Source of the DNA: an uncultured Planctomycetaceae bacterium | GTDB lineage: Bacteria; Planctomycetota; Planctomycetia; Planctomycetales; Planctomycetaceae | Assembly (NCBI GenBank): GCA_937916515.1 | Contig: CALFSX010000260.1 | Span: forward strand, 1-60,365 | Length of the DNA: 60,365 bases | Direction: 5' to 3' | Part shown: positions 1 to 60,365 of the stretch, piece after piece | How positions within the stretch are numbered: position 1 is the stretch's first letter | Layout: each line of letters starts with the position of its first letter | The notes under the pieces: model-generated | What the model was told of the DNA's origin: nothing | Seen by the model: only the letters and a program-made list of their open reading frames with translations | The model's database searches: none | Program-made: the position numbers and the translations under genes

Positions 1-151
1 TCGACGATAAAGGCATGCGGGGACTGGGAGGATTCTTTTCGACGACTTCTCCAAACAGTAACTCCACTCGCACATCACCACGATCTTCAAAGACTCCGCT
101 GCTGTGCATGCGTTCATATTCTTCGATGATAAATCGGAACGATGTGCTCAT
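1..151 (-). CDS. Uma2-like (DUF820) protein, N-terminus only
   Basis: Only the first 50 codons lie in the window; the gene runs off the left edge. The start is an ATG at 149-151. The peptide opens MSTSFRFIIEEYERMHSSG and continues with VRVELLFGEVV followed by a Pro-rich turn (NPPSP). That is the usual opening of the Uma2/DUF820 restriction-endonuclease-fold family: a short helix, then an E-L-[I/L]-x-G-E strand, then a Pro-rich turn. Members are common and multi-copy in planctomycetes and cyanobacteria, and their biological role is mostly unknown. The reading frame stays open back to the ileS stop codon 82 bases upstream, but no ATG lies there. It is probably downstream of ileS in the same direction. 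The family call rests on a short stretch, so the nuclease core cannot be checked here. Confidence 0.6.
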   Translation of the reverse strand, partial: MSTSFRFIIEEYERMHSSGVFEDRGDVRVELLFGEVVEKNPPSPRMPLSS

Positions 152-232
152 AGTTTCTACTTCTGCGAAGGCCGGTTCCTCGCCAGCCAGATTATAGGAA
201 ACATGTTCCGTCAGGCGAAGAAAAATTTGAGA

Positions 233-3200
233 TCAAACCAACTTCACAACCTGAATCGTCACGCCGGTGTCACCCACGTTCACCGACTTAACATCACTGA
301 AAGGCGTTGAAGAAAACTCTATTGAGTTGGCCAGAGTCTCACCGCAGATATAGTCGCCCCATTCGGCAACCATGGCCTGCACCAGATTATCTTCTGAATG
401 ATATTCGATACCAATTCTGTCCTGAATATGCAGGTTGGCATCTTTGCGAAGTTGTTGCACCTGACGCACGAAGTCTCTCGACATACCTTTGCGAACAAGG
501 TCGTCGGTCAGCACGGTACTGATGGCAATCTGAATTCCGCCTTCGTCACTGCACACCCATTCGTCGGCCTGTTCTGTACTGATTAACACATCATCAGGTG
601 TCAGGTCGATGCTGTTACCATTAATTTCAACGCTTACGTTTTCGCCTCGTCGAAGCGGACCAAGCACGGCATCGCCGACTTCCGGAAGCTTCGTTCGCAG
701 CAGCCCCAGAAGCTTGCCGTACTTTGGTCCCAGAGTCTTCAGATTTGGCTTATAGCTGTAACCAACAAGATCATCCAAATTCGCCTGCTGAGTCACCAGT
801 TCGATGTTCAGTTCTTCCCGAATCACATCAGCCAACTGAGCAATCGCTGAGGCCGTCTCGGGATCCGACGATGCAAACTGCAGCTCAGCCAGTGGCTGGC
901 GAACTCTTAGAGTATTCTCTTCGCGAAGCTTGTGCCCAAGTTTCACAACAAGCTGAGCAGCCGCCATTCGCTTGTTTAACGCTTCGTCCAGTATTCCCGT
1001 GTTAGCAGCAGGATAGTCACAAAGATGCACGCTTTCAGGAACCTCAATCGTCTCCCCCGAAACCTCAACTCCGAAACCCGTAACCCCTCTCACCAAATTC
1101 TGATACATACGTTCGGTTAAAAACGGAATGCACGGTGCCAGCAGCTGACACAGCTTCACCAACACTTCATACAAAGTTTCGTAAGCGGCAGTCTTATCCG
1201 TATCGCTGGCATCTTTGCTGCGCCAAAAGCGACGGCGGTTGCGGCGAATGTACCAGTTGCTAAGGTCGTCAATGAATTCAGCCGCTGCTTCGCAGAATCC
1301 TGGAGCGTTAAAATCGGCGAACTCCCGATGAGCCGTCTCAATCAACGTTTGCAGATTCGACAACACCCAACGATCGATTTCCGGACGATCGGCGACAGGA
1401 ATGAAGCCGCCTTCCACATTGGCTTCGGGGCCACCTGCGACTCGCTTACGCAGGGCATCGCTCGGCGAAAACCCGTCAGCAATGGCGTAGTCCACAAAGA
1501 ACTTGTAGCAGTTCCACAGTGGAATAAGGATCTGCCGGCGAGTTTCATCGGCCGGGCCACTGGTGACTGTCGCCGTTGGCACGCCTTCCTTAGTTTCACT
1601 GATCGGACCTTCCGGAGTGTTCAGGGTCACCGGCTTATCTGGATGACGCGTGCCGAAACGCAGGTCGGTGGCTGGATTCTGAGCCAGATACATCCAGCGC
1701 ATTGTATCAACGCCCAGCTGCTCAGCCGCTTCTTCAAACCAGATAGCGGTGCCATCCGACTTGTGCATGGGCTTGCCTTCTTCGTTCTGTACCAAGCGGT
1801 GACCCAGCAGCGTGCGGAACGGTTTCTTTTGTTCAGCGGTACGCTGGCCATCTTTATCGAACATCATCATCGTCGACAAAGACAACATGCTGTAGAACCA
1901 GTTGCGGAACTGTCCGGGAAAGCACTCAGTCACCAGATCCGCCGGATACCAGTCGGCCCAGTTAAGAGCTTCCGTGCTGTAGCGTTCGTTGAAGTTCATG
2001 GTGCTAAACGGAACGATGCCCGCATCCAGCCACGGATTGCCGACGTCTTCAATTCGATTCATCAGGTTGCCGGTTTTCGGATTGCGAATTTTCACGCCGT
2101 CAATCCACGGACGATGCGGCGTATTGCCTTCAAAGCCATCCCAACCCTCGACCGCTCGTTCTTTTAGTTCCGCCAATGAGCCCATCACTTCAAAGTCGCC
2201 GGTTTCCGGATCCACCCAAATTGGCAAAGCCAGACCCCAGAAACGCTTCTTGGAAATCATCCAGTCGCCCATGTTCGACAACCATTCGACTTCACGATTT
2301 TGCCCGTCGATACTGTCCGGTAGCCAGCGAATCTGGCGAGTGACGTCTTTGATTTCGTCTCGCCAATCCATGTTAATGAACCATTCATCAACCAGACGAA
2401 ACACAAGTTCGTCTCCCGTTCGCCAGCAGTGAGGATAGATATGAGGATAGGTTTCCGTAGCGACCAGAAAACCCTTTTCTTTAAGGCGTTCAAAGACAAG
2501 CTCGGCAGTTTCTGGAGCGATCGCCTCTTTGCCAGCGAACTCGCCGAACGCTTCGCCGTACGTACCGTCATCTTTCAACGGAGCGATCACGGGCATGCCG
2601 ACACTGGTGCCAATTTTGTGGTCGATGTCTCCACAGCCAGGAGCCATATGTACGATGCCCGTACCTTCTCCAGCAACAACGTGCGCGCTGCCGCGAGAAT
2701 CGCGACCGCCGTCAATCACTTTGTGCCAGTTGGCACCGCAAACCCCAAGGTTGTTTTCGTCGACAGGATAACCGCCATCCATTTGCTGAGCCGGTAGGTT
2801 ATCGAACGGACCCTCATAAGCCCATCCAACCATCTCAGCACCCTTGATTGTGCCAAGTTCTTCAAAGCCGCCTTGTTCTTTGAAGATCTGAGCAATCGTT
2901 TTCAGCTTGCCGACGCCTTCCGGCCACTTCCATTCGGGACGCCCGAAGCCGTCCTTGAATTCGGAAGCCAATCGCTGAAAGTTCAGGTTGTCCCTGGCGA
3001 AGTAATAGACGGCGTCGTCTTTGTTGGACTTCAGCTTCACATAGTCCAAATCAACGTTCACCGCTGCCCCCACGTTGCTTGTCAGCGTCCATGGAGTTGT
3101 CGTCCAGATCAACAGGAATTCGTTTTCGCGATCCTTTAACGGAAACCGCACGAAGACACTTTTGTGAGTCGTCAGTTTGCGACCTTCAGCGATCTCCATC

Positions 3201-3904
3201 TGAGAATACGCACTACCGCCTCGACCTGACCATGGCATCACGTCGTGGCCCTGATAGATCTTGCCTCGTTCGAAGCACTTCTTTAAAAAGTCCCAGATGG
3301 TTTCGTTGTTTTCAGTGCTGAACGTGAAGTAGCTACCACCCCATTCCGGATTGCCCAGCTTCTCCACCAGCTGATGAGCGGCAGCCGTTTCCGTTTTGCC
3401 GCTCGGTGCCGTGATGGTGATCTGTGTGTCTGTTCCCAGATGTTCCGCCATCTCGCGCAGTTGATCGGGATTGTCCCAATCCATCCAATAGCCCAGTCGT
3501 TGTGACTGCTCGGTCTGTCGAGCCGCAAACTTCAGAACTCGGCGTTTACATTCGTTCACGAAGTTGTCGATGCCGTATTCGTAGACAGCCGACTTGGTGC
3601 CCAGCCCAAGCTGTTTTTCAACTTCAACTTCCACCCACAACCCCTGACAGTCGAAACCGTTTTGGTATCGCTGATCGTGGCCCGTCATGGCGAAGAATCG
3701 TTGGTACGTATCTTTGTACGTGCGTCCCCAGGCATGATGCACGCCCATGGGGTTGTTGGCGGTAATCGGCCCATCCAGGAAGCTCCACCGCTTCTGACCA
3801 CGGTTCTTTTCACGCAGCTTGCGAAAAGTGTCGTGCTGATTCCAAAAATGCAAAACCGAATGTTCACCAGGAACGAAATTACTGTCTGATACGGACTGAA
3901 ACAT
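233..3904 (-). CDS. ileS: isoleucyl-tRNA synthetase with altered HIGH and KMSKS motifs
   Basis: This class I aminoacyl-tRNA synthetase (1223 aa, cytoplasmic) charges tRNA-Ile with isoleucine using ATP. The N-terminal nucleotide-binding region has [16 protein letters not shown] at about residues 50-65, in the place of the HIGH motif, read here as GVHH. The KMSKS loop is represented by [12 protein letters not shown] around residue 713, so it reads MHKS. An editing-domain-like region ([10 protein letters not shown], about residue 270) is present, and the C-terminal part is the anticodon-binding helical domain. The length is greater than the 940 or so residues of E. coli IleRS and nearer to the longer eukaryote-like form. 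Both signature changes keep the second His and the second Lys-Ser. The gene is intact from ATG to TGA. I see no clear ribosome binding site and no T-box-like leader in the 380 bp upstream. Confidence 0.93.
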
Positions 3905-4286
3905 TGGAAGCCGTTGAATAAAAATCTGAAGTCACAGAATGGCCAAAGAGCGGCGAATTCTAGTTATCCGACGCAAAAGTCGCAAAGAACCGACACCAGA
4001 TCAGATCGACGGAGCCCTGACTTTTCATGAATTAAGCCATGCTCCCGAAGATTTTCCGTCATTTGAGCAAAAACGCAGAACCGAATGAACGGCTTGTCCG
4101 GTTCGTAATCTTTCAAACTGGCCAGGATGCTCCGGCGAAACCAGGCAGAACAAAAGACATGCCTGCCCCGTGCGTGCACTTCGCCAGGCTGGTCAATTTG
4201 TTTTTCCCGGCGCAGTCCGACTCACGGCTTGCCCAGAGTGGAAACCGCAGAACGCGACAGCACACACCCGGAAACGCTGATGGAGC
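3905..4286. other. intergenic, nothing recognised
   Basis: These 382 bases separate ileS from the TPR gene, both on the minus strand. Open frames here are short and unlike any family I know. I see no convincing terminator or riboswitch. Confidence 0.5.
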
Positions 4287-6491
4287 TTAACCAGCGCTCG
4301 GATCGGCAGCGGCTGGTTCGCTCGCTTTCATTTCTTCCAGAATTCGACGATGTTCGTCAGCGAGCCCGGACTCATTCAAGGCATCATACACACGAACCAG
4401 CAACTCGCGAGAATTCACGCTTTGCATATTCCGTGGCAACGACGCTTCCAGATCACGTCGTGCTTCTTCCCAACGTTGCATTCCAATAAACACTTCGGCT
4501 CGCGTTGACAGTGCGTCAGCATTTTCAGGCAACATCGCCAAAACGCGGCTGATCAAATCCAGTGCTCGCTGCAAGTCATCTTTTGAAGGTGCATTCTGGC
4601 GTACCAAAGCAATGGCAAGATTATTCAAAACCATCGGATTTGCGTTGTCCAGCGAATACGCTCGTTCAAGATTACGTCGAGCTTCGGAGACTTGATTGGC
4701 TCCCAGATATTTGGTGCCAACCATGTTATAGATCTCTGCAGTGGCAGAACCTTCTGCCAGCAGGCGAGTCAAAAGTTTGTCAGCAGCCTTGGCGAACTTC
4801 CCATTTGATGTCGCCACGGCAGCCAGCTTATCCAATGCCGGAATATCCACTGCCCCCACGCGCAACGCCTGCTCCATCAATTGCATGGCCGCCGCTTCAT
4901 CAGTGAACGCTGCGTCGTTCAAGTGCTGGTCAAACAAACCCAAAAGTGCTCGACCTTCAACAACAGCCAGCAGCACTCGTTCCCCCTGCGTCGCGGGAAC
5001 CTTTTCAACAGAGTCGGTTTTCCCGTCAATCGAAGTTATTTCTGCAGCCGTCTTCAGCTCAACAAGCAGATCGATCACGTCAGAAAAACGATTCTTCATC
5101 AACAGCACGTTGCCATAGGTAATGGAATCGGCATAAGACAATTCTGCTCGACGGGCTTCAAAATCAGTCAACAGTTCGTCAACGATACTCTCCGCTGTTG
5201 CAGCATCGCCGGAAGCGGCATAAACGGAAGCCTGAATCGCCTTAACGCGAGGTTCAACGGTTGAATGAGCATCAAGCACCTGAATTGCTTCTTCGTATCG
5301 ACCGGAAATTGTCAACAATTCAGCCAGAACCGTGTCCTGCTTTAGCGTGCGTTCAGAACTCGCCAATAGCGTTTCAATGGCGGGCTTCAGGTCGTCCGCC
5401 TTAAACTTTGCCTGTCGATGTGAAAGGACAAGCACCTGTTCAACGGCAGCGAAGTTGGCAGGATCAACTTCAAGCGCCTTTAGCAGAAGCCGTGCGGCTT
5501 CGTCACGATTCAGCAACGATTGAGACAGTCTGTTGGAAGCTGCGGTTACATACAGAGACGAAAGTGCAGACCGCAATGCAGGAGAGTCTTTCAGCGACAG
5601 GCCTTCCTGCAGTGCCTGGGCCGCATCATCCATGCGTCCGGACAGAACCAACGCTTCCGAATAGTTCGTCCGAGCATCTTCATCACCGGGATTGTCCAGC
5701 AGACGTCCTTCAAAGTAATTGGTGGCATTTGCCAGATGAAATTGAATCTGCTCCGGACTGCGGCGTAGCGTTGGCTGCAGTTGCACCTTCGCCAAAATCA
5801 GACTTAAAGCCGGAACATGCTCGACAACTCGCAACAGCCGACTTTCCGCTTCAAGGAATTTACCATTCTGAAGATGCATCATGGCCAACAGCTTGTTCGC
5901 ATCCAGGTTGTAGGGGTCGCTGTCGATAGCCTGTCGAAGTTGGCCTTCGCATTCTTCACGAGCCCACGGCAGTACCGGATTTCCACTCAATACCTGATTC
6001 GCCACCCAGATTCTGGCCGTTGAATATCCCTGCGGACCTGATATCACCAGCGACTGTAGATAGGAAAGCCCCTTCGCCTGCTGACCATTCTGTAACAGGT
6101 GCAGTGCCAACTGAAACACATAGCGTTTTTCGTTTGGTCGAAGCTTAACCAATCCTTCAAGGTAGATACTGGCCCGATCACTATCTTCATTTTTTATCGC
6201 GTCGGTCGCGGCTGTTTCGTACATCCCAACAACGGAATCACGAGGAGCACTTTTCAACCACAGCAGAAATCCGGACCCAACAATTCCAAACAACACAAAC
6301 GGAAGGGCAATCAACAGCTGGCCAAACTTGCGAGAGAAAAACCAGCGTTCAATAAAACCGAAGATCCAGGAGAACACGTTTCGAGGGCGAAACCAATCGC
6401 GAAACTCCGGCATGCTACGCTTTTCACCGGCATCAGCGAAGGAGGCCCTTGCAGCGGGGGAGGTACTTTTTTGACCAGTCGTTTCGGACAT
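4287..6491 (-). CDS. membrane-anchored tetratricopeptide-repeat protein
   Basis: The 734-aa product starts at the ATG at 6491 (MSETTGQKST). A basic, aromatic stretch is followed by one membrane segment at about residues 56-79 (FGQLLIALPFVLFGIVGSGF), and then by a long run of helical TPR-type repeats to the end, for example RPNEKRYVFQLALHLLQNGQ and a clear repeat near the C-terminus (NANPMVLNNLAIALVRQN). The protein should sit in the inner membrane with the repeats on one face, acting as a protein-interaction scaffold. An upstream ATG at 6533 has a better purine-rich site (AAGGTG) and would add 14 residues; longer versions would run into the exosortase gene, which ends at 6553. Large TPR proteins are frequent partners of exosortase/exopolysaccharide systems, which fits its place directly downstream of the exosortase gene. 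Its exact function is not known. Confidence 0.85.
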   Translation of the reverse strand: MSETTGQKSTSPAARASFADAGEKRSMPEFRDWFRPRNVFSWIFGFIERWFFSRKFGQLLIALPFVLFGIVGSGFLLWLKSAPRDSVVGMYETAATDAIKNEDSDRASIYLEGLVKLRPNEKRYVFQLALHLLQNGQQAKGLSYLQSLVISGPQGYSTARIWVANQVLSGNPVLPWAREECEGQLRQAIDSDPYNLDANKLLAMMHLQNGKFLEAESRLLRVVEHVPALSLILAKVQLQPTLRRSPEQIQFHLANATNYFEGRLLDNPGDEDARTNYSEALVLSGRMDDAAQALQEGLSLKDSPALRSALSSLYVTAASNRLSQSLLNRDEAARLLLKALEVDPANFAAVEQVLVLSHRQAKFKADDLKPAIETLLASSERTLKQDTVLAELLTISGRYEEAIQVLDAHSTVEPRVKAIQASVYAASGDAATAESIVDELLTDFEARRAELSYADSITYGNVLLMKNRFSDVIDLLVELKTAAEITSIDGKTDSVEKVPATQGERVLLAVVEGRALLGLFDQHLNDAAFTDEAAAMQLMEQALRVGAVDIPALDKLAAVATSNGKFAKAADKLLTRLLAEGSATAEIYNMVGTKYLGANQVSEARRNLERAYSLDNANPMVLNNLAIALVRQNAPSKDDLQRALDLISRVLAMLPENADALSTRAEVFIGMQRWEEARRDLEASLPRNMQSVNSRELLVRVYDALNESGLADEHRRILEEMKASEPAAADPSAG

Positions 6492-6552
6492 TACAGTTGA
6501 ACCTGAAAATATATTCGCACTGACGTTTACCATCACACCTTGCCGTGGCAAT

Positions 6553-7590
6553 TCAAATATTCGGAATTTGAAACACCATGACCCCGATGAATACGACAGC
6601 GGCCCCCACAACAGCAATTGTGTGCCACACTTTCGGCGGTGAAGAAAAGCCGGATTCAGGAAGTGACTTCCGTTTTCTGACGCCAAACACCCGATTCCAG
6701 AACACAATCAGCGGGTTGCGATAAAGCAGACTCACACCGCCGCCAACCGTGTCAGGCACCGGATAGAAGACCAGATCCAGAAACGCATCTGCACTGAACA
6801 CCAAAAACGCAGCAGACATCAAGGCAATATAACCCAACATGTCATGCTGCCAGCCTGTCGAAAGGTCCATGCCGTACACGTCCCATGCAATGGAAATCGT
6901 GCAAATTCTCAACACGTTCATAAGGCCGGCAAAGCCCGCTCCACAAAACAACACCAACACCGAATGCAGGAATCGACGACGATAGCCACATACGATTAAG
7001 CTTGCCAGAAACAAGACCGCAAACAAAGACTGAACGCCACTGCAGGCTTCCTGCACCAAAAATCGCTTTCCCGGAAATTCCAGAATGTTGCCTTCGCGAA
7101 CATGCAGATACCCGAAATGATTTAACAGCAGGCTGCCAACTTTGGTCGTCACTGCCTGAAGCCAATTGATGATGTTCGTATCCATCGCCAAGGGTGGCCG
7201 CACAGTAATAAGGGGCAGCAATCCCAGGTAGGCGAGCGATCGGTCATACTCCGCATCCGCACTTGCTCGAGAAATGACGAAGCACAACAACACAGCTCCG
7301 GAATACACAGCCAGCGGACTGTTCATGACGCTTCCGCCAACTAACAGTCCGACATCTGCAACCAGAAGCAGCGAACTGAATGCGTCCCAGAAGACGACTC
7401 CCTGCACTCGGCGAGTATAAAACAACCAGCCAAAGACGGCGAACGCGAACGGAAAGAACTGATAATGTTCCAGCGACCACAACGTCTTACATTGCACATA
7501 CAAAAAAGGCAGATGAGCCGCAGCCAGAATTAGAACAGCGATAAACGCAGCCTGAGAACGGCGTGTAGGATTAACAGTGTGATCGGGCAT
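6553..7590 (-). CDS. xrtU: exosortase (XrtU-like) membrane transpeptidase
   Basis: A polytopic membrane protein of 345 aa with the exosortase catalytic set: Cys in QEACSGVQSL (about residue 183), Arg in MNVLRICTI (about 228) and His in TGWQHDMLGY (about 249). Exosortases recognise a C-terminal sorting signal on exported proteins, cleave it and hand the protein on, usually for attachment to the envelope, in organisms that make exopolysaccharide. I chose the ATG at 7590; a TTG four codons upstream is the alternative. An extra hydrophobic segment follows the core at the C-terminus. The TPR membrane protein lies directly downstream on the same strand. The family assignment is firm from the three catalytic motifs. 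The U subtype is inferred from overall resemblance to planctomycete members and is less certain. Confidence 0.88.
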   Translation of the reverse strand: MPDHTVNPTRRSQAAFIAVLILAAAHLPFLYVQCKTLWSLEHYQFFPFAFAVFGWLFYTRRVQGVVFWDAFSSLLLVADVGLLVGGSVMNSPLAVYSGAVLLCFVISRASADAEYDRSLAYLGLLPLITVRPPLAMDTNIINWLQAVTTKVGSLLLNHFGYLHVREGNILEFPGKRFLVQEACSGVQSLFAVLFLASLIVCGYRRRFLHSVLVLFCGAGFAGLMNVLRICTISIAWDVYGMDLSTGWQHDMLGYIALMSAAFLVFSADAFLDLVFYPVPDTVGGGVSLLYRNPLIVFWNRVFGVRKRKSLPESGFSSPPKVWHTIAVVGAAVVFIGVMVFQIPNI

Positions 7591-8113
7591 TTGAACGTCC
7601 AAACAAGCGTCTAACAGATACCGTCACGTGGACACCAAATACCGGCGAACCAACACCCCTTAACCGCGCGACAGTTGCGATGAAAGAGTGGCACATTTTC
7701 GACGTATCTTCAATTGGCCCAAGGCCCTCGAATCGCACACATCATCCAGGAACTCGACGGCCAATTTCCAGAACGGAATCGCGATTTAGCCAGGAATGAC
7801 GGATCCTGTCATCCCAATCGAAACGGATAGACGGCTTTGTAGGCACGACACATCACAAACCGGCCACGGCCCCGCCGTTAAGCGGCAACAGTTGGGGAAA
7901 TTTCGAAAATGCTGTAGCCAGCAAGTCGGTGCTCCAACCGACGCATAGCCGGTAGCGGCAGCCAATCGGGACGGACTATTTTAACATTTAACCCGCGGTC
8001 CCGGACCAGGTTGTATTCAATCCGCAACGGCCCGACCTGCGGCCGCGGAGTCAACGATCTGCGTTCTGCCGTACAAAACCTCTTAGCGGCGCTGAGCACA
8101 GCCCACACGCCGC
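7591..8113. other. intergenic, no supported gene
   Basis: This 523-bp gap lies between the exosortase gene and the SNF2 gene. Its right half is rich in CCG/CGG. It holds a 76-codon minus-strand frame beginning with GTG just after the SNF2 stop codon, which I do not accept as a gene (see the rejected list). No terminator with a T-run is evident. Confidence 0.4.
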
Positions 8114-10027
8114 TTAAGCTGCTTCCGGGCGTACTGGACCGATGGATTGAGCCGCCCCCTTGGGAGTTCGCTTCTTCAGATCGAACAGTCCAAAAATCTC
8201 TGAAGCGTTCATTCCCAGTGAAATGTTGTCGTTGTCGCCTTCACCAAGAATTGCTTCGGCCAGCTCGCGTTTTTCGCGAAGTACTCGGTCGATCCGTTCT
8301 TCGATTGTATCCTTGCAGATAAATCGAGTCACAATCACAGGAGCCGTCACGCCAATTCGGTGAGCTCGATTGATCGCCTGATCTTCGATGGCCGGATTCC
8401 ACCAACGATCATACAAAAACACATAGTGCGCGAATTGCAGATTCAGCCCGACCGCACCTGTGCCATAACTCATCAAAATAATATTGGCGTTCGGGTCTTC
8501 CTTGAACTTTTTCAGAATCGGTTCACGCTTCTTTGTCGGCACACCACCGTGATAAACCAACGGGTTGAACTGCTGAAGTCGTTCTTCCAGCCAGTCGATT
8601 GTCTTCGTCCACTGACTAAACAAAATCGCCTTGGCACCACTTGCGGCAACTTCTTCCATATCTGCCACAAGACGTTCCAGCTTGGCGCTTTCGTTTGTCA
8701 ATGGGTCGTAGTTTGTGATCTGCTTCAGCCGCATCACAAGTTCGAAAACATGCTGCACAGAAATCGAATCACCAAGTTCATTCAGCTGAATGATGCCTTC
8801 TTTTTCCGCAGTGCGATAGGTGTATTGCTGAGCGTCCGTGAGTTGAAGTTCGGCATCACGGTCAATTCGCGGAGGCATGTCCTTCATGACCAGATCTTTA
8901 GTCCGCCGCAAAATGTGTTCGCTGGCTAAAGCTGACAATTGTCTCAGGTCGGGCGTCGCGTGTGCTGGAATCACTTCCATAAATTCAAACAGCGATGCCA
9001 GTTCTTCCGGACGGTTTTCGATGGGCGTTCCCGTGAGCGCCCAACTGCGTCTTCGGCTGATTCCGCGAGCAACCTGGGCTGTCCTGGAGTCTCGATTCTT
9101 GATTCGCTGAGCCTCATCCAAAACCAACAAATCAAACTTCGGCGCATCTTCTTCAGAGAACTCCGCAAGATCGCGAGTCATGGATTCATAATTGGTGATC
9201 AGAATCGGCACGCCAGGCATCGTCCATAACATACGTCGCCGAGCACCGCTGCCTTCGACGGTGACGATTGGCAATTCTTCGGCCCATGTGCGGAATTCAC
9301 GCTGCCAGTTGGGAATGAGCGGTTTCGGACAGATCAGCAGGATTCGATTCACCTGACCGCTTCTCAGCAACAGGCGAATGCCGGTGATGGTCTGCATGGT
9401 CTTGCCCAGACCCATCTCGTCGGCCAGCAAAGCCGAATGCCTGGCAAACATCCACGCAATGCCCTCGTACTGATACGGAAAGGGCTCGAACGGCATAATC
9501 AGTTCCTGCCCGGCCAGCCACGATTCCAGTGGAGGCTGTAGCAGGTAAAACAGTCGATCCTGCAATGATAGCGCGTTCGGCGGCGGCTTAACTCGAGTCC
9601 TCTGCGGCTTGCCGTTTTCGTCCAGTCGCTCGGGCTTTTTCTGAGGCGTCGGCTTGTTCAGAACGATTCCGTCAGACGACGTTTCGTTGGGCTGAGCAGG
9701 CGGCTGAAAGGCGAGACCTTCCGGCAATGTCAAACCAATACACTTCACTGGAATTCGGCGAGGTTTCCACGACGGCACAAAATCGGCGCGCTTGTTTAGC
9801 GGCACAGAAACGACATCCATCTGTGGAACTCGTTTCAATGCAGGATTGAAACCCGCACTGGCCAGCGCAGCTGAACCGCTTAAGTCCAACTTGTGACATT
9901 CCACCAACAGCTTTGGCGAATCACAGTCAATACCGGCGCCGAAATGCTGACCGCCACTGACATCGCCTTCAGTTTTCAAGACAACGTCAGCCGCCGTTTT
10001 GCTGGTGAAATTTATGTCGTCGCTCAT
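8114..10027 (-). CDS. SNF2-family DNA helicase/translocase
   Basis: The 637-aa product is a superfamily 2 Swi2/Snf2 ATPase. All helicase motifs are visible in order: motif [16 protein letters not shown], motif [14 protein letters not shown] (DEAQ box), motif [14 protein letters not shown], motif IV region [17 protein letters not shown], motif [13 protein letters not shown], and motif [13 protein letters not shown]. About 150 residues precede the ATPase, low in complexity near a Pro/Lys-rich linker and without a recognisable domain. Bacterial enzymes of this kind translocate on double-stranded DNA, and some remodel RNA polymerase or act in defence, but no nuclease or SWIM domain is fused here. 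The start codon overlaps the stop of the upstream 178-aa gene (ATGA), implying translational coupling. The C-terminus ends PEAA. Confidence 0.92.
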
Positions 10028-10560
10028 CGCGTCATCACCGTCTTCACAGTTTCGTTCAAGGCCTGTTGAACCCGTTCCAGCGGCTCTTCCAGATCAGCCT
10101 GACCTGGAATCAAATGCAACTGCTGCTTCACAAACTTGCTGTCGTCTTCATGACCCAGATGGAATCTTAAACGGCGCCCACCCAACTCTTCAGAGCTGGA
10201 CGTCACTCGCCCACCAGATCCGTACCGTTCAGAGTCCTCTGACGTACAGGCCACGGGAGTGCTTGTATGGTTTCGAAGTTCCAGCAAATCCGGATCGCAT
10301 GTCAGCACAATATCCGGCTTTATGGAAACTCGATCCAACAGCGTCTTCCCGATTAGTTCGCCCAGCAACCAGGGACGCAACATTTTTCCGTACAGAATCT
10401 CCTGCGTGCGATCAGGACGCACGGGAGTTGTGCATTGAAACTCCAAAGGACGGCCATTGCTGTTGGTGACCAACAGGCCTCCAACGCATCCTCGTCCTTC
10501 AACTTCAACTGTGGCTATAAACCCCAGCCGCAATTTGTCTGAATGTCCGTCTTTCGACAT
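10024..10560 (-). CDS. hypothetical protein coupled to SNF2 helicase
   Basis: A 178-aa soluble protein that I do not recognise. The N-terminal half alternates beta-strand-like stretches ([31 protein letters not shown]); a central segment ([17 protein letters not shown]) looks like a buried strand followed by an acidic turn; the C-terminal third is charged and helical. There is no signal peptide, membrane segment or Cys-based metal site. The gene overlaps the SNF2 start codon by four bases, so the two are almost certainly made together, and this protein may be the helicase's partner or specificity factor. That role is inferred from context only. Confidence 0.75.
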
Positions 10561-11158
10561 CCGATGGTTCTCGCCTTGGGTTTGTGTGAAGAAACGTGTA
10601 TTTGATTAAAATTGAAGCGTGCCCGTGCACCACTTCGAATGTCGGTTCACAATTACATGCAGCTGCTTACACGACGAGCGTTCGATTAATTTTGCTGACA
10701 AAAACACGCCTTTAACAGGACGCCCCAGATATCAGGTGGCAGCAAAACCTGCCGATTCTGCCTGCCATTCAAACCGCTCGCCGTTGAGTCTCATCGACGC
10801 AGCGATTAGGTCGTCTTTAGCGATCATCGCGAACGATCGTTTAGGCGAATTGCGATTCTTGTCGATTCGCCTTACAACATGGCAGCAAAGGCCGACTTCA
10901 GATCCTGCATCACAAGAAACACAGACAAATTTGCAAGTTGAGCTCACGAATCACGTCGCTGGTGGCGAGGCATCACCATCAAATCGCCAGTAAAAAGTCA
11001 AGCGACGTCAAAATGAGTATCCGACCGGAAGCGGCTTTGCGGCACGACTTGACATAATCGTACAACAGAAATCGTGCGAAAATTCGACGACTGCGAATGC
11101 ACATAGTTTTCAACCGTCGCCAAGCGGCGACTCACACCTCGTATTTCGGACACCGATC
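10561..11158. other. divergent intergenic region upstream of pyrE
   Basis: These 598 bp separate the helicase pair (leftward) from pyrE (rightward), so both promoters should lie here. Two inverted repeats stand out: AGGCGAAT at 10843-10850 with ATTCGCCT at 10865-10872, and GCACGA at 11042-11047 with TCGTGC at 11072-11077. A TTGACA occurs at 11049-11054 without a good -10 box at normal spacing. I see no convincing gene. Confidence 0.45.
11116..11131 (+). promoter_or_regulatory. short hairpin in the pyrE leader
   Basis: A perfect 6-bp stem (GTCGCC/GGCGAC) with an AAGC tetraloop lies 28 bases before the TTG start of pyrE. It has no T-run, so it is not a terminator. It could influence initiation at a weak start site; this is inference. 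Confidence 0.35.
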
Positions 11159-11830
11159 TTGGAAACATACAAACAAAACTTTATCGACTTCATGGTCGAT
11201 GCCAACGTGTTGACATTTGGCGATTTCACAACCAAAAGTGGACGCAAAACACCATTCTTTATCAACACCGGTCGCTACAAAACCGGCAGCCAGATGAACC
11301 AGTTGGCCGGTTTTTATGCAGATGCCATTCAAGCCCGGCAGCTGAATTTCGACTTCCTGTTTGGGCCCGCCTACAAAGGAATCCCTTTAGTGGTCGCCAT
11401 CAGCATGGAACTTAGCCGCCGTGACGCTGATGTACCGTTTTGCTTTAATCGAAAAGAAGCGAAAGACCACGGAGAAGGCGGTACACTTGTCGGACACACT
11501 CCCGCAGCTGGACAACGAGTGCTAATCGTGGAAGACGTGACCACTGCTGGCACGTCGATACGAGAAACCGTCCCGCAACTTAACAACGCCGCCAATGTCG
11601 AACTTGCGGGCCTTGTCGTTTCAGTCGATCGCATGGAACGAGGGCAGGGCACACTAAACGCTTTGAGCGAATTGCGAGACGAATTTCAAATGGACACATT
11701 TGCCATCGTCACCATTTGCGAAATCGCCGAATACCTGCGTGGCCGAGAACGCAGTGGAAAAGTAGTACTCACAGAAGAACTGTACCAACAAATCCAGGCC
11801 TATCGACAACAGTACGGCGGCACGGAATAG
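11159..11830 (+). CDS. pyrE: orotate phosphoribosyltransferase
   Basis: The enzyme (223 aa, cytoplasm) joins orotate and PRPP to give OMP, the fifth step of de novo pyrimidine synthesis. The PRPP-binding signature VLIVEDVTTAGTSIRE is at residues 121-136, and the N-terminal LTFGDFTTKSGRKTPFFINT region is the typical orotate/OMP-binding hood of this family. The mobile catalytic loop FNRKEAKDHGEGG is complete at about residues 96-108. The start codon is TTG (TTG GAA ACA TAC). No in-frame ATG exists upstream, and the protein aligns from its first residues, so TTG is accepted although the ribosome binding site is poor. The gene stands alone, followed by a strong terminator. The hairpins in its leader may matter for expression. 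Confidence 0.95.
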   Translation: METYKQNFIDFMVDANVLTFGDFTTKSGRKTPFFINTGRYKTGSQMNQLAGFYADAIQARQLNFDFLFGPAYKGIPLVVAISMELSRRDADVPFCFNRKEAKDHGEGGTLVGHTPAAGQRVLIVEDVTTAGTSIRETVPQLNNAANVELAGLVVSVDRMERGQGTLNALSELRDEFQMDTFAIVTICEIAEYLRGRERSGKVVLTEELYQQIQAYRQQYGGTE

Positions 11831-11849
11831 CTGAACTGGCTGCAAACAC

Positions 11850-11889
11850 AAAAAGCCCGGTTTCGTAACTGAAACCGGGCTTTTTATTT
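11850..11889 (+). terminator. Rho-independent terminator after pyrE (bidirectional)
   Basis: A perfect 15-bp stem (AAAAAGCCCGGTTTC at 11850-11864 with its complement at 11871-11885), a 6-base loop and T-rich tails on both strands. It terminates pyrE and can serve the convergent small gene at 11959-12150. Confidence 0.92.
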
Positions 11890-11958
11890 TTAACTCGCGT
11901 TGGCAACATCAGCAGCCTGTCGCGTCAAAACTTCCAAACAGTGCTTTACTGTTTTAAG

Positions 11959-12150
11959 TTACGACAGCGGGGGCCAGCTGTTGTTCAGCCCTTCACGTTC
12001 AATCACCTGCATCTGGTCGGTTGAAAGTGAATATCGGGTACCAATTTGATAGCGAGAACTCTCTACAGAAGTGCCACTGTCCTGCAATTCCACCAATTGC
12101 CGAAAGGCCTCCTGCCGGATTTCCAGTGGAACCTGATTTTGCGTTTCCAT
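11959..12150 (-). CDS. small hypothetical protein, 63 aa
   Basis: A short acidic, helical cytoplasmic protein beginning METQNQVPLEIRQEAFRQLV and ending NNSWPPLS. I chose the ATG at 12150 because a purine-rich AGAGAAG lies upstream of it; an ATG nine codons further up (12177) has no such site. There are no Cys residues and no signal peptide. The frame is compact, well formed and ends just before a shared terminator, so it is probably a real gene, but I do not recognise the family. Confidence 0.6.
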   Translation of the reverse strand: METQNQVPLEIRQEAFRQLVELQDSGTSVESSRYQIGTRYSLSTDQMQVIEREGLNNSWPPLS

Positions 12151-12310
12151 CGCGTTGTTTTCTTCTCTAAACAGCATTCGCTGTTAATTGACTAAGCAAA
12201 TGTTCAGTTCGTCCATTTATCAAATCAAGGACTTTAACGAAACCCGATCTTACGAATCTCGTCAGCAAACGAACACGTGCAAAACTAAGTAGCGACCGTT
12301 CACTGCCGGC

Positions 12311-12643
12311 CTACTCGTCTCCAGCATACTCCATTTCGGCTTCTTCCAGTCGAGCCTGTTCTGCAGCCGCTGCCTTAGCTGCTGCCTTCAAAGCTGCCTG
12401 TTCTGCAGCCCATTTTTTCTGATGAACTTCACCGCAAACAGAGCAGACCATCAGCTCTTTCACGATCTCGTGACCTTTGCCACCACGATCGCGCGGCTTC
12501 GCCGGTTCGCGAAAGCGACCAAACCGTCGAGCTGGAAAATCCTCAACATTGCCGCGATATTCGCGAGGTCGTGAGGCAACTGTAACTTTTACTGACTTAA
12601 CTCTGGGTGCAGAAACTTTTGCGCACATTTGACAGCGAAACAC
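12311..12643 (-). CDS. small zinc-ribbon-like protein
   Basis: The 110-aa protein has two CxxC pairs: CQMC at residues 4-7 and CSVC near residue 68, about 60 residues apart and separated by a basic Arg-rich linker (RPREYRGNVEDF, RFGRFREPAKPRDRGGKG). The C-terminus is an Ala/Glu-rich helix (AALKAAAKAAAAEQARLEE). The four cysteines suggest one bound zinc; the basic middle suggests nucleic-acid or ribosome contact. The start is GTG at 12643, supported by GGAAGG eight bases upstream and by the first CxxC lying right after it. It resembles small conserved planctomycete proteins of unknown role. The opposite strand upstream carries the rpsR leader region. Confidence 0.72.
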   Translation of the reverse strand: MFRCQMCAKVSAPRVKSVKVTVASRPREYRGNVEDFPARRFGRFREPAKPRDRGGKGHEIVKELMVCSVCGEVHQKKWAAEQAALKAAAKAAAAEQARLEEAEMEYAGDE

Positions 12644-12674
12644 TAACGTGGCCTTCCTGTTCGGCGTGTAGGTA

Positions 12675-12704
12675 ATGACTCAGGAGGTGATCTCAGCGAT
12701 GTGA
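12675..12704 (+). CDS. possible 9-codon leader peptide
   Basis: ATG ACT CAG GAG GTG ATC TCA GCG ATG TGA encodes MTQEVISAM. Its own codons contain AGGAGGTGATC (12682-12692), an 11-base match to the complement of the usual 16S rRNA 3' end. Its stop overlaps the GTG of the following small frame (GTGA). Translation of one would gate the other. This is a reading of sequence only, with no known homologue. Confidence 0.3.
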   Translation: MTQEVISAM

Positions 12705-12820
12705 GAACCACCAACCGTCTTGAAAAAACTTCACTGGGACACGGACGGCTTGATGCCAGAGTCGGGTTCCACAGGGAAAATGCGATCTTGCGAGTGTATC
12801 CACAAAAACAGCCGAGTTGA
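12701..12820 (+). CDS. possible 39-aa small protein behind an extended Shine-Dalgarno
   Basis: The frame starts GTG AGA ACC ACC and runs 39 codons to TGA, giving a basic peptide (starts MRTTNRLEKTSLGHGRLDAR, ends YPQKQPS). The extended Shine-Dalgarno AGGAGGTGATC ends 8 bases before the GTG; the overlapping ATG-TGA shares the same site. It lies 490 bp upstream of rpsR on the same strand. The unusually complete ribosome-binding sequence is the main argument; codon use and homology cannot be tested here. Confidence 0.35.
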   Translation: MRTTNRLEKTSLGHGRLDARVGFHRENAILRVYPQKQPS

Positions 12821-13311
12821 AGAGCGGTTAACCGTCTAAGTGCGAATCTCCGAAACTACCGCAATTACGACGGACTTTACGCCGTCAGCGTACCTTCGAC
12901 GCCAAACAGTCCGGAATTTGAGACTACGGTGGTAGATTCTGCATGATTCCCATGTTTTGCTTACAACAAACCGCCATAGCTCACAGCAAAAGTCCCAGAC
13001 TTGTCCCGCGGAACTGAACAGATTCAGCCGGCAAAGGCCGAATTCCGCCAACTCGCTCACTATTGGCACTCAGCCAATCGCACCAGTTCTCACACAAAAG
13101 CAATTTTCCTGGATCTAAACTCTGGCTAAGGTTTGTGTTGCCCATTGGAATTGTCCGATTACAATGCCGCACCTACGTTTTTCCCTGTCAGCCAGATTTA
13201 TTGGCTGATCCGATCGGGCAGCATTCCATAAACCTATACTGGGGAATGCTTTACGGGGACAAAGCCCGTTCCACTGACTCGCTTGTTTTAGAAAAGGCGA
13301 ACTGACTTAAC
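12821..13311. other. rpsR upstream region
   Basis: These 491 bases hold no convincing gene. They contain a TATACT at 13235-13240 that could be a -10 box, but no good -35 at the expected distance, and the inverted repeat described at 13220-13250. Confidence 0.4.
13220..13250 (+). promoter_or_regulatory. inverted repeat in the rpsR leader
   Basis: AGCATTCC at 13220-13227 pairs with GGAATGCT at 13243-13250 across a 15-base loop, about 60 bases before the rpsR ATG. Ribosomal-protein leaders are often autoregulatory, and an S6:S18-binding element is known upstream of other bS18 genes. Whether this is one is inference. The repeat also spans the possible -10 box, so it could be an operator. Confidence 0.3.
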
Positions 13312-13593
13312 ATGGCAACAATTTCGAAATCGGATCTAAAGAAGCTCAGAAAACGTCGAGCACGTCTGAAGAAAAAGAAAATGACGTGCCCATTCACCGC
13401 TGGTGGCGTCGTGCCACGACCGGTTTATGTGGACTATAAGGACATGAGAACTCTGAAGAATCTGATCGACCGAGAAGGCCGCATTCTGCCTCGACGCCGA
13501 ACAGGCACATCGGCTCTGTATCAGCGAGCCGTACGCCTGGCAATTATGCGAGCGCGTTTTATTGGCCTGCTGCCATACGTCTCAGAAGACTAA
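13312..13593 (+). CDS. rpsR: 30S ribosomal protein bS18
   Basis: The 93-aa protein has a basic N-terminal tail ([18 protein letters not shown]), then CPFTAGG, then the S18 core: [39 protein letters not shown] and the C-terminal [11 protein letters not shown]18 pairs with S6 on the platform of the small subunit. The N-terminal tail is longer and more lysine-rich than in E. coli S18 (75 aa). The gene stands alone with its own terminator; neither rpsF nor rplI, its usual neighbours, is next to it. Confidence 0.95.
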
Positions 13594-13620
13594 AGCACGC
13601 CAACTCGCAACATGAACATC

Positions 13621-13661
13621 AAAAAGAGCCGAGAACAGGAAATACTGCCTCGGCTCTTTTT
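13621..13661 (+). terminator. Rho-independent terminator after rpsR
   Basis: AAAAAGAGCCGAG at 13621-13633 pairs with CTCGGCTCTTTTT at 13649-13661. An inner CAG/CTG stem closes the loop, and the T-run completes the signal. Confidence 0.9.
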
Positions 13662-13992
13662 ACGCGCAATGCATCCGCTGAAACACGGCTGTGCGTAAAG
13701 GTTGTCGCTTCCCAACAGCGTCAGCCGGCCTGCCAGCCAGCAATTTCGAGCCAGCCGCCGCTCAAAACCACTCCAGCGGAAACTCATCAAACGCAACAAG
13801 TGGAACACCTGAACGCGCGAAAAACGCTGTCTTCAAACAATCTGCGAACCAATTCCACACATAACGCAACGCGGGATGTTGGAAGAATCAACGCCTGCGG
13901 ATGCATGCACGGTCACGATTTCGCCTCAACGATATGAACACCGCGCCTGCAAGTGTGAATGAACATCGCCAATACGAAATTGACGCAGCTGG
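13662..13992. other. intergenic, nothing recognised
   Basis: A 331-bp stretch between two convergent genes (rpsR and transaldolase). No gene, terminator for the minus strand or repeat was seen. Confidence 0.4.
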
Positions 13993-14955
13993 TTAGCCGT
14001 CGATTTTCTGCGAAACAACAGCTCGCAGCTTCTCAAGATCGGCTGCGAAGCTGCGGATGCCTTCCGCAAGTTTCTCCGTGGCCATGGCGTCTTCGTTCAG
14101 CATCCATCGAAATACTGATTGATTGATTTCAACTTTTGGCAGGTCAAGTTTAGCAGCTTCGGCCGCGTCCAGTCGCTGTGGAACCGTTGCGTCAGACTTG
14201 CCGATTTTTGCCAGCAGGTCAGGAGAAATCGTCAACAAGTCGCATCCGCATAAAGCCAAAACCTGTTCTACGGTGCGGAAGCTGGCCCCCATGACTTCTG
14301 TTTGATATCCATGCTTCTTGTAGTAATTAAAAATTTCCGTCACCGAAGCAACGCCGGGATCTTCGTCAACAGAAATCGAATCAACGCCACGGCGAACTTT
14401 GTACCAGTCATAGATGCGCCCAACAAACGGGGAAATCAAAGTGACTTTCGCCTCAGCGCAAGCCACAGCCTGACCAAAACCGAACAACAGAGTCAGATTG
14501 CAATGAATCCCTTCCTGTTCCAGTTTCTCAGCCGCCTTAATTCCTTCCCACGTGCTGGCAATCTTAATCAAGATGCGATCACTACTGACTCCAGCGTCCT
14601 TGTACAGCTTTATCAGCTGCCTGGCCTTCTGCAAAGTCGCTTCTTCATCGAAGGAAAGTCGAGCGTCAACTTCGGTCGAAACGCGACCGGGCACGACGTC
14701 CAGAATTCGACAACCAAAGTTCACTGACAACTTGTCGATCACATGGTCAAGACGCTGATTCCGGTCATCACTTTGCTGCTTGCCATAGGTAACGGCATCA
14801 TCGACAAGGTCTGAATACTGCGGCATCTGAGCCGCTTTGTACAACAAAGACGGATTGGTTGTGGCATCCTGAGGACGGTGTTCGGCAATAGCATTGATGT
14901 CGCCGGTATCTGCCACAACAACTGTATGCTGCTTAATTTGTTCCAAAGCATTCAT
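13993..14955 (-). CDS. tal: transaldolase
   Basis: Transaldolase (320 aa, cytoplasm) moves a dihydroxyacetone unit between sugar phosphates in the non-oxidative pentose phosphate pathway. The N-terminal [15 protein letters not shown] motif and the Schiff-base lysine in [11 protein letters not shown] identify the family; [18 protein letters not shown] and [13 protein letters not shown] are also classical. The length matches the E. coli TalA/TalB subclass (about 317 aa). I chose the ATG at 14955 because GGAGGAG lies upstream at a spacing of about ten bases; a longer frame upstream is not needed. Confidence 0.95.
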
Positions 14956-15221
14956 TGAGCGGTCTCCTCCCGATTGGCGTTTCACTTTCAAAATCAGAAG
15001 ACATGAAATGCAGGGAATTCCCCCCACACCATCTCCCGTTGCATATGAGTTATACCAAAATGGTCGGGGGACCACCCCAAAAAGATCAATCAGACGCAGA
15101 TAACCTGCATCACGTGAAGACGCCGCGAAACACTGGACAAGTCTAATTTACAAACCGGCAACGAAGCAGCAACCTTAGCCTGAGGCATCGGACACCTGTG
15201 GGCAATTTTCAAACACAGTGA

Positions 15222-15632
15222 TCAAAATCGAGTCAGCTCATGTGAACACTTTTCGCAAAGTATAACCGCTCGCAACTCACCCCAAACTGGTGTTTCATGC
15301 CAAACCGCCTCAACTTCCACAGCTTTCTCAATGAATTCAGCTGCCAGCAATAAGTTGTCAGCCAGAATGGCACTCATCGCCTGCGAAGCCAGATTTTCAG
15401 CGTGCGCTGCGGCGTCCTCAACAGACTGCAGCCACTTGCCGGCCAACGCCCATTCTCGCGACTCGTTGCCACATGTTGCACGAGACACTCGGAATGCCTG
15501 CGCAGCAGTGAGTCCGCAAAGATTAAGCTTCAGAGCTCCAAACTCCGTGTACCAATCACATCCCTGCCATTTCTTACTGGCCGACTGGTACGCCTTGTGA
15601 ACAAGTTGTATTCGATCAAAGTGTGCTAACAT
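15222..15632 (-). CDS. hypothetical protein, helical, 136 aa
   Basis: A well-formed frame with an Ala-rich helical middle (EDAAAHAENLASQAMSAILA, LLLAAEFIEKAVEVEAVW) and a CEKC pair near the C-terminus. It has no signal peptide or membrane segment. The two long amphipathic helices resemble a helical-bundle protein. The CEKC alone could bind metal in a dimer. I do not recognise the family. It lies alone upstream of transaldolase, in the same direction, 266 bp away. Confidence 0.6.
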   Translation of the reverse strand: MLAHFDRIQLVHKAYQSASKKWQGCDWYTEFGALKLNLCGLTAAQAFRVSRATCGNESREWALAGKWLQSVEDAAAHAENLASQAMSAILADNLLLAAEFIEKAVEVEAVWHETPVWGELRAVILCEKCSHELTRF

Positions 15633-16799
15633 CGGTTGCCAACTTCCTGGAAGTTATTGCACGTAAACTGCTGAAAGCGATCAGACTTTCAGGCTGGCCA
15701 ATTCACATTTCCCAGCGGAACCCCCAAAAGCCAATTCACAATTGCCTCGGTTTCTGGTGGACCATTTTCTGTACGGCACTTCTTGTGCCAATAGAACGCC
15801 TCACAAGGGCTTCGTCCTTGACCCAGTGGCGTGGTGGGCTGGAAGACATTGAACGCTCGAATCGCCGAGCCGCTCCGTTGTCGCTACGACCAACGCGCGC
15901 ACCGTGCGCGCATCATTCTGCGTAAGACTCTAAAAGGAAAACGGGGGGCTCTCAACGTCTACGACCGACCTGCAACAACCTTTCTTTTTCTTGCTGTTGG
16001 CCGATGAACAAACTGCAATGTCGTTCGTAGCAGCAACAACACCTGCCAGCGTTTCCGAGGACACCATGAAGCCCAAACGGTGTTATCTGCCGTCCCCAAT
16101 GGTGCGGAAACGAGTGACTGCAGGCTTCTGAACTTCCGGCAACGGAAATTACGTTCAACAACAGCCCATCCGAAGTCCACCAAAGCTGGTGTGACAGAAA
16201 AGCTGCTTGAAGCCCCGGAAAAAGCCGCCTCAGAAAGGACGGAGGAACAGAAAAGAAGCAACCCCGGCCAAACTCGTCATGTCTGACGCTGACGCACTCA
16301 AAAACATCGCCGCCCCACAGCGGCAGTTGCATCTGGTTGCGACTGACTTGGATCCAATATTGACAAACGCAAAGGAAAACCCAGGCCCCTACGGCAAACG
16401 AACAAAGAAAGCAATCGGTGGAACTACAGCCACTGAGCTGTATGATTCCATACATTACAACAACTTTCCTGCGATCATCGAAACGAAGATACCCGAAGGC
16501 GTTGGACCAATGACAATCAAATGCGTGAAGCCCATCCAGTGGGAACAAAAACCTTTCCGAGAAACGACCTAAGAAAGCCGGAATATGACAGCGAAAGCCT
16601 TTTAGCCAGTGACAACTTTGTGCACAAACCTATGAGTTTGAAGTGCCAGTTCAAACTATCAACGGTGTGCTGAAAAGCCAAACAAAATTGAACAGCAGGC
16701 AACTAATGCGGCCTTAGGTCTGGTCAAGACAATCGCGACAGGTCACGCCGCACCTCAGCGCACAACCGGACCAATTTCAACGCCACGAAACGATCAACC
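15633..16799. other. 1.17-kb gene-poor region
   Basis: No reading frame here looks like a conserved protein on either strand; the longest (about 120-200 codons) have the biased composition of frame shadows. The region carries one copy of a dispersed repeat (15783-15935), including a GCGCGC palindrome near 15895-15909. The last part should hold the promoter of the sigma-54 regulator gene. Confidence 0.5.
15783..15935 (+). repeat. dispersed repeat, copy A
   Basis: The core at 15803-15889 matches 18355-18442 at roughly three quarters of positions with a single one-base gap; the core includes CAAGGGCTTCGTCCTTG and ends CGTTGTCGCTACGA. Weaker similarity continues to TAAGACTCTAAA at about 15923-15934. 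Reading frames in the two copies are not conserved, so it looks like a non-coding, dispersed element. Confidence 0.7.
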
Positions 16800-18272
16800 A
16801 TGACTCGACTTTTAGTCGTTGACGACGAACCACTGATTCTTGAAAGCTTCCGGTACGCCTTCCCGGCCCCTGAATTCGAAGTCATTGCGGCTTGCAGCAC
16901 GGCGCAAGCTTTGGAGCTCTTTCGCACACAAGCCCCGGACGTCGTGATCTCTGACATTCGCCTTCCGGACCTGTCGGGAATGGAACTCTTCCAGCAGTTC
17001 CATTCGCAGGATACTCGCATCCCTATCATTCTAATGACGGGACACGGCACGGCTGGCACGGCCATCGATGCCATGCGAGCGGGCGCGTTTGAATACATCC
17101 TGAAACCACTGGACATCGACACTTTAATTCCGTTGGTGGAATCAGCCGCTGAAACAAGCCGCTTAATGAGAATTCCGGCGACATTGCCTGCCGACCAAAC
17201 GATCGACACCAGCGGAGACCTGCTGATCGGCAAGTGTCCTGCCATGCAGGAAGTTTATCGAGCAATTGGCCGAGTCGCTCCGCAAAATGTGACCGTGCTA
17301 ATTCTGGGAGAAAGCGGCACCGGCAAGGAAGTGATTGCCAGAGCGATCTATCAATACAGCCAGCGTGCAGCCCAGCCATTTTTGGCGATCAACTGCGCCG
17401 CCATTCCGGAAAACCTTTTGGAAAGCGAACTGTTCGGCCACGAAAAAGGATCGTTCAGTGGAGCCGACAGAAAACGCATCGGCAAGTTTGAACAGTGTTC
17501 GGGTGGCACCTTGTTTCTGGACGAAATCGGCGACATGACGCCGCTGATGCAAACCAAGGTCTTAAGAATTCTTCAGGATCAGCAGTTTGAACGTGTTGGC
17601 GGAAACGAATCAGTGCGTACCGATGTGCGTCTGATTGCAGCCACCAATCGTGATCTGGAAGCCATGATGGCCAGCAGTGATTTTCGAGGCGACCTGTTTT
17701 ATCGGCTGAATGTCTACACAATCAAGCTGCCGCCATTAAAAGATCGTGGCGGAGACATTCAGTTGCTGGCTGAACATTTTTGCCGCTCATTCTCCATCGA
17801 ACTAGGCAAAGAATTCACAGCGATTGCCCCGGAAACTTCAGCTATCCTGACGTCTTACCACTGGCCTGGCAATGTCCGCGAATTGCAGAGCGTTGTGAAG
17901 CACGCTCTGCTGGAAGCAACCGGCCCGGTCATCGTGCCGGCGTTCCTTCCGATTGCTTTGCGAAATGAGGAATTTCAACATACGGCTAAAACCAACACGT
18001 CGTCGAAGTCATCAGATATTGCGTCGGCGGACAGACAGGACGTAACTAACTGGCACGAATTCATCAACGAACAACTATCAAGCGGAAGTGAATCGATCCA
18101 CGAAAATGCTCAGCAGTTGATGGAACGACAAATCATTCCTCGAATTCTGCGACACACTGACGGCAATCAACTGCAGGCATCAAAACTGCTCGGCATGTCC
18201 AGAGCAACACTCAGAATCAAATGCCGACAACACGGAATTACGATCGACAAAGTTGTCGACAGCGGAGACTAA
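16800..18272 (+). CDS. sigma-54-dependent response regulator (NtrC family)
   Basis: A 490-aa DNA-binding activator in three domains. The receiver domain (1-120) has acidic D8/D9, the phosphorylatable Asp52 (VVISDIRLPD) and Lys102 (LKP). The AAA+ domain has Walker A LGESGTGKE (about 169-177), Walker B LFLDEIGD (238-245), VRLIAATNRDL and the arginine region YRLNVY. The C-terminal Fis-type helix-turn-helix is at about 450-485 (NQLQASKLLGMSRATLRIKC). The GAFTGA loop, which touches sigma-54, reads GSFSGA at 217-222. Such proteins use ATP hydrolysis to open sigma-54 promoters after phosphorylation by a sensor kinase. No kinase gene is adjacent. The gene sits between the two copies of the dispersed repeat. 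Its targets are unknown. Confidence 0.93.
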   Translation: MTRLLVVDDEPLILESFRYAFPAPEFEVIAACSTAQALELFRTQAPDVVISDIRLPDLSGMELFQQFHSQDTRIPIILMTGHGTAGTAIDAMRAGAFEYILKPLDIDTLIPLVESAAETSRLMRIPATLPADQTIDTSGDLLIGKCPAMQEVYRAIGRVAPQNVTVLILGESGTGKEVIARAIYQYSQRAAQPFLAINCAAIPENLLESELFGHEKGSFSGADRKRIGKFEQCSGGTLFLDEIGDMTPLMQTKVLRILQDQQFERVGGNESVRTDVRLIAATNRDLEAMMASSDFRGDLFYRLNVYTIKLPPLKDRGGDIQLLAEHFCRSFSIELGKEFTAIAPETSAILTSYHWPGNVRELQSVVKHALLEATGPVIVPAFLPIALRNEEFQHTAKTNTSSKSSDIASADRQDVTNWHEFINEQLSSGSESIHENAQQLMERQIIPRILRHTDGNQLQASKLLGMSRATLRIKCRQHGITIDKVVDSGD

Positions 18273-18332
18273 CCGACTGAACAACGTTCATGTTTGCAAG
18301 CGGGATAAGACTCGTCCATCAACACAAAGCGT

Positions 18333-18480
18333 CCTGTGGCCCCAAGCTCAGTCTGACAAGGCCTTCGCCCTTGAGCTCGGTGGCGTGGATGGCCAGAAGA
18401 CGTGGAACGTTCGAACCGCCAAACCGGTCCGTTGCCGCTACGAGAATCATGGTCATCTTTTTGAGTAGGAGTCTAAACAT
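18333..18480 (+). repeat. dispersed repeat, copy B
   Basis: Direct-orientation partner of copy A, beginning 61 bases after the stop codon of the sigma-54 regulator. The core 18355-18442 includes CAAGGCCTTCGCCCTTGAG and ends CCGTTGCCGCTACGA; the similarity fades out through TAGGAGTCTAAA at about 18466-18477. I see no inverted terminal repeats or transposase. Confidence 0.7.
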
Positions 18481-18540
18481 TTGCAGCAAAAGTTAAACAA
18501 ACGCATTGAACGGCGCGCCCGTTCGCACCATCCGCCAGCG

Positions 18541-19173
18541 TTATAGAACAGTTACGTTCGATGTGTTCAATGACGAGCTTGACGCAACAGTGGGCAGACC
18601 GGCTGACAGGATTTGTTGGCCTTGCTCAAGCTGGTCTTGTTTAACCTGACAGCTTTCCAGGCTGCCGGGCTGATTGACTATTGGAGGATTGACGACTGGT
18701 TCAACACCACCGAACTTCCAATTGAGTTTCTGCCACCAGGTCAGCGATGCCTCCCAAGTTTGAATTGCGGCTTTTAGAGTTACCAATTGGGGCTGCGTCT
18801 TGTCATTTACTTCCGACAACAATTCCAGACAGCCCATTGGGTGTCCCATCAACAACAGTGCTGTTGCCAGATTCAACTTGTAGACATCCGAAACGCCAGC
18901 CTGTGACCATGTACAGCCAGTTTTCAGCACCACAGATCGAAACAAACGGGCCGCTGCTTCCGCTTTCCGTTGACGCAAAAGACAAACACCACGAAAGTTG
19001 AGCACTGAATGTTCAGCTCCGAGATGCTTAACCGCATCCAAAGCGGCGGAATAATCTTCGCTTCGAAACAACGAAAACGCTTTACTTGGTATCGCATTCG
19101 CCACCGGTGCTGACGGCGAATTCGTCACTGGGTTGCTGGGCTGATTCAAACTTTTTCGATTTGAGGCGGACAC
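18541..19173 (-). CDS. hypothetical TPR-like protein
   Basis: A 210-aa cytoplasmic protein. After a Ser/Asn/Pro-rich N-terminus there is a helical block with TPR-like character: AFSLFRSEDYSAALDAVKHL, VLNFRGVCLLRQRKAEAAAR and YKLNLATALLLMGHPMGCLE. A central WWQKLNWKFGGVEP and a Pro/Asn/Gln-rich tail follow. I chose a GTG at 19173 because GGAG lies six bases before it; a TTG four codons upstream is the alternative. The build (disordered start, a few helical repeats, disordered end) suggests an adaptor. No specific partner is apparent. Confidence 0.7.
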   Translation of the reverse strand: MSASNRKSLNQPSNPVTNSPSAPVANAIPSKAFSLFRSEDYSAALDAVKHLGAEHSVLNFRGVCLLRQRKAEAAARLFRSVVLKTGCTWSQAGVSDVYKLNLATALLLMGHPMGCLELLSEVNDKTQPQLVTLKAAIQTWEASLTWWQKLNWKFGGVEPVVNPPIVNQPGSLESCQVKQDQLEQGQQILSAGLPTVASSSSLNTSNVTVL

Positions 19174-19242
19174 GTTCGGCTCCAATGATTATCTGTGCTG
19201 GATTGGCAAATTGAATATTGAACAACGATTGATCTAAACAAA

Positions 19243-19276
19243 ATGACCAGAGCCTAAAGCGGAAGGCTCTGGTCAT
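19243..19276 (-). terminator. Rho-independent terminator of the small secreted peptide gene
   Basis: A perfect 13-bp stem (ATGACCAGAGCCT/AGGCTCTGGTCAT) with an 8-base loop. On the minus strand it is followed by ATTTTGTTT. It lies 39 bases past the stop of the gene at 19315-19455. Confidence 0.88.
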
Positions 19277-19314
19277 CGTTACGTTCTTCACAAGCCTGTA
19301 CACTCAACAAACCA

Positions 19315-19455
19315 TTAGCGCACGTGGTGCGTATAGGACGGAGACTGATGCTTTGCGAACGCGATGCGACCAAAGTGAGATTGAGCTTCAACCGATGAAC
19401 CAGCCATGGCAACAAAGCCTGAAACAACCATCAGGGTGACAATGAATTTTCTCAT
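19315..19455 (-). CDS. small secreted peptide, 46 aa
   Basis: The peptide starts MRKFIVTLMVVSGFVAMAGS, a textbook signal peptide with a likely cleavage site at VEA-QS. Cleavage would release a 21- to 23-residue peptide rich in His, Ser and Tyr that ends THHVR. The ATG at 19455 has AAAGGCGAG a few bases upstream. The gene has its own strong terminator, so it looks like an independent transcription unit. I know no homologue. The His residues could bind metal, but that is speculation. Confidence 0.65.
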   Translation of the reverse strand: MRKFIVTLMVVSGFVAMAGSSVEAQSHFGRIAFAKHQSPSYTHHVR

Positions 19456-20167
19456 TAGACTCGCCTTTGAACAGGTAGTTTGTGGACGCAACAGGAAGTC
19501 GAACAAGGCCTTCCAATCTTTTTGTTGCCGTCACTGGAGTTAGGAAATTGCATTTTGCGTGCCACATTTTCGCCACGCGTCCAAAATTGCCTACTACCAT
19601 TTATTACTGGCAATTCGCTGTGTGGCAGATCCCAATGCGGTGTCGTTGCCAGAAAGCGTTTCAGCAGCATGATTGGTTTTCTGCCAACGTGGCAAGCAAT
19701 TTACCAGGCGTCACACGATCATCGGCAACGCCCCATCATCTGCAAATGCCAACAGGCTCAAAGCGTCTGCATAACTTTTCATCAAGAGAAATAGCTTTCA
19801 CATTGTTGGAACCAACAACAAGGGCACCAGAAATGTGGTAACCCATGCCAAGCCTGTCGTCACTTCATCAGTAATTGCTAAAGACGCCGACTGGCATCCA
19901 ATCCTCTCCATCGAACCCGGTTCCGACTGCTCAAAAAATGATTGAACTTCGGAATGGCTTTTGCCTATCGCCCCAACTGGACAGCGCCAGCTTTGACGAA
20001 ACATCCGCATTTCTGTCAGTGACACCATCGGCAGGGCGTTAGCTTCGGTTGGAGCGGATCACGCGAACAAACCAGAGCAAATGCCTTGCGGCCGATAGCG
20101 ACTTGGCGCTGTCCAGCTAACACCGGGGTTTCAAGCTTCCTTTGGCCCAGCAAGTCAGTCTCTCAAA
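19456..20167. other. nhaA upstream region with long-range inverted repeat
   Basis: This 712-bp gap holds no supported gene. CTGGACAGCGCCA at about 19978-19990 is the reverse complement of TGGCGCTGTCCAG at about 20104-20116, so a transcript could fold into a domain of about 140 bases ending 50 bases before the nhaA ATG. The arrangement would suit a structured leader of an ion-transporter gene; the known lithium-sensing nhaA RNAs occupy this kind of position. The identity is unproven. Confidence 0.4.
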
Positions 20168-21388
20168 ATGTCCAGTCCGAAAAAAAACAAAGTTCGAGTC
20201 GATCAGGCTATTCGCTTCCTACTGGAAAACTCTTTACTGCTAATCGGCGGCTCAGCGTTGGCTCTGATCTGGGCGAACGTGAATCCTACGTCGTATCATC
20301 AACTGCTGCATACATCCCTGGCACCAAGCGCCGAGGGTGACAGTTTTTCACTGGTGCATGTCGTCAATGACGGCCTAATGGCGCTGTTCTTCGCGATGGC
20401 GGCAAAGGAGGTCTGGGAATCGCTGTTGCCTGGTGGAGTGCTTTCAAAATGGAAGACAGCTGCAACACCGCTAATGGCAACTCTGGGTGGAGTCGTCATG
20501 CCAGCCACTGTGTATATTGCTGGATGCTGGCTTACCGGACGCTGGGAAGACCTGGGACGTGGCTGGGCAATTCCGTGTGCCACAGATATTGCATTCAGCT
20601 ATCTGGTTGCTCGAATAGTTTTCGGGAACGGACATCCGGCAATCGCTTTCCTGCTGTTACTTGCGATCGCCGATGATGCCGCCGGGCTGTTGATCTTAGC
20701 GATTGCCTACCCTCAGGAAGCGCTACAACCTCAATGGTTGTTGGGAGCTGTAGCCGCGGTCGCATTGGGGATCGCGTTCCGCCGGTTTGGTGTTCGGAGT
20801 TTCTGGTGGTACCTGCTGGGGCCGGGCGTGCTAAGCTGGGTGTCGTTTCACTATTCCGGCGTCCACGCAGCGCTGGGGCTGGTTCCCATCATCACCACGA
20901 TGCCACACAGCAGAACTGATGACGGCTTGTTTGTAGAGTCTTCTGACGACACAGCAAACACGCTTGGTGAATTCGCAAGATGGTGGAAGAATCCAGTTGA
21001 ATTGATCCTTGGGCTTTTCGGTCTGGTCAACGCTGGAGTGGTAATGTCCAACACAGGAACCGCAACATGGCTGGTGCTGAGTGCGTTGCTTCTGGGAAAA
21101 CCACTTGGAATCACGCTCTTTACATTTCTGGGTGAAAAACTGTTTCATCTGGAACGTCCGACCGGCATGACCTACCGCCACGTCGTCACCATGGGTGTTG
21201 TCGCGGGCATTGGGTTCACAGTGGCACTGTTCGTTTCCACAGCGGCGTTTTCTGAGCCGGGAACGATTCAGGACTCGGCAAAAATGGGAGCACTTGGCAG
21301 CTTTGCAGCAGCACTCATCGCTGTCCCGCTTGGACGAATACTCAAGGTGAAGAACGCCGAATCCGGCAACACTTCGCCAAACAGTTAA
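20168..21388 (+). CDS. nhaA: Na+/H+ antiporter NhaA
   Basis: A 406-aa inner-membrane protein with about 12 hydrophobic segments. It exchanges sodium (or lithium) out for protons in. The paired aspartates of the ion site are present in AIADDAAGLLIL (Asp169, Asp170), and the TM4 signature PCATDIAFSYLV carries Asp140, equivalent to Asp133 of the E. coli protein. The length is close to the family norm (about 390). The ATG at 20168 follows a long non-coding leader with a strong inverted repeat. The gene stands alone. A marine lifestyle would explain the need for it. Confidence 0.95.
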   Translation: MSSPKKNKVRVDQAIRFLLENSLLLIGGSALALIWANVNPTSYHQLLHTSLAPSAEGDSFSLVHVVNDGLMALFFAMAAKEVWESLLPGGVLSKWKTAATPLMATLGGVVMPATVYIAGCWLTGRWEDLGRGWAIPCATDIAFSYLVARIVFGNGHPAIAFLLLLAIADDAAGLLILAIAYPQEALQPQWLLGAVAAVALGIAFRRFGVRSFWWYLLGPGVLSWVSFHYSGVHAALGLVPIITTMPHSRTDDGLFVESSDDTANTLGEFARWWKNPVELILGLFGLVNAGVVMSNTGTATWLVLSALLLGKPLGITLFTFLGEKLFHLERPTGMTYRHVVTMGVVAGIGFTVALFVSTAAFSEPGTIQDSAKMGALGSFAAALIAVPLGRILKVKNAESGNTSPNS

Positions 21389-21743
21389 CCGCATTGCCGT
21401 GACGAAACCCAATGGGCCCAGCCTCCAACCGTGGGTGATTGCATCGCAGTTAAAACGGGCCTGCAAAAGAACCGGATTCGCAACAGTTAAACACTTTGGT
21501 GTGCGTAGATCGTGTCACTACAACAGTTGCGATTCAGTACGCCAAGAACAAAACACAAGACGGGGGAGATGCAGCCCAGTGACAATTCAGTAGCTTCGCG
21601 ACACTCCAGATTGCTCCGACCTGCAACTCACGAAATGAATCTGCGTCAATGAACTTGCAGCAGTCGTTACCAAACGAGAACACCCGGCCCGGCATAGGCC
21701 GAGTCGGGTGATATGGAAAATTGAAACCGACCGACAGTGAACG
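21389..21743. other. intergenic with a GC-rich hairpin
   Basis: A 355-bp gap between nhaA and a convergent gene. The only clear structure is an imperfect hairpin at about 21682-21711 (CACCCG with CGGGTG at the base). It may terminate the minus-strand gene, though its T-run is weak. No gene was seen. Confidence 0.45.
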
Positions 21744-22502
21744 TTAGTTCAAGAAAGGACTGCGGGTGGGAACATACTGCGACTGCGGGCTGTTGCGACG
21801 TGAGAGGCTGTAGTCGTCGTAGCCAACTGGTGAGTTCTGGTCATTTATTCGCTGATGATTGAACTGAGCACCTCGACCGCTTCGACGAACGTCGGGACAA
21901 TCACACTGACCATCCGGGCAATCGCAAGCTGGTTTTGTACACTCTCCGCCTCGGCAGTGACCACGATGTCCCTCGCCATTTGCATGGTCGTGTCTGGCAG
22001 GCCGTTCAGCTTGCAATCCGGTCACGGGATCAACCGCAGAAACTGCGGAGTCCCATGAGGTTGTTAAGGCACTGCGAGAAGAATATGGTGCACGCCCGGC
22101 AGAACCGTAGTTCTGGTCGTAATTTCTCTGACCACGATACGACGCACTATCAGCGCCCATACCAGAACTGCCGGGTCGAACAGTACACTGCCCATCGGCA
22201 CAAGCTCCCGGGTAGCCCCGGCTATTGCTCAAACCTCGGTTCAGACTACTGTTATAACCATTAGCGTTAGTATTGGTAAGTCGATATCGCTGATCCATCG
22301 ATTGCTGATCCTGCCATTGTGGAGCCATTGCAGGTCCAAACTGGCCCGAATAACGGCTCGGCGGGTATCCATCAGGGCTTGAGCGAATCGTGTTATCAGC
22401 GGTATCTCCAAAATACTGAGCTCGAGCTGATGAACTTGTGCCGGAAAGACAAACGCAGGCCAACAAACCAGCCGCAAGAGTTTTCAATGTTGAAGAATTC
22501 AT
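21744..22502 (-). CDS. secreted Gly/Ser/Tyr-rich protein with Cys/His cluster
   Basis: A 252-aa exported protein. Its signal peptide is MNSSTLKTLAAGLLACVCLS with a likely cleavage after ARA. The mature part is low in complexity and rich in Gly, Ser, Asn, Gln, Tyr and Arg, suggesting a disordered or surface-matrix protein. One CxxxxC pair occurs in the middle (GACADGQCTV), and a dense cluster lies near the C-terminus: HDHANGEGHRGHCRGGEC, then ACDCPDGQCDCPDV. The spacing and density of Cys and His suggest metal binding or disulfide cross-links. There is no membrane anchor. I do not recognise a family. Confidence 0.72.
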   Translation of the reverse strand: MNSSTLKTLAAGLLACVCLSGTSSSARAQYFGDTADNTIRSSPDGYPPSRYSGQFGPAMAPQWQDQQSMDQRYRLTNTNANGYNSSLNRGLSNSRGYPGACADGQCTVRPGSSGMGADSASYRGQRNYDQNYGSAGRAPYSSRSALTTSWDSAVSAVDPVTGLQAERPARHDHANGEGHRGHCRGGECTKPACDCPDGQCDCPDVRRSGRGAQFNHQRINDQNSPVGYDDYSLSRRNSPQSQYVPTRSPFLN

Positions 22503-22906
22503 GTGACGTTCTTTCGCAAATTGATTGTGAAACGGACGCTGGCAAAAGTCGGACCAGAAGTGGAACCCGCTGTCAGCGACTGTTGCAAGTTCAAGTCGTC
22601 GTCTATCCGACCCAACTCAAATCTCGTCAACGCCATAACTACATTGCGAACGGTGTGCCAAACGCAAAGCACCTGCTCTTGCCAGCATTTTCACACCCCA
22701 AAGTTACTACAGGCAAGTTAAGCGAACCTTTTCGTGTAACAATGGAAGTGGCCATTTGTAATTTATAGCGAGCATGGTCACATAAAGTACAAGGCACGCC
22801 CTGGTGACTTGGCAACATCAGGCAATGCGACCACGTCAGCAAAGTATGCAAACGTCTAAACGAACGTCGCAGGAATACTTGTGAAGATTACCTCAGCTAA
22901 CCGAGA
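22503..22906. other. intergenic, nothing recognised
   Basis: A 404-bp gap between two minus-strand genes. No open frame with family character, terminator or repeat was found. It should contain the promoter of the secreted-protein gene. Confidence 0.4.
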
Positions 22907-23443
22907 TCACTTTTTCACGGGACGAAACGCGACAATCTGATCCTCGTTGGTTTCCAGGTACGGTCCACCAATCAGGTCAATGCAATAGGGTATCGCAGGA
23001 AACACGGCATCAAGACATTCGGCGATTGCCTTCGGCTGCCCAGGCAAATTGACAATCAGACAGCCAGCTCGAATTCCGGCAGTCTGGCGTGACAGAATTG
23101 CAGTCGCCACTTTTTCAAGTGACACCTTTCGCATCAGTTCCCCAAAACCAGGCATCAGTTTTTCGCAAACGGCTTCAGTGGCTTCAGGAGTCACATCTCG
23201 AGCAGCCGGGCCGGTGCCGCCTGTTGTGATGACAAGGCAACAGTCTTCGACGTCCACTAAGTTTCTCAGGCTGGCTTCAATGGTGTGTTGGTCATCGCTG
23301 ACAACAACCGCCTTCGCCACCCACGAACTTGCCAGCACTCGCTCCAGATAGTCACGGATTGCGGGACCGCCTTTGTCTTCGTATTCACCCCGACTGGCTC
23401 GATCGGAGACTGTTAAAATGCCAATATTTGCAGAAGAGTTCAT
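22907..23443 (-). CDS. mog: molybdopterin adenylyltransferase (MogA/MoaB type)
   Basis: The 178-aa cytoplasmic enzyme adenylylates molybdopterin before molybdenum insertion. The MoaB/Mog fold signatures are visible: NIGILTVSDRASRGEYEDKGGP at the start, VITTGGTGPAARDVTPEAT in the middle (the MPT-binding TTGGTG loop and the DVT-PE motif), and GCLIVNLPGQPKAI near the end. I chose the ATG at 23443; a GTG two codons upstream is also possible. No other molybdenum cofactor genes are adjacent, so the pathway must be completed elsewhere. Confidence 0.92.
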   Translation of the reverse strand: MNSSANIGILTVSDRASRGEYEDKGGPAIRDYLERVLASSWVAKAVVVSDDQHTIEASLRNLVDVEDCCLVITTGGTGPAARDVTPEATEAVCEKLMPGFGELMRKVSLEKVATAILSRQTAGIRAGCLIVNLPGQPKAIAECLDAVFPAIPYCIDLIGGPYLETNEDQIVAFRPVKK

Positions 23444-23978
23444 GCACACACCGTGTCTGGAAACGCTGAATTTTGCAGTTTTGCGAATAACTTATCACAG
23501 CTGGAAACGTGATCACCCCCGGGGGGACGGCTACATCTAACGAACACCAAGGGAAACGAGCAAGCGTTCGCAGCTGATTATTGCGGCGGAGTAGTTCAGC
23601 ATGACTCAGTTTTCTCAATAAGTGGTAAAACAAAGTTTCCGGTTAGTCATTCAGCGTCGGGGCGCAGGGCGATGAGTTGCGGCAAATCCGTCGCAAAACT
23701 GGCGTTCCTTCGCAGTCGACCGCCAGCAGTGGTAGCTGAAAGATGCGGCAAATCACCGTTCGCACGCCAATCATTGGAACCCAGTGGCACAATCGTCGTA
23801 ATTCCCGTCATGTGAATGCCCGCAGAGCTTCCCATCCAGTATAGTCTGTCTATCATGCAGAGACCGACTCACGGACGGAGGGGTATTGAAGGATTGACGC
23901 AGATATCCGAATGTGCCCCGCCGATATGTTATTCAGGGGTCTTTTGTTCATCGAACCTGTTTGCCTTAACGTTTCCTC
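23444..23978. other. divergent intergenic region between mog and sucA
   Basis: These 535 bases should hold the promoters of mog (leftward) and sucA (rightward). A perfect palindrome CCCCCGGGGG lies near 23516. A 69-codon minus-strand frame at 23647-23856 has no recognisable features and is not called. Confidence 0.4.
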
Positions 23979-26864
23979 ATGTCATCCTCATCTCAACAGC
24001 CTGCGGCGGCTCCGTTTTTTCTGGATAATTCGCCTGCTGACGAAGCTCAACCGCGACGCCGGCTGTCCGAGTTAAGCACTCAAAGCCTGGCATTTGTTGA
24101 AGAACAATATGCCGATTATCTGCACGACAGAAATTCGGTTTCCCCCGAATGGCGTGAATATTTTGACGAAATTCAGGCCGGGCACGAGGAAATTACCGCA
24201 GCCGTTCTGCAGACGCCATTTGAACACGACAGCATTTTCCACCGAAAAACGGCAGCCAATGGGGCTGCAATTGAAGTGGATGGCGTCGCGTCCGCAGACA
24301 GAACAGTGCTGCGGGAACGCCTGGACCAAATGATCCGCAACTTTCGAGTGCGTGGTCACATTATTGCTCAAATCGACCCGCTGCAGGCCAAACGCCCGGA
24401 ACCTCCCGAATTGGATCCTGAGTTCTACGGTTTCACCGAAGAGCACATGAACATCAAATTTTCCACCGAATGGTCGGGCGGAACACAAGAAAGCACTCTG
24501 CGAGAAATTGTGGAATGGCTGCAGATGACCTATTGCCGGTCGATTGGCGTGCAGTTCATGCACATCGACAGCCTGCAGGTTCGAGCATGGTTGCGAGACC
24601 AAATGGAACAATGCGGCAACCGCATCGTTCTTTCCCGAGACGAACAGGTTCGAATTCTGACGCGGCTTAGCGACGCCGTGATGTTTGAAGAATTCGTCCA
24701 GAAGAAATACGTGGGCGCAAAGAGCTTCTCACTGGAAGGAGCTGAAAGCCTGATTCCGTTGCTCGACATGGCAATTGAACGCTCGGGCAAGCAAGGTATC
24801 GATCAAATCGTCATGGGCATGGCTCACCGGGGCCGCCTGAACGTTTTGGCAAACATCATGGGAAAACGCCCCAGCCGCATTTTCCGAGAATTCGACGATC
24901 GCGACCCACAGCTGCACATGGGCGGCGGTGACGTAAAATATCACCTGGGATATAGCTCAGACTGGAAAACTGCCTGCGGCAAAGAAGTTCACCTGACACT
25001 GTGCTTTAACCCAAGCCACCTTGAATTCGTTAACCCCGTGGCACTGGGACGCCTGCGAGCGAAACAGGATCACAAAGAGGATTACGATCGCCGCAACAGT
25101 ATGGCAATCTTAATCCACGGCGACGCGGCATTCGCCGGCGAAGGCGTGGCTCAGGAAACTCTGAACCTCAGCGAACTCTGCGGCTATCGCACGGGCGGCA
25201 CGCTGCACATTATCGTCAACAATCAAATTGGTTTTACAACGTCCGCAACGGAAGCTCGTTCCTGCACTTACGCGACAGATGTTGCTCGGATGCTGCAGAT
25301 CCCGATCTTTCACGTTAACGGCGAAGACCCGGAAGCTGTTGCTCAGGTTGTCAAGCTGGCGATGGATTTTCGTGAGCGTTTTCAACGCGACGTCGTCATC
25401 GACATGTACTGCTTCCGTCGTCGAGGCCACAACGAAGGCGATGAGCCGGCATTCACTCAGCCAACCATGTACCAGATGATTCGACAGCGCAAAACCGCTT
25501 TCGAAAGTTATTTGGACAGCATGCTGTCGCTAAACGAGCTAACACGAGAAGAAGCCGACGAAATTGTCGAACATCGCGCTCAGATGCTGGAAGACGAATT
25601 GGCAGAAGCTCGAGGAGACAATTTCAAACCGTTATCCGACAGCGGTGGGGGCACCTGGCGAAATTATTTCGGCGGGCCTGTTTCCAATGCAGACGTTGTC
25701 AACACAGCTGTTAGTCCAGCCGAAATCAAACGCATCGTTGGCACCATCAGCACTCCCCCTAAAGGATTCGCTCCGCACCCGCGACTTGTTCGCGTTCTGC
25801 AACTGCGCCAGCAAATGGCCACCGGCGAAGTTCCATTCGATTGGGGCACGGCCGAACTTGCCGCGTTGGGAGCATTGATTGCTGAAGGCCGCCAACTGCG
25901 TTTCAGTGGTCAGGATGTACGCCGAGGAACATTCAGTCATCGACATGCAGCGTTGTACGATTCCAATGATGGTCGAGCGTGGATCGGCTTGAACCAATTG
26001 GCTACACGCCCGGAACTGGTGGAATTGCATAACAGCCCGCTTTCGGAAATCGGAGTACTGGGGTTCGAATACGGTTACAGCCTCGATCGCCCCGCTGGGC
26101 TTACCATCTGGGAAGCTCAATTTGGCGACTTCGTTAACACTGCTCAGGTGATTATTGACCAATTCATCTGCAGTGCAGAAGACAAATGGAAACGGCTTAG
26201 CGGCCTTGTCATGTTGCTGCCGCACGGTTTCGAAGGGCAGGGGCCTGAACATTCCAGCGCACGGCTGGAACGATTTTTAACGTTGGCCGCTGAAGACAAC
26301 ATGCAAATTGCGGTACCGACAACGCCATCGCAATACTTCCACCTGTTGCGTCGCCAAACGCTTCGCATGTGGAAGAAGCCACTGGTTGTAATGACGCCCA
26401 AGAGTCTGCTGAGACACAAGGATGCGGTATCGCCACTTTCTGAATTGACTGGTGGGCACTTCCAGGAAGTCATCCCAGACTCCCAACAGGGCACCACCGA
26501 AAACGTCAAACGCGTTCTGATGTGCAGCGGCAAGATCTACTACGAACTGGAAAGCCTGCGACAGGAACAGAATCGTAGCGATATCGCCATTGTGCGAATG
26601 GAGCAGCTTTATCCACTGCCACAGGAACTACTGCAGAAAACTCTGGATGCATACGGATCGGAAGTCCCCGTTTTCTGGGTCCAGGAAGAACCTCGAAATA
26701 TGGGGGCGTGGTACTACCTTCGCGTTCGCTTTGGCGACACGATCTACGGCCACACCCTACAGGGAATTTCACGTCCGGAATCAGCCAGTCCTGCAACCGG
26801 ATCAGGATCAAGTCACAAAATCGAACAACAGGCCATTCTAAAACAGGCATTTGAAATCGAATGA
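23979..26864 (+). CDS. sucA: 2-oxoglutarate dehydrogenase E1 component
   Basis: This thiamine-diphosphate enzyme (961 aa) decarboxylates 2-oxoglutarate and passes the succinyl group to E2 in the TCA cycle. The N-terminal E2-binding motif region [20 protein letters not shown] is present, followed by the catalytic core: [19 protein letters not shown], the ThDP-binding [28 protein letters not shown], and [15 protein letters not shown]. The transketolase-like domain ([32 protein letters not shown]) follows. The length is near that of E. coli SucA (933). The stop overlaps the sucB start (ATGA), giving translational coupling. Confidence 0.96.
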
Positions 26865-28054
26865 GCAACGAAGTAGAAATTAAGATACCGGCTGTTGGCG
26901 AATCCATCAGCGAAGTGTTCATCGGCGAATGGTACGTCGGTGAGGGCGCGTTCGTCGCTCTGGACGGCAACGTAGTCGGACTGGAAACCGACAAGGCCAC
27001 GTTTGATGTACCGGCACCAGTTTCGGGCAAGATCACTCGCGTGCTGAAATCCGCTGGAGATACTGCTGCGATCGGTGAAGTTGTTGGTTACATGGTAGCC
27101 GCTGAAGCTCCCGCCAGTGCGGCTCCTGCAGCCAGCGCGCCATCGGCCCCCGCAACGCCGCCTCCTCAGGCAGCTACCGCTACTGCGACAAGTCAGCCAG
27201 CAGGCGGCCATGTCATGCCAGCCGCAGAACGCATGATGGAAACCAACAAACTGGCCTCCGGTTCTGTTGCAGGCAGTGGTCCTGGCGGACGAGTTCTAAA
27301 GGAAGACGTTGCTCGCCATTTGAAAAATGGTGGATCTGGTGCGGCTGGTGGCAATCGCGAAACCAAGTCTGTTCCGCTAAGCCCTATCCGACAAACAATC
27401 GCTCGTCGACTCGTAAGCGCTCAGCAAACTGCTGCTCTGCTGACAACTTTCAATGAAATCGACATGTTCGCCGTCAAAGAACTTCGACAGAAGTACAAAG
27501 ACGTATTCGAACGCAAGTACGGCATCAAGCTGGGCTTTATGTCGATTTTTGTGCGAGCAGTCGTGGATGCTCTGGAAGAATTTCCTGCCATCAATGCTCA
27601 AATGGACGGCAACAAACTGCTATACCACAACTATTGCGATATTGGAATCGCTGTTGGTGGCGGCAAAGGACTTGTTGTACCCGTGCTTCGCAACGCGGAA
27701 AACATGAGCTTCGCGGAAATCGAACACGCCATCATCGACTTTGCAGTGCGAGCCAAGAAGAATCAGATCAGCCTGGAAGAACTCGAAGGCGGAACCTTCA
27801 CCATCACCAATGGTGGAGTCTATGGTTCATTGATGTCAACTCCCATCGTTAACCCACCACAAAGCGGTGTGCTGGGAATGCACGGAATCGTCGATCGCCC
27901 AGTGGCCGTCAACGGGGAAGTTGTCATTCGCCCCATGATGTACGTCGCACTAACTTACGATCATCGCGTGGTCGATGGTAAAGACGCCGTTTCGTTCCTG
28001 AAACGAGTCAAAGATATTGTCGAAGATCCAGCGCGTTTGATTCTGGAAGTTTGA
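26861..28054 (+). CDS. sucB: dihydrolipoyllysine succinyltransferase, E2 of 2-oxoglutarate dehydrogenase
   Basis: This 397-aa core protein accepts the succinyl group on its lipoyl arm and transfers it to CoA. The lipoyl domain (1-80) carries the modified Lys45 in [11 protein letters not shown]. An Ala/Pro linker leads to the peripheral-subunit-binding domain ([13 protein letters not shown] ... [15 protein letters not shown]), followed by the catalytic domain with the active-site His368 and Asp372 in [12 protein letters not shown]. It begins four bases inside sucA. A hairpin with a T-run follows directly, so the transcript can end here. Confidence 0.96.
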
Positions 28055-28060
28055 TCCCGC

Positions 28061-28093
28061 AAGGCAGCAGCCGCAAACTGCTGCCATCTTTTT
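28061..28093 (+). terminator. Rho-independent terminator between sucB and lpdA
   Basis: GGCAGCAG at 28063-28070 pairs with CTGCTGCC at 28078-28085 across a 7-base loop, followed by ATCTTTTT. It may fully end the sucAB message or allow partial read-through to lpdA 150 bases later. Confidence 0.8.
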
Positions 28094-28244
28094 CCATCCG
28101 AGTTTCACGCAGCATTGCTGGGAAACTTCATGAAACCGGCTGGCCCCAGACTGCCTGCGTACCAATCGCAGCTTATCGATTTTCATACCGACGTTTACTG
28201 AGGCGTAATCTGGCCGACTGCCGATTACGATTCGACTTCAAGCT

Positions 28245-29633
28245 ATGTCTGATTCATTCGACCTGATTGTTATCGGTGCTGGTCCTGGCGGTTACGTTGC
28301 CGCAATTCGTGCTTCTCAACTGGGCCTGAAAGCGGCCGTTATTGAGCGGGAACAAAAGCTGGGCGGAACGTGTCTGCGAGTCGGTTGTATCCCCAGCAAG
28401 GCATTGCTGGAAACGACGGAGCTATATGAACAGTCTAAAGAACACTTCGCAGAACGTGGGCTGATCGCCGGCGATGTGACGTTCGACATTCCTAAAATGA
28501 TGTCGCACAAAGATGGAGTGGTGGCACAACTGGATGGCGGTATTCAGGGCCTGCTGCGCAAGAACAAGGTCGAACGCTTTTTCGGTCATGGGAAACTGCT
28601 GGGGCAGGGCAGAGTCGAAGTCACTACAGAATCTGGTGCTCAACAACTTTCCGCCAAGCATATTCTGGTTGCCACTGGCAGCGTTTCAACGGCGTTTCCG
28701 GGCATGGAACCGGATGGCGACCGCATCGGCACAAGCACTGAAGCTCTGTCATGGCCAGAGGTTCCAACGCACCTGGTGGTGATTGGTGCGGGTGTGATTG
28801 GCCTGGAACTCGGTACCGTCTGGAGACGTCTCGGAGCAAAGGTTACCGTTCTGGAATATCTGCCTCGAATTCTGCCAGGCACAGATTCGCAAGTGGCAAA
28901 GGAAGCTCAAAAGATACTTGAAAAGCAGGGAATGGAATTTCACCTCGGTACAAAAGTGCAGAAGGTATCTTCCGACGGAAAAAGCTGCACGGTTGAAGTG
29001 GAAGGTGCTGATGCGATCAAATGTGATCGAGTGCTGATCGCTGTTGGGCGACGCCCCTGCACAGACAACCTGGGACTAGATGTTGCCGGCGTTGTCTGCG
29101 ACAAGCGAGGCTTCATTCAGATCAATTCTTCGTACCAGACGACCGCCGCGGGCGTGTACGCAATCGGCGACGTCGTTGGCGGAGCAATGTTGGCGCACAA
29201 AGCAGAAGAAGAAGGCATCGCGTGCGTTGAAAAAATCGCCACCGGACATGGACACGTCAATTACGGAGCGATCCCTGGAGTTATCTACACGTCTCCTGAA
29301 ATCGCTTCCGTGGGCGAAACAGAAGACGCCTTGAAGGAACGCGGACACAACTACAAGGTCGGTCGCTTTACATTCGCCGCAAATGGTCGAGCCCGCGCAG
29401 CTGGCCATATGGAAGGCTTCGTGAAGATTCTTGCGGACGCTGAAACCGATCGAGTTCTTGGTGTCCACATCATCGGAGCTCACGCGGGAGAACTGATCGC
29501 CGAAGCTGCCGTCGCTATGGAATTCGGCGCCAGCAGCGAAGATCTCGCCCGAACCTGCCACGCGCATCCGACTTTAGCAGAAGCCGTCAAAGAAGCCGCG
29601 ATGGCTGTCGATAAACGGGCCATCCATTCGTAG
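28245..29633 (+). CDS. lpdA: dihydrolipoyl dehydrogenase (E3)
   Basis: This FAD flavoprotein (462 aa) reoxidises the dihydrolipoyl arm of E2 and passes electrons to NAD+. The N-terminal FAD motif is GAGPGGYVAA (11-20), and the redox-active disulfide lies in GGTCLRVGCIPSKALL (Cys43, Cys48). The NAD-binding GAGVIGLELGTVW is in the middle and the second FAD contact is YAIGDVVGGAMLAHKA. The catalytic His-Glu pair is in HAHPTLAEA (His441, Glu446) of the C-terminal dimer domain. A terminator separates it from sucB, so it likely has its own promoter and may serve other 2-oxoacid complexes too. Confidence 0.96.
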   Translation: MSDSFDLIVIGAGPGGYVAAIRASQLGLKAAVIEREQKLGGTCLRVGCIPSKALLETTELYEQSKEHFAERGLIAGDVTFDIPKMMSHKDGVVAQLDGGIQGLLRKNKVERFFGHGKLLGQGRVEVTTESGAQQLSAKHILVATGSVSTAFPGMEPDGDRIGTSTEALSWPEVPTHLVVIGAGVIGLELGTVWRRLGAKVTVLEYLPRILPGTDSQVAKEAQKILEKQGMEFHLGTKVQKVSSDGKSCTVEVEGADAIKCDRVLIAVGRRPCTDNLGLDVAGVVCDKRGFIQINSSYQTTAAGVYAIGDVVGGAMLAHKAEEEGIACVEKIATGHGHVNYGAIPGVIYTSPEIASVGETEDALKERGHNYKVGRFTFAANGRARAAGHMEGFVKILADAETDRVLGVHIIGAHAGELIAEAAVAMEFGASSEDLARTCHAHPTLAEAVKEAAMAVDKRAIHS

Positions 29634-29734
29634 ATCAACATCATCAACGATCGTGTTGACATGACTGCATAGAAGCGTCGCCACACAGTTGCATACTGAC
29701 GCGTTTTCAAAACGAGTTCCGTTTTTTTCTAAAA

Positions 29735-29989
29735 CTTGTGCGAACTTCCTCGCGGCGCACGCGTCTTAGTTCGCGTAGGGCACAATGCCCGTTCATTCAA
29801 GTTCTGGAAGACTCAACACAAAAACCGAAAGTCATGTTGCCCGCATCCCTCACCATCATCGAACGCGAGAGCCTGCGACTGCCCGCGCGCCCGCTGGCGG
29901 ATGTGATTCCGTATCTGTTGCTTACATGACACTCGGCGACTTTGCGTCAATGCAAAGCCCGGTGTCATCGCGACACCGGGCTTTTTTTG
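29735..29989 (+). ncRNA. candidate structured RNA between lpdA and the tRNA array
   Basis: A protein-free stretch of about 255 bases with successive short hairpins: GTGCG/CGCAC, then ACGCG/CGCGT around 29760-29776, then GGGCA-CAA-TGCCC, and further down CGCC-CGCT-GGCG. It ends in a perfect intrinsic terminator (29954-29989). Because lpdA has stopped 100 bases earlier, the terminator could belong to an independent small RNA. It does not contain the signature sequences I know for RNase P RNA, tmRNA or SRP RNA. A read-through lpdA 3' region is the simple alternative. Confidence 0.35.
29954..29989 (+). terminator. strong Rho-independent terminator
   Basis: AAAGCCCGGTGTC at 29954-29966 pairs perfectly with GACACCGGGCTTT at 29972-29984 across a 5-base loop, followed by more T. 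It ends either lpdA read-through or a small RNA. Confidence 0.9.
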
Positions 29990-30122
29990 TGCCCAAAAAC
30001 TCGCCAGATCCTCGATGCAAACCGAGTAGCTATTCAGTCACAGCGGAGCCAGCATTCGGCTGATGAAAGCTGTTGAACGTGCATTCTGCACGCCTTGAGT
30101 TCCAGGGCAAAAACACAACACC

Positions 30123-30189
30123 GCCGACGGTCAAGCGACCACCGAAGCCTCATAAGCTTTGAAAGTCAGGAGCGTTACCTGAGTCGGCT
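30123..30189 (+). ncRNA. tRNA-like four-way cloverleaf with CAT loop
   Basis: Four helices close without gaps: an outer stem GCCGAC (30123-30128)/GTCGGC (30183-30188); GGTC-AAGC-GACC (30129-30140); a 5-bp stem GAAGC/GCTTT with a 7-base loop CTCATAA (30144-30160); a 5-base spacer; and TCAGG/CCTGA with a 7-base loop (30166-30182). This is tRNA geometry with anticodon CAT. However, the third loop (AGCGTTA) is not a T-loop, the first arm has only a 4-base loop, and no linker follows the acceptor. It lies 96 bases before the first tRNA of the array and is followed by TATTTTTG. It may be a decayed tRNA-Met or a separate RNA element, or chance. Confidence 0.4.
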
Positions 30190-30284
30190 ATTTTTGAGCG
30201 TGTCGCATCATGCTTTACTCGCAATTCTCTTACATTCGTTCAACAGAATAACGCCATACGTGGGCGGCACAACAAGAAGCATAA

Positions 30285-30356
30285 GGCGCGGTCGTCTACA
30301 GGAAGGACACATGGGTTTTCACCCCGTGGACGCCGGTTCGAATCCGGTTCGCGTCA
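30285..30356 (+). tRNA. tRNA-Glu (TTC)
   Basis: Acceptor GGCGCGG/TCGCGTC (two G-T pairs), D arm with GG in its loop, anticodon stem ATGGG/CCCGT enclosing TTTTCAC (anticodon TTC), T arm GCCGG-TTCGAAT-CCGGT, discriminator A, no encoded CCA. First canonical gene of the array. Confidence 0.88.
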
Positions 30357-30422
30357 ATGATTATCGAGATGCAGCAACCGGAAACACACAAAAGAGCTTC
30401 CCGAAGTCTGTTGCACAACGAT

Positions 30423-30493
30423 GCCCGGTGAGTGTGGTGGATGCACGCAACGCTTCGAACGTTGTAGACAGGGTTCGATTCCTTGACTGGGTA
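30423..30493 (+). tRNA. tRNA-Arg (TCG), unusual position 8
   Basis: Acceptor GCCCGGT/ACTGGGT, anticodon stem CAACG/CGTTG enclosing CTTCGAA (anticodon TCG), T arm CAGGG-TTCGATT-CCTTG, discriminator A, no encoded CCA. Position 8 is G where tRNAs almost always have T. Confidence 0.82.
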
Positions 30494-30541
30494 CTGAATT
30501 AAAGCTGGCTTGCAACGACAGGCCGGGAGACATTTGAATAT

Positions 30542-30615
30542 CGGGATGTAGCGAAGTTGGCTATCGCGCCTGGTTTGGGACCAGGAGACCGCAGGTTCGA
30601 GTCCTGTCATCCCGA
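30542..30615 (+). tRNA. tRNA-Pro (TGG)
   Basis: Perfect acceptor CGGGATG/CATCCCG, D arm GCGA/TCGC, anticodon stem CCTGG/CCAGG enclosing TTTGGGA (anticodon TGG), T arm GCAGG-TTCGAGT-CCTGT, discriminator A, no encoded CCA. The most canonical member of the array. Confidence 0.92.
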
Positions 30616-30641
30616 CTGTTTTGCAATTCAACAACATAGAC

Positions 30642-30714
30642 AGTTTGGTCGTCCAACGATTCAGGACGCTGCTCTGATAAGGCGGAAACGAAGGTTCGAC
30701 TCCTTCTCGAGCTA
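30642..30714 (+). tRNA. tRNA-Ile (GAT), D-loop lacks GG
   Basis: Acceptor AGTTTGG/TCGAGCT with three G-T pairs, D arm GTCC-AACGATTCA-GGAC, anticodon stem CTGCT/GGCGG enclosing CTGATAA (anticodon GAT), T arm GAAGG-TTCGACT-CCTTC, discriminator A. The D-loop has no GG, which normally docks with the T-loop. It is outside any rRNA operon. A T-run follows. Confidence 0.78.
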
Positions 30715-30880
30715 CTTTTTGAAATACGTGCAGTATTTGATTGCAGCACACACATTAAGGGCCACCCATTCACATTAACCATTGTGGCATGATCGCAGGC
30801 TTTCCGGCTCTGGACGTCATATAAACAGCGAAATCAGAGGATCAGCCATTCGATTTTAGTATTCAGGATGTTTCGATCTC

Positions 30881-30961
30881 GGCGTTGCTTCAGAGTGGGA
30901 TCTGAGCGTGGCTGTAACCCACGTGTCATACGACTAAGCGGTTCAATTCCGTACAGCGCCA
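30881..30961 (+). tRNA. tRNA-Tyr (GTA) with class II variable arm
   Basis: Acceptor GGCGTTG/CAGCGCC, D arm TCAG-AGTGGGAT-CTGA, anticodon stem CGTGG/CCACG enclosing CTGTAAC (anticodon GTA), long variable arm with GTC/GAC stem, T arm with loop TTCAATT, discriminator A. Position 8 is C, and the first T-stem pair is an A-A mismatch. Confidence 0.84.
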
Positions 30962-30998
30962 ATAGACCATGCTTGCATGGTTCGATTGATACACACAG

Positions 30999-31073
30999 GT
31001 CCTCGCAGAGCAGTCAGGAGTGCTCGCCACCTTGTCACGGTGGAGATCGCCGGTTCGAATCCGGTTGAGGGCG
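30999..31073 (+). tRNA. tRNA-Asp (GTC), unusual position 8
   Basis: Acceptor GTCCTCG/TGAGGGC, D arm GAGC-AGTCAGGAGT-GCTC, anticodon stem CCACC/GGTGG enclosing TTGTCAC (anticodon GTC), T arm GCCGG-TTCGAAT-CCGGT, discriminator G as expected for Asp. Position 8 is C. Confidence 0.86.
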
Positions 31074-31152
31074 TTTGTTCGAAACGTTGTTTACGAATAC
31101 TTTGACAGACAAAGACCTTCACCTGCGCCACATGTTGGCGGTAGGAATTCGA

Positions 31153-31226
31153 AGCGTGGTGGCCCAACTGGCAGAGGCATCCGGTTTAAGCCCGGAAAGG
31201 TGTGGGTTCAAATCCCACTCACGCTA
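31153..31226 (+). tRNA. tRNA with Leu anticodon TAA but class I variable loop
   Basis: Acceptor AGCGTGG/TCACGCT, D arm starting GCC and closing GGC, anticodon stem TCCGG/CCGGA enclosing TTTAAGC (anticodon TAA), then only five bases (AAGGT) before the T arm GTGGG-TTCAAAT-CCCAC. Discriminator A, as in Leu tRNAs. Bacterial tRNA-Leu normally has a long variable arm, which is absent here. Confidence 0.85.
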
Positions 31227-31297
31227 AATCAAAAACAGCAGTGCAGGGCGAAGCAATTCAATGAATGACCAGGCAGAATCCTGCGACCGTATTTTCC

Positions 31298-31372
31298 GGC
31301 ACCGTAGCCCAATTTGGCAGAGGCGCTCGGCTTAGAACCGAGATGTTGGGAGTTCGAATCTCCCCGGTGCTA
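31298..31372 (+). tRNA. tRNA with Leu anticodon TAG but class I variable loop
   Basis: Acceptor GGCACCG/CGGTGCT, D arm like that of the TAA gene, anticodon stem CTCGG/CCGAG enclosing CTTAGAA (anticodon TAG), five-base variable region ATGTT, T arm GGGAG-TTCGAAT-CTCCC, discriminator A. As in its neighbour, the long variable arm of tRNA-Leu is missing. Last member of the array. Confidence 0.86.
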
Positions 31373-31576
31373 TTGAAGAAATCAGGCCCCAATGCCTTGC
31401 AGGCTCCATCGACTAATGATCGATGAACTGCCAGTGAGCTGACGCGATTCCTGCCACGAAAGACGACTGGGCCCATGATGTCCTTATGTGGTGACGTGCA
31501 AAAACCGCTGGCGACTCGCAACCGCTTGAGTCAGCTATGCCACATTAAACAGAAGTCAACCACCAGGGATCTAATC

Positions 31577-32692
31577 CTACTCGCCAGTCGTTCGACGATT
31601 CACAAGACGAATGCAGTATGCCATCAAACCGATGTTTAAAATCGTGAACCCGACAAATAGCTCAAAGCCGCCAACACCCGCGGCGGCCTTAACGCTCGCA
31701 TTGACAACCGTCAGATCGACCTTTGAAATCCGCAGCATTTCTCGCAGAAAACCCACTGCAACCAGCATCGAAAGACATCCGACCGAAATCAAAACTCGGA
31801 TCGCGAACGAGTCGCCTTCAGATTTCAGCAACCGAAACCAGCCAGTCGCCTGAAACACGCCTCCAACAACGAGAAACGGCGCCCAGACAATTCCGTCACT
31901 GATGAATTCGCCACGAATTTGCGCATCCAGAGTGAATGCGTAGCCAGTCGCAAACATCAAACTCAACGCCAGCCCGCCCAGTCCCATTCTGGCTAGAACG
32001 CGAATTTCTGATACGAATTGCGGCCCAGAATGCTGACGATCAACGGATGCAACGTCTGTTGCACGTCGTCGATAATAAACCAACTGCCATAGCGCTAACA
32101 TGCACATTACCGGAAACGCACCACTCACCCACATCATCAGTCGCGAAGCAAGACTGACAACAGACGAAACGACGGCGCCTGTGGCATAAACGTCTGGCCA
32201 TCGGGCAGCATCAATTCCCAACAAGTGGTTTGCTGTCCAGCAAAACGCAACAAAAAGAAAACAACCTGCCACTCCAACAGTCACGGCACCTCGAGCAGCC
32301 AGTGACCATTGGCTGATCAACTTGCTTTTCACAACATACAGCAAATAGAACCCAACAATCAAAACGGGAACCACCATCATCCAACGCCAGCCCAACAGCA
32401 GATTGGACGTGTAGAATTCCTGTCGATAGATAATCTGTACAAACAGCAGCGGAGCAACGCCTGCCGTAATTGCAGCGCTTAAAGCAAACGGCATCCAATC
32501 TCGCAGTACTTCGGCCAGAGGCGAGCGGGCTCGCACAATTGCCGTTTTACCGGGAAACATCGAAGCCCACGCCAGATAAATACTGCCCGCAAGCACATAG
32601 GTCATGAAAATAGCGTGCAGAACTAACGTGAGCACGTACACAACGACATAGAAACACAATGACGGTTCCAGGTTGAACGGAAAGATGTTCAC
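31577..32692 (-). CDS. membrane subunit II of a bd-like oxidase module
   Basis: A polytopic 371-aa inner-membrane protein with about eight or nine hydrophobic segments. The GTG at 32692 shares one base with the stop of the upstream subunit gene and has GGGAG eight bases before it, so I take it as the start (NIFPFNLEPSL follows). The first helix region contains LVLHAIFMTYVLAGSIYLAW, with a His that may bind haem, and FCWTANHLLGIDAARW follows later. It has no haem c motif. Co-translation with the cytochrome-bd-like subunit implies the two form one complex. It does not look like classical CydB; its exact family is unknown to me. Confidence 0.75.
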   Translation of the reverse strand: MNIFPFNLEPSLCFYVVVYVLTLVLHAIFMTYVLAGSIYLAWASMFPGKTAIVRARSPLAEVLRDWMPFALSAAITAGVAPLLFVQIIYRQEFYTSNLLLGWRWMMVVPVLIVGFYLLYVVKSKLISQWSLAARGAVTVGVAGCFLFVAFCWTANHLLGIDAARWPDVYATGAVVSSVVSLASRLMMWVSGAFPVMCMLALWQLVYYRRRATDVASVDRQHSGPQFVSEIRVLARMGLGGLALSLMFATGYAFTLDAQIRGEFISDGIVWAPFLVVGGVFQATGWFRLLKSEGDSFAIRVLISVGCLSMLVAVGFLREMLRISKVDLTVVNASVKAAAGVGGFELFVGFTILNIGLMAYCIRLVNRRTTGE

Positions 32693-34107
32693 TAGCGTTT
32701 CTCCCGTTCCATTGACGTCACAGTGGCAGCCTGCGTTCCAGCTTCGTCCATCCATTTTGCAATTTGCTGCAGCACAGCTTGATCCTCAGAAACTGCGTAT
32801 TCGCTGGGGCGATCATCCTGCACCCACAGAATGTAGGAAACCAAAGCCTCCAGTTCTGCTGGCGTCCCCGCGAACGGTGGCATGAATGGCTTTGTTTGCT
32901 GCAACTTTGCGATGTTCATTCGCATCTGATCGGCATCCCACGATTCCGTCAGGTGAGCAACTGCGTTTGAACCCTCCATCGTATGACAGACTGCACATTG
33001 ACGCCGAAACACTTTTGCTCCCAGCGTCACCGTTTCATTCGGTAAGCCTGGTTCATGCATCAACGGAAACGGATCGTTAGAGACACACCCGATTCTCCGC
33101 AGCTCAGCAACTTCTTCAGGCAGAATTCCACTGGAATAAACCACATGGCGAATTGAATACGGCTTGCGAGAACCCTCGCGAACAAACTCGCCGCCAGCTG
33201 TTGCCCCAAAGGCCAGTAACAACAGCAGAGTCGCCGTCGCTCCGTTGATATACAGCCGCTGCATCCATAAACCAATCACGGCATAGCCGCCGATCGCCAC
33301 GGATGCCCCAACAGATATCATAAAAAACAACATCATCGCTGGGCTGCCTCCCAGTACCCAACCACGACTATCCGGCGGCATCGCCATCAGAAACCAGACC
33401 CCAAGTATCGGCATGGCGACCATGGGCGCCATTAGATGAGCAGCTCTGTTGACAAGCGATTGCTGAGCCGGGCGGTCCAGGTTTGGAATCATGTTCACAA
33501 GAACACATCCAGCCAACGATGCAAGCGTGAGGCAGACGATCGTTCGAAAGAACAGGCTTGGCCAAAAACTCGGGTTGAAAAATCCATCAGCAATTGACCG
33601 CGATTCCACCCAGCTTCCTGGGGTTAACTGCCAGGCAAGAATTCCATTGATCCAGAACAAGCTGGCCCAGGCGGCAAACGTGTACAGCACCAATAACGTC
33701 AGCGCAGCCTTATCTGTCAAGCGATCGTGATATCGATAGAAGCAATACCCGGCCACGATTTCCAGACAGAAGAACGACCATTCCGTTGCCCAGATCCAGT
33801 GAAAATTAAAAACCATTTCGCCAATCGTGGGAGCACTGATTTGAATGGAGGTAAACCAAATACCGACACCGGTAAGTGCTCCCATAACAAAACTGATCAT
33901 GACCAGCACTTTAAAATATCCGTGCACAAACAACTTCGCATACTGGTTTCGCCCAGTCATCGACAGCCATTGAAAGTAGCACAGCAGAAAACCACCGCCG
34001 ACCGCAAACTGAGCCAGAAAGACGTGAAAGATGGCAACAGCCGCCATCACCAGCCCCGGCATCAACGGCCCGTAGTCATTGACGGGATAGATGTGACTCA
34101 TATGCAT
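32692..34107 (-). CDS. cytochrome bd-like subunit I fused to a c-type haem domain
   Basis: A 471-aa inner-membrane protein. The N-terminal two thirds is a multi-helix CydA-like region with several likely haem ligands: VAIFHVFLAQFAVGGGF, the segment NFHWIWATEWSFFCLEIVAG, and a conserved-looking GALTGVGIWFTSIQ. The C-terminal third is a monohaem cytochrome c: CAVCH at about 371-375, with a likely Met ligand in KPFMPPFAGTPAELEALVSY. The fused haem c should face the periplasm and take electrons from a soluble carrier or quinol system. The ATG at 34107 fits best, since the longer upstream frame starts with TTG and lacks family character. The gene overlaps its partner by one base. The substrate (oxygen or another acceptor) is not certain. 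Confidence 0.82.
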   Translation of the reverse strand: MHMSHIYPVNDYGPLMPGLVMAAVAIFHVFLAQFAVGGGFLLCYFQWLSMTGRNQYAKLFVHGYFKVLVMISFVMGALTGVGIWFTSIQISAPTIGEMVFNFHWIWATEWSFFCLEIVAGYCFYRYHDRLTDKAALTLLVLYTFAAWASLFWINGILAWQLTPGSWVESRSIADGFFNPSFWPSLFFRTIVCLTLASLAGCVLVNMIPNLDRPAQQSLVNRAAHLMAPMVAMPILGVWFLMAMPPDSRGWVLGGSPAMMLFFMISVGASVAIGGYAVIGLWMQRLYINGATATLLLLLAFGATAGGEFVREGSRKPYSIRHVVYSSGILPEEVAELRRIGCVSNDPFPLMHEPGLPNETVTLGAKVFRRQCAVCHTMEGSNAVAHLTESWDADQMRMNIAKLQQTKPFMPPFAGTPAELEALVSYILWVQDDRPSEYAVSEDQAVLQQIAKWMDEAGTQAATVTSMEREKR

Positions 34108-34636
34108 TTCAATCAACCTGCTGGCATGAACGTTTCGGATCATTGAAAGATCCCACGTCTGAAGTGGCGAGCAATCGTTTTGTCGCTCAGTAGCCAACGA
34201 ACACGAATTGCAAAGGATGTGCATCCTGTTGACCGGCAGACGATAATCCGCTCCGTAATTTATCGGTGCAACTAACAGTTGGTCGAACGCGTCTTCAGCC
34301 TTTCCGAAAGTCCGGAAACAAACGTTAGTCTTCTGAGACGTCATTAAGAACACAACTATCGTCACACTACTCAATCCCTGCCTGCCGCCACGTCTGCATT
34401 ACCGACAATTGGTTCTGCTGCCTGATGATTGCCAGACGATAGCTGGCGAAGTACAGTCGCACACGCGACAGCGTTCGTCTACTCAGAATGCACGGAAGCA
34501 ACCGCCCCTGTGGTTCGAGCTTCAGTCGCCGTAAATCCAGAACATTTCAACTGCACAAAACCAAATTCTTCGGTCGCCTGTCAAACACATTTCACCCGGA
34601 ATTGTTTAGGCGGGCCTCAGAAAGCGGACACGTCGT
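34108..34636. other. divergent intergenic region
   Basis: A 529-bp gap between the oxidase module (leftward) and the amidohydrolase gene (rightward). Upstream extensions of the oxidase frame reach into it but lack any family features. No terminator, repeat or RNA was recognised. Confidence 0.4.
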
Positions 34637-37600
34637 ATGCCACTTCGCCCCTACTACCAGCTTTGCATTGCCTTGTTTGTCGGGCTGCTGGCCTTCACAA
34701 ACTCCGTTCAATCACAGGCTTTTGATGAGACCAAGGTAAAAGCAATCACGGAATCTGCAGACTCAGATTCCGCCCCCCCAAAAGATGACAACAAATGGCT
34801 GATTGAATCTGCTCACGGACCGGAAAGGACTCAGTCAATTGAAGTTGACGAAGGAACGTGGATCACCGTTGACGTAAGCCCAGACGGAAAAGAGATCGTC
34901 TTTGATCTGCTGGGGGATCTTTACGTCATGCCGATTTCAGGAGCAGACGGAACAAATGGCAACGTGCCCAAAGCACTCACGTCCGGTGCAGCCTGGGACT
35001 TTCAACCTCGGTTCAGTCACAACGGAAAGTGGATTGCATTCACCAGCGACCGCAACGGGAAATCGGGAAAAGCAGGTGACAACATCTGGATCATCGATCG
35101 AACCAGTGGCAAGCTGCAACAAGTCAGCAATGAATCGTTCCGCCTTTTGAATGGAGCAACCTGGTCACCGGATGATGATTACCTTGTGGCTCGCAAACAC
35201 TTTTCCAGCCGACGTTCATTAGGTGCAGGAGAACTGTGGATGTTTCATCGCGACGCCCTGAACACGAATTCCATGGCGGGAGTACAACTCACTAAGCGTC
35301 CTAACGATCAAAAAGATATTAACGAACCAGCGTACTCTCCGGATGGCCGTTATCTGTACTATTCGCAGGACACAACTCCCGGAACGGACTTCGAATATGA
35401 CAAAGATTCGAACGGGCAAATTTACGTCATCAAACGCCTGGACCTGCAAAAGGGCGAAACAGAATCTTACATCACCGGCGCTGGTGGAGCATGCCGGCCA
35501 ACTCCCTCACCGGATGGGAAGACGATCGCGTTCATTCGACGAATGGGCCCCAAGACCGGCTTGCACCTGTTCGATACAGAATCCGGCGCTGTTCGGCTGG
35601 TTTACGATCAGCTTGAACGAGACATGCAGGAAGCATGGGCCATTCATGGAGTGTACCCCGCGTTTTCATGGACTCCGGATGGCAGGTCGATCGTCATCTA
35701 CGCCAAAGGAAAAATTCGCCGAATCAACGTCGCCGATGGAACTGCCAGCGTCATTCCGTTTCGCATCAAGGACACTCGAACGGTTACCGAACCCGTACGC
35801 TTTCCGATTGAAGTTGCACCGAACGAATTTGATGTAAAGATGCTGCGCTGGGTACAGACGTCACCGGACGGAAGGCACGTCGTCTTTCAGGCATTGGGGC
35901 AGTTGTATCTTCGAGATCTGCAATCGGGTTCGGTTCGTCGGTTGACAGATCGCCGAAATGAATTCGAATTCTGCCCGAGCTTTTCTCGCGACGGTCGCTA
36001 CGTGGTCTACACAACATGGAACGACCAGCAGTTGGGTTCAATTCGTATCACGTCAGTTGCCAACCCCAACGACAATCGCCCCCTGACCATTCGCCCGGGC
36101 CACTATAAAGATCCGGTGTTTTCCCCCAACGGCCTCTTTGTTGTCTTCAACAAGGTCAGTGGAGGATCGCTAACGTCGCCTCTATGGTCTCACGAACCAG
36201 GCATTTATCGTGCGGACATTGATGGGGGCCAACCAAAGCTTATTTCCAAAGACGGCAGCCGCCCACTGTTTGCGGCGGAATCTGATAGAGTCTTCCTGCA
36301 ACGAACAAAGTCAGAAAAGGAAGCTGACAACCTGACACTGTATTCCGTCGATCTTAGCGGCAATGAAGAACGTGAACACTACGTCAGTAAATGGGCGACT
36401 GATTACTGCATCTCTGCAGATGGTAAACAGATCGCATTTATTGAACGCTTTAATGTTTACCTGGCTCCGTTCGTTAACACAGGCGGTTCTATTGAAGTCG
36501 GCCCAAAGTGCGAAGGCATTCCTGTTCGCAAGTTGAGTTCACAAGCTGGCGACTGGGCTCACTTTTCCGGTGACGGCAAACAGCTGCACTGGACCCTGGG
36601 GCCTGAACTGTTCACTGCAAAGCTTAGTGACTTCGCTGCCAAACCGCTGGACGAAAACAGCAACGCCCCAGATAACGACAAAGACAAAGCACCTGAAGCT
36701 CAAGCGACTTCCGTTAGCATTGGCTTCAAAGCGAAACACTCAAAGCCCAAAAGCAGCTATGCCCTCGTTGGCGGTCGCATCGTAACTATGGCAAATGCCG
36801 GCATCATTGAAGACGGAACAATTGTCGTCGAGGGCAACCGAATTGTCGCAATTGGCCCCCGAAATACAGTTGTGATTCCCTCCGATGTTCGTGTCGTCAA
36901 CGTGGCAGGGCAGATCATAACGCCCGGCCTGATCGATGCTCACGCCCACGGGGCTCAAGCATCTAATGGCATGACGCCACAGAAAAGCTGGGTTGACTAC
37001 GCACGCCTTGCGTTTGGAGTAACCACGATTCACGACCCTTCAAACAACACAGAAGACATTTTTGCCGCCAGCGAACTTACAAAAGCGGGCCTGATCACGG
37101 CACCTCGAACATTTTCTACGGGGACAATTCTTTACGGTGCCACAGGAAGCTTCAAAGCCGAAATCGAAAGCTTCGACGACGCATTGTTTCACCTGAAACG
37201 CATGCAGGCGGTCGGCGCGTTCTCTGTCAAGAGTTACAACCAGCCACGACGAGACCAGCGCCAGCAGGTTGTAGAAGCAGCTCGCAAACTGAACATGATG
37301 GTTGTGCCCGAAGGCGGATCAACGTTCATGCATAACATGACAATGATCGTCGACGGCCACACGGGCATTGAACACACGCTTCCCGTACAAACGGCCTACG
37401 ATGATGTGATGGATTTGTGGCGAGGCACGAATGTGGGTTACACGCCAACTCTTTGTGTTGCGTATGGAGGTATCTCCGGCGAACAATACTGGTATGAAGT
37501 GGACGACCTGTGGGAACACCCTCGTCTGAAAAAATTTCTACCGCCGTACATTTTGAACCCACGTTCGCGACGTCGCAACAAGTCACCTCTGGAAGACTAT

Positions 37601-38041
37601 AACCATATTCGAGTTGCAGAAATTGCGAAGCAGGTGGTTGACGACGGCGGCATGGTGCAATTAGGAGGACACGGCCAGCTGAACGGCATCTGCACTCATT
37701 GGGAACTTTGGAGCTTTGTTCAGGGCGGAATGACACCAATGCAGGCCCTGACAAGCGGCACGCTGCATGGTGCGAAATACCTGGGACTCGACAAAGACCT
37801 TGGATCTCTTGAAGTCGGCAAACTGGCCGACATGCTGGTTATGGAACCAGAAGCCGATCCGACGCTGGACATTCGAGATTCACAGAAGATTCAGTACACC
37901 ATTTCCAATGGGCGCATGTTTGAAGCGGCCACAATGAACGAAGTGGGTGGCGAAGCTGGCCCGGACTTTTTCTGGGAAGCTGAAGGGCAGGGCGTCAGCT
38001 TTCCAATTCCCGGCATGCCAGGCTGCGGCTGCCAGCGATAA
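34637..38041 (+). CDS. secreted beta-propeller amidohydrolase
   Basis: The 1134-aa product has a signal peptide (PLRPYYQLCIALFVGLLAFT, cleavage near VQS-QA). The N-terminal half is a TolB/PD40-type beta-propeller with repeated 'SPDG' blades: VSPDGKEIVFDLLGDLYVMP, FSHNGKWIAFTSDRNGK, YSPDGRYLYYS, PSPDGKTIAFIRR, and more. From about residue 710 a metal-dependent hydrolase begins: YALVGGRIVTMANAGIIEDG, then ITPGLIDAHAHGAQ with the metal ligands His769 and His771, GVTTIHDPS, and the usual C-terminal GSLEVGKLADMLVME. It probably hydrolyses amide or peptide-like bonds outside the cytoplasm. The substrate is unknown. It converges with the next gene on a shared terminator. Confidence 0.9.
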   Translation: MPLRPYYQLCIALFVGLLAFTNSVQSQAFDETKVKAITESADSDSAPPKDDNKWLIESAHGPERTQSIEVDEGTWITVDVSPDGKEIVFDLLGDLYVMPISGADGTNGNVPKALTSGAAWDFQPRFSHNGKWIAFTSDRNGKSGKAGDNIWIIDRTSGKLQQVSNESFRLLNGATWSPDDDYLVARKHFSSRRSLGAGELWMFHRDALNTNSMAGVQLTKRPNDQKDINEPAYSPDGRYLYYSQDTTPGTDFEYDKDSNGQIYVIKRLDLQKGETESYITGAGGACRPTPSPDGKTIAFIRRMGPKTGLHLFDTESGAVRLVYDQLERDMQEAWAIHGVYPAFSWTPDGRSIVIYAKGKIRRINVADGTASVIPFRIKDTRTVTEPVRFPIEVAPNEFDVKMLRWVQTSPDGRHVVFQALGQLYLRDLQSGSVRRLTDRRNEFEFCPSFSRDGRYVVYTTWNDQQLGSIRITSVANPNDNRPLTIRPGHYKDPVFSPNGLFVVFNKVSGGSLTSPLWSHEPGIYRADIDGGQPKLISKDGSRPLFAAESDRVFLQRTKSEKEADNLTLYSVDLSGNEEREHYVSKWATDYCISADGKQIAFIERFNVYLAPFVNTGGSIEVGPKCEGIPVRKLSSQAGDWAHFSGDGKQLHWTLGPELFTAKLSDFAAKPLDENSNAPDNDKDKAPEAQATSVSIGFKAKHSKPKSSYALVGGRIVTMANAGIIEDGTIVVEGNRIVAIGPRNTVVIPSDVRVVNVAGQIITPGLIDAHAHGAQASNGMTPQKSWVDYARLAFGVTTIHDPSNNTEDIFAASELTKAGLITAPRTFSTGTILYGATGSFKAEIESFDDALFHLKRMQAVGAFSVKSYNQPRRDQRQQVVEAARKLNMMVVPEGGSTFMHNMTMIVDGHTGIEHTLPVQTAYDDVMDLWRGTNVGYTPTLCVAYGGISGEQYWYEVDDLWEHPRLKKFLPPYILNPRSRRRNKSPLEDYNHIRVAEIAKQVVDDGGMVQLGGHGQLNGICTHWELWSFVQGGMTPMQALTSGTLHGAKYLGLDKDLGSLEVGKLADMLVMEPEADPTLDIRDSQKIQYTISNGRMFEAATMNEVGGEAGPDFFWEAEGQGVSFPIPGMPGCGCQR

Positions 38042-38053
38042 ACACCGCCAAAC

Positions 38054-38090
38054 AGTAGTTGCGTCTATTTTAGCAGTCGCAACTACTTTT
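38054..38090. terminator. shared terminator of convergent genes
   Basis: AGTAGTTGCG at 38054-38063 pairs perfectly with CGCAACTACT at 38078-38087, followed by TTTTC. The second arm covers the stop codon of the minus-strand gene (38083-38085), so the two genes share the structure. Confidence 0.82.
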
Positions 38091-39825
38091 CTTCAGACAC
38101 CAGAATCCTGCCTTCACCAGAAAGCGGTTCCACTGTCATGCGGTGTATTCGGTAACGACAATCGTAGGCTCCCACGAACAACGCTTTGGCGTTGGGCGTC
38201 TTCCAGTAATCTGACAGCGAAAGATCATTGAGTGCCCCCTGTCTTGATACGATTGTGCGACCATCCACCGACATTGTCACACTGTTGTTACGAACGGTTG
38301 TGATCACTTGAGACAACTGATTTTGTTGAAAAACGTTTCCTGTAAACGTGGTTTCGTTACCCAGATTCCTTCCATTCACGTTTTCGATTGCACTGTTTCC
38401 CACGCCTTCCAATAAAAAGTTAAACAGCGTCACAAATCGATTGTCCGCCGAACGCTGCCCCAGCAGGAATCCATTAGGCGTATCCAGTGGCTCAAGAACC
38501 ACAGTCAATCGATACTCAGCAGGCGGAGCAAACGGCAACTCCAGGCGAGCTCCAAAACTTTTGGGACACTCCAGTACTCGCCCAACCTTTTTCCATTCAC
38601 CAAGCGTAAAGCAGTTCCGGGGATCCACCAGACTAAGCAGGTCGATTTCATTGGTTGGCATGGCGGAAATAGCACCAGTTGCACCTGCCGCCGTGGAAGC
38701 GACAATCAGATCGGGCGACAGCGATGTGGGAATTGGGTTTTGCGCAGGGTTTGCGCGAACTTGAAAATAGCCCCACAACTCGGCGGTTGAACCATCGTTC
38801 ATTTCCGCGTCGACACGATAACTCACCGGCGTGGGACGTTCGAACGGGGGAAGTACGGCAAACTGAGGACATGGGCCTTCCCATTTCTGAGCTGCGTCAA
38901 TCCAGGGTCCATCAATGGCTGTCTGAAAACGTACTCGCAGGTTCTTCGCAGTGACATCTGCTGGCCAGGTCAGATTCAGGCGAACGCTGTCCCCGGGTGC
39001 AGGAACCAACGGATGTGGCACGGCGGTGAATGCCGAAAACAATTCCAACTGCGAATCGACTTCCTGCTGTCCCGGCTCCCAACCCAGTCTGATCTTCTGT
39101 TCTTTGTCGACAGTCGATTCACTAATCCAGCCGTTGTACTGCCCCATGCTCATCACGGTATTATTCGAAGGTTCCGGATGCGGCAAGCCAACCGTATGCC
39201 CGCAGCCTTCGTGATAAACGACGCAGTCTGAACCTCGATAGGGCACTCGCCAACCATCTGCGCTCACAAGTCCCCAACCGACACCGCGATCTGCCAGATA
39301 GGTCGCTCTAGCACCTCCGGACGTGGCCCCCGGAAAATGCTGCCCGCTGGTATAGTTGCCCTCAAATTCAAAACTCCCCTCAGATGGATGCAATCGATAG
39401 AAGTCATCCAGTGGTCGCCAATTGATTTCGCTAAGGACCAGCAGAATTGGGAAGACGTCCGATTCTTCCTGAGCAAACTTCAGACGCCTATCGGCCTCAT
39501 GCAAAGTACGAAAGAAAATCGCATCGCCATCGCCTTTACGCAATTGAGCTGTTGTGAGTTCCGAGACCAATGGAGCGTCCTGAACAACCGCGCGCATGGT
39601 TGAATGCTGCTGAAACTCACGACGATGAAACTGCTCAATTCGACGAGCGTAGTAATCGACTCGCTGCCGCCAATCGGGCAGAGGCGATCGATCTGCTGGC
39701 ACAAAGTACACCACGGTAACCTCAATTTTTGAAGTATCGTGCTTTCCGTCCCAGGTCTTTGTGCTGGCTAGAAGTTCACCGGCAAATACCAGAAAAACAA
39801 GAACGAATGATAGCGTGTTCTTCAC
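38083..39825 (-). CDS. secreted metalloprotease-like protein
   Basis: The 580-aa product has a signal peptide (MKNTLSFVLVFLVFAGELLA). The N-terminal half resembles a zinc peptidase: VVYHEGCGHTVGLPHPEP at about residues 202-219 carries His205, Glu206, His210 and His216, followed by NTVMSMGQYNGW, which looks like a Met-turn. The spacing is HExxxHxxGxxH rather than the metzincin HExxHxxGxxH, with one extra residue. The middle is beta-rich with fibronectin-like character. The C-terminal 150 residues look like a jelly-roll of the concanavalin type (RLTVVLEPLDTPNGFLLGQR, NSVTMSVDGRTIVSRQ), a common carbohydrate-binding add-on in planctomycetes. Whether the peptidase is active cannot be told from sequence. 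Confidence 0.78.
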   Translation of the reverse strand: MKNTLSFVLVFLVFAGELLASTKTWDGKHDTSKIEVTVVYFVPADRSPLPDWRQRVDYYARRIEQFHRREFQQHSTMRAVVQDAPLVSELTTAQLRKGDGDAIFFRTLHEADRRLKFAQEESDVFPILLVLSEINWRPLDDFYRLHPSEGSFEFEGNYTSGQHFPGATSGGARATYLADRGVGWGLVSADGWRVPYRGSDCVVYHEGCGHTVGLPHPEPSNNTVMSMGQYNGWISESTVDKEQKIRLGWEPGQQEVDSQLELFSAFTAVPHPLVPAPGDSVRLNLTWPADVTAKNLRVRFQTAIDGPWIDAAQKWEGPCPQFAVLPPFERPTPVSYRVDAEMNDGSTAELWGYFQVRANPAQNPIPTSLSPDLIVASTAAGATGAISAMPTNEIDLLSLVDPRNCFTLGEWKKVGRVLECPKSFGARLELPFAPPAEYRLTVVLEPLDTPNGFLLGQRSADNRFVTLFNFLLEGVGNSAIENVNGRNLGNETTFTGNVFQQNQLSQVITTVRNNSVTMSVDGRTIVSRQGALNDLSLSDYWKTPNAKALFVGAYDCRYRIHRMTVEPLSGEGRILVSEEK

Positions 39826-40477
39826 AAACTCCCCTTCTCACAATCGCAGGCGACTTCCGTCAACGCCTGAACATGGATATGGCCGGATCATAAGGATGGG
39901 TCGCGGAGAATAACAGAGACGTTTTTGTTGGGATGCTTTTCCCAAACTGTCTTCAACCTTTGTCTCTTGCTTAACAGTGACGACAAGGTTTATGCGCAAC
40001 CGATCGCCCCCCAAGAAAGCGCGGGTTAACGCGCGTCAATTCTCCGGCACTTTCCATGGATCCACGCATTCAGCACTCGAATGAGAGTTGAGCACCAAAA
40101 TCTGAGTTTGCCTCTTCTTCTGTGAACAACCGATCGAGACAAGCCCCTATCTACACAACCTGATCGTCCTTAATGCCAGGCAGCCTGGTCGCAGCAGAAT
40201 CTGCCGGTGATCGAATTCGAGTCGCCAATATTCGCCGAATCACAATTTCAGGGCGGTCAGAATTGCCAGATGGCATGGTACGAAACGGTGTTCACGAAAA
40301 TTAGTTTGGAACGATATATCGCAAACAGCGGGTACCATCTCTGAGTCATCCGGCATGATCGTTATATCTCACACATCCTGCACAACCAGAATATCTTTAC
40401 GTGCACTCTGGATCAGCGGCGGATGACTCTGCTGTAACAAAGTCTCCGCTCGCTCAACGGTCATGGATGATCGCTGC
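39826..40477. other. upstream region of the exopolysaccharide locus
   Basis: These 652 bases lie between divergent transcription units and should hold the main promoter of the polysaccharide locus. I see a GCGCG-GGTTAA-CGCGC hairpin at 40019-40034 but no match to the sigma-54 -24/-12 consensus. No gene was recognised. Confidence 0.4.
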
Positions 40478-41539
40478 ATGAAAATCGCACCAATAATACT
40501 GTTCGCACTTTGCTTCTCTGTCGGCTGCGCTCAAACGCAATTTCATGCGTCTGAGCTGCCTGCAAAGTACATTGCTCGGTCCACTGTCGATTACTCCAAG
40601 GTTGATCTCACCTCTTTGGCAAGCACCAGTGTCAAGAACGACACAATCCAAAGTGGCGACAGCATCCAGGTGAACCTGAACACTGGGGTTTCCGGAGAAG
40701 GCTCCGATTTAAAGTGGAAAGTAAGTGTCGATGAAACCGGACAGACTTCTCTACCCAACATCGGCCCCGTGCGTCTGGCTGGTTTGACTCGCGCGGAGGC
40801 TGAAAAGACCATCGTTCAGGCAAGTCTACAACGCGACGTTTTCCTGACTCCCGTGGTCGAAGTTGCGTTGGAAAAACGGCCTGATCGACTGATCTACATC
40901 AGCGGCGCGGTCAAAAACCCCGGACCTGTGAAGGTCTCAGGAACAACAGCTTCGCTGGCCGACGCGATTGCTCGTGCCGGTGGACTTACCAGCGATGCAT
41001 CAGGAACGATTGCCCTTAGCAGCTCTGCAGACAACAGCAGCAGCCCTGCCATTCTAAGTAACGAAATCATTCCCGTTGGACATCAAGATACAAGTTCGTT
41101 CCACGCCAGAACGGTCAGTCTCAGCTCAACTTCGCCGCAGCAATTGGCCCAGATTGTGGTACCGGAAGGTGCACTGGTTCACGTCGAAAAGGTTGAACCG
41201 CGTCCAATCCAGGTTGTGGGAGTGATTAAAAATCAGGTCGTGGAAGTGCCATCCGGCCAGGACGTACGACTTCTTGATGCGGTCACGATGGCAGGCGGTC
41301 AGACGTACTCAAACTGGATTTCAGACAGAGTGACGATTACTCGCCATGTTTCTGATGGAAGTGGCACGATCAGGATCCGCGGATCAATTCGAAAGGCCAG
41401 GGCCGACAGTAGCGAGAACATCCCATTGGCCCCTTACGACATCGTTACCGTCGAGGAAAACGTCCTCACATTTACTCTGTCAACGCTTAGCGGATTGTTC
41501 GGAGCAGGTGTAAGCGCAGCAAGAATTACTGGACCATAG
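40478..41539 (+). CDS. polysaccharide export outer-membrane lipoprotein
   Basis: A 353-aa protein of the Wza/EpsA-type polysaccharide export family. The ATG at 40478 gives a lipoprotein signal peptide (KIAPIILFALCFSVGC) with the lipid-attached Cys at about 17; the longer frame adds a charged MDDRC. The export domain follows (IQSGDSIQVNL, VSVDETGQTSLPNIGPVRLA, GLTRAEAEKTI), then SLBB segments (RLIYISGAVKNPGPVKVSGT, PIQVVGVIKNQVVEVPSGQD). It should form the periplasmic and outer-membrane channel for the polymer. First gene of a one-direction locus. Confidence 0.9.
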   Translation: MKIAPIILFALCFSVGCAQTQFHASELPAKYIARSTVDYSKVDLTSLASTSVKNDTIQSGDSIQVNLNTGVSGEGSDLKWKVSVDETGQTSLPNIGPVRLAGLTRAEAEKTIVQASLQRDVFLTPVVEVALEKRPDRLIYISGAVKNPGPVKVSGTTASLADAIARAGGLTSDASGTIALSSSADNSSSPAILSNEIIPVGHQDTSSFHARTVSLSSTSPQQLAQIVVPEGALVHVEKVEPRPIQVVGVIKNQVVEVPSGQDVRLLDAVTMAGGQTYSNWISDRVTITRHVSDGSGTIRIRGSIRKARADSSENIPLAPYDIVTVEENVLTFTLSTLSGLFGAGVSAARITGP

Positions 41540-41610
41540 TCGCAGGCCAACAGCATTACTCAACGGTTGAAACTCAACATTCGTCAGCAAGTTCAGACTG
41601 AATAGTAAAT

Positions 41611-43890
41611 ATGGACCTCTATACCCCGGAACAAATGGAATCATCGGAGCCTCAGGGTTTCCATGCCGTCATGCGGTTCCTGCGTGTCGTGAGTCGGCAT
41701 CGCATGGTCCTGATTGGCTGTATTGCCGCAGGCGCACTTCTAGGTTTTGTGAGATTCAGCCGAATCCCCATGCAGTACGACGCCTCAACGCGCTTGATGG
41801 TCAGTCAACGCGCCAGTGCGTCTGCAAATGGCAATGCCGCGGGCAACAGCAGTGCCGACCTGGCCGGTTATCGCCAGCTGATTCTTAGCGACCAGGTACT
41901 GACGGACACTGTTGAATCCTTAAGCAAGGTTCCTCCTGAACTTAGTGGACAGACGGATCGCACACTGTGGCCACTTAGCCTGCGACAGATGATTAACGTC
42001 ACCATTGAAGCGAAAGATCAAACACTGGAGATCAGCTGCAGGTCAAAAGACCCTGCTGCAACAGTCAACGTTATTAGAGCCCTGACATTGTCTTCACACA
42101 AGTTCATGGACGACTATCAAAAAGACATATCCGTCGAACTGATGAAAGAACTGGAAGCCAACAGGCAGAGCGTCCAGAAAAAACTGATCGACAAGGAACA
42201 CGAACTATTACAGGCACGTCACGATTGTGGCGACATCACACTTTCCGATGGCAAAGAAGATTCGCACCCGCTTTCTCAACGAGTCAGTCGCCTGAACGGA
42301 GAACTCACAACCGTTCGCAGTCGTCGCCTTGAGCTCCAGGCAACTCTGGCTTCGGCACAACATCTGGTTTCAACAAATTCCGACCTTACGTCGGCACTGC
42401 AGAAGCTGGGCTCCATTGTTGGCGAAAAAGTTATCGAACGCGTACCTGGTTCCGGAGGCACGAGCTACCAAACAATCGACGATCTGCAAAATGAACTTAA
42501 GAAGCAGGAGACCGAGTTGGCTGCGGCTCGTCCGCATTTCGGTAGTCGCCATCCAGATGTTATTCGCCTTCAAACTGAGATTTTGGCCTTGCGAAATCAA
42601 ATCGTTGAAGCCCAAACCGAAATGAGACGTCAAATCAGCATTGGCGTTCGAGAACCTCAGGTTGGTGAATGGCTGATGAACACCATTCAAGGGGAATTGC
42701 TGGCGACGCAACAGTATGAACAATCACTCGAACAGGAATACCTGACAGTCGAAAAAGAAGCGCTTAAGCTAAGTGACAGCCTGGCGGCAATTCAAAATGC
42801 ACAGCGTGAAGCTGACACATTGCGAGAACTTCACACGTCACTTCTGACACGCCTAAACTCCATCAACATCGACCATACAGGTGGATTTCGTGTTGCCACG
42901 CTAAGTGAGCCCGTGCTTCCTCGAAATGCCAGCTACCCAATCCTGTCGTCGATTCTTTCAATGTTCTGCTTCATAGGAACAGCGATTGGTCTTGGAATCA
43001 TCTACGTAATCGATCTTATGGATGACCGACTGCGATCGCCAGAAGAAGTTCGCGAAGAACTTGGGCTTTCCGTTCTGGGAGTCATTCGTAAATTGCCGGA
43101 AGGTGAAATTGGCCAAACGAAGGTCTACATTCACGGGTTCCCGCAAACGCCGCATGCTGAATGCTTCAGAACACTTAAGACATCAATCATGTTGTCTCCG
43201 CTGGAAAGCAAGTGCCTTGCCATCACCAGTTCTGAGGCCAGCGAAGGCAAAACCACGACCACTGTCAACCTGGCAGCCGCGTATGCTCAAACGGGAATCA
43301 GAACTCTACTGATCGACGCAGACATGCGTCGCCCCGGACTATCCAAGCTTCTGGAAGTTCGCGGACATGGTGGGCTGTCGGAAATTCTGAGAGCCGATGG
43401 CAATATTCCAGAGCTTTGCCAGGAACGTGTTGTCAGTACCGAAGTTCCACTGCTGGATGTGCTTCCGTGTGGACCACGACATCTGAACCCTGGCATGTTG
43501 CTGTCGATGCCAACTTTGGCCGACATCCTGGACTGGGCAGTATCGGAATACGATCAAGTCATTGTGGATTGCCCACCAACACTTCCCGTAAGCGATGCAG
43601 CAATCGTAGGACGGTATGTGGATGGCATGCTGTTCCTGATGAACCCCGATAAGACACATCGACGAAGCGTGATTCGCGCCGTTCACCAACTGAAGGCTAT
43701 GGGGCTTAAGATTGTTGGAATCGTTGCCAACACAAGCCTGAGCGAAGAAAAGAACAGCTACGGTTATGCGTACACTTATGGGTACGGATACGGCGGCGAC
43801 TATTCATACGGCCACGATGAAGACCACGAAACTGCAGTAGACGCAGAAGAGTCCTTCGATGTCTCTGAAGGCATCGGGAAGGCAGCGTAA
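41611..43890 (+). CDS. Wzc-like polysaccharide co-polymerase and tyrosine kinase
   Basis: A 759-aa inner-membrane protein. Two membrane segments (RMVLIGCIAAGALLGFV and YPILSSILSMFCFIGTAIGL) bracket a long periplasmic coiled-coil region. The cytoplasmic BY-kinase domain has Walker A SSEASEGKTTTTVNLA (about 541-556), Walker A' TLLIDADMRRPG and Walker B VIVDCPP. It ends in a tyrosine-rich tail with about nine Tyr (SYGYAYTYGYGYGGDYSYG), the usual autophosphorylation cluster. Such proteins set chain length and couple assembly to export. The stop overlaps the next start by one base (TAATG). The last residues are GKAA. Confidence 0.92.
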   Translation: MDLYTPEQMESSEPQGFHAVMRFLRVVSRHRMVLIGCIAAGALLGFVRFSRIPMQYDASTRLMVSQRASASANGNAAGNSSADLAGYRQLILSDQVLTDTVESLSKVPPELSGQTDRTLWPLSLRQMINVTIEAKDQTLEISCRSKDPAATVNVIRALTLSSHKFMDDYQKDISVELMKELEANRQSVQKKLIDKEHELLQARHDCGDITLSDGKEDSHPLSQRVSRLNGELTTVRSRRLELQATLASAQHLVSTNSDLTSALQKLGSIVGEKVIERVPGSGGTSYQTIDDLQNELKKQETELAAARPHFGSRHPDVIRLQTEILALRNQIVEAQTEMRRQISIGVREPQVGEWLMNTIQGELLATQQYEQSLEQEYLTVEKEALKLSDSLAAIQNAQREADTLRELHTSLLTRLNSINIDHTGGFRVATLSEPVLPRNASYPILSSILSMFCFIGTAIGLGIIYVIDLMDDRLRSPEEVREELGLSVLGVIRKLPEGEIGQTKVYIHGFPQTPHAECFRTLKTSIMLSPLESKCLAITSSEASEGKTTTTVNLAAAYAQTGIRTLLIDADMRRPGLSKLLEVRGHGGLSEILRADGNIPELCQERVVSTEVPLLDVLPCGPRHLNPGMLLSMPTLADILDWAVSEYDQVIVDCPPTLPVSDAAIVGRYVDGMLFLMNPDKTHRRSVIRAVHQLKAMGLKIVGIVANTSLSEEKNSYGYAYTYGYGYGGDYSYGHDEDHETAVDAEESFDVSEGIGKAA

Positions 43891-46517
43891 TGAGCACGTT
43901 CGATAATGCTCTAAGCTCACGGCCCCGCAGTCATGCAAATCGGCGGGACCTTGCGCAGTCACACTACGAGTCGGTGGCACTACGAAGCCTCGACTGGGTT
44001 GGTGATGCCTGCTTCAGCATTTCCGTCATCGTCGTGCCATTGACCTCGGCCGTCATTCGCGACACCGGAGTCGCCATATTTATCGCGTGCAGCCTTCTAA
44101 TGGGGCTCACCTGGGCTGTTCGTCAAATAATCGAACCGAAATCGTGTACTCGATTTTCGGGGGCTGAGGTGATTGTGCTTGCGTCCGTTGCACTGGTCTC
44201 AGTTCAATTACTTAAACTGCCACACGGCATATTAACGGTTCTTTCTCCATTTCTCAGCAAGCATTTGCAGTATTGGCAAGTTGCCACGGGCGAGGCCACA
44301 ACGTGGCAAACGATATCCCTGACGCCAACACTCACGAAGTCCGGACTAGTGCTGCTGATTGCATATGTCGTGTTCTTTCTCGCAGCCCGACAGCGAATCA
44401 ACAGTCGGTATGAAGTTGATCGAATCATGAAACTTCTGGCCATATCCGCAGCCACAATGGCGGCGATTGGCCTGACTCAGGTACTGCTGGGAGTTGACGA
44501 ATTCCTTGGAGTGTTTGAGCACCATTCGCGAAGCGCCAAATGGCCGGCAAAGGGTGCTTTTACGAATCAAAATCACTTCGCTCATTTTCTATCGCTCGGA
44601 CTAGGCCCCTTAATTTTTTGGTGGTTCTCGTACGAGCGTTCAGGAGTTCCTGCAGCCAGGCACTCCACTGGTTTTGGACGCAGCTTGCAAGGTGGGAAAT
44701 CAGAAAGTTCAAATCAAAAGATGTTAGTCGCTGGGCTCATTGCTGTGGTTGCCCTTGCGGGACTGGCCAGCACATCGCGCGGCGGCGTCCTTTGTTTGCT
44801 GATTTCTGCAACCGTTGCTCTGCTGGCCTTTGGAGTGAACTCCATGCGAATCGCGAAATTGGCGATTCCGGTATGCATATTCGTGGTCATTGGAACACTG
44901 GAACTTGGCACTGCCTCACTGCAGACGAAGTGGCAATCGATTGTTAATTCCTCATCAGCATCCGATCTTTCATCCGGCAGAATGATGCTCTGGCACTCAC
45001 TTGCAGAAGCCATCCCGAATTTCTGGCGGATGGGATCAGGTCTTGGAAGCCACGCAGAGGTCTATCCGATGTGGCTGGATCAAGAATTCAATGTGCGATT
45101 TTCCCATGCAGAATGCGGCTACCTTCAGATTCTTCTGGAACTGGGAGTGCCAGGTTTAATGCTTCTGGTGTGTGGAATTACCTATTGCTTTCTGGCGATC
45201 AAGCGAAGCCTTTCATCCGGCGTAGCGGGTAAAGACCGCGCTCGGATCCTGATACTGGGGGCTGGAATTCTCGTCAGTTGTTTACATTCATTTGTTGATT
45301 TCGTTTGGTATATCCCTGGTTGCCTCATCCCCACAATTGTCACCGCAGTTTGTCTTCTTTGCGCTACTGAAAAGCCCGATTCCGCCACTCACAACTCAAC
45401 GGGAAGTAAGACAGTCAACGCCGTTCGCTGGCCTACGGTATTTGCGTGGCTTGTTGTAATACTCATTCTGCCAATCGGTGAACTCTCAGCCGGACCGGCA
45501 ATAAGAGTTGCTCGCACGGAAAGAAACTGGCTGGAATCACGAAACAAATCCATCCTGCCCGATGAACAGATTCAGCATCTGCAGACTTGTGTCCGCATCA
45601 ATCCGAATGACTCCAGGGCTTATGCAAAACTAGCTACAGCCTACCTGGATCGCTTTCAAAGACTTCAAAGCGAATCAGGCAATGCGATAACGATTACGGA
45701 ATTACGAGGCATCGTTCGCTCATCTGAATTCACTTCAAACCGAGAAGTTGCAGAGTGGCTCGTGCGAGCCTTCGGAAAGTGTTCCTCCGACCTGTATCGC
45801 GCGAACCTGGCGGCAAGAAACGCATTGCTTAGACAGCCCATGCGAGGTGAAGCCTATGTGGTTCTGGCACAAGTTGGCTTCCTGACCGGTAACTCAGAGC
45901 ACGACGAAGAGCAACTGATTCAGCAGGCCATGGAGGTGCGTCCGTACGAGTCGTACATCCATTACATCCGCGGACTTTCCATGGCAGCAAATGGCATGAT
46001 CGACCAGTCGTTGGAATCGTTTTCTCGTGCATACGCTTTGGACAAAGACTTAAGCCAGACAATTGTTCAAGGACTTAGTCCATATCTGACTCCAGAAACA
46101 TTCATAGAAACAATCCGCCCTGATTCAGTTGGACTTTGGCACTTGTTTAAGGCCTATGAGTCACAGGGCCGACTGAAGGAACAGCAAGAAGTTGCGCAGT
46201 GGTACTCGTCGCATATTGATGACTACATGTCGCTCGAAAATAAGCAAAACAAAGAATTCTGGCGACGCTGCGAGGTCATCTACTCCTTCTCCGGGAGTTC
46301 GCAGCAGGCCGCCAATTGCCTTCGGATGATGATTGAATTGTCTCCGAACGACTTCAATCTGAAAAAGAAGCTTGGCCTGGCACTGCTGAACCTTGGCGAA
46401 ATCCAGGAGGCACTTGGGGAACTTGAATGGTGCCAGATGCGCGCCCCTGAAGACATCGAAGTAAAGGCGGCACTGCAAAAAATACATGCAGACGTCCGCG
46501 TTGGAGGAACAAGATGA
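43890..46517 (+). CDS. Wzy/WaaL-type polymerase fused to TPR domain
   Basis: An 875-aa inner-membrane protein. The N-terminal 520 residues have about twelve hydrophobic segments with the O-antigen ligase/polymerase pattern: FTNQNHFAHFLSLGLGPLIF, the TSRGG motif (LASTSRGGVLCLL), the periplasmic loop RMGSGLGSHAEVYPMW, and SHAECGYLQILLELGVPGLM. The remaining 350 residues are soluble TPR-like repeats (IHYIRGLSMAANGMIDQSLE, LKKKLGLALLNLGEIQEALG). Polymerisation of undecaprenyl-linked repeat units is the likely role. The fused TPR may hold it to the Wzc-like protein or the chain-length machinery. It starts on the last base of the Wzc stop and overlaps the next gene by four bases. Confidence 0.88.
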   Translation: MSTFDNALSSRPRSHANRRDLAQSHYESVALRSLDWVGDACFSISVIVVPLTSAVIRDTGVAIFIACSLLMGLTWAVRQIIEPKSCTRFSGAEVIVLASVALVSVQLLKLPHGILTVLSPFLSKHLQYWQVATGEATTWQTISLTPTLTKSGLVLLIAYVVFFLAARQRINSRYEVDRIMKLLAISAATMAAIGLTQVLLGVDEFLGVFEHHSRSAKWPAKGAFTNQNHFAHFLSLGLGPLIFWWFSYERSGVPAARHSTGFGRSLQGGKSESSNQKMLVAGLIAVVALAGLASTSRGGVLCLLISATVALLAFGVNSMRIAKLAIPVCIFVVIGTLELGTASLQTKWQSIVNSSSASDLSSGRMMLWHSLAEAIPNFWRMGSGLGSHAEVYPMWLDQEFNVRFSHAECGYLQILLELGVPGLMLLVCGITYCFLAIKRSLSSGVAGKDRARILILGAGILVSCLHSFVDFVWYIPGCLIPTIVTAVCLLCATEKPDSATHNSTGSKTVNAVRWPTVFAWLVVILILPIGELSAGPAIRVARTERNWLESRNKSILPDEQIQHLQTCVRINPNDSRAYAKLATAYLDRFQRLQSESGNAITITELRGIVRSSEFTSNREVAEWLVRAFGKCSSDLYRANLAARNALLRQPMRGEAYVVLAQVGFLTGNSEHDEEQLIQQAMEVRPYESYIHYIRGLSMAANGMIDQSLESFSRAYALDKDLSQTIVQGLSPYLTPETFIETIRPDSVGLWHLFKAYESQGRLKEQQEVAQWYSSHIDDYMSLENKQNKEFWRRCEVIYSFSGSSQQAANCLRMMIELSPNDFNLKKKLGLALLNLGEIQEALGELEWCQMRAPEDIEVKAALQKIHADVRVGGTR

Positions 46518-47383
46518 GCGGGATGAGAAAAATGTTGTTAGTTCAACAGACTCCTGCCCCAGAGGTGACACGGCAGAAACTTCGTGCTGTAACAAATAAT
46601 TCCATCAATGAACACATCCTTCCGCTGACAGTGCCACCAGCCAATCGCGCTGTTGGCAAAACAAAGCTGCACACCTGGTACAATCGGTTTTTCAAGAGAA
46701 CCTTGGATCTGGCGATCTCAATTCCCGTCGTTGTTTGCATTCTGCCGCCGCTTTGTCTGGTGAGTAAGCTGGCACACATGCTTCAATCACCGGGACCCTT
46801 GCTTTACCGCCAGGTGCGATGCGGAAAGGACGAAAAGCCCTTTACGATCGTTAAGTTCCGGACGATGTCGGTGCCGGACCAGGGTGTGTGCGAAATCCAG
46901 AATGCCAGCTCCAGAATATTCCCACTCGGAAACCTGATGCGGGCAACGAAGATTGATGAAATTCCGCAGTTCCTGAATGTACTTCAGGGGTCCATGAGCG
47001 TTGTCGGCCCCCGCCCACATCACTTCAACGACTGCGCTGTGTTTGAAGAAATTGTCGCAGACTACAAACAAAGAACGATGGCCAAGCCCGGAATTACAGG
47101 GCTGGCTCAGTACGAAGAATTCCGTGGTCAGTTCGAATGGAACTGCACAGAAAGTCGGGTTGCCAACGACTTACGTTACATCACTGAATGGACGCCTGCA
47201 TCGGACATTACGCTGATCGTGCAGACGGGGTTCGTAATTTTTAGAAATGTAGCGGCAGCTGGCCTGCGACGAATGCTTCAGCCCAGCAAGGCTCCTGTAC
47301 TGCAAGTTGTCAATGAGACAGATCATGCGGTCGCCGAAAGCAATCAGCGTGACTACAACAACTCATATCGCAAGGCCGCGTAA
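46514..47383 (+). CDS. undecaprenyl-phosphate sugar phosphotransferase (priming enzyme)
   Basis: A 289-aa monotopic membrane enzyme of the bacterial sugar transferase family (WcaJ/PglC-type core). The membrane hairpin is FKRTLDLAISIPVVVCILPP, followed by the catalytic region: SPGPLLYRQVRCGKDEKPF, VKFRTMS, KIDEIPQFLNVLQGSMSVVGPRP and KPGITGLAQ. It transfers a sugar-1-phosphate to undecaprenyl phosphate, starting the repeat unit. It lacks the long N-terminal membrane domain of WcaJ. It overlaps the polymerase gene by four bases (ATGA). The C-terminus ends RKAA. Confidence 0.93.
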   Translation: MSGMRKMLLVQQTPAPEVTRQKLRAVTNNSINEHILPLTVPPANRAVGKTKLHTWYNRFFKRTLDLAISIPVVVCILPPLCLVSKLAHMLQSPGPLLYRQVRCGKDEKPFTIVKFRTMSVPDQGVCEIQNASSRIFPLGNLMRATKIDEIPQFLNVLQGSMSVVGPRPHHFNDCAVFEEIVADYKQRTMAKPGITGLAQYEEFRGQFEWNCTESRVANDLRYITEWTPASDITLIVQTGFVIFRNVAAAGLRRMLQPSKAPVLQVVNETDHAVAESNQRDYNNSYRKAA

Positions 47384-47534
47384 ACCGGCAGGTAACCCCC
47401 ACTCACTTTGCGATGCCGCAAAACACGACAGGTGCGTCTTATTCCCTCCAGCCTTCGCCCAAAACGCAGCAAATATGTCGCCCAAATTAGTCTAGCGACG
47501 TTTTCACCGTTTCGGTTAACGTCTCCCGTCCAGG

Positions 47535-47566
47535 CCAATTTCAAACACAGTCGTGTCCGAAATTGG
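47535..47566 (+). promoter_or_regulatory. nested hairpin inside the exopolysaccharide locus
   Basis: CCAATTTC (47535-47542) pairs with GAAATTGG (47559-47566). After a two-base internal loop, ACAC (47545-47548) pairs with GTGT (47553-47556) around AGTC. No T-run follows on either strand, so it is not an intrinsic terminator. It lies in the 265-bp gap before the next glycosyltransferase gene and could be an mRNA processing or antitermination element. Confidence 0.45.
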
Positions 47567-47648
47567 AGCCAAAACACAGTGAGACGGGGCTGATCTATGT
47601 CACCGACGAGGACGAAGTCTGCGCAAATCAGACACATTCGAACGATCA

Positions 47649-48893
47649 ATGGACACTCACCTCAAACCCCGAATCCTGTTTCTTAATCGCTCGTATTGGC
47701 CCGACTCTGAAGCAACCGGCCAACTACTTACGGCGTTGTGTGAAGGCCTTGCCGACGACTTTGACGTACACGTCCTGGCGGGGCAGCCAAACTCAACATC
47801 ACTGGCTGAAAACTGGGAAGACAAGTCGGTCCGCAACGGTGTCACCATTCATCGAGTGGCGCACACAACATTTCCCAAAAGCAATATGGCGTTGAAGGCA
47901 GTGAACTTCGTGTCGTTTGTCCATGCGTGCAGGCGTCGTGTTCTGTCGTTGCCGGTTCCGGACATCGTTGTCTTCGAAACGGATCCATTTCTGCTTCCAT
48001 TTGTGGCTTCCAGGCTGAAGCAAAAAGCTGGCAGCAAAATGATCGGTTATCTACAGGACATCTATCCAGACGTGGCCGTCGCGCTCGGAAAGGTCAGCAA
48101 CAACTGGTTCATCCGACGTATTCGAGCAGGCATGTTTTCAATATATCATCGTTGCAATGCGCTGGTTGTACTAAGCTCAGACATGAAGCGTCTTCTGCTT
48201 GAGGACGGTATAGCTGACCAACAAGTGCACATTATTCCCAATTGGGCGGATGTGGACAGTATCTACCCTGTAGATTCCGACAACAGTTTCACAAAGCAAC
48301 ACAATCTTCAGGGTAAGTTTGTCGCGATGTACTCCGGCAATCTTGGACTGACACAACGGCTTGAAGATTTTGTCACAGCCGCTTCCATTGTCGCTGATGA
48401 CCCTGCCATTCAGTTTATTTTCATTGGCCGAGGAGCGAAAAAAAGCGAACTGCAGCAGATGGTTATGAAGCTTGGCCTTAATAACGTCATGTTTCTGGAC
48501 TACCAACCAATTGAACAGTTGGCGCACAGCCTAAGCGCCGCAGACTTGCATTTGGTGCCACTCAATAAAGATCTAAGCCAATGTTTAATGCCAAGTAAAC
48601 TTTACGGCATCCTTGCCGCAGGTCGACCGTACCTCACAACTGCGCCGGCGGGCTGCGAATTGTTTCAGATTACAGAACAGCGTGAAGTTGGATTCACAGT
48701 TTTTCCGGACCCGGTCAAGATCGCCGAAGGCATTCGACTTGCGAAGTCAAATCCAGACCAACTTCAGACAATGCGATCCAACGCCAGAGCTCTGGCTGTT
48801 GCCGAATGCACAAAACAGCACTCAATTGACGCATTCCGCACTTTGCTAAAAAACACCTGTGCGACATCCCCGGTCAATTCACAAACCGTTTAG
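47649..48893 (+). CDS. glycosyltransferase family 4 (WcaI/GT-B type)
   Basis: A 414-aa cytoplasmic GT-B enzyme, likely adding a sugar to the lipid-linked intermediate. It opens with RILFLNRSYWPDSEATGQLL and has a donor-binding C-terminal half: FVAMYSGNLGLTQRLEDFV, FIFIGRGAKKSELQQM, VMFLDYQPIEQLAHSLSAAD, and the acidic/Pro-Ser-Lys region LMPSKLYGILAAGRPYL. These match the WcaI-like group of glycosyltransferases that use a UDP- or GDP-sugar. Donor and acceptor are not predictable. The gene is separated from the previous one by the structured 265-bp gap. Confidence 0.9.
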   Translation: MDTHLKPRILFLNRSYWPDSEATGQLLTALCEGLADDFDVHVLAGQPNSTSLAENWEDKSVRNGVTIHRVAHTTFPKSNMALKAVNFVSFVHACRRRVLSLPVPDIVVFETDPFLLPFVASRLKQKAGSKMIGYLQDIYPDVAVALGKVSNNWFIRRIRAGMFSIYHRCNALVVLSSDMKRLLLEDGIADQQVHIIPNWADVDSIYPVDSDNSFTKQHNLQGKFVAMYSGNLGLTQRLEDFVTAASIVADDPAIQFIFIGRGAKKSELQQMVMKLGLNNVMFLDYQPIEQLAHSLSAADLHLVPLNKDLSQCLMPSKLYGILAAGRPYLTTAPAGCELFQITEQREVGFTVFPDPVKIAEGIRLAKSNPDQLQTMRSNARALAVAECTKQHSIDAFRTLLKNTCATSPVNSQTV

Positions 48894-48978
48894 TGTTTAG
48901 TTTTAAAATCGCGCTGAGTTGCCTTAGGCATTCAATTCATCCACTAAACGTCATTTATCACCAATAAGCTACAATTAG

Positions 48979-50424
48979 ATGTCAGCGCCTTCATTGCAAT
49001 CAAAGACGATTCGCGCTGCGGCATGGACCGCGTCCGAGCAGGTCGGTCGCCGCATATTTCAGTTCATCACTGGAATCATACTGGCAAGAATTTTGTTGCC
49101 CGAAGAATTCGGCTTGATGGGTGTGCTGACTGTATTCATGATTGTGGCACAGGTTTTTGCCGACGGTGGATTGTCGTCAGGATTGATTCAGAATCAGGAA
49201 TCGACGGACGACGACTGCTGCACAGTTTTCTATCTTAACGTATTTTTGGGAATCGTCGTATGCGGTGTCTTGTGCCTGGTTTCGCCTTATGTTGCAGACG
49301 CCTTTCATGAACCCAAACTGCAAGCGTTAATGTGCGTTCTCGCGTTTTCCATTGTGGTCAACTCGTTAGGCGCAGTGCAGGCATCGTTGTTTGCAAAATC
49401 GATTCATTTCCGCCCAATGACTACGGCAATTCTGATATCCGTCGGCATTTCAAGCATTGTCGGAATCACTCTGGCACTTTGTGGGTATGGGGTCTGGAGT
49501 CTCGCTATTCAAAGGTTGGTTTCTGATACCGTCCGTGTCATTCTTTTCTGGTTGTTCAGCCCGTGGCGGCCTTCACTTAAGTTTCGCCTTAGCTCAATGA
49601 AGTCACAGCTGAAGTTTGGGTTTAGTGTTCTGGCGGCTGCCATCTGCAACACGGTTACTCAGCCTATGTACTATTTCGTAATCGCGCGGTTCTATTCGCC
49701 AGCGATGCTGGGATTTGTCACACAGGGAAACCAACTGCCGGATGCACCTTCAAAAACGCTTTCTGGACTCGTGAATCGAGTTGCCTATCCCGTCTTCTCA
49801 TCAATACAAAATGACCCAACTCGGGTTCAAAGAGGGCTACAGCGGGCACTTAAGCTTTTGTACTCAACTGTAATGCCACTGATGGCAGGACTTGCTGTCA
49901 TGGCGCCTCAATTGGTGTCAGTCTTGTTAACCGACAAATGGCTCCCATGTGTCCCGTACCTTAGGTTAATGTGTGCAATTGGTTTTCTAATGCCAGTCCA
50001 GACGCTCCACCAACATCTGCTTATGGCCGATGGACGCACATCGCTACTTCTGAAAACGCAGGTAACACGAGTAATGCTTCATGCATTATGTATTTTCTTT
50101 ACCTATCAACTGGGCATTGTTCCTTTAATTTGGTGCCAAATCATCGTTGAATTTGCAATCGTTTTGCTTCTTTGCTTCGTCAACGGTGTAAAGCTGCAAT
50201 ATCCATTAGTTGTGCAACTCCGCGACGCAACCCCATCCATCGGCATGGTCATCTTGATGTCGGTCGCAATGCTCGCAGTCGGTCGAATGGCCGGAAAGGA
50301 TATGCTGACGTCACTAGCCGCTCAGTCATTGACGGGGCTGACGGTCTTTACCCTGATGGGGAACCAACTACGGCTAAGTCCGTTCACGGAAGCACAACGA
50401 TTTCTGAAACGGCAACCTGCCTGA
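48979..50424 (+). CDS. Wzx-like polysaccharide flippase
   Basis: A 481-aa inner-membrane protein of the oligosaccharidyl-lipid/polysaccharide flippase superfamily (WzxC-like). About 12-14 membrane segments are visible. It opens KTIRAAAWTASEQVGRRIFQ, followed by IILARILLPEEFGLMGVLTV, which is characteristic of this group; FVTQGNQLPDAPSKTLSGLV and FSSIQNDPTRVQRGLQRALK are also conserved-looking. It would move the finished lipid-linked unit across the membrane for the polymerase. It follows the glycosyltransferase gene after 85 bp. Confidence 0.92.
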   Translation: MSAPSLQSKTIRAAAWTASEQVGRRIFQFITGIILARILLPEEFGLMGVLTVFMIVAQVFADGGLSSGLIQNQESTDDDCCTVFYLNVFLGIVVCGVLCLVSPYVADAFHEPKLQALMCVLAFSIVVNSLGAVQASLFAKSIHFRPMTTAILISVGISSIVGITLALCGYGVWSLAIQRLVSDTVRVILFWLFSPWRPSLKFRLSSMKSQLKFGFSVLAAAICNTVTQPMYYFVIARFYSPAMLGFVTQGNQLPDAPSKTLSGLVNRVAYPVFSSIQNDPTRVQRGLQRALKLLYSTVMPLMAGLAVMAPQLVSVLLTDKWLPCVPYLRLMCAIGFLMPVQTLHQHLLMADGRTSLLLKTQVTRVMLHALCIFFTYQLGIVPLIWCQIIVEFAIVLLLCFVNGVKLQYPLVVQLRDATPSIGMVILMSVAMLAVGRMAGKDMLTSLAAQSLTGLTVFTLMGNQLRLSPFTEAQRFLKRQPA

Positions 50425-50638
50425 TTTCAATACGAATGCAAGCGACTCACGAAGTCACTGGCATATTATTTCTGCCGTTGAATGAAACGAAACATATTCC
50501 GTTTTTGAAGGCGGACTGGGCTTCATCCCTGTTCAAACCAGAACTTCATTTCCGTGCGGGCAAATCGGCAAAACACACCCCACTAAGACGAACCAGATAA
50601 CTCGGACACATTCGACACGATCAGAAAGGCATAAACAG

Positions 50639-51442
50639 ATGAGCGTCAAGGAATACTACAATCAGTATTGGTCAGACACTGGTTTTCACCCAACCGGGCA
50701 CAGCGACAACGCTGTCGTGCGACTGCTTAAGAAACACATTGCTCCAAACACAAAAGTACTGGACATCGGCTGTGGAGACGGACTGGCGGCCGGCTCAGTC
50801 TTGCATAGTCAGGGAATGTACGTGGGAGTCGATGTTTCCGAAAATGCCGTGAATGAGGCCACGGGACACGGGTTCGACGCCAGGGTAATCGAGGACGCTC
50901 AAGCACTTCCATTCGAAGACAATGAATTCGATGCCATCGTTAGTATGGAAGTCATCGAACACCTGATATTCCCACTGGATGCAATTCGAGAAGCAATTCG
51001 AGTGCTGAAACCCGGTGGAACAATGATGTACACAACACCGAACACAGCCTACTGGAGACTACGTCTCGACATGATGGTTCTTGGAAAGTGGAATCCTCTG
51101 GGAGACACATTGGCCGTGGAACAACCCTGGCGTGATCCGCACGTGCGGTTCTTCACAACCTCTGCCTTGCGCAGAATGTTTGAAACAGCCGGACTGGAAA
51201 ACGTTGAAGTAGGCGGATGCAAGGGACATTTCATCCGCAGTCTTCCGGGTGCCCAACGTATGCTCGGTCGATACCTGCCGAAGGAAGCCAGCCGTGTTTA
51301 TCGCGGTCTGGAAAAAGCCTGGCCTTCTGCGCTCGCCAACCGGCTATTCGTTGTCGCAAACAAACCAGTGCCATCCGCTGGTGCAATCAACACAACAAAT
51401 TCCGATGCGAGTACAGTCAACGCGCTACGCGGAGCTGCTTAA
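50639..51442 (+). CDS. class I SAM-dependent methyltransferase
   Basis: A 267-aa cytoplasmic protein. It has the SAM-binding glycine motif KVLDIGCGDGLAAGSVL (about 38-54), the acidic strand-end YVGVDVS, EDAQALPFEDNEFDAIVSME (motifs II/III) and LKPGGTMMYTTPN. It is of the UbiE/Methyltransf_11 type and may methylate a sugar of the repeat unit; this is inferred from the locus. The start ATG follows AAAGGCATAAACAG. It ends LRGAA. Confidence 0.9.
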   Translation: MSVKEYYNQYWSDTGFHPTGHSDNAVVRLLKKHIAPNTKVLDIGCGDGLAAGSVLHSQGMYVGVDVSENAVNEATGHGFDARVIEDAQALPFEDNEFDAIVSMEVIEHLIFPLDAIREAIRVLKPGGTMMYTTPNTAYWRLRLDMMVLGKWNPLGDTLAVEQPWRDPHVRFFTTSALRRMFETAGLENVEVGGCKGHFIRSLPGAQRMLGRYLPKEASRVYRGLEKAWPSALANRLFVVANKPVPSAGAINTTNSDASTVNALRGAA

Positions 51443-51474
51443 TTGCAGCTCGTGCTGTGGGATTGAGCGGTTTT

Positions 51475-51493
51475 CATGGAAAGACGTTCCATG
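51475..51493 (+). promoter_or_regulatory. short perfect hairpin between methyltransferase and next gene
   Basis: CATGGAA (51475-51481) pairs with TTCCATG (51487-51493) with a 5-base loop, 33 bases after the methyltransferase stop. No T-run follows. It may stabilise a 3' end. Confidence 0.3.
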
Positions 51494-51636
51494 GGTAACA
51501 TAAAAATTCAGACGCGTTCGTCGACATAGTCGGCTGACGCTGAAGCAATATCTCTTCCCCAGTCTGCAGCGGTAGAGGTTGTGTATTTATAGCCAATACA
51601 CTTCGTGGTTTAGCTGAAACAGAGCGACATCAAAAC

Positions 51637-52557
51637 ATGGATGTAAGATTTGTCTACCAGGCATTCGACTTGACCGGAAAGTACCAATGGGTCTACGACC
51701 AGACATTGTACTCAATTCTTAGTCTTATGGCGGCACACGGATGGAATGAACTTCCCGGCAACACAGCCGTTTCAGTGTTCTGTGATTCTCCCTCCCGGTT
51801 GGAGCCACTGACTGAAATTCTGGATATCCGACAAATGGATTCCCAACGAATCCTGAAGGGAATGGGACCACAGCGATTCATTCATCGCCTGAAGCTTGAC
51901 CTGATGATCGAATTGGCAAAAGAAACGTCGGTTCCGATGATCTATTTTGATGGCGACGTTTGGTTTAAAAGCTCTTTGTCCAATCATCTGGCCCGGCTCA
52001 TTCCCAATCAAAGCCTGATGCATGTTATGGAGTACCCTTTGGGGCAGACACGAGACGCTATGATTCGGCAGAATCTGACAAGCATCACCAGTTCAGACAC
52101 TGGACAGCTCCCGATCTCCAGCGAAACCATGATGCATAACGCGGGTGTGATTGGACTGCATCCAGCAAACTTTGATCTGTTATCGAAGGCTATTGCATTT
52201 ACTGACCAGGTGACACCACTGGGCTACTCACATACATGGGAACAATTGGCCGTTTCCGCAGCGTTGGGAAATGCCACCCAAGTCTCGCCAGTGGATGACG
52301 TGGTCTATCATTACTGGGACCAGCGAGAATCCTACAACACTGCGATATCACATAGGCTTCGTCAGATAAGACAGTCGCACATGACTGCCGCTGATGCAGT
52401 TGCCTACGTACGAAACAATCCGGTCAGCATCCAACCTTATCAGTCAAGCACGCTGTTAATGCGAGCCTTTCGCAAGATTACCGGCCGCAGTCGAGTCATC
52501 GCCAGGCAAATGCAGGACAGTATCGAACGCCTTGGGGAAAGTCGGCGGGCATCTTGA
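51637..52557 (+). CDS. probable GT-A-fold glycosyltransferase
   Basis: A 306-aa cytoplasmic protein. The segment MIYFDGDVWFKSSLSNHL (about 104-121) is a DxD-type metal/nucleotide-sugar motif (D-G-D) after a beta-strand. MMHNAGVIGLHPANFDLLSK and YSHTWEQLAVSAALG resemble the acceptor half of nucleotide-diphospho-sugar transferases that act on lipid-linked sugars. No signal peptide or membrane helix is present. It is not a familiar GT-2/GT-4 family member. The function is inferred from the motif and the locus. Confidence 0.68.
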   Translation: MDVRFVYQAFDLTGKYQWVYDQTLYSILSLMAAHGWNELPGNTAVSVFCDSPSRLEPLTEILDIRQMDSQRILKGMGPQRFIHRLKLDLMIELAKETSVPMIYFDGDVWFKSSLSNHLARLIPNQSLMHVMEYPLGQTRDAMIRQNLTSITSSDTGQLPISSETMMHNAGVIGLHPANFDLLSKAIAFTDQVTPLGYSHTWEQLAVSAALGNATQVSPVDDVVYHYWDQRESYNTAISHRLRQIRQSHMTAADAVAYVRNNPVSIQPYQSSTLLMRAFRKITGRSRVIARQMQDSIERLGESRRAS

Positions 52558-52609
52558 CTACCTCTACCAATCTGATCTCGAAACATAAATTCGATAGTGT
52601 AATAAAAGA

Positions 52610-53200
52610 GTGCTGAATCAACTCAAAAGTAGAATTCGCGGTTCTGAGAACCTTCGATGGCAGTGTCGCAACATTCGCATGAGCTTTGTTCGATGGTGGC
52701 ATGGCCTGAAGTCTGTCGACAGAACATTCTATCTGGGAGGCCAGTCGGACATTGCCAGTGACTTCAAGGCCGGACCATACAGTTATGTCGGACGAAATTG
52801 CTGCATCTGTCCGCGAGTATCGATTGGCGCATACACATATCTGGCACACGACGTTTCAATTCAAGGCGGCGATCACTTATACGACGTCCCCGGAACACCC
52901 ATATGTTTCACTGGTCGCCCGGAAATGCCTGAAACAGCAATCGCGGAAGACGTATGGATCGGGCACAGAGCAATCATAATGGCTGGCGTGAAGATTGGTC
53001 GCGGAGCAATTGTCGCGGCCGGAGCTGTCGTCACGAAGGATGTCAACGCCTATACGATTGTAGGAGGCGTTCCAGCTAAAGAAATACGAATGCGATTCGA
53101 CTCACCTGAATCGCAAAGACTGCACGACCAAATGCTCCACCAGCCACCACGAAGGGGAGCACTGCCACCTCAACGCGTTCACGGCGTATCTGGCAACTGA
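52610..53200 (+). CDS. hexapeptide-repeat acyltransferase (sugar O-acetyltransferase type)
   Basis: A 196-aa left-handed beta-helix protein. The imperfect hexapeptides include GPYSYVGRNCCICPRVSIGA, followed by IAEDVWIGHRAIIMAGVKIG and RGAIVAAGAVVTKDVNAYTI, ending VGGVPAKEIRMRF, as in WcaF/CatB-type acetyltransferases. The catalytic His is probably in the loop SIQGGDHLYDVPG. It likely acetylates a sugar of the repeat unit with acetyl-CoA. The start is GTG at 52610; an ATG 23 codons in is a weaker choice. Confidence 0.88.
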   Translation: MLNQLKSRIRGSENLRWQCRNIRMSFVRWWHGLKSVDRTFYLGGQSDIASDFKAGPYSYVGRNCCICPRVSIGAYTYLAHDVSIQGGDHLYDVPGTPICFTGRPEMPETAIAEDVWIGHRAIIMAGVKIGRGAIVAAGAVVTKDVNAYTIVGGVPAKEIRMRFDSPESQRLHDQMLHQPPRRGALPPQRVHGVSGN

Positions 53201-53348
53201 CTCAGTGAGCGTTCAAACTCGCGAACCTCAAGCATCGGTTCCGCCGGTCAAAATTATCGCCGGACGCGGCAACCGTTGCACAAGCCCCGCCATCGCCCAA
53301 TTAGTGGGCAAAATTCACAGAACAGACTGAGCGGAGATTCTAACATTC

Positions 53349-54521
53349 ATGACAAATCGAATGTTCACGATTGCAATTCAATACCCCGGATTTGGCCCCC
53401 AGCATCCCCCACGGCTTCAGGCTATTGTTGACGAAAGTCCAACGGACAACGTGCGAGTTGTGGCAATGGAAATGTTCAGCAAAGACAGCGACTACGAGTG
53501 GAACCCCGTGATTGTCGGCAACACAAAGTACGAACGACACACTGTCATGCAGTGTAGTTCTGATGAAGGTCGCAGCTCTCAACGGCAACTTCGCGAAGCG
53601 GTCCGTCAGAGCCTGGATGAGATTCAGCCAGACGTTCTGATTGTCAATGGATGGGGACACCGAGAAAGCCGAGCATCACTTGCATGGGCACGCGCCAACA
53701 AATGTCGCACTGTTCTACTGAGCGATAGCGTGCGTGAGAACATGCAAAGAACGTGGTGGAAAGAAGCCTATAAGAAGTTCCTCGTACGCAATTGCGATTC
53801 TGCATTTGTCGCAGGCAGCCCTCAGGCAAGATACGTCAAACGACTGGGCATTCAGGAAGAAAAGATATTTCATCCCGGGTCGTGCTCCGTCGACAACGAT
53901 TACTGGATGCGCGAAACAAGTTCCTGCCGTCAGAGAAAGGAATTGCTGAGACAACAGTATGGCTTGCCCCGCAATTACTTTCTTTGCGTGGCAAGATTCA
54001 TTGATGTAAAGAATCTTCCTTTTCTCATTAAGGCTTACGCACAGTTCAGAAAGTCCACACCGCAAACAGATTGGGAACTTGTCCTTTGTGGCTCTGGTCC
54101 GGAGGAAAAAAAACTGCGTCAGATCGTTGACTCACTTAAAGTCCCAGGCGTGAACTTCACAGGCTTTCGACAGGCTGATGAACTGCCAGTCTACTATGCT
54201 CTCGCGTCGGTATTTGTCTTACCAAGTTCAATTGTTGAGTGCTGGGGGCTTGTCGTTAACGAAGCTATGGCGTGTGGTTTGCCTGTACTTGTTAGTCACC
54301 GAGTCGGCAGCGCTGAAGACCTGGTTATTGACGGAGTCAATGGTTTTCGATTTGACCCTTTCAACCAGGATCAACTCACTGAGTTGATGACTCGCTTGTC
54401 CAGCGATGAAAAACAACGCCAGAAAATGGGACAGGAATCCAGCAGAATCATTGATTCTCATTCATGCAGCGCTGCTGCCAGAAATCTGTGGAAAGCGGTT
54501 GCAGCTGCCAGAGCTGCGTAA
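53349..54521 (+). CDS. glycosyltransferase family 4
   Basis: A 390-aa cytoplasmic GT-B enzyme. The C-terminal half carries FLCVARFIDVKNLPFLIKAY, WELVLCGSGPEEKKLRQIVD, NFTGFRQADELPVYYALASV and the donor-site signature PSSIVECWGLVVNEAMACGL (ECWGLVVNEA, the usual E-x7-E). It should add one sugar of the repeat unit. It begins 148 bp after the acyltransferase gene. The protein ends AARAA. Confidence 0.91.
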   Translation: MTNRMFTIAIQYPGFGPQHPPRLQAIVDESPTDNVRVVAMEMFSKDSDYEWNPVIVGNTKYERHTVMQCSSDEGRSSQRQLREAVRQSLDEIQPDVLIVNGWGHRESRASLAWARANKCRTVLLSDSVRENMQRTWWKEAYKKFLVRNCDSAFVAGSPQARYVKRLGIQEEKIFHPGSCSVDNDYWMRETSSCRQRKELLRQQYGLPRNYFLCVARFIDVKNLPFLIKAYAQFRKSTPQTDWELVLCGSGPEEKKLRQIVDSLKVPGVNFTGFRQADELPVYYALASVFVLPSSIVECWGLVVNEAMACGLPVLVSHRVGSAEDLVIDGVNGFRFDPFNQDQLTELMTRLSSDEKQRQKMGQESSRIIDSHSCSAAARNLWKAVAAARAA

Positions 54522-54542
54522 GTCAATTTCCGAACAAGGCCC

Positions 54543-55973
54543 TTGAAACCACGACTCAACACGATGCAAACATTGGAATCCCACCGAGTTTCCTGGCAAA
54601 GCCGGAATCGTCGAACAACCTTCCTGGCGCTGGGCTCGATTTCTATTCTTGCGTTCCTAGCCGAAGGCATTTTATCAAAAAGCAACGTGCCCGGCATTCG
54701 CCTTGGCTTCATACAGCATATGAGTGCAACCGTCTGCCTCTTGTTTCTGCTTGGCTACGCGTGGTTGTACTGTCCAATTCATGATTTCAAACGCACTGCA
54801 TCGGCAGGATTATTGCGGGTTAGATACTATGTCGCAGCAATATGTGGATGGACCCTTATTAGTACACTGGCTCAAACAGATGAGTTCCTTCCTGCGAACA
54901 TTGCATTCTGGACCATCTGGTCTGCCAATCTCTTCGCGATCTGGTGGATTGTTCCGGTGCTCGTGGGAAATTTTTCGGTGCAGGACAGGTTACGTCTGAT
55001 TCAACTGGTTGTCTTCTCCGTTGTCACTTTCTGTATACTGCTTCATCCATTAAACGGCTACCAGCAAGGCAGACTTGTTGGAATGTTTGTCAACGCGTCG
55101 CATTCCGGTCGCATGTTGGCACTTGCTGTTGTTACTTGTTTCACTATCTGGCTGACAAGCCCCCGTCAGCAGATGTGGCAGGTCGCGTTCCTGCTGGCGG
55201 CAGCCGTGCTGTTAGTGATGACTCGAACTCGAGCTTCAATCGCGTCCGCAACAGTCGCATGCGCTGCGGTTTTCCTGACCGTTCAGTTTTCCAACAACAG
55301 CTGGAAGCAAAGTTCGACCGGTCGAAAAACGGGCATTGTTCTGTTCATCCTTGTTACTGCGGCATTCGTGGGATGGCTGACGATTGACCTGAGTGAGGCA
55401 ACGACTTTTCTCAGGGTCGATGGCGGCATTACGGGGGTAATCGCGAGCCGCACAATGAATTGGAGTCGAGGCTTTGGTGAATTTGACGAATACGGAATTC
55501 TGGGGGGGGGATTTATGTCACGTTTTGGAGACACATCCAACCCTGTGGTGATTGGCGGAATTTCCGTTCCCAAGTACGACTGGCTGACCGCTGATGACCC
55601 AATGAACATGTGGATGTCCATGGCCAAACAATCCGGAATTCCCGCCATGATCGTCCTGCTGTTTATTGTCATCGCAATATGGCAAATGCGATCTCAAATG
55701 ACAGATTTCCCTTCACGTTGCCTGGTCACAGGTTTTTTGGTTTCCGGATTGGTATTTGGCTCCGTCGATGGCAACTGGCTACTGTCCTTTGGTCATCCCG
55801 TCGATCGATTCTCCATGGTGGTCTTTGCCATCCTTGGTTCAATCCCTCGAAATTCCTTTGCCAGGAATCAACTGAACAGGATCGCCAGGCAAAAACAACT
55901 GACAGCAAAAGACACTTGTAAAGATGTAATTGCACTGTCTTTGCCAGGCAGGCAAACGGCAGTTACAAGGTAA
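54543..55973 (+). CDS. second O-antigen ligase/polymerase-like membrane protein
   Basis: A 476-aa protein with about ten to twelve hydrophobic segments of the Wzy_C/O-antigen ligase family. MLALAVVTCFTIWLTSPRQQ, LLVMTRTRASIASATVACAA (the RTR-x-S motif) and YGILGGGFMSRFGDTSNP with the long periplasmic loop are family-like. I keep the TTG at 54543 with AAGG just before it; an ATG at 54564 would lose seven residues and has no Shine-Dalgarno. Having two such proteins in one locus suggests one polymerises and the other ligates, or that each serves a different polymer. Confidence 0.85.
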   Translation: MKPRLNTMQTLESHRVSWQSRNRRTTFLALGSISILAFLAEGILSKSNVPGIRLGFIQHMSATVCLLFLLGYAWLYCPIHDFKRTASAGLLRVRYYVAAICGWTLISTLAQTDEFLPANIAFWTIWSANLFAIWWIVPVLVGNFSVQDRLRLIQLVVFSVVTFCILLHPLNGYQQGRLVGMFVNASHSGRMLALAVVTCFTIWLTSPRQQMWQVAFLLAAAVLLVMTRTRASIASATVACAAVFLTVQFSNNSWKQSSTGRKTGIVLFILVTAAFVGWLTIDLSEATTFLRVDGGITGVIASRTMNWSRGFGEFDEYGILGGGFMSRFGDTSNPVVIGGISVPKYDWLTADDPMNMWMSMAKQSGIPAMIVLLFIVIAIWQMRSQMTDFPSRCLVTGFLVSGLVFGSVDGNWLLSFGHPVDRFSMVVFAILGSIPRNSFARNQLNRIARQKQLTAKDTCKDVIALSLPGRQTAVTR

Positions 55974-55978
55974 ACAAA

Positions 55979-56995
55979 ATGAAGACGCATTTTATCGTTG
56001 GAATGTCACGTGCTGGAACAACGTGGCTGGCAAAAGTGCTAAACAATCATCCCGATGTAGCAGCATTTGGTGAGACAGCTTTTTGGGGCAGAAAATACGT
56101 CGAGCCTGAACAGGACGGCCGCTATAGCACCGAACAAATGAAGACGATTATCGCTCAACACAGGGAGTGTCCGTACGCCACTGAAAAAACCAACGTTCAA
56201 TCTGATGCGAAATCCGGATGCCTGAAGGACTCCACGTCACACGCATATCCTGAATTGGTTTCGGCGGCTTTCGCGAGCCTGCCAGATCGGCCAACTCCGG
56301 CTGACGTCTTTGAAGCAATCACATCTTCCATCTTAAAAGCAGAAGGCAAGTCGATTGCGGTGGAAAAAACACCACACCACCTCAACTGGATTCACCGCAT
56401 CTCGTCATCAATGCCAGATGCGCGATTCGTTGTGCTTATTCGCAGGCCGTACGAGTTTGTCCTATCGTATAAACATCAGGGAGACAGGAAGCCCGCTGCC
56501 ATCAAAGCGATGTTTCAACGACTGTACCACCCCTTAGCATGTGCCTTTGTATGGCGTGCTTACATGAGAGCTGCCTGGGGAGCTGCAGCAAAATACCCAC
56601 AGCAAACGCATGTGGTCTATTTTGAAGACATGATATGCAATGAACACGAAGTGTTGACGGCCACACAAAATTTCCTGGGACTACATCATGCTGACATCGC
56701 GGGTTCTGTCCCTCCGGACAATACAAGCTTTCCTTCAGGCCTCAGACCTGAGTTGAACGCAGCAGATATCTTCTGGATTAATCTGATTGCGCGACGTGAA
56801 ATCAAGGCAATGGGCATCCCGTTCAAACAATCCAACGGTAACCCGCTTGCCATCTTATGGTCATTCGTATCTCTGCCGTGGTGGAGTATCCGGAACCTGA
56901 TTGCATTTAGCAGGTCATCGAACTCGACATTCAAATATTTGTTGCGATGGATTTCCCCAGATCGTCCAACGATGACGGGAAATGCCGTTAGGTAG
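55979..56995 (+). CDS. sulfotransferase
   Basis: A 338-aa cytoplasmic enzyme using PAPS as sulfate donor. The 5'-phosphosulfate loop is FIVGMSRAGTTWLAKVLNNH near the N-terminus, and the 3'-phosphate motif is ARFVVLIRRPYEFVLSYKHQ in the middle; both match the Sulfotransfer_1/3 families. AFGETAFWGRKY fits the acceptor side. It most likely sulfates a sugar of the exopolysaccharide, as in marine planctomycetes and algae. It starts five bases after the previous stop. Confidence 0.91.
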   Translation: MKTHFIVGMSRAGTTWLAKVLNNHPDVAAFGETAFWGRKYVEPEQDGRYSTEQMKTIIAQHRECPYATEKTNVQSDAKSGCLKDSTSHAYPELVSAAFASLPDRPTPADVFEAITSSILKAEGKSIAVEKTPHHLNWIHRISSSMPDARFVVLIRRPYEFVLSYKHQGDRKPAAIKAMFQRLYHPLACAFVWRAYMRAAWGAAAKYPQQTHVVYFEDMICNEHEVLTATQNFLGLHHADIAGSVPPDNTSFPSGLRPELNAADIFWINLIARREIKAMGIPFKQSNGNPLAILWSFVSLPWWSIRNLIAFSRSSNSTFKYLLRWISPDRPTMTGNAVR

Positions 56996-57290
56996 AAACA
57001 TCAACTGCACTTCCTGAAGACAGTCCGATCGCCGCGTCTTAAAAGCATGATTTCCGGCATGAACGCGGAACAATGCAAATTGCAACGGCACCCATTTTAG
57101 TCTCACAAAGACAGCGAATTCTGCAGGGTGCAATCAGAGATTCGAAACCGACTGGTAATCTGCAGATGCAAGTTTGCAAAGCTTGCCTTGCATCCAGATG
57201 TGTCTCTGCAGGCGTTGCCCACAGACCGCTGTTGCGTCAACAAGCAGCACCAGGATACTGCGACATTACGTCACGCAATTGAAAAACACA

Positions 57291-58445
57291 ATGAAACGCA
57301 TACCTTCAATTGATGGCCTTCGAGCCATATCCGTTGTCATGGTCCTCGCGGCCCACAGCGCCCTGACTGTCGATTTCCCAACGGAACTTGTGTCACTCTT
57401 CAGAGTTGGCGGTCAAATCGGAGTACGAGTCTTTTTCGTCCTTAGCGGCTATCTCATCACATGGCTGCTTATGAAGGAAGAGGGATCTAACGGGAACATA
57501 GACCTTAAAGGCTTCTTTGTTCGAAGAAGTCTTCGAATCCTACCCGTCTACTTTGCCTATATCGCAGTGGCTGCAATTATGACTTCCGCGGGGATGATCA
57601 ACATATCGACTGGCGGTTTTGCGCACGCCATGACGTTCACAACAGGCTGGCTGCCAATCCAGGACTGGGCATTGGCCCACACATGGTCTTTGGCAGTTGA
57701 AGAACAGTTTTATCTGTTTTGGCCGTTCGCCTTTGCTCTTGCACCTGTCAGATATCGAATGCGTTTGGCAACAGCACTAATTCTGATGGCCCCCATTGGA
57801 AGACTTGCCTGCATGACAATGAACATGCCGTGGTTAATCAACTATTCCTTCATTGGCAACGGAGACGCCATCATGTGGGGCTGTGCGGGAGCCATGTTCC
57901 TTAACCGCTCTCCTGACTTCGTAACAAGATTAACTGCATTCCACACCAACATCGTACGATGCCTTGCTGTCGCGATCCTGTTCGGGTCAGAAGCTTGCCA
58001 TCGTATGCATTTACTGCCAGTCGTAACGACACCGATCACGATTACGATTCAGAGTGTCTGCATTTCCTACATCATTTTCTCTGTGACCTCAATTCGTCAG
58101 GGCATGATATTTACAGTCCTGAACAACAAGTCGGTCGCTCGACTGGGAGTGCTTTCCTACAGCATTTACCTTTGGCAGCAGTTGGCACTCTTCCCAGCAG
58201 ACCCAACGTTTGAACCGGCAATCTGGCAGAGGTTTCCGCAAAATCTTGTCTGCGTTTTTGCGATGGCAATCTGCTCTTACCATCTGATCGAAACTCCGTT
58301 TCTTCGACTGAAGACTCGAATGCACAGTCGTCGTGCAGCTATCCCTGCTTTAGATCCAAGTAGTGAGACTGCCCCCATTCTGAACGGCAATTTCGGCACA
58401 CAGATTGTTGTTGATTCTGAAAATGCACAAAGAAAGGTCGCCTAA
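57291..58445 (+). CDS. membrane acyltransferase (OafA/YrhL family)
   Basis: A 384-aa integral membrane enzyme with about ten segments. The motif IPSIDGLRAISVVMVLAAHS (His in helix 1) and FFVLSGYLITWLLMKEE are the classical acyltransferase-3 signatures; VRRSLRILPVYFAYI and HTWSLAVEEQFYLFWP (catalytic His-Trp-Ser and Glu-Glu-Gln-Phe) follow. It acylates sugars of surface polysaccharide, usually with acetyl. I chose the ATG at 57291, as the upstream frame is not family-like. The stop is followed one base later by the next start. Confidence 0.93.
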   Translation: MKRIPSIDGLRAISVVMVLAAHSALTVDFPTELVSLFRVGGQIGVRVFFVLSGYLITWLLMKEEGSNGNIDLKGFFVRRSLRILPVYFAYIAVAAIMTSAGMINISTGGFAHAMTFTTGWLPIQDWALAHTWSLAVEEQFYLFWPFAFALAPVRYRMRLATALILMAPIGRLACMTMNMPWLINYSFIGNGDAIMWGCAGAMFLNRSPDFVTRLTAFHTNIVRCLAVAILFGSEACHRMHLLPVVTTPITITIQSVCISYIIFSVTSIRQGMIFTVLNNKSVARLGVLSYSIYLWQQLALFPADPTFEPAIWQRFPQNLVCVFAMAICSYHLIETPFLRLKTRMHSRRAAIPALDPSSETAPILNGNFGTQIVVDSENAQRKVA

Positions 58446-58446
58446 G

Positions 58447-59367
58447 ATGACCGGCATTTCCGTTCTGCTCCTGACACTGAATGAAGAGAAGAATCTTCCC
58501 GCGTGCCTGGAGGCGTTATCGTGGTGCGATGACATCTGGCTGGTTGATTCGTTCAGTAACGACCGAACAATAGAGATTGCTCGAAACGCTGGCGTCAACA
58601 TCCTCAAACGACGATTTGACTCATTTGCAGAGCAACGAAATTTCGCAATAGACAATGCCCCATTTCGTCACGAATGGATCCTGCACCTTGATGCAGATGA
58701 GATTTGCACAACAGCCCTGTATCAGGAAATGCAGACACAGATTCAAACAGAAAGCTTCGATGCGTTTCAGGTTCCATCAAAAATGATGTTCATGGGCCAA
58801 TGGTTGAAGTTCTCTGGAATGTACCCCACATATCAGGTACGTCTCGGTCGGCACCCGAAATTTCGCTTCAAACAAGTTGGACACGGGCAGCGTGAAGATA
58901 TCGACCCATCTCGTGTCGGCACGCTTAAACAACCCTATCTCCATTACTCGTTCTCCAAGGGGCTTGACGAGTGGTTTGAGAAGCATAATCGGTATGCGAC
59001 TCAGGAAGCACTTCAGATTCTGGACCAGGCGAACTCTGCACGGTTGGACCTACCCGGCCTGTTTGCAATTTCTGACTCTACGCGCAGACGTCGAATCTTG
59101 AAGCAATTGTCATTTCGAATGTCGTTTCGGCCGACTCTTCGATTTCTCTATATGTATCTGTTACGACTTGGGATGCTTGATGGCAAAGCCGGATACCGCT
59201 ATTGCCGACTTCTGGCAATCTATGAATCAATCATCGACATGAAGGTCCTTGACTTCTCGCAACGTCAGACAGCCGCACATTCGATTAGTCACGCCGTAAC
59301 CGCAGCCTACAAGACGTCTGGATTAACGGACCGGCAAAGCAGTAGCGGAAACCGCAAAGCAGCATAG
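58447..59367 (+). CDS. glycosyltransferase family 2 (WaaE-like)
   Basis: A 306-aa GT-A enzyme. It opens ISVLLLTLNEEKNLPACLEA, then DDIWLVDSFSNDRTIEIARN, and the DxD-type metal site is in ILHLDADEICT. FAEQRNFAIDNAPFRHEWIL is typical of the lipopolysaccharide core glycosyltransferase branch. The start ATG lies one base after the acyltransferase stop. The protein ends GNRKAA. Confidence 0.9.
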   Translation: MTGISVLLLTLNEEKNLPACLEALSWCDDIWLVDSFSNDRTIEIARNAGVNILKRRFDSFAEQRNFAIDNAPFRHEWILHLDADEICTTALYQEMQTQIQTESFDAFQVPSKMMFMGQWLKFSGMYPTYQVRLGRHPKFRFKQVGHGQREDIDPSRVGTLKQPYLHYSFSKGLDEWFEKHNRYATQEALQILDQANSARLDLPGLFAISDSTRRRRILKQLSFRMSFRPTLRFLYMYLLRLGMLDGKAGYRYCRLLAIYESIIDMKVLDFSQRQTAAHSISHAVTAAYKTSGLTDRQSSSGNRKAA

Positions 59368-59651
59368 CAACTTGCGGTGTTTCCGGCAGAATCATTAACG
59401 CTACTACAAACATGCCTCGATAGTGGCGAGAATTGCCGAACGATGTTTGCTGAACCAAATCACGTTCCAACAAACACCAAAGCTACATCAAATGCACTGG
59501 CTGATGCCTTTCCAAACACCGATTTTACCCAAAGAGTCTAAAGGTCAGTACCCCAAAACACAAACAAGATGTTTCTCGGTTAGCCATATCTGAAGTGGCA
59601 GGATTTAAGTATTTCCCGAGATTACACACTATCTACAAGGATGTGAAAACA

Positions 59652-60200
59652 ATGCGAGCGCCAATTGTTTGGACCATGATTTTCTCGATGACGTTGATGC
59701 CGATTCAATCGACGTTCGCCGGACAGGAAGTTTCTACGGAGCAGGTTCGACTTCAGAATGTCGAACTGAGCGCTGCTGGTACCATTAACGGTCGATTGAC
59801 AGACCCAACTGGTCAGCCAATTGCCAACAAAGAAATCCAGATCACGACCAAGACCACGACTGAAAAGAAAACGACAGACGCCAACGGCGAATTTGTTGTT
59901 GAAGCTCAGGCAGGCGGAAACTGTGCAATCACCGTTGACAAACAGACATATGCGTGCCGCATGTGGAAGAATAACACAGCACCTCCAAAAGCCCTGACTT
60001 CTTTCGGCATCGTATACAGCGAAGATTCTGTTGTCCGCGGTCAGTATGACGATTGCGGCGAAGGCTGCGATGACGGAGCTGGCGGTCGCTTCGGAAGAAT
60101 CGGTGGAGTGTCTGGCGGCCAACTGTTGGGCTTGGGACTTCTGGCTGGTGCAGTCGTTGCTATCGTTGTTGCTGCCAACAACGATGACAACGCAAGCTAG
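59652..60200 (+). CDS. secreted carboxypeptidase-regulatory-like protein with C-terminal membrane segment
   Basis: A 182-aa exported protein. The ATG at 59652 gives a signal peptide (RAPIVWTMIFSMTLMPIQST, cleavage near FAG-QE); an upstream start would add 19 unhelpful residues. Residues 40-110 form one carboxypeptidase-regulatory-like domain: AAGTINGRLTDPTGQPIANK, TTDANGEFVVEAQAGGNCAI. A Gly-rich segment with two Cys (DDCGEGCDDGAGGRFGRIGG) and a C-terminal hydrophobic helix (LLGLGLLAGAVVAIVVAANN) follow. It may be anchored and mature part-exposed. No LPxTG- or PEP-type signal is obvious. Last gene of the locus, followed by a terminator. Confidence 0.8.
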   Translation: MRAPIVWTMIFSMTLMPIQSTFAGQEVSTEQVRLQNVELSAAGTINGRLTDPTGQPIANKEIQITTKTTTEKKTTDANGEFVVEAQAGGNCAITVDKQTYACRMWKNNTAPPKALTSFGIVYSEDSVVRGQYDDCGEGCDDGAGGRFGRIGGVSGGQLLGLGLLAGAVVAIVVAANNDDNAS

Positions 60201-60234
60201 GCTCGCGACTTCAACTTAAAATCAAACGAACGCC

Positions 60235-60268
60235 AAAGCCTGCAGGAGATAATCCTGCAGGCTTTTTT
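60235..60268 (+). terminator. Rho-independent terminator at the end of the exopolysaccharide locus
   Basis: AAAGCCTGCAGGA at 60235-60247 pairs perfectly with TCCTGCAGGCTTT at 60253-60265 across a 5-base loop, then further T. Confidence 0.92.
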
Positions 60269-60365
60269 CGTTTACTGAACACCGCCAAGCATGAATACCA
60301 GCGACCGATATTTAGAGCGCATTTGGTTTAGGTGTAGCGGTATCCGCAGTGTCTGAAGTGTCGTC

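What the first reader, a model, noticed from the sequence alone, without database searches (positions are those of the whole stretch)
31153..31372. Two Leu-anticodon tRNAs (TAA, TAG) with class I variable loops
The genes at 31153 and 31298 fold as good tRNAs with anticodons TAA and TAG. Both have only five bases between the anticodon and T stems (AAGGT, ATGTT), while bacterial tRNA-Leu is a class II tRNA with a long variable arm. They share an almost identical D arm, so they look like siblings rather than two independent decays. If expressed, they would carry leucine through an unusual LeuRS interaction, or another amino acid onto UUA/CUA codons. Similar short Leu tRNAs might exist in other tRNA arrays or phages, which I cannot check.
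Basis: partly seen in the sequence, partly recalled or inferred. Interest (0 to 1): 0.72.

Follow-up and report, generated by a model that had tools for sequence, protein, structure and literature searches.

The report
Short-armed spare leucine tRNA genes
Two genes in a spare tRNA cluster of a Planctomycetota-like genome make leucine tRNAs without the usual long side arm; similar short leucine tRNAs recur in bacteria and phages and should be charged by the ordinary enzyme, so this is a neat example of a little-discussed but real form rather than a break in the genetic code.

Summary
In detail: window 31153-31226 and 31298-31372 are tRNA-Leu(UAA) and tRNA-Leu(UAG) genes with 5-nt variable loops. 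They end an 8-gene accessory cluster; the genome has two more such clusters, long-arm tRNA-Leu for five anticodons, and one LeuRS over the family cut-off. The genes are conserved, not decaying. Both keep every published E. coli leucine determinant I scored (A73, U8, A14, A15-U48, G18G19, A20a); the long arm is not one. In one complete actinobacterial chromosome all three tRNAs reading UUA/UUG are short, so the form works as leucine tRNA without special machinery. A mycobacterial paper already notes a cluster tRNA-Leu(TAG) with a short loop. Verdict: leucine tRNAs of a known, under-described kind in an accessory cluster. Charging here, expression, and the cluster's purpose (spare set under translation stress or tRNA damage) are inferred, not shown.

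The parts
31153..31226 (+). tRNA-Leu(UAA), 74 nt, 5-nt variable loop AAGGT, A73, 3-bp D stem
31298..31372 (+). tRNA-Leu(UAG), 75 nt, 5-nt variable loop ATGTT, A73; 75 of 75 letters identical to the gene in same-genus genome G007
30285..30356 (+). tRNA-Glu(TTC) of the same cluster
30423..30494 (+). tRNA-Arg(TCG) of the same cluster
30542..30616 (+). tRNA-Pro(TGG) of the same cluster
30642..30715 (+). tRNA-Ile(GAT) of the same cluster
30881..30961 (+). tRNA-Tyr(GTA) of the same cluster, 13-nt variable region kept; not listed by the Rfam scan at E up to 1
30999..31073 (+). tRNA-Asp(GTC) of the same cluster

Best explanation
They are genuine leucine tRNAs of a short-armed (class I-shaped) form. 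They keep the leucine identity core, so the ordinary LeuRS should charge them with leucine, and they read UUA/UUG and CUA/CUG in addition to the long-arm tRNAs already present. They belong to an accessory tRNA set spread over three clusters in this genome, most likely a spare set that helps translation when ordinary tRNAs are short or damaged. Shown by sequence: genes, shape, determinants, conservation, recurrence, a sole-reader case elsewhere. Inferred: charging with leucine here, expression, and the stress or damage role.
For: U8, A14, A15-U48, GG, A20a and A73 all present in 2 of 2 window genes, 27 of 33 short cluster Leu, 5 of 5 own long-arm Leu, against 15 of 182 other class I tRNAs of the same loci. 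Long arm not needed by E. coli LeuRS (PMC9976931, passages). Pattern with free anticodon: 126 of 127 hits called Leu. IMCC26103, complete chromosome, 38 of 38 tRNA matches read: all three UUR readers short, one LeuRS gene over cut-off. Clusters at one shared site in G007, G002 and G001: tRNAs 94-95% identical, inter-gene spacers 69-74% of ungapped positions. 557 of 561 stem cells paired over 33 short Leu, several pair types at most positions. Own genome: long-arm Leu for five anticodons and one LeuRS gene over cut-off. Three own clusters: 20 genes, 20 different anticodons (chance about 0.003 under a simple model). Cluster tRNAs (Ile, Arg) of Mycobacterium mucogenicum are expressed (PMC6582537, section 15); the Anabaena trn operon is induced by translation stress (PMC10272220, abstract and passages).
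Against: No expression or charging data for this organism. No sigma-70-like promoter by a crude scan. The cluster tRNAs probed in M. mucogenicum were not Leu. Whole-gene similarity placed the two tRNAs nearest Thr and Arg in the own genome and Met and Trp in IMCC26103; only in C. pelargi was the nearest a Leu, its short Leu(caa), for both; the test also misplaced other isotypes. 6 of 33 short cluster Leu lack at least one scored feature. The window's own inter-gene spacers cannot be aligned with relatives' (14-21% of columns, shuffled 30%), so the high tRNA identity could partly reflect exchange rather than selection alone. The published array definition (20 or more tRNAs) is not met by 8 genes.
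Confidence: 0.85

Rival explanations
1. They are decaying leftovers of a former mobile tRNA cluster, transcribed rarely or never.
For: They are redundant with long-arm tRNA-Leu; own cluster C235 keeps the gene order of a 32-gene array, so the clusters look like fragments; no promoter match; no alignable spacers with relatives.
Against: tRNA letters 81-94% identical to shared neighbours in four same-genus loci and Leu(TAG) 75 of 75 in G007; at one orthologous site tRNAs outlast spacers; stem pairing and determinants intact.
Confidence: 0.08
2. They carry an amino acid other than leucine to UUA/UUG and CUA/CUG codons (a mistranslating or recoding pair).
For: Class I shape and divergent body; nearest whole-gene neighbours in the own genome were Thr and Arg tRNAs.
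Against: Leucine determinants complete; 126 of 127 tRNAs with this D arm called Leu; in IMCC26103 such tRNAs are the only readers of UUA and UUG, where another amino acid would be ruinous; the nearest-neighbour test also failed for other isotypes.
Confidence: 0.03
3. They belong to a cryptic phage or other mobile element lying in the window and serve that element.
For: In G004 a tyrosine integrase gene runs into the terminal Leu(TAG) gene, and a relative of that integrase lies just downstream of the G050 cluster (L096 3751-4917).
Against: Flanking proteins here are a 2-oxoglutarate dehydrogenase complex upstream, cytochrome c and amidohydrolase proteins downstream; no relevant defence family among 10 window proteins; in 7 of 8 clusters examined (20 proteins) no integrase or phage family was seen; the G004 integrase has no relative in the window at E 1e-10.
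Confidence: 0.06

Closest known systems
Short-loop tRNA-Leu(TAG) of the Mycobacterium mucogenicum/phocaicum tRNA gene cluster (PMC6582537)
   Same: Cluster-encoded tRNA-Leu with a short variable loop beside a long-arm counterpart elsewhere in the genome (section 15 read)
   Different: Other phylum; that cluster holds an HNH endonuclease gene; here two adjacent short Leu genes and a third in own cluster C297
trn operon of Anabaena sp. PCC 7120 (PMC10272220)
   Same: Accessory tRNA set beside a housekeeping set (abstract and passages); cyanobacterial arrays fetched here also hold short tRNA-Leu (L271, L327, L334, L346, L368)
   Different: 26 genes on a plasmid with repressor TrcR; the cyanobacterial array L327 shares no gene order with the planctomycete array L092 beyond shuffles. 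The Anabaena record itself was not found under the accession tried
Short tRNA-Leu of phages (KVP40, Boopy, EFGrNG and others)
   Same: Same kind of D arm, 5-6 nt loop, A73; 17 of 17 short Leu in the 12 phage and plasmid records keep all six features
   Different: Carried by phages, with phage genes around them
Mitochondrial tRNA-Leu(UUR)
   Same: Leucine tRNA charged through A73 and A14 without a long arm (PMC9976931, passages)
   Different: Organelle; a separate case of arm loss (my inference)

Membership tests
tRNA-Leu, short-armed form | Leu anticodon | tested here: met
   TAA and TAG
tRNA-Leu, short-armed form | leucine identity core: U8, A14, A15-U48, G18G19, A20a, A73 | tested here: met
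   2 of 2; determinants taken from PMC9976931
tRNA-Leu, short-armed form | D arm GCCCAA..GG.AGAGG at class I distance from the T loop | tested here: met
   both match the pattern
tRNA-Leu, short-armed form | charged with leucine by LeuRS | not testable with these tools
   needs an acylation assay
ordinary class II tRNA-Leu | long variable arm | tested here: not met
   5 nt against 15-17 nt in the five long-arm Leu of the own genome
tRNA array unit (Tran/Morgado definition) | 20 or more tRNAs in one stretch | tested here: not met
   8 genes; definition read in PMC5966550 passages. Relatives' loci L092 with 32, L095 with 23 and L098 with 21 calls reach the number
tRNA array unit (Tran/Morgado definition) | at least 2 tRNAs per kb | tested here: met
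   8 in 1.09 kb
stress-induced accessory tRNA operon (Anabaena trn type) | silent normally, induced by translation stress | not testable with these tools
   no expression data

The most novel reading that the evidence does not exclude
Across bacteria and phages tRNA-Leu has a second, class I-shaped form that alone serves UUR codons in some lineages. In accessory tRNA sets leucine, the class II amino acid whose bacterial synthetase ignores the arm, sheds it because the arm is a handle for tRNA-cutting or tRNA-modifying toxins and defences, so that the set is a toxin-proof spare kit for translation.
Probability: 0.15. Interest if true: 0.68.

Novelty: new member of a known kind. Interest (0 to 1): 0.36.

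Why it matters
It removes an apparent anomaly and gives a usable rule: a bacterial tRNA-Leu without the long arm is not suspect if the D arm, A15-U48 and A73 are in place. That helps annotation and tRNA sequencing, where bacterial tRNA-Leu is taken as type II (for example PMC6297222, passages). It also gives natural evidence, in free-living bacteria, that LeuRS can do without the arm while Ser and Tyr tRNAs of the same clusters nearly always keep theirs.

Tried and rejected
Nearest-neighbour isotype test on gene bodies: not informative; other isotypes (Arg, Tyr, Asp in the own genome) were also misplaced and scores are distorted by free end gaps. Gene-order homology of the planctomycete array L092 with the cyanobacterial, Chloroflexota, Elusimicrobia, actinobacterial, phage and plasmid arrays tried: none above shuffles; the window's 8 genes gave only 4 in order (580 of 2000 shuffles do as well); own C235 gave 8 of 8, one of which is the distant ordinary Leu(GAG) gene, so 7 of 7 cluster genes. 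First conservation test counted downstream flank as spacer (tRNA 89-100%, rest 22-39%); the flanks are at different sites, so I replaced it by inter-gene spacers only. Second LeuRS in the own genome: one gene over the cut-off; the weaker matches that were listed score under 70 bits, and three of its seven matches lay below the listing. Flanks shared between the window and 23 loci compared: none but a weak polysaccharide-export protein match; G007, G002 and G001 do share their site with each other. Defence families: one weak, irrelevant hit among 10 window proteins. C. pelargi: 40 distinct tRNAs read against 49 matches, so its UUA reader is unresolved. G066: the only Leu(taa) called is short, but no Ile or Tyr gene was called either, so its tRNA set is incomplete and the case is not proof. 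The own-genome tRNA search scored 150 of 310 first-look candidates, so some tRNAs may be missing. Literature: searches led me to one paper (PMC6582537) stating a short-loop bacterial cluster tRNA-Leu; I opened only a few of the listed papers, and papers outside this open library and tRNA databases were not searched, so more may be known.

One search fixed the anticodon, so its Leu share is no test. Of the six loci that only brought in, one tRNA was called Leu(caa), four got no clear anticodon and one was not called.

Full report
Observation. ARAGORN finds eight tRNA genes at 30285-31372, the last two being Leu(taa) 31153-31226 and Leu(tag) 31298-31372. The Rfam tRNA model scores them 56.6 and 60.0 bits. 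Their variable loops are AAGGT and ATGTT. In both the D stem has three pairs and a mismatch above them, as in the ordinary Leu tRNAs of this genome by eye (sequences; position numbers are mine).

Surroundings. Upstream are the proteins of a 2-oxoglutarate dehydrogenase complex, downstream an unnamed protein, a cytochrome c protein and an amidohydrolase. A terminator-like hairpin lies at 29954-29984, between that operon and the cluster. The genome (8.33 Mb, 343 contigs, 99.34% complete; no tool named it, and its placing in Planctomycetota is my own judgement from gene content and size) has long-arm tRNA-Leu for TAA, CAA, TAG, CAG and GAG with loops of 15-17 nt, one LeuRS gene over the family cut-off, and two further clusters of divergent tRNAs: C235:20877-22197 with seven genes and C297:36093-36513 with five, including another short Leu(GAG). 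The tRNA search there scored 150 of 310 first-look candidates. The three clusters together hold 20 genes with 20 different anticodons for 14 amino acids; if 8, 7 and 5 genes were drawn independently from a 32-gene set, no overlap would be seen about 3 times in 1000. The seven C235 genes follow the order of a 32-gene array in same-family genome G022; the window's genes do not significantly so.

Conserved, not decayed. Counting only shared neighbouring genes and the spacers between them, the window's tRNAs are 81-94% identical to those of four same-genus loci, while the spacers do not align at all (14-21% of columns; 30% after shuffling). Leu(TAG) is 75 of 75 identical to that of G007. Because unalignable spacers could also mean re-assembly or exchange, the cleaner test is G007, G002 and G001, whose clusters lie beside the same LeuA-type and polysaccharide-export genes: there tRNAs are 94-95% identical and spacers 69-74% of ungapped positions. 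Over 33 short Leu genes of these clusters, 557 of 561 acceptor, anticodon and T stem cells pair, with several pair types at most positions.

Leucine loses the arm, serine and tyrosine keep it. In 24 loci of the own genome and relatives (window, L032-L034, L082-L101) ARAGORN Leu genes: 34 have a loop of 9 nt or less; of the other four, one is the ordinary Leu(GAG) gene. Of 21 Ser genes 20 keep 15 nt or more, and 9 of 9 Tyr genes, one of them in an ordinary cluster, keep 13 or more. In the viral loci 172 of 206 Leu are short, 56 of 57 Ser have 14 nt or more, 27 of 29 Tyr have 10 or more (Leu there are enriched by the search pattern).

Why leucine can. The identity review (PMC9976931, passages) reports for E. 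[quoted passage not shown] All six features are present in 2 of 2 window genes, 27 of 33 short cluster Leu, 5 of 5 own long-arm Leu, 17 of 17 short Leu of the phage and plasmid records, and 15 of 182 other class I tRNAs of the same loci. My automatic numbering may misplace some control tRNAs, so the control figure is rough.

How widespread. Short Leu occur in 8 of 10 phage and 1 of 2 plasmid records fetched. 99 of 119 loci have a single tRNA in up to 8 kb, 11 have ten or more. By my reading of the record titles 104 of 119 are Actinomycetota; the rest include Cyanobacteria, Chloroflexota, Elusimicrobia, Acidobacteria, Planctomycetota and Myxococcus. In the window's phylum 35 of 199 sampled genomes match, and the reversed pattern matched in none; one match (G119) does not look like a tRNA. 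In the viral collection the free pattern also brought a few tRNAs without a clear Leu anticodon.

Natural test of function. In the complete 1.46 Mb chromosome of actinobacterium IMCC26103, 38 of 38 tRNA matches were read; Leu(taa) twice and Leu(caa) once, all short, are its only readers of UUA and UUG, while Leu(gag) and Leu(tag) are long; it has one LeuRS gene over cut-off. These short tRNAs must deliver leucine, unless the code differs there, which I did not test. In draft G066 of the window's phylum the only Leu(taa) called is also short, Leu(caa), (tag) and (gag) long, but that draft yields no Ile or Tyr tRNA either, so a long Leu(taa) may be missing from it. Its family f14 shows exactly one pattern match in each of 6 of 6 sampled genomes, and family f42 in 3 of 3, TAA in all nine. 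For the window's pair the argument is by analogy.

What the cluster does. Inferred only. Cluster tRNAs of Mycobacterium mucogenicum (Ile, Arg) are expressed, more in stationary phase, and the authors note that the cluster's tRNA-Leu(TAG) has a short loop (PMC6582537, section 15 read). The Anabaena trn operon of 26 tRNAs is silent and is induced by translation-targeting antibiotics (PMC10272220, abstract and passages). Defence systems cut tRNA-Tyr in its variable loop; T5 tRNA-Tyr resists one of them through a different loop, though Septu cut both the host and the T6 tRNA-Tyr (PMC13096335, passages). A mycobacterial toxin prefers tRNA-Ser because of its variable loop (PMC11541572, passages). 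So loss of the arm as an escape is possible but untested for leucine.

Mobility. The window's flanks look chromosomal and are shared with none of the 23 other loci compared, save one weak match; in 7 of 8 clusters examined no integrase or phage family was found among 20 neighbouring proteins. In G004 a tyrosine integrase gene runs into the terminal Leu(TAG) gene, and a 33%-identical relative lies just downstream of the cluster of G050. So clusters of this kind seem able to move, at least in part by such integrases; this is not shown for the window.

Verdict. The sequence claim is confirmed; the striking reading is not needed. The pair is a new member of a known kind; the breadth of the short form, and its sole-reader role in at least one genome, is the part worth passing on.

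Noticed in passing
L083 (G004:C1:5958000-5976000) 9781-11127; L096 (G050:C315) 3751-4917: A tyrosine integrase gene runs into the terminal tRNA-Leu(TAG) gene of the G004 cluster, and a 33%-identical relative lies just downstream of the G050 cluster, in both cases facing the array: a possible vehicle for these clusters.
   Followed up: partly
L244, L246, L247, L248, L249 (viral contigs): tRNA-like genes with the Leu-type D arm but odd anticodon loops: ARAGORN gives no three-base anticodon in four and no call in one; possibly shifted loops or suppressor-like tRNAs.
   Followed up: partly
L082 9170 (G004) and L118 (Streptomyces phage LuckySocke; record annotates a tRNA-Ser at 5201): tRNAs called Ser(act) and Ser(gct) with variable loops of 5 and 4 nt, rare exceptions to Ser keeping its arm; isotype doubtful.
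   Followed up: no
L461 (G066:C44:15144-15216): Short tRNA-Leu(UAA) as the only Leu(taa) called in a draft of the window's phylum whose tRNA set is incomplete; families f14 (6 of 6 sampled) and f42 (3 of 3) each show exactly one such match, as a housekeeping gene would.
   Followed up: partly
window 29954-29984: 13-pair terminator-like hairpin between the 2-oxoglutarate dehydrogenase operon and the tRNA cluster.
   Followed up: no
window 30881-30961: tRNA-Tyr called by ARAGORN but not listed by the Rfam scan at E up to 1; perhaps the weakest gene of the cluster.
   Followed up: no
L327 and L346: Nostocales arrays of 26 and 27 tRNA calls share 21 genes in order with each other (no shuffle of 2000 reached it), but no order beyond chance with the planctomycete array L092.
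   Followed up: yes
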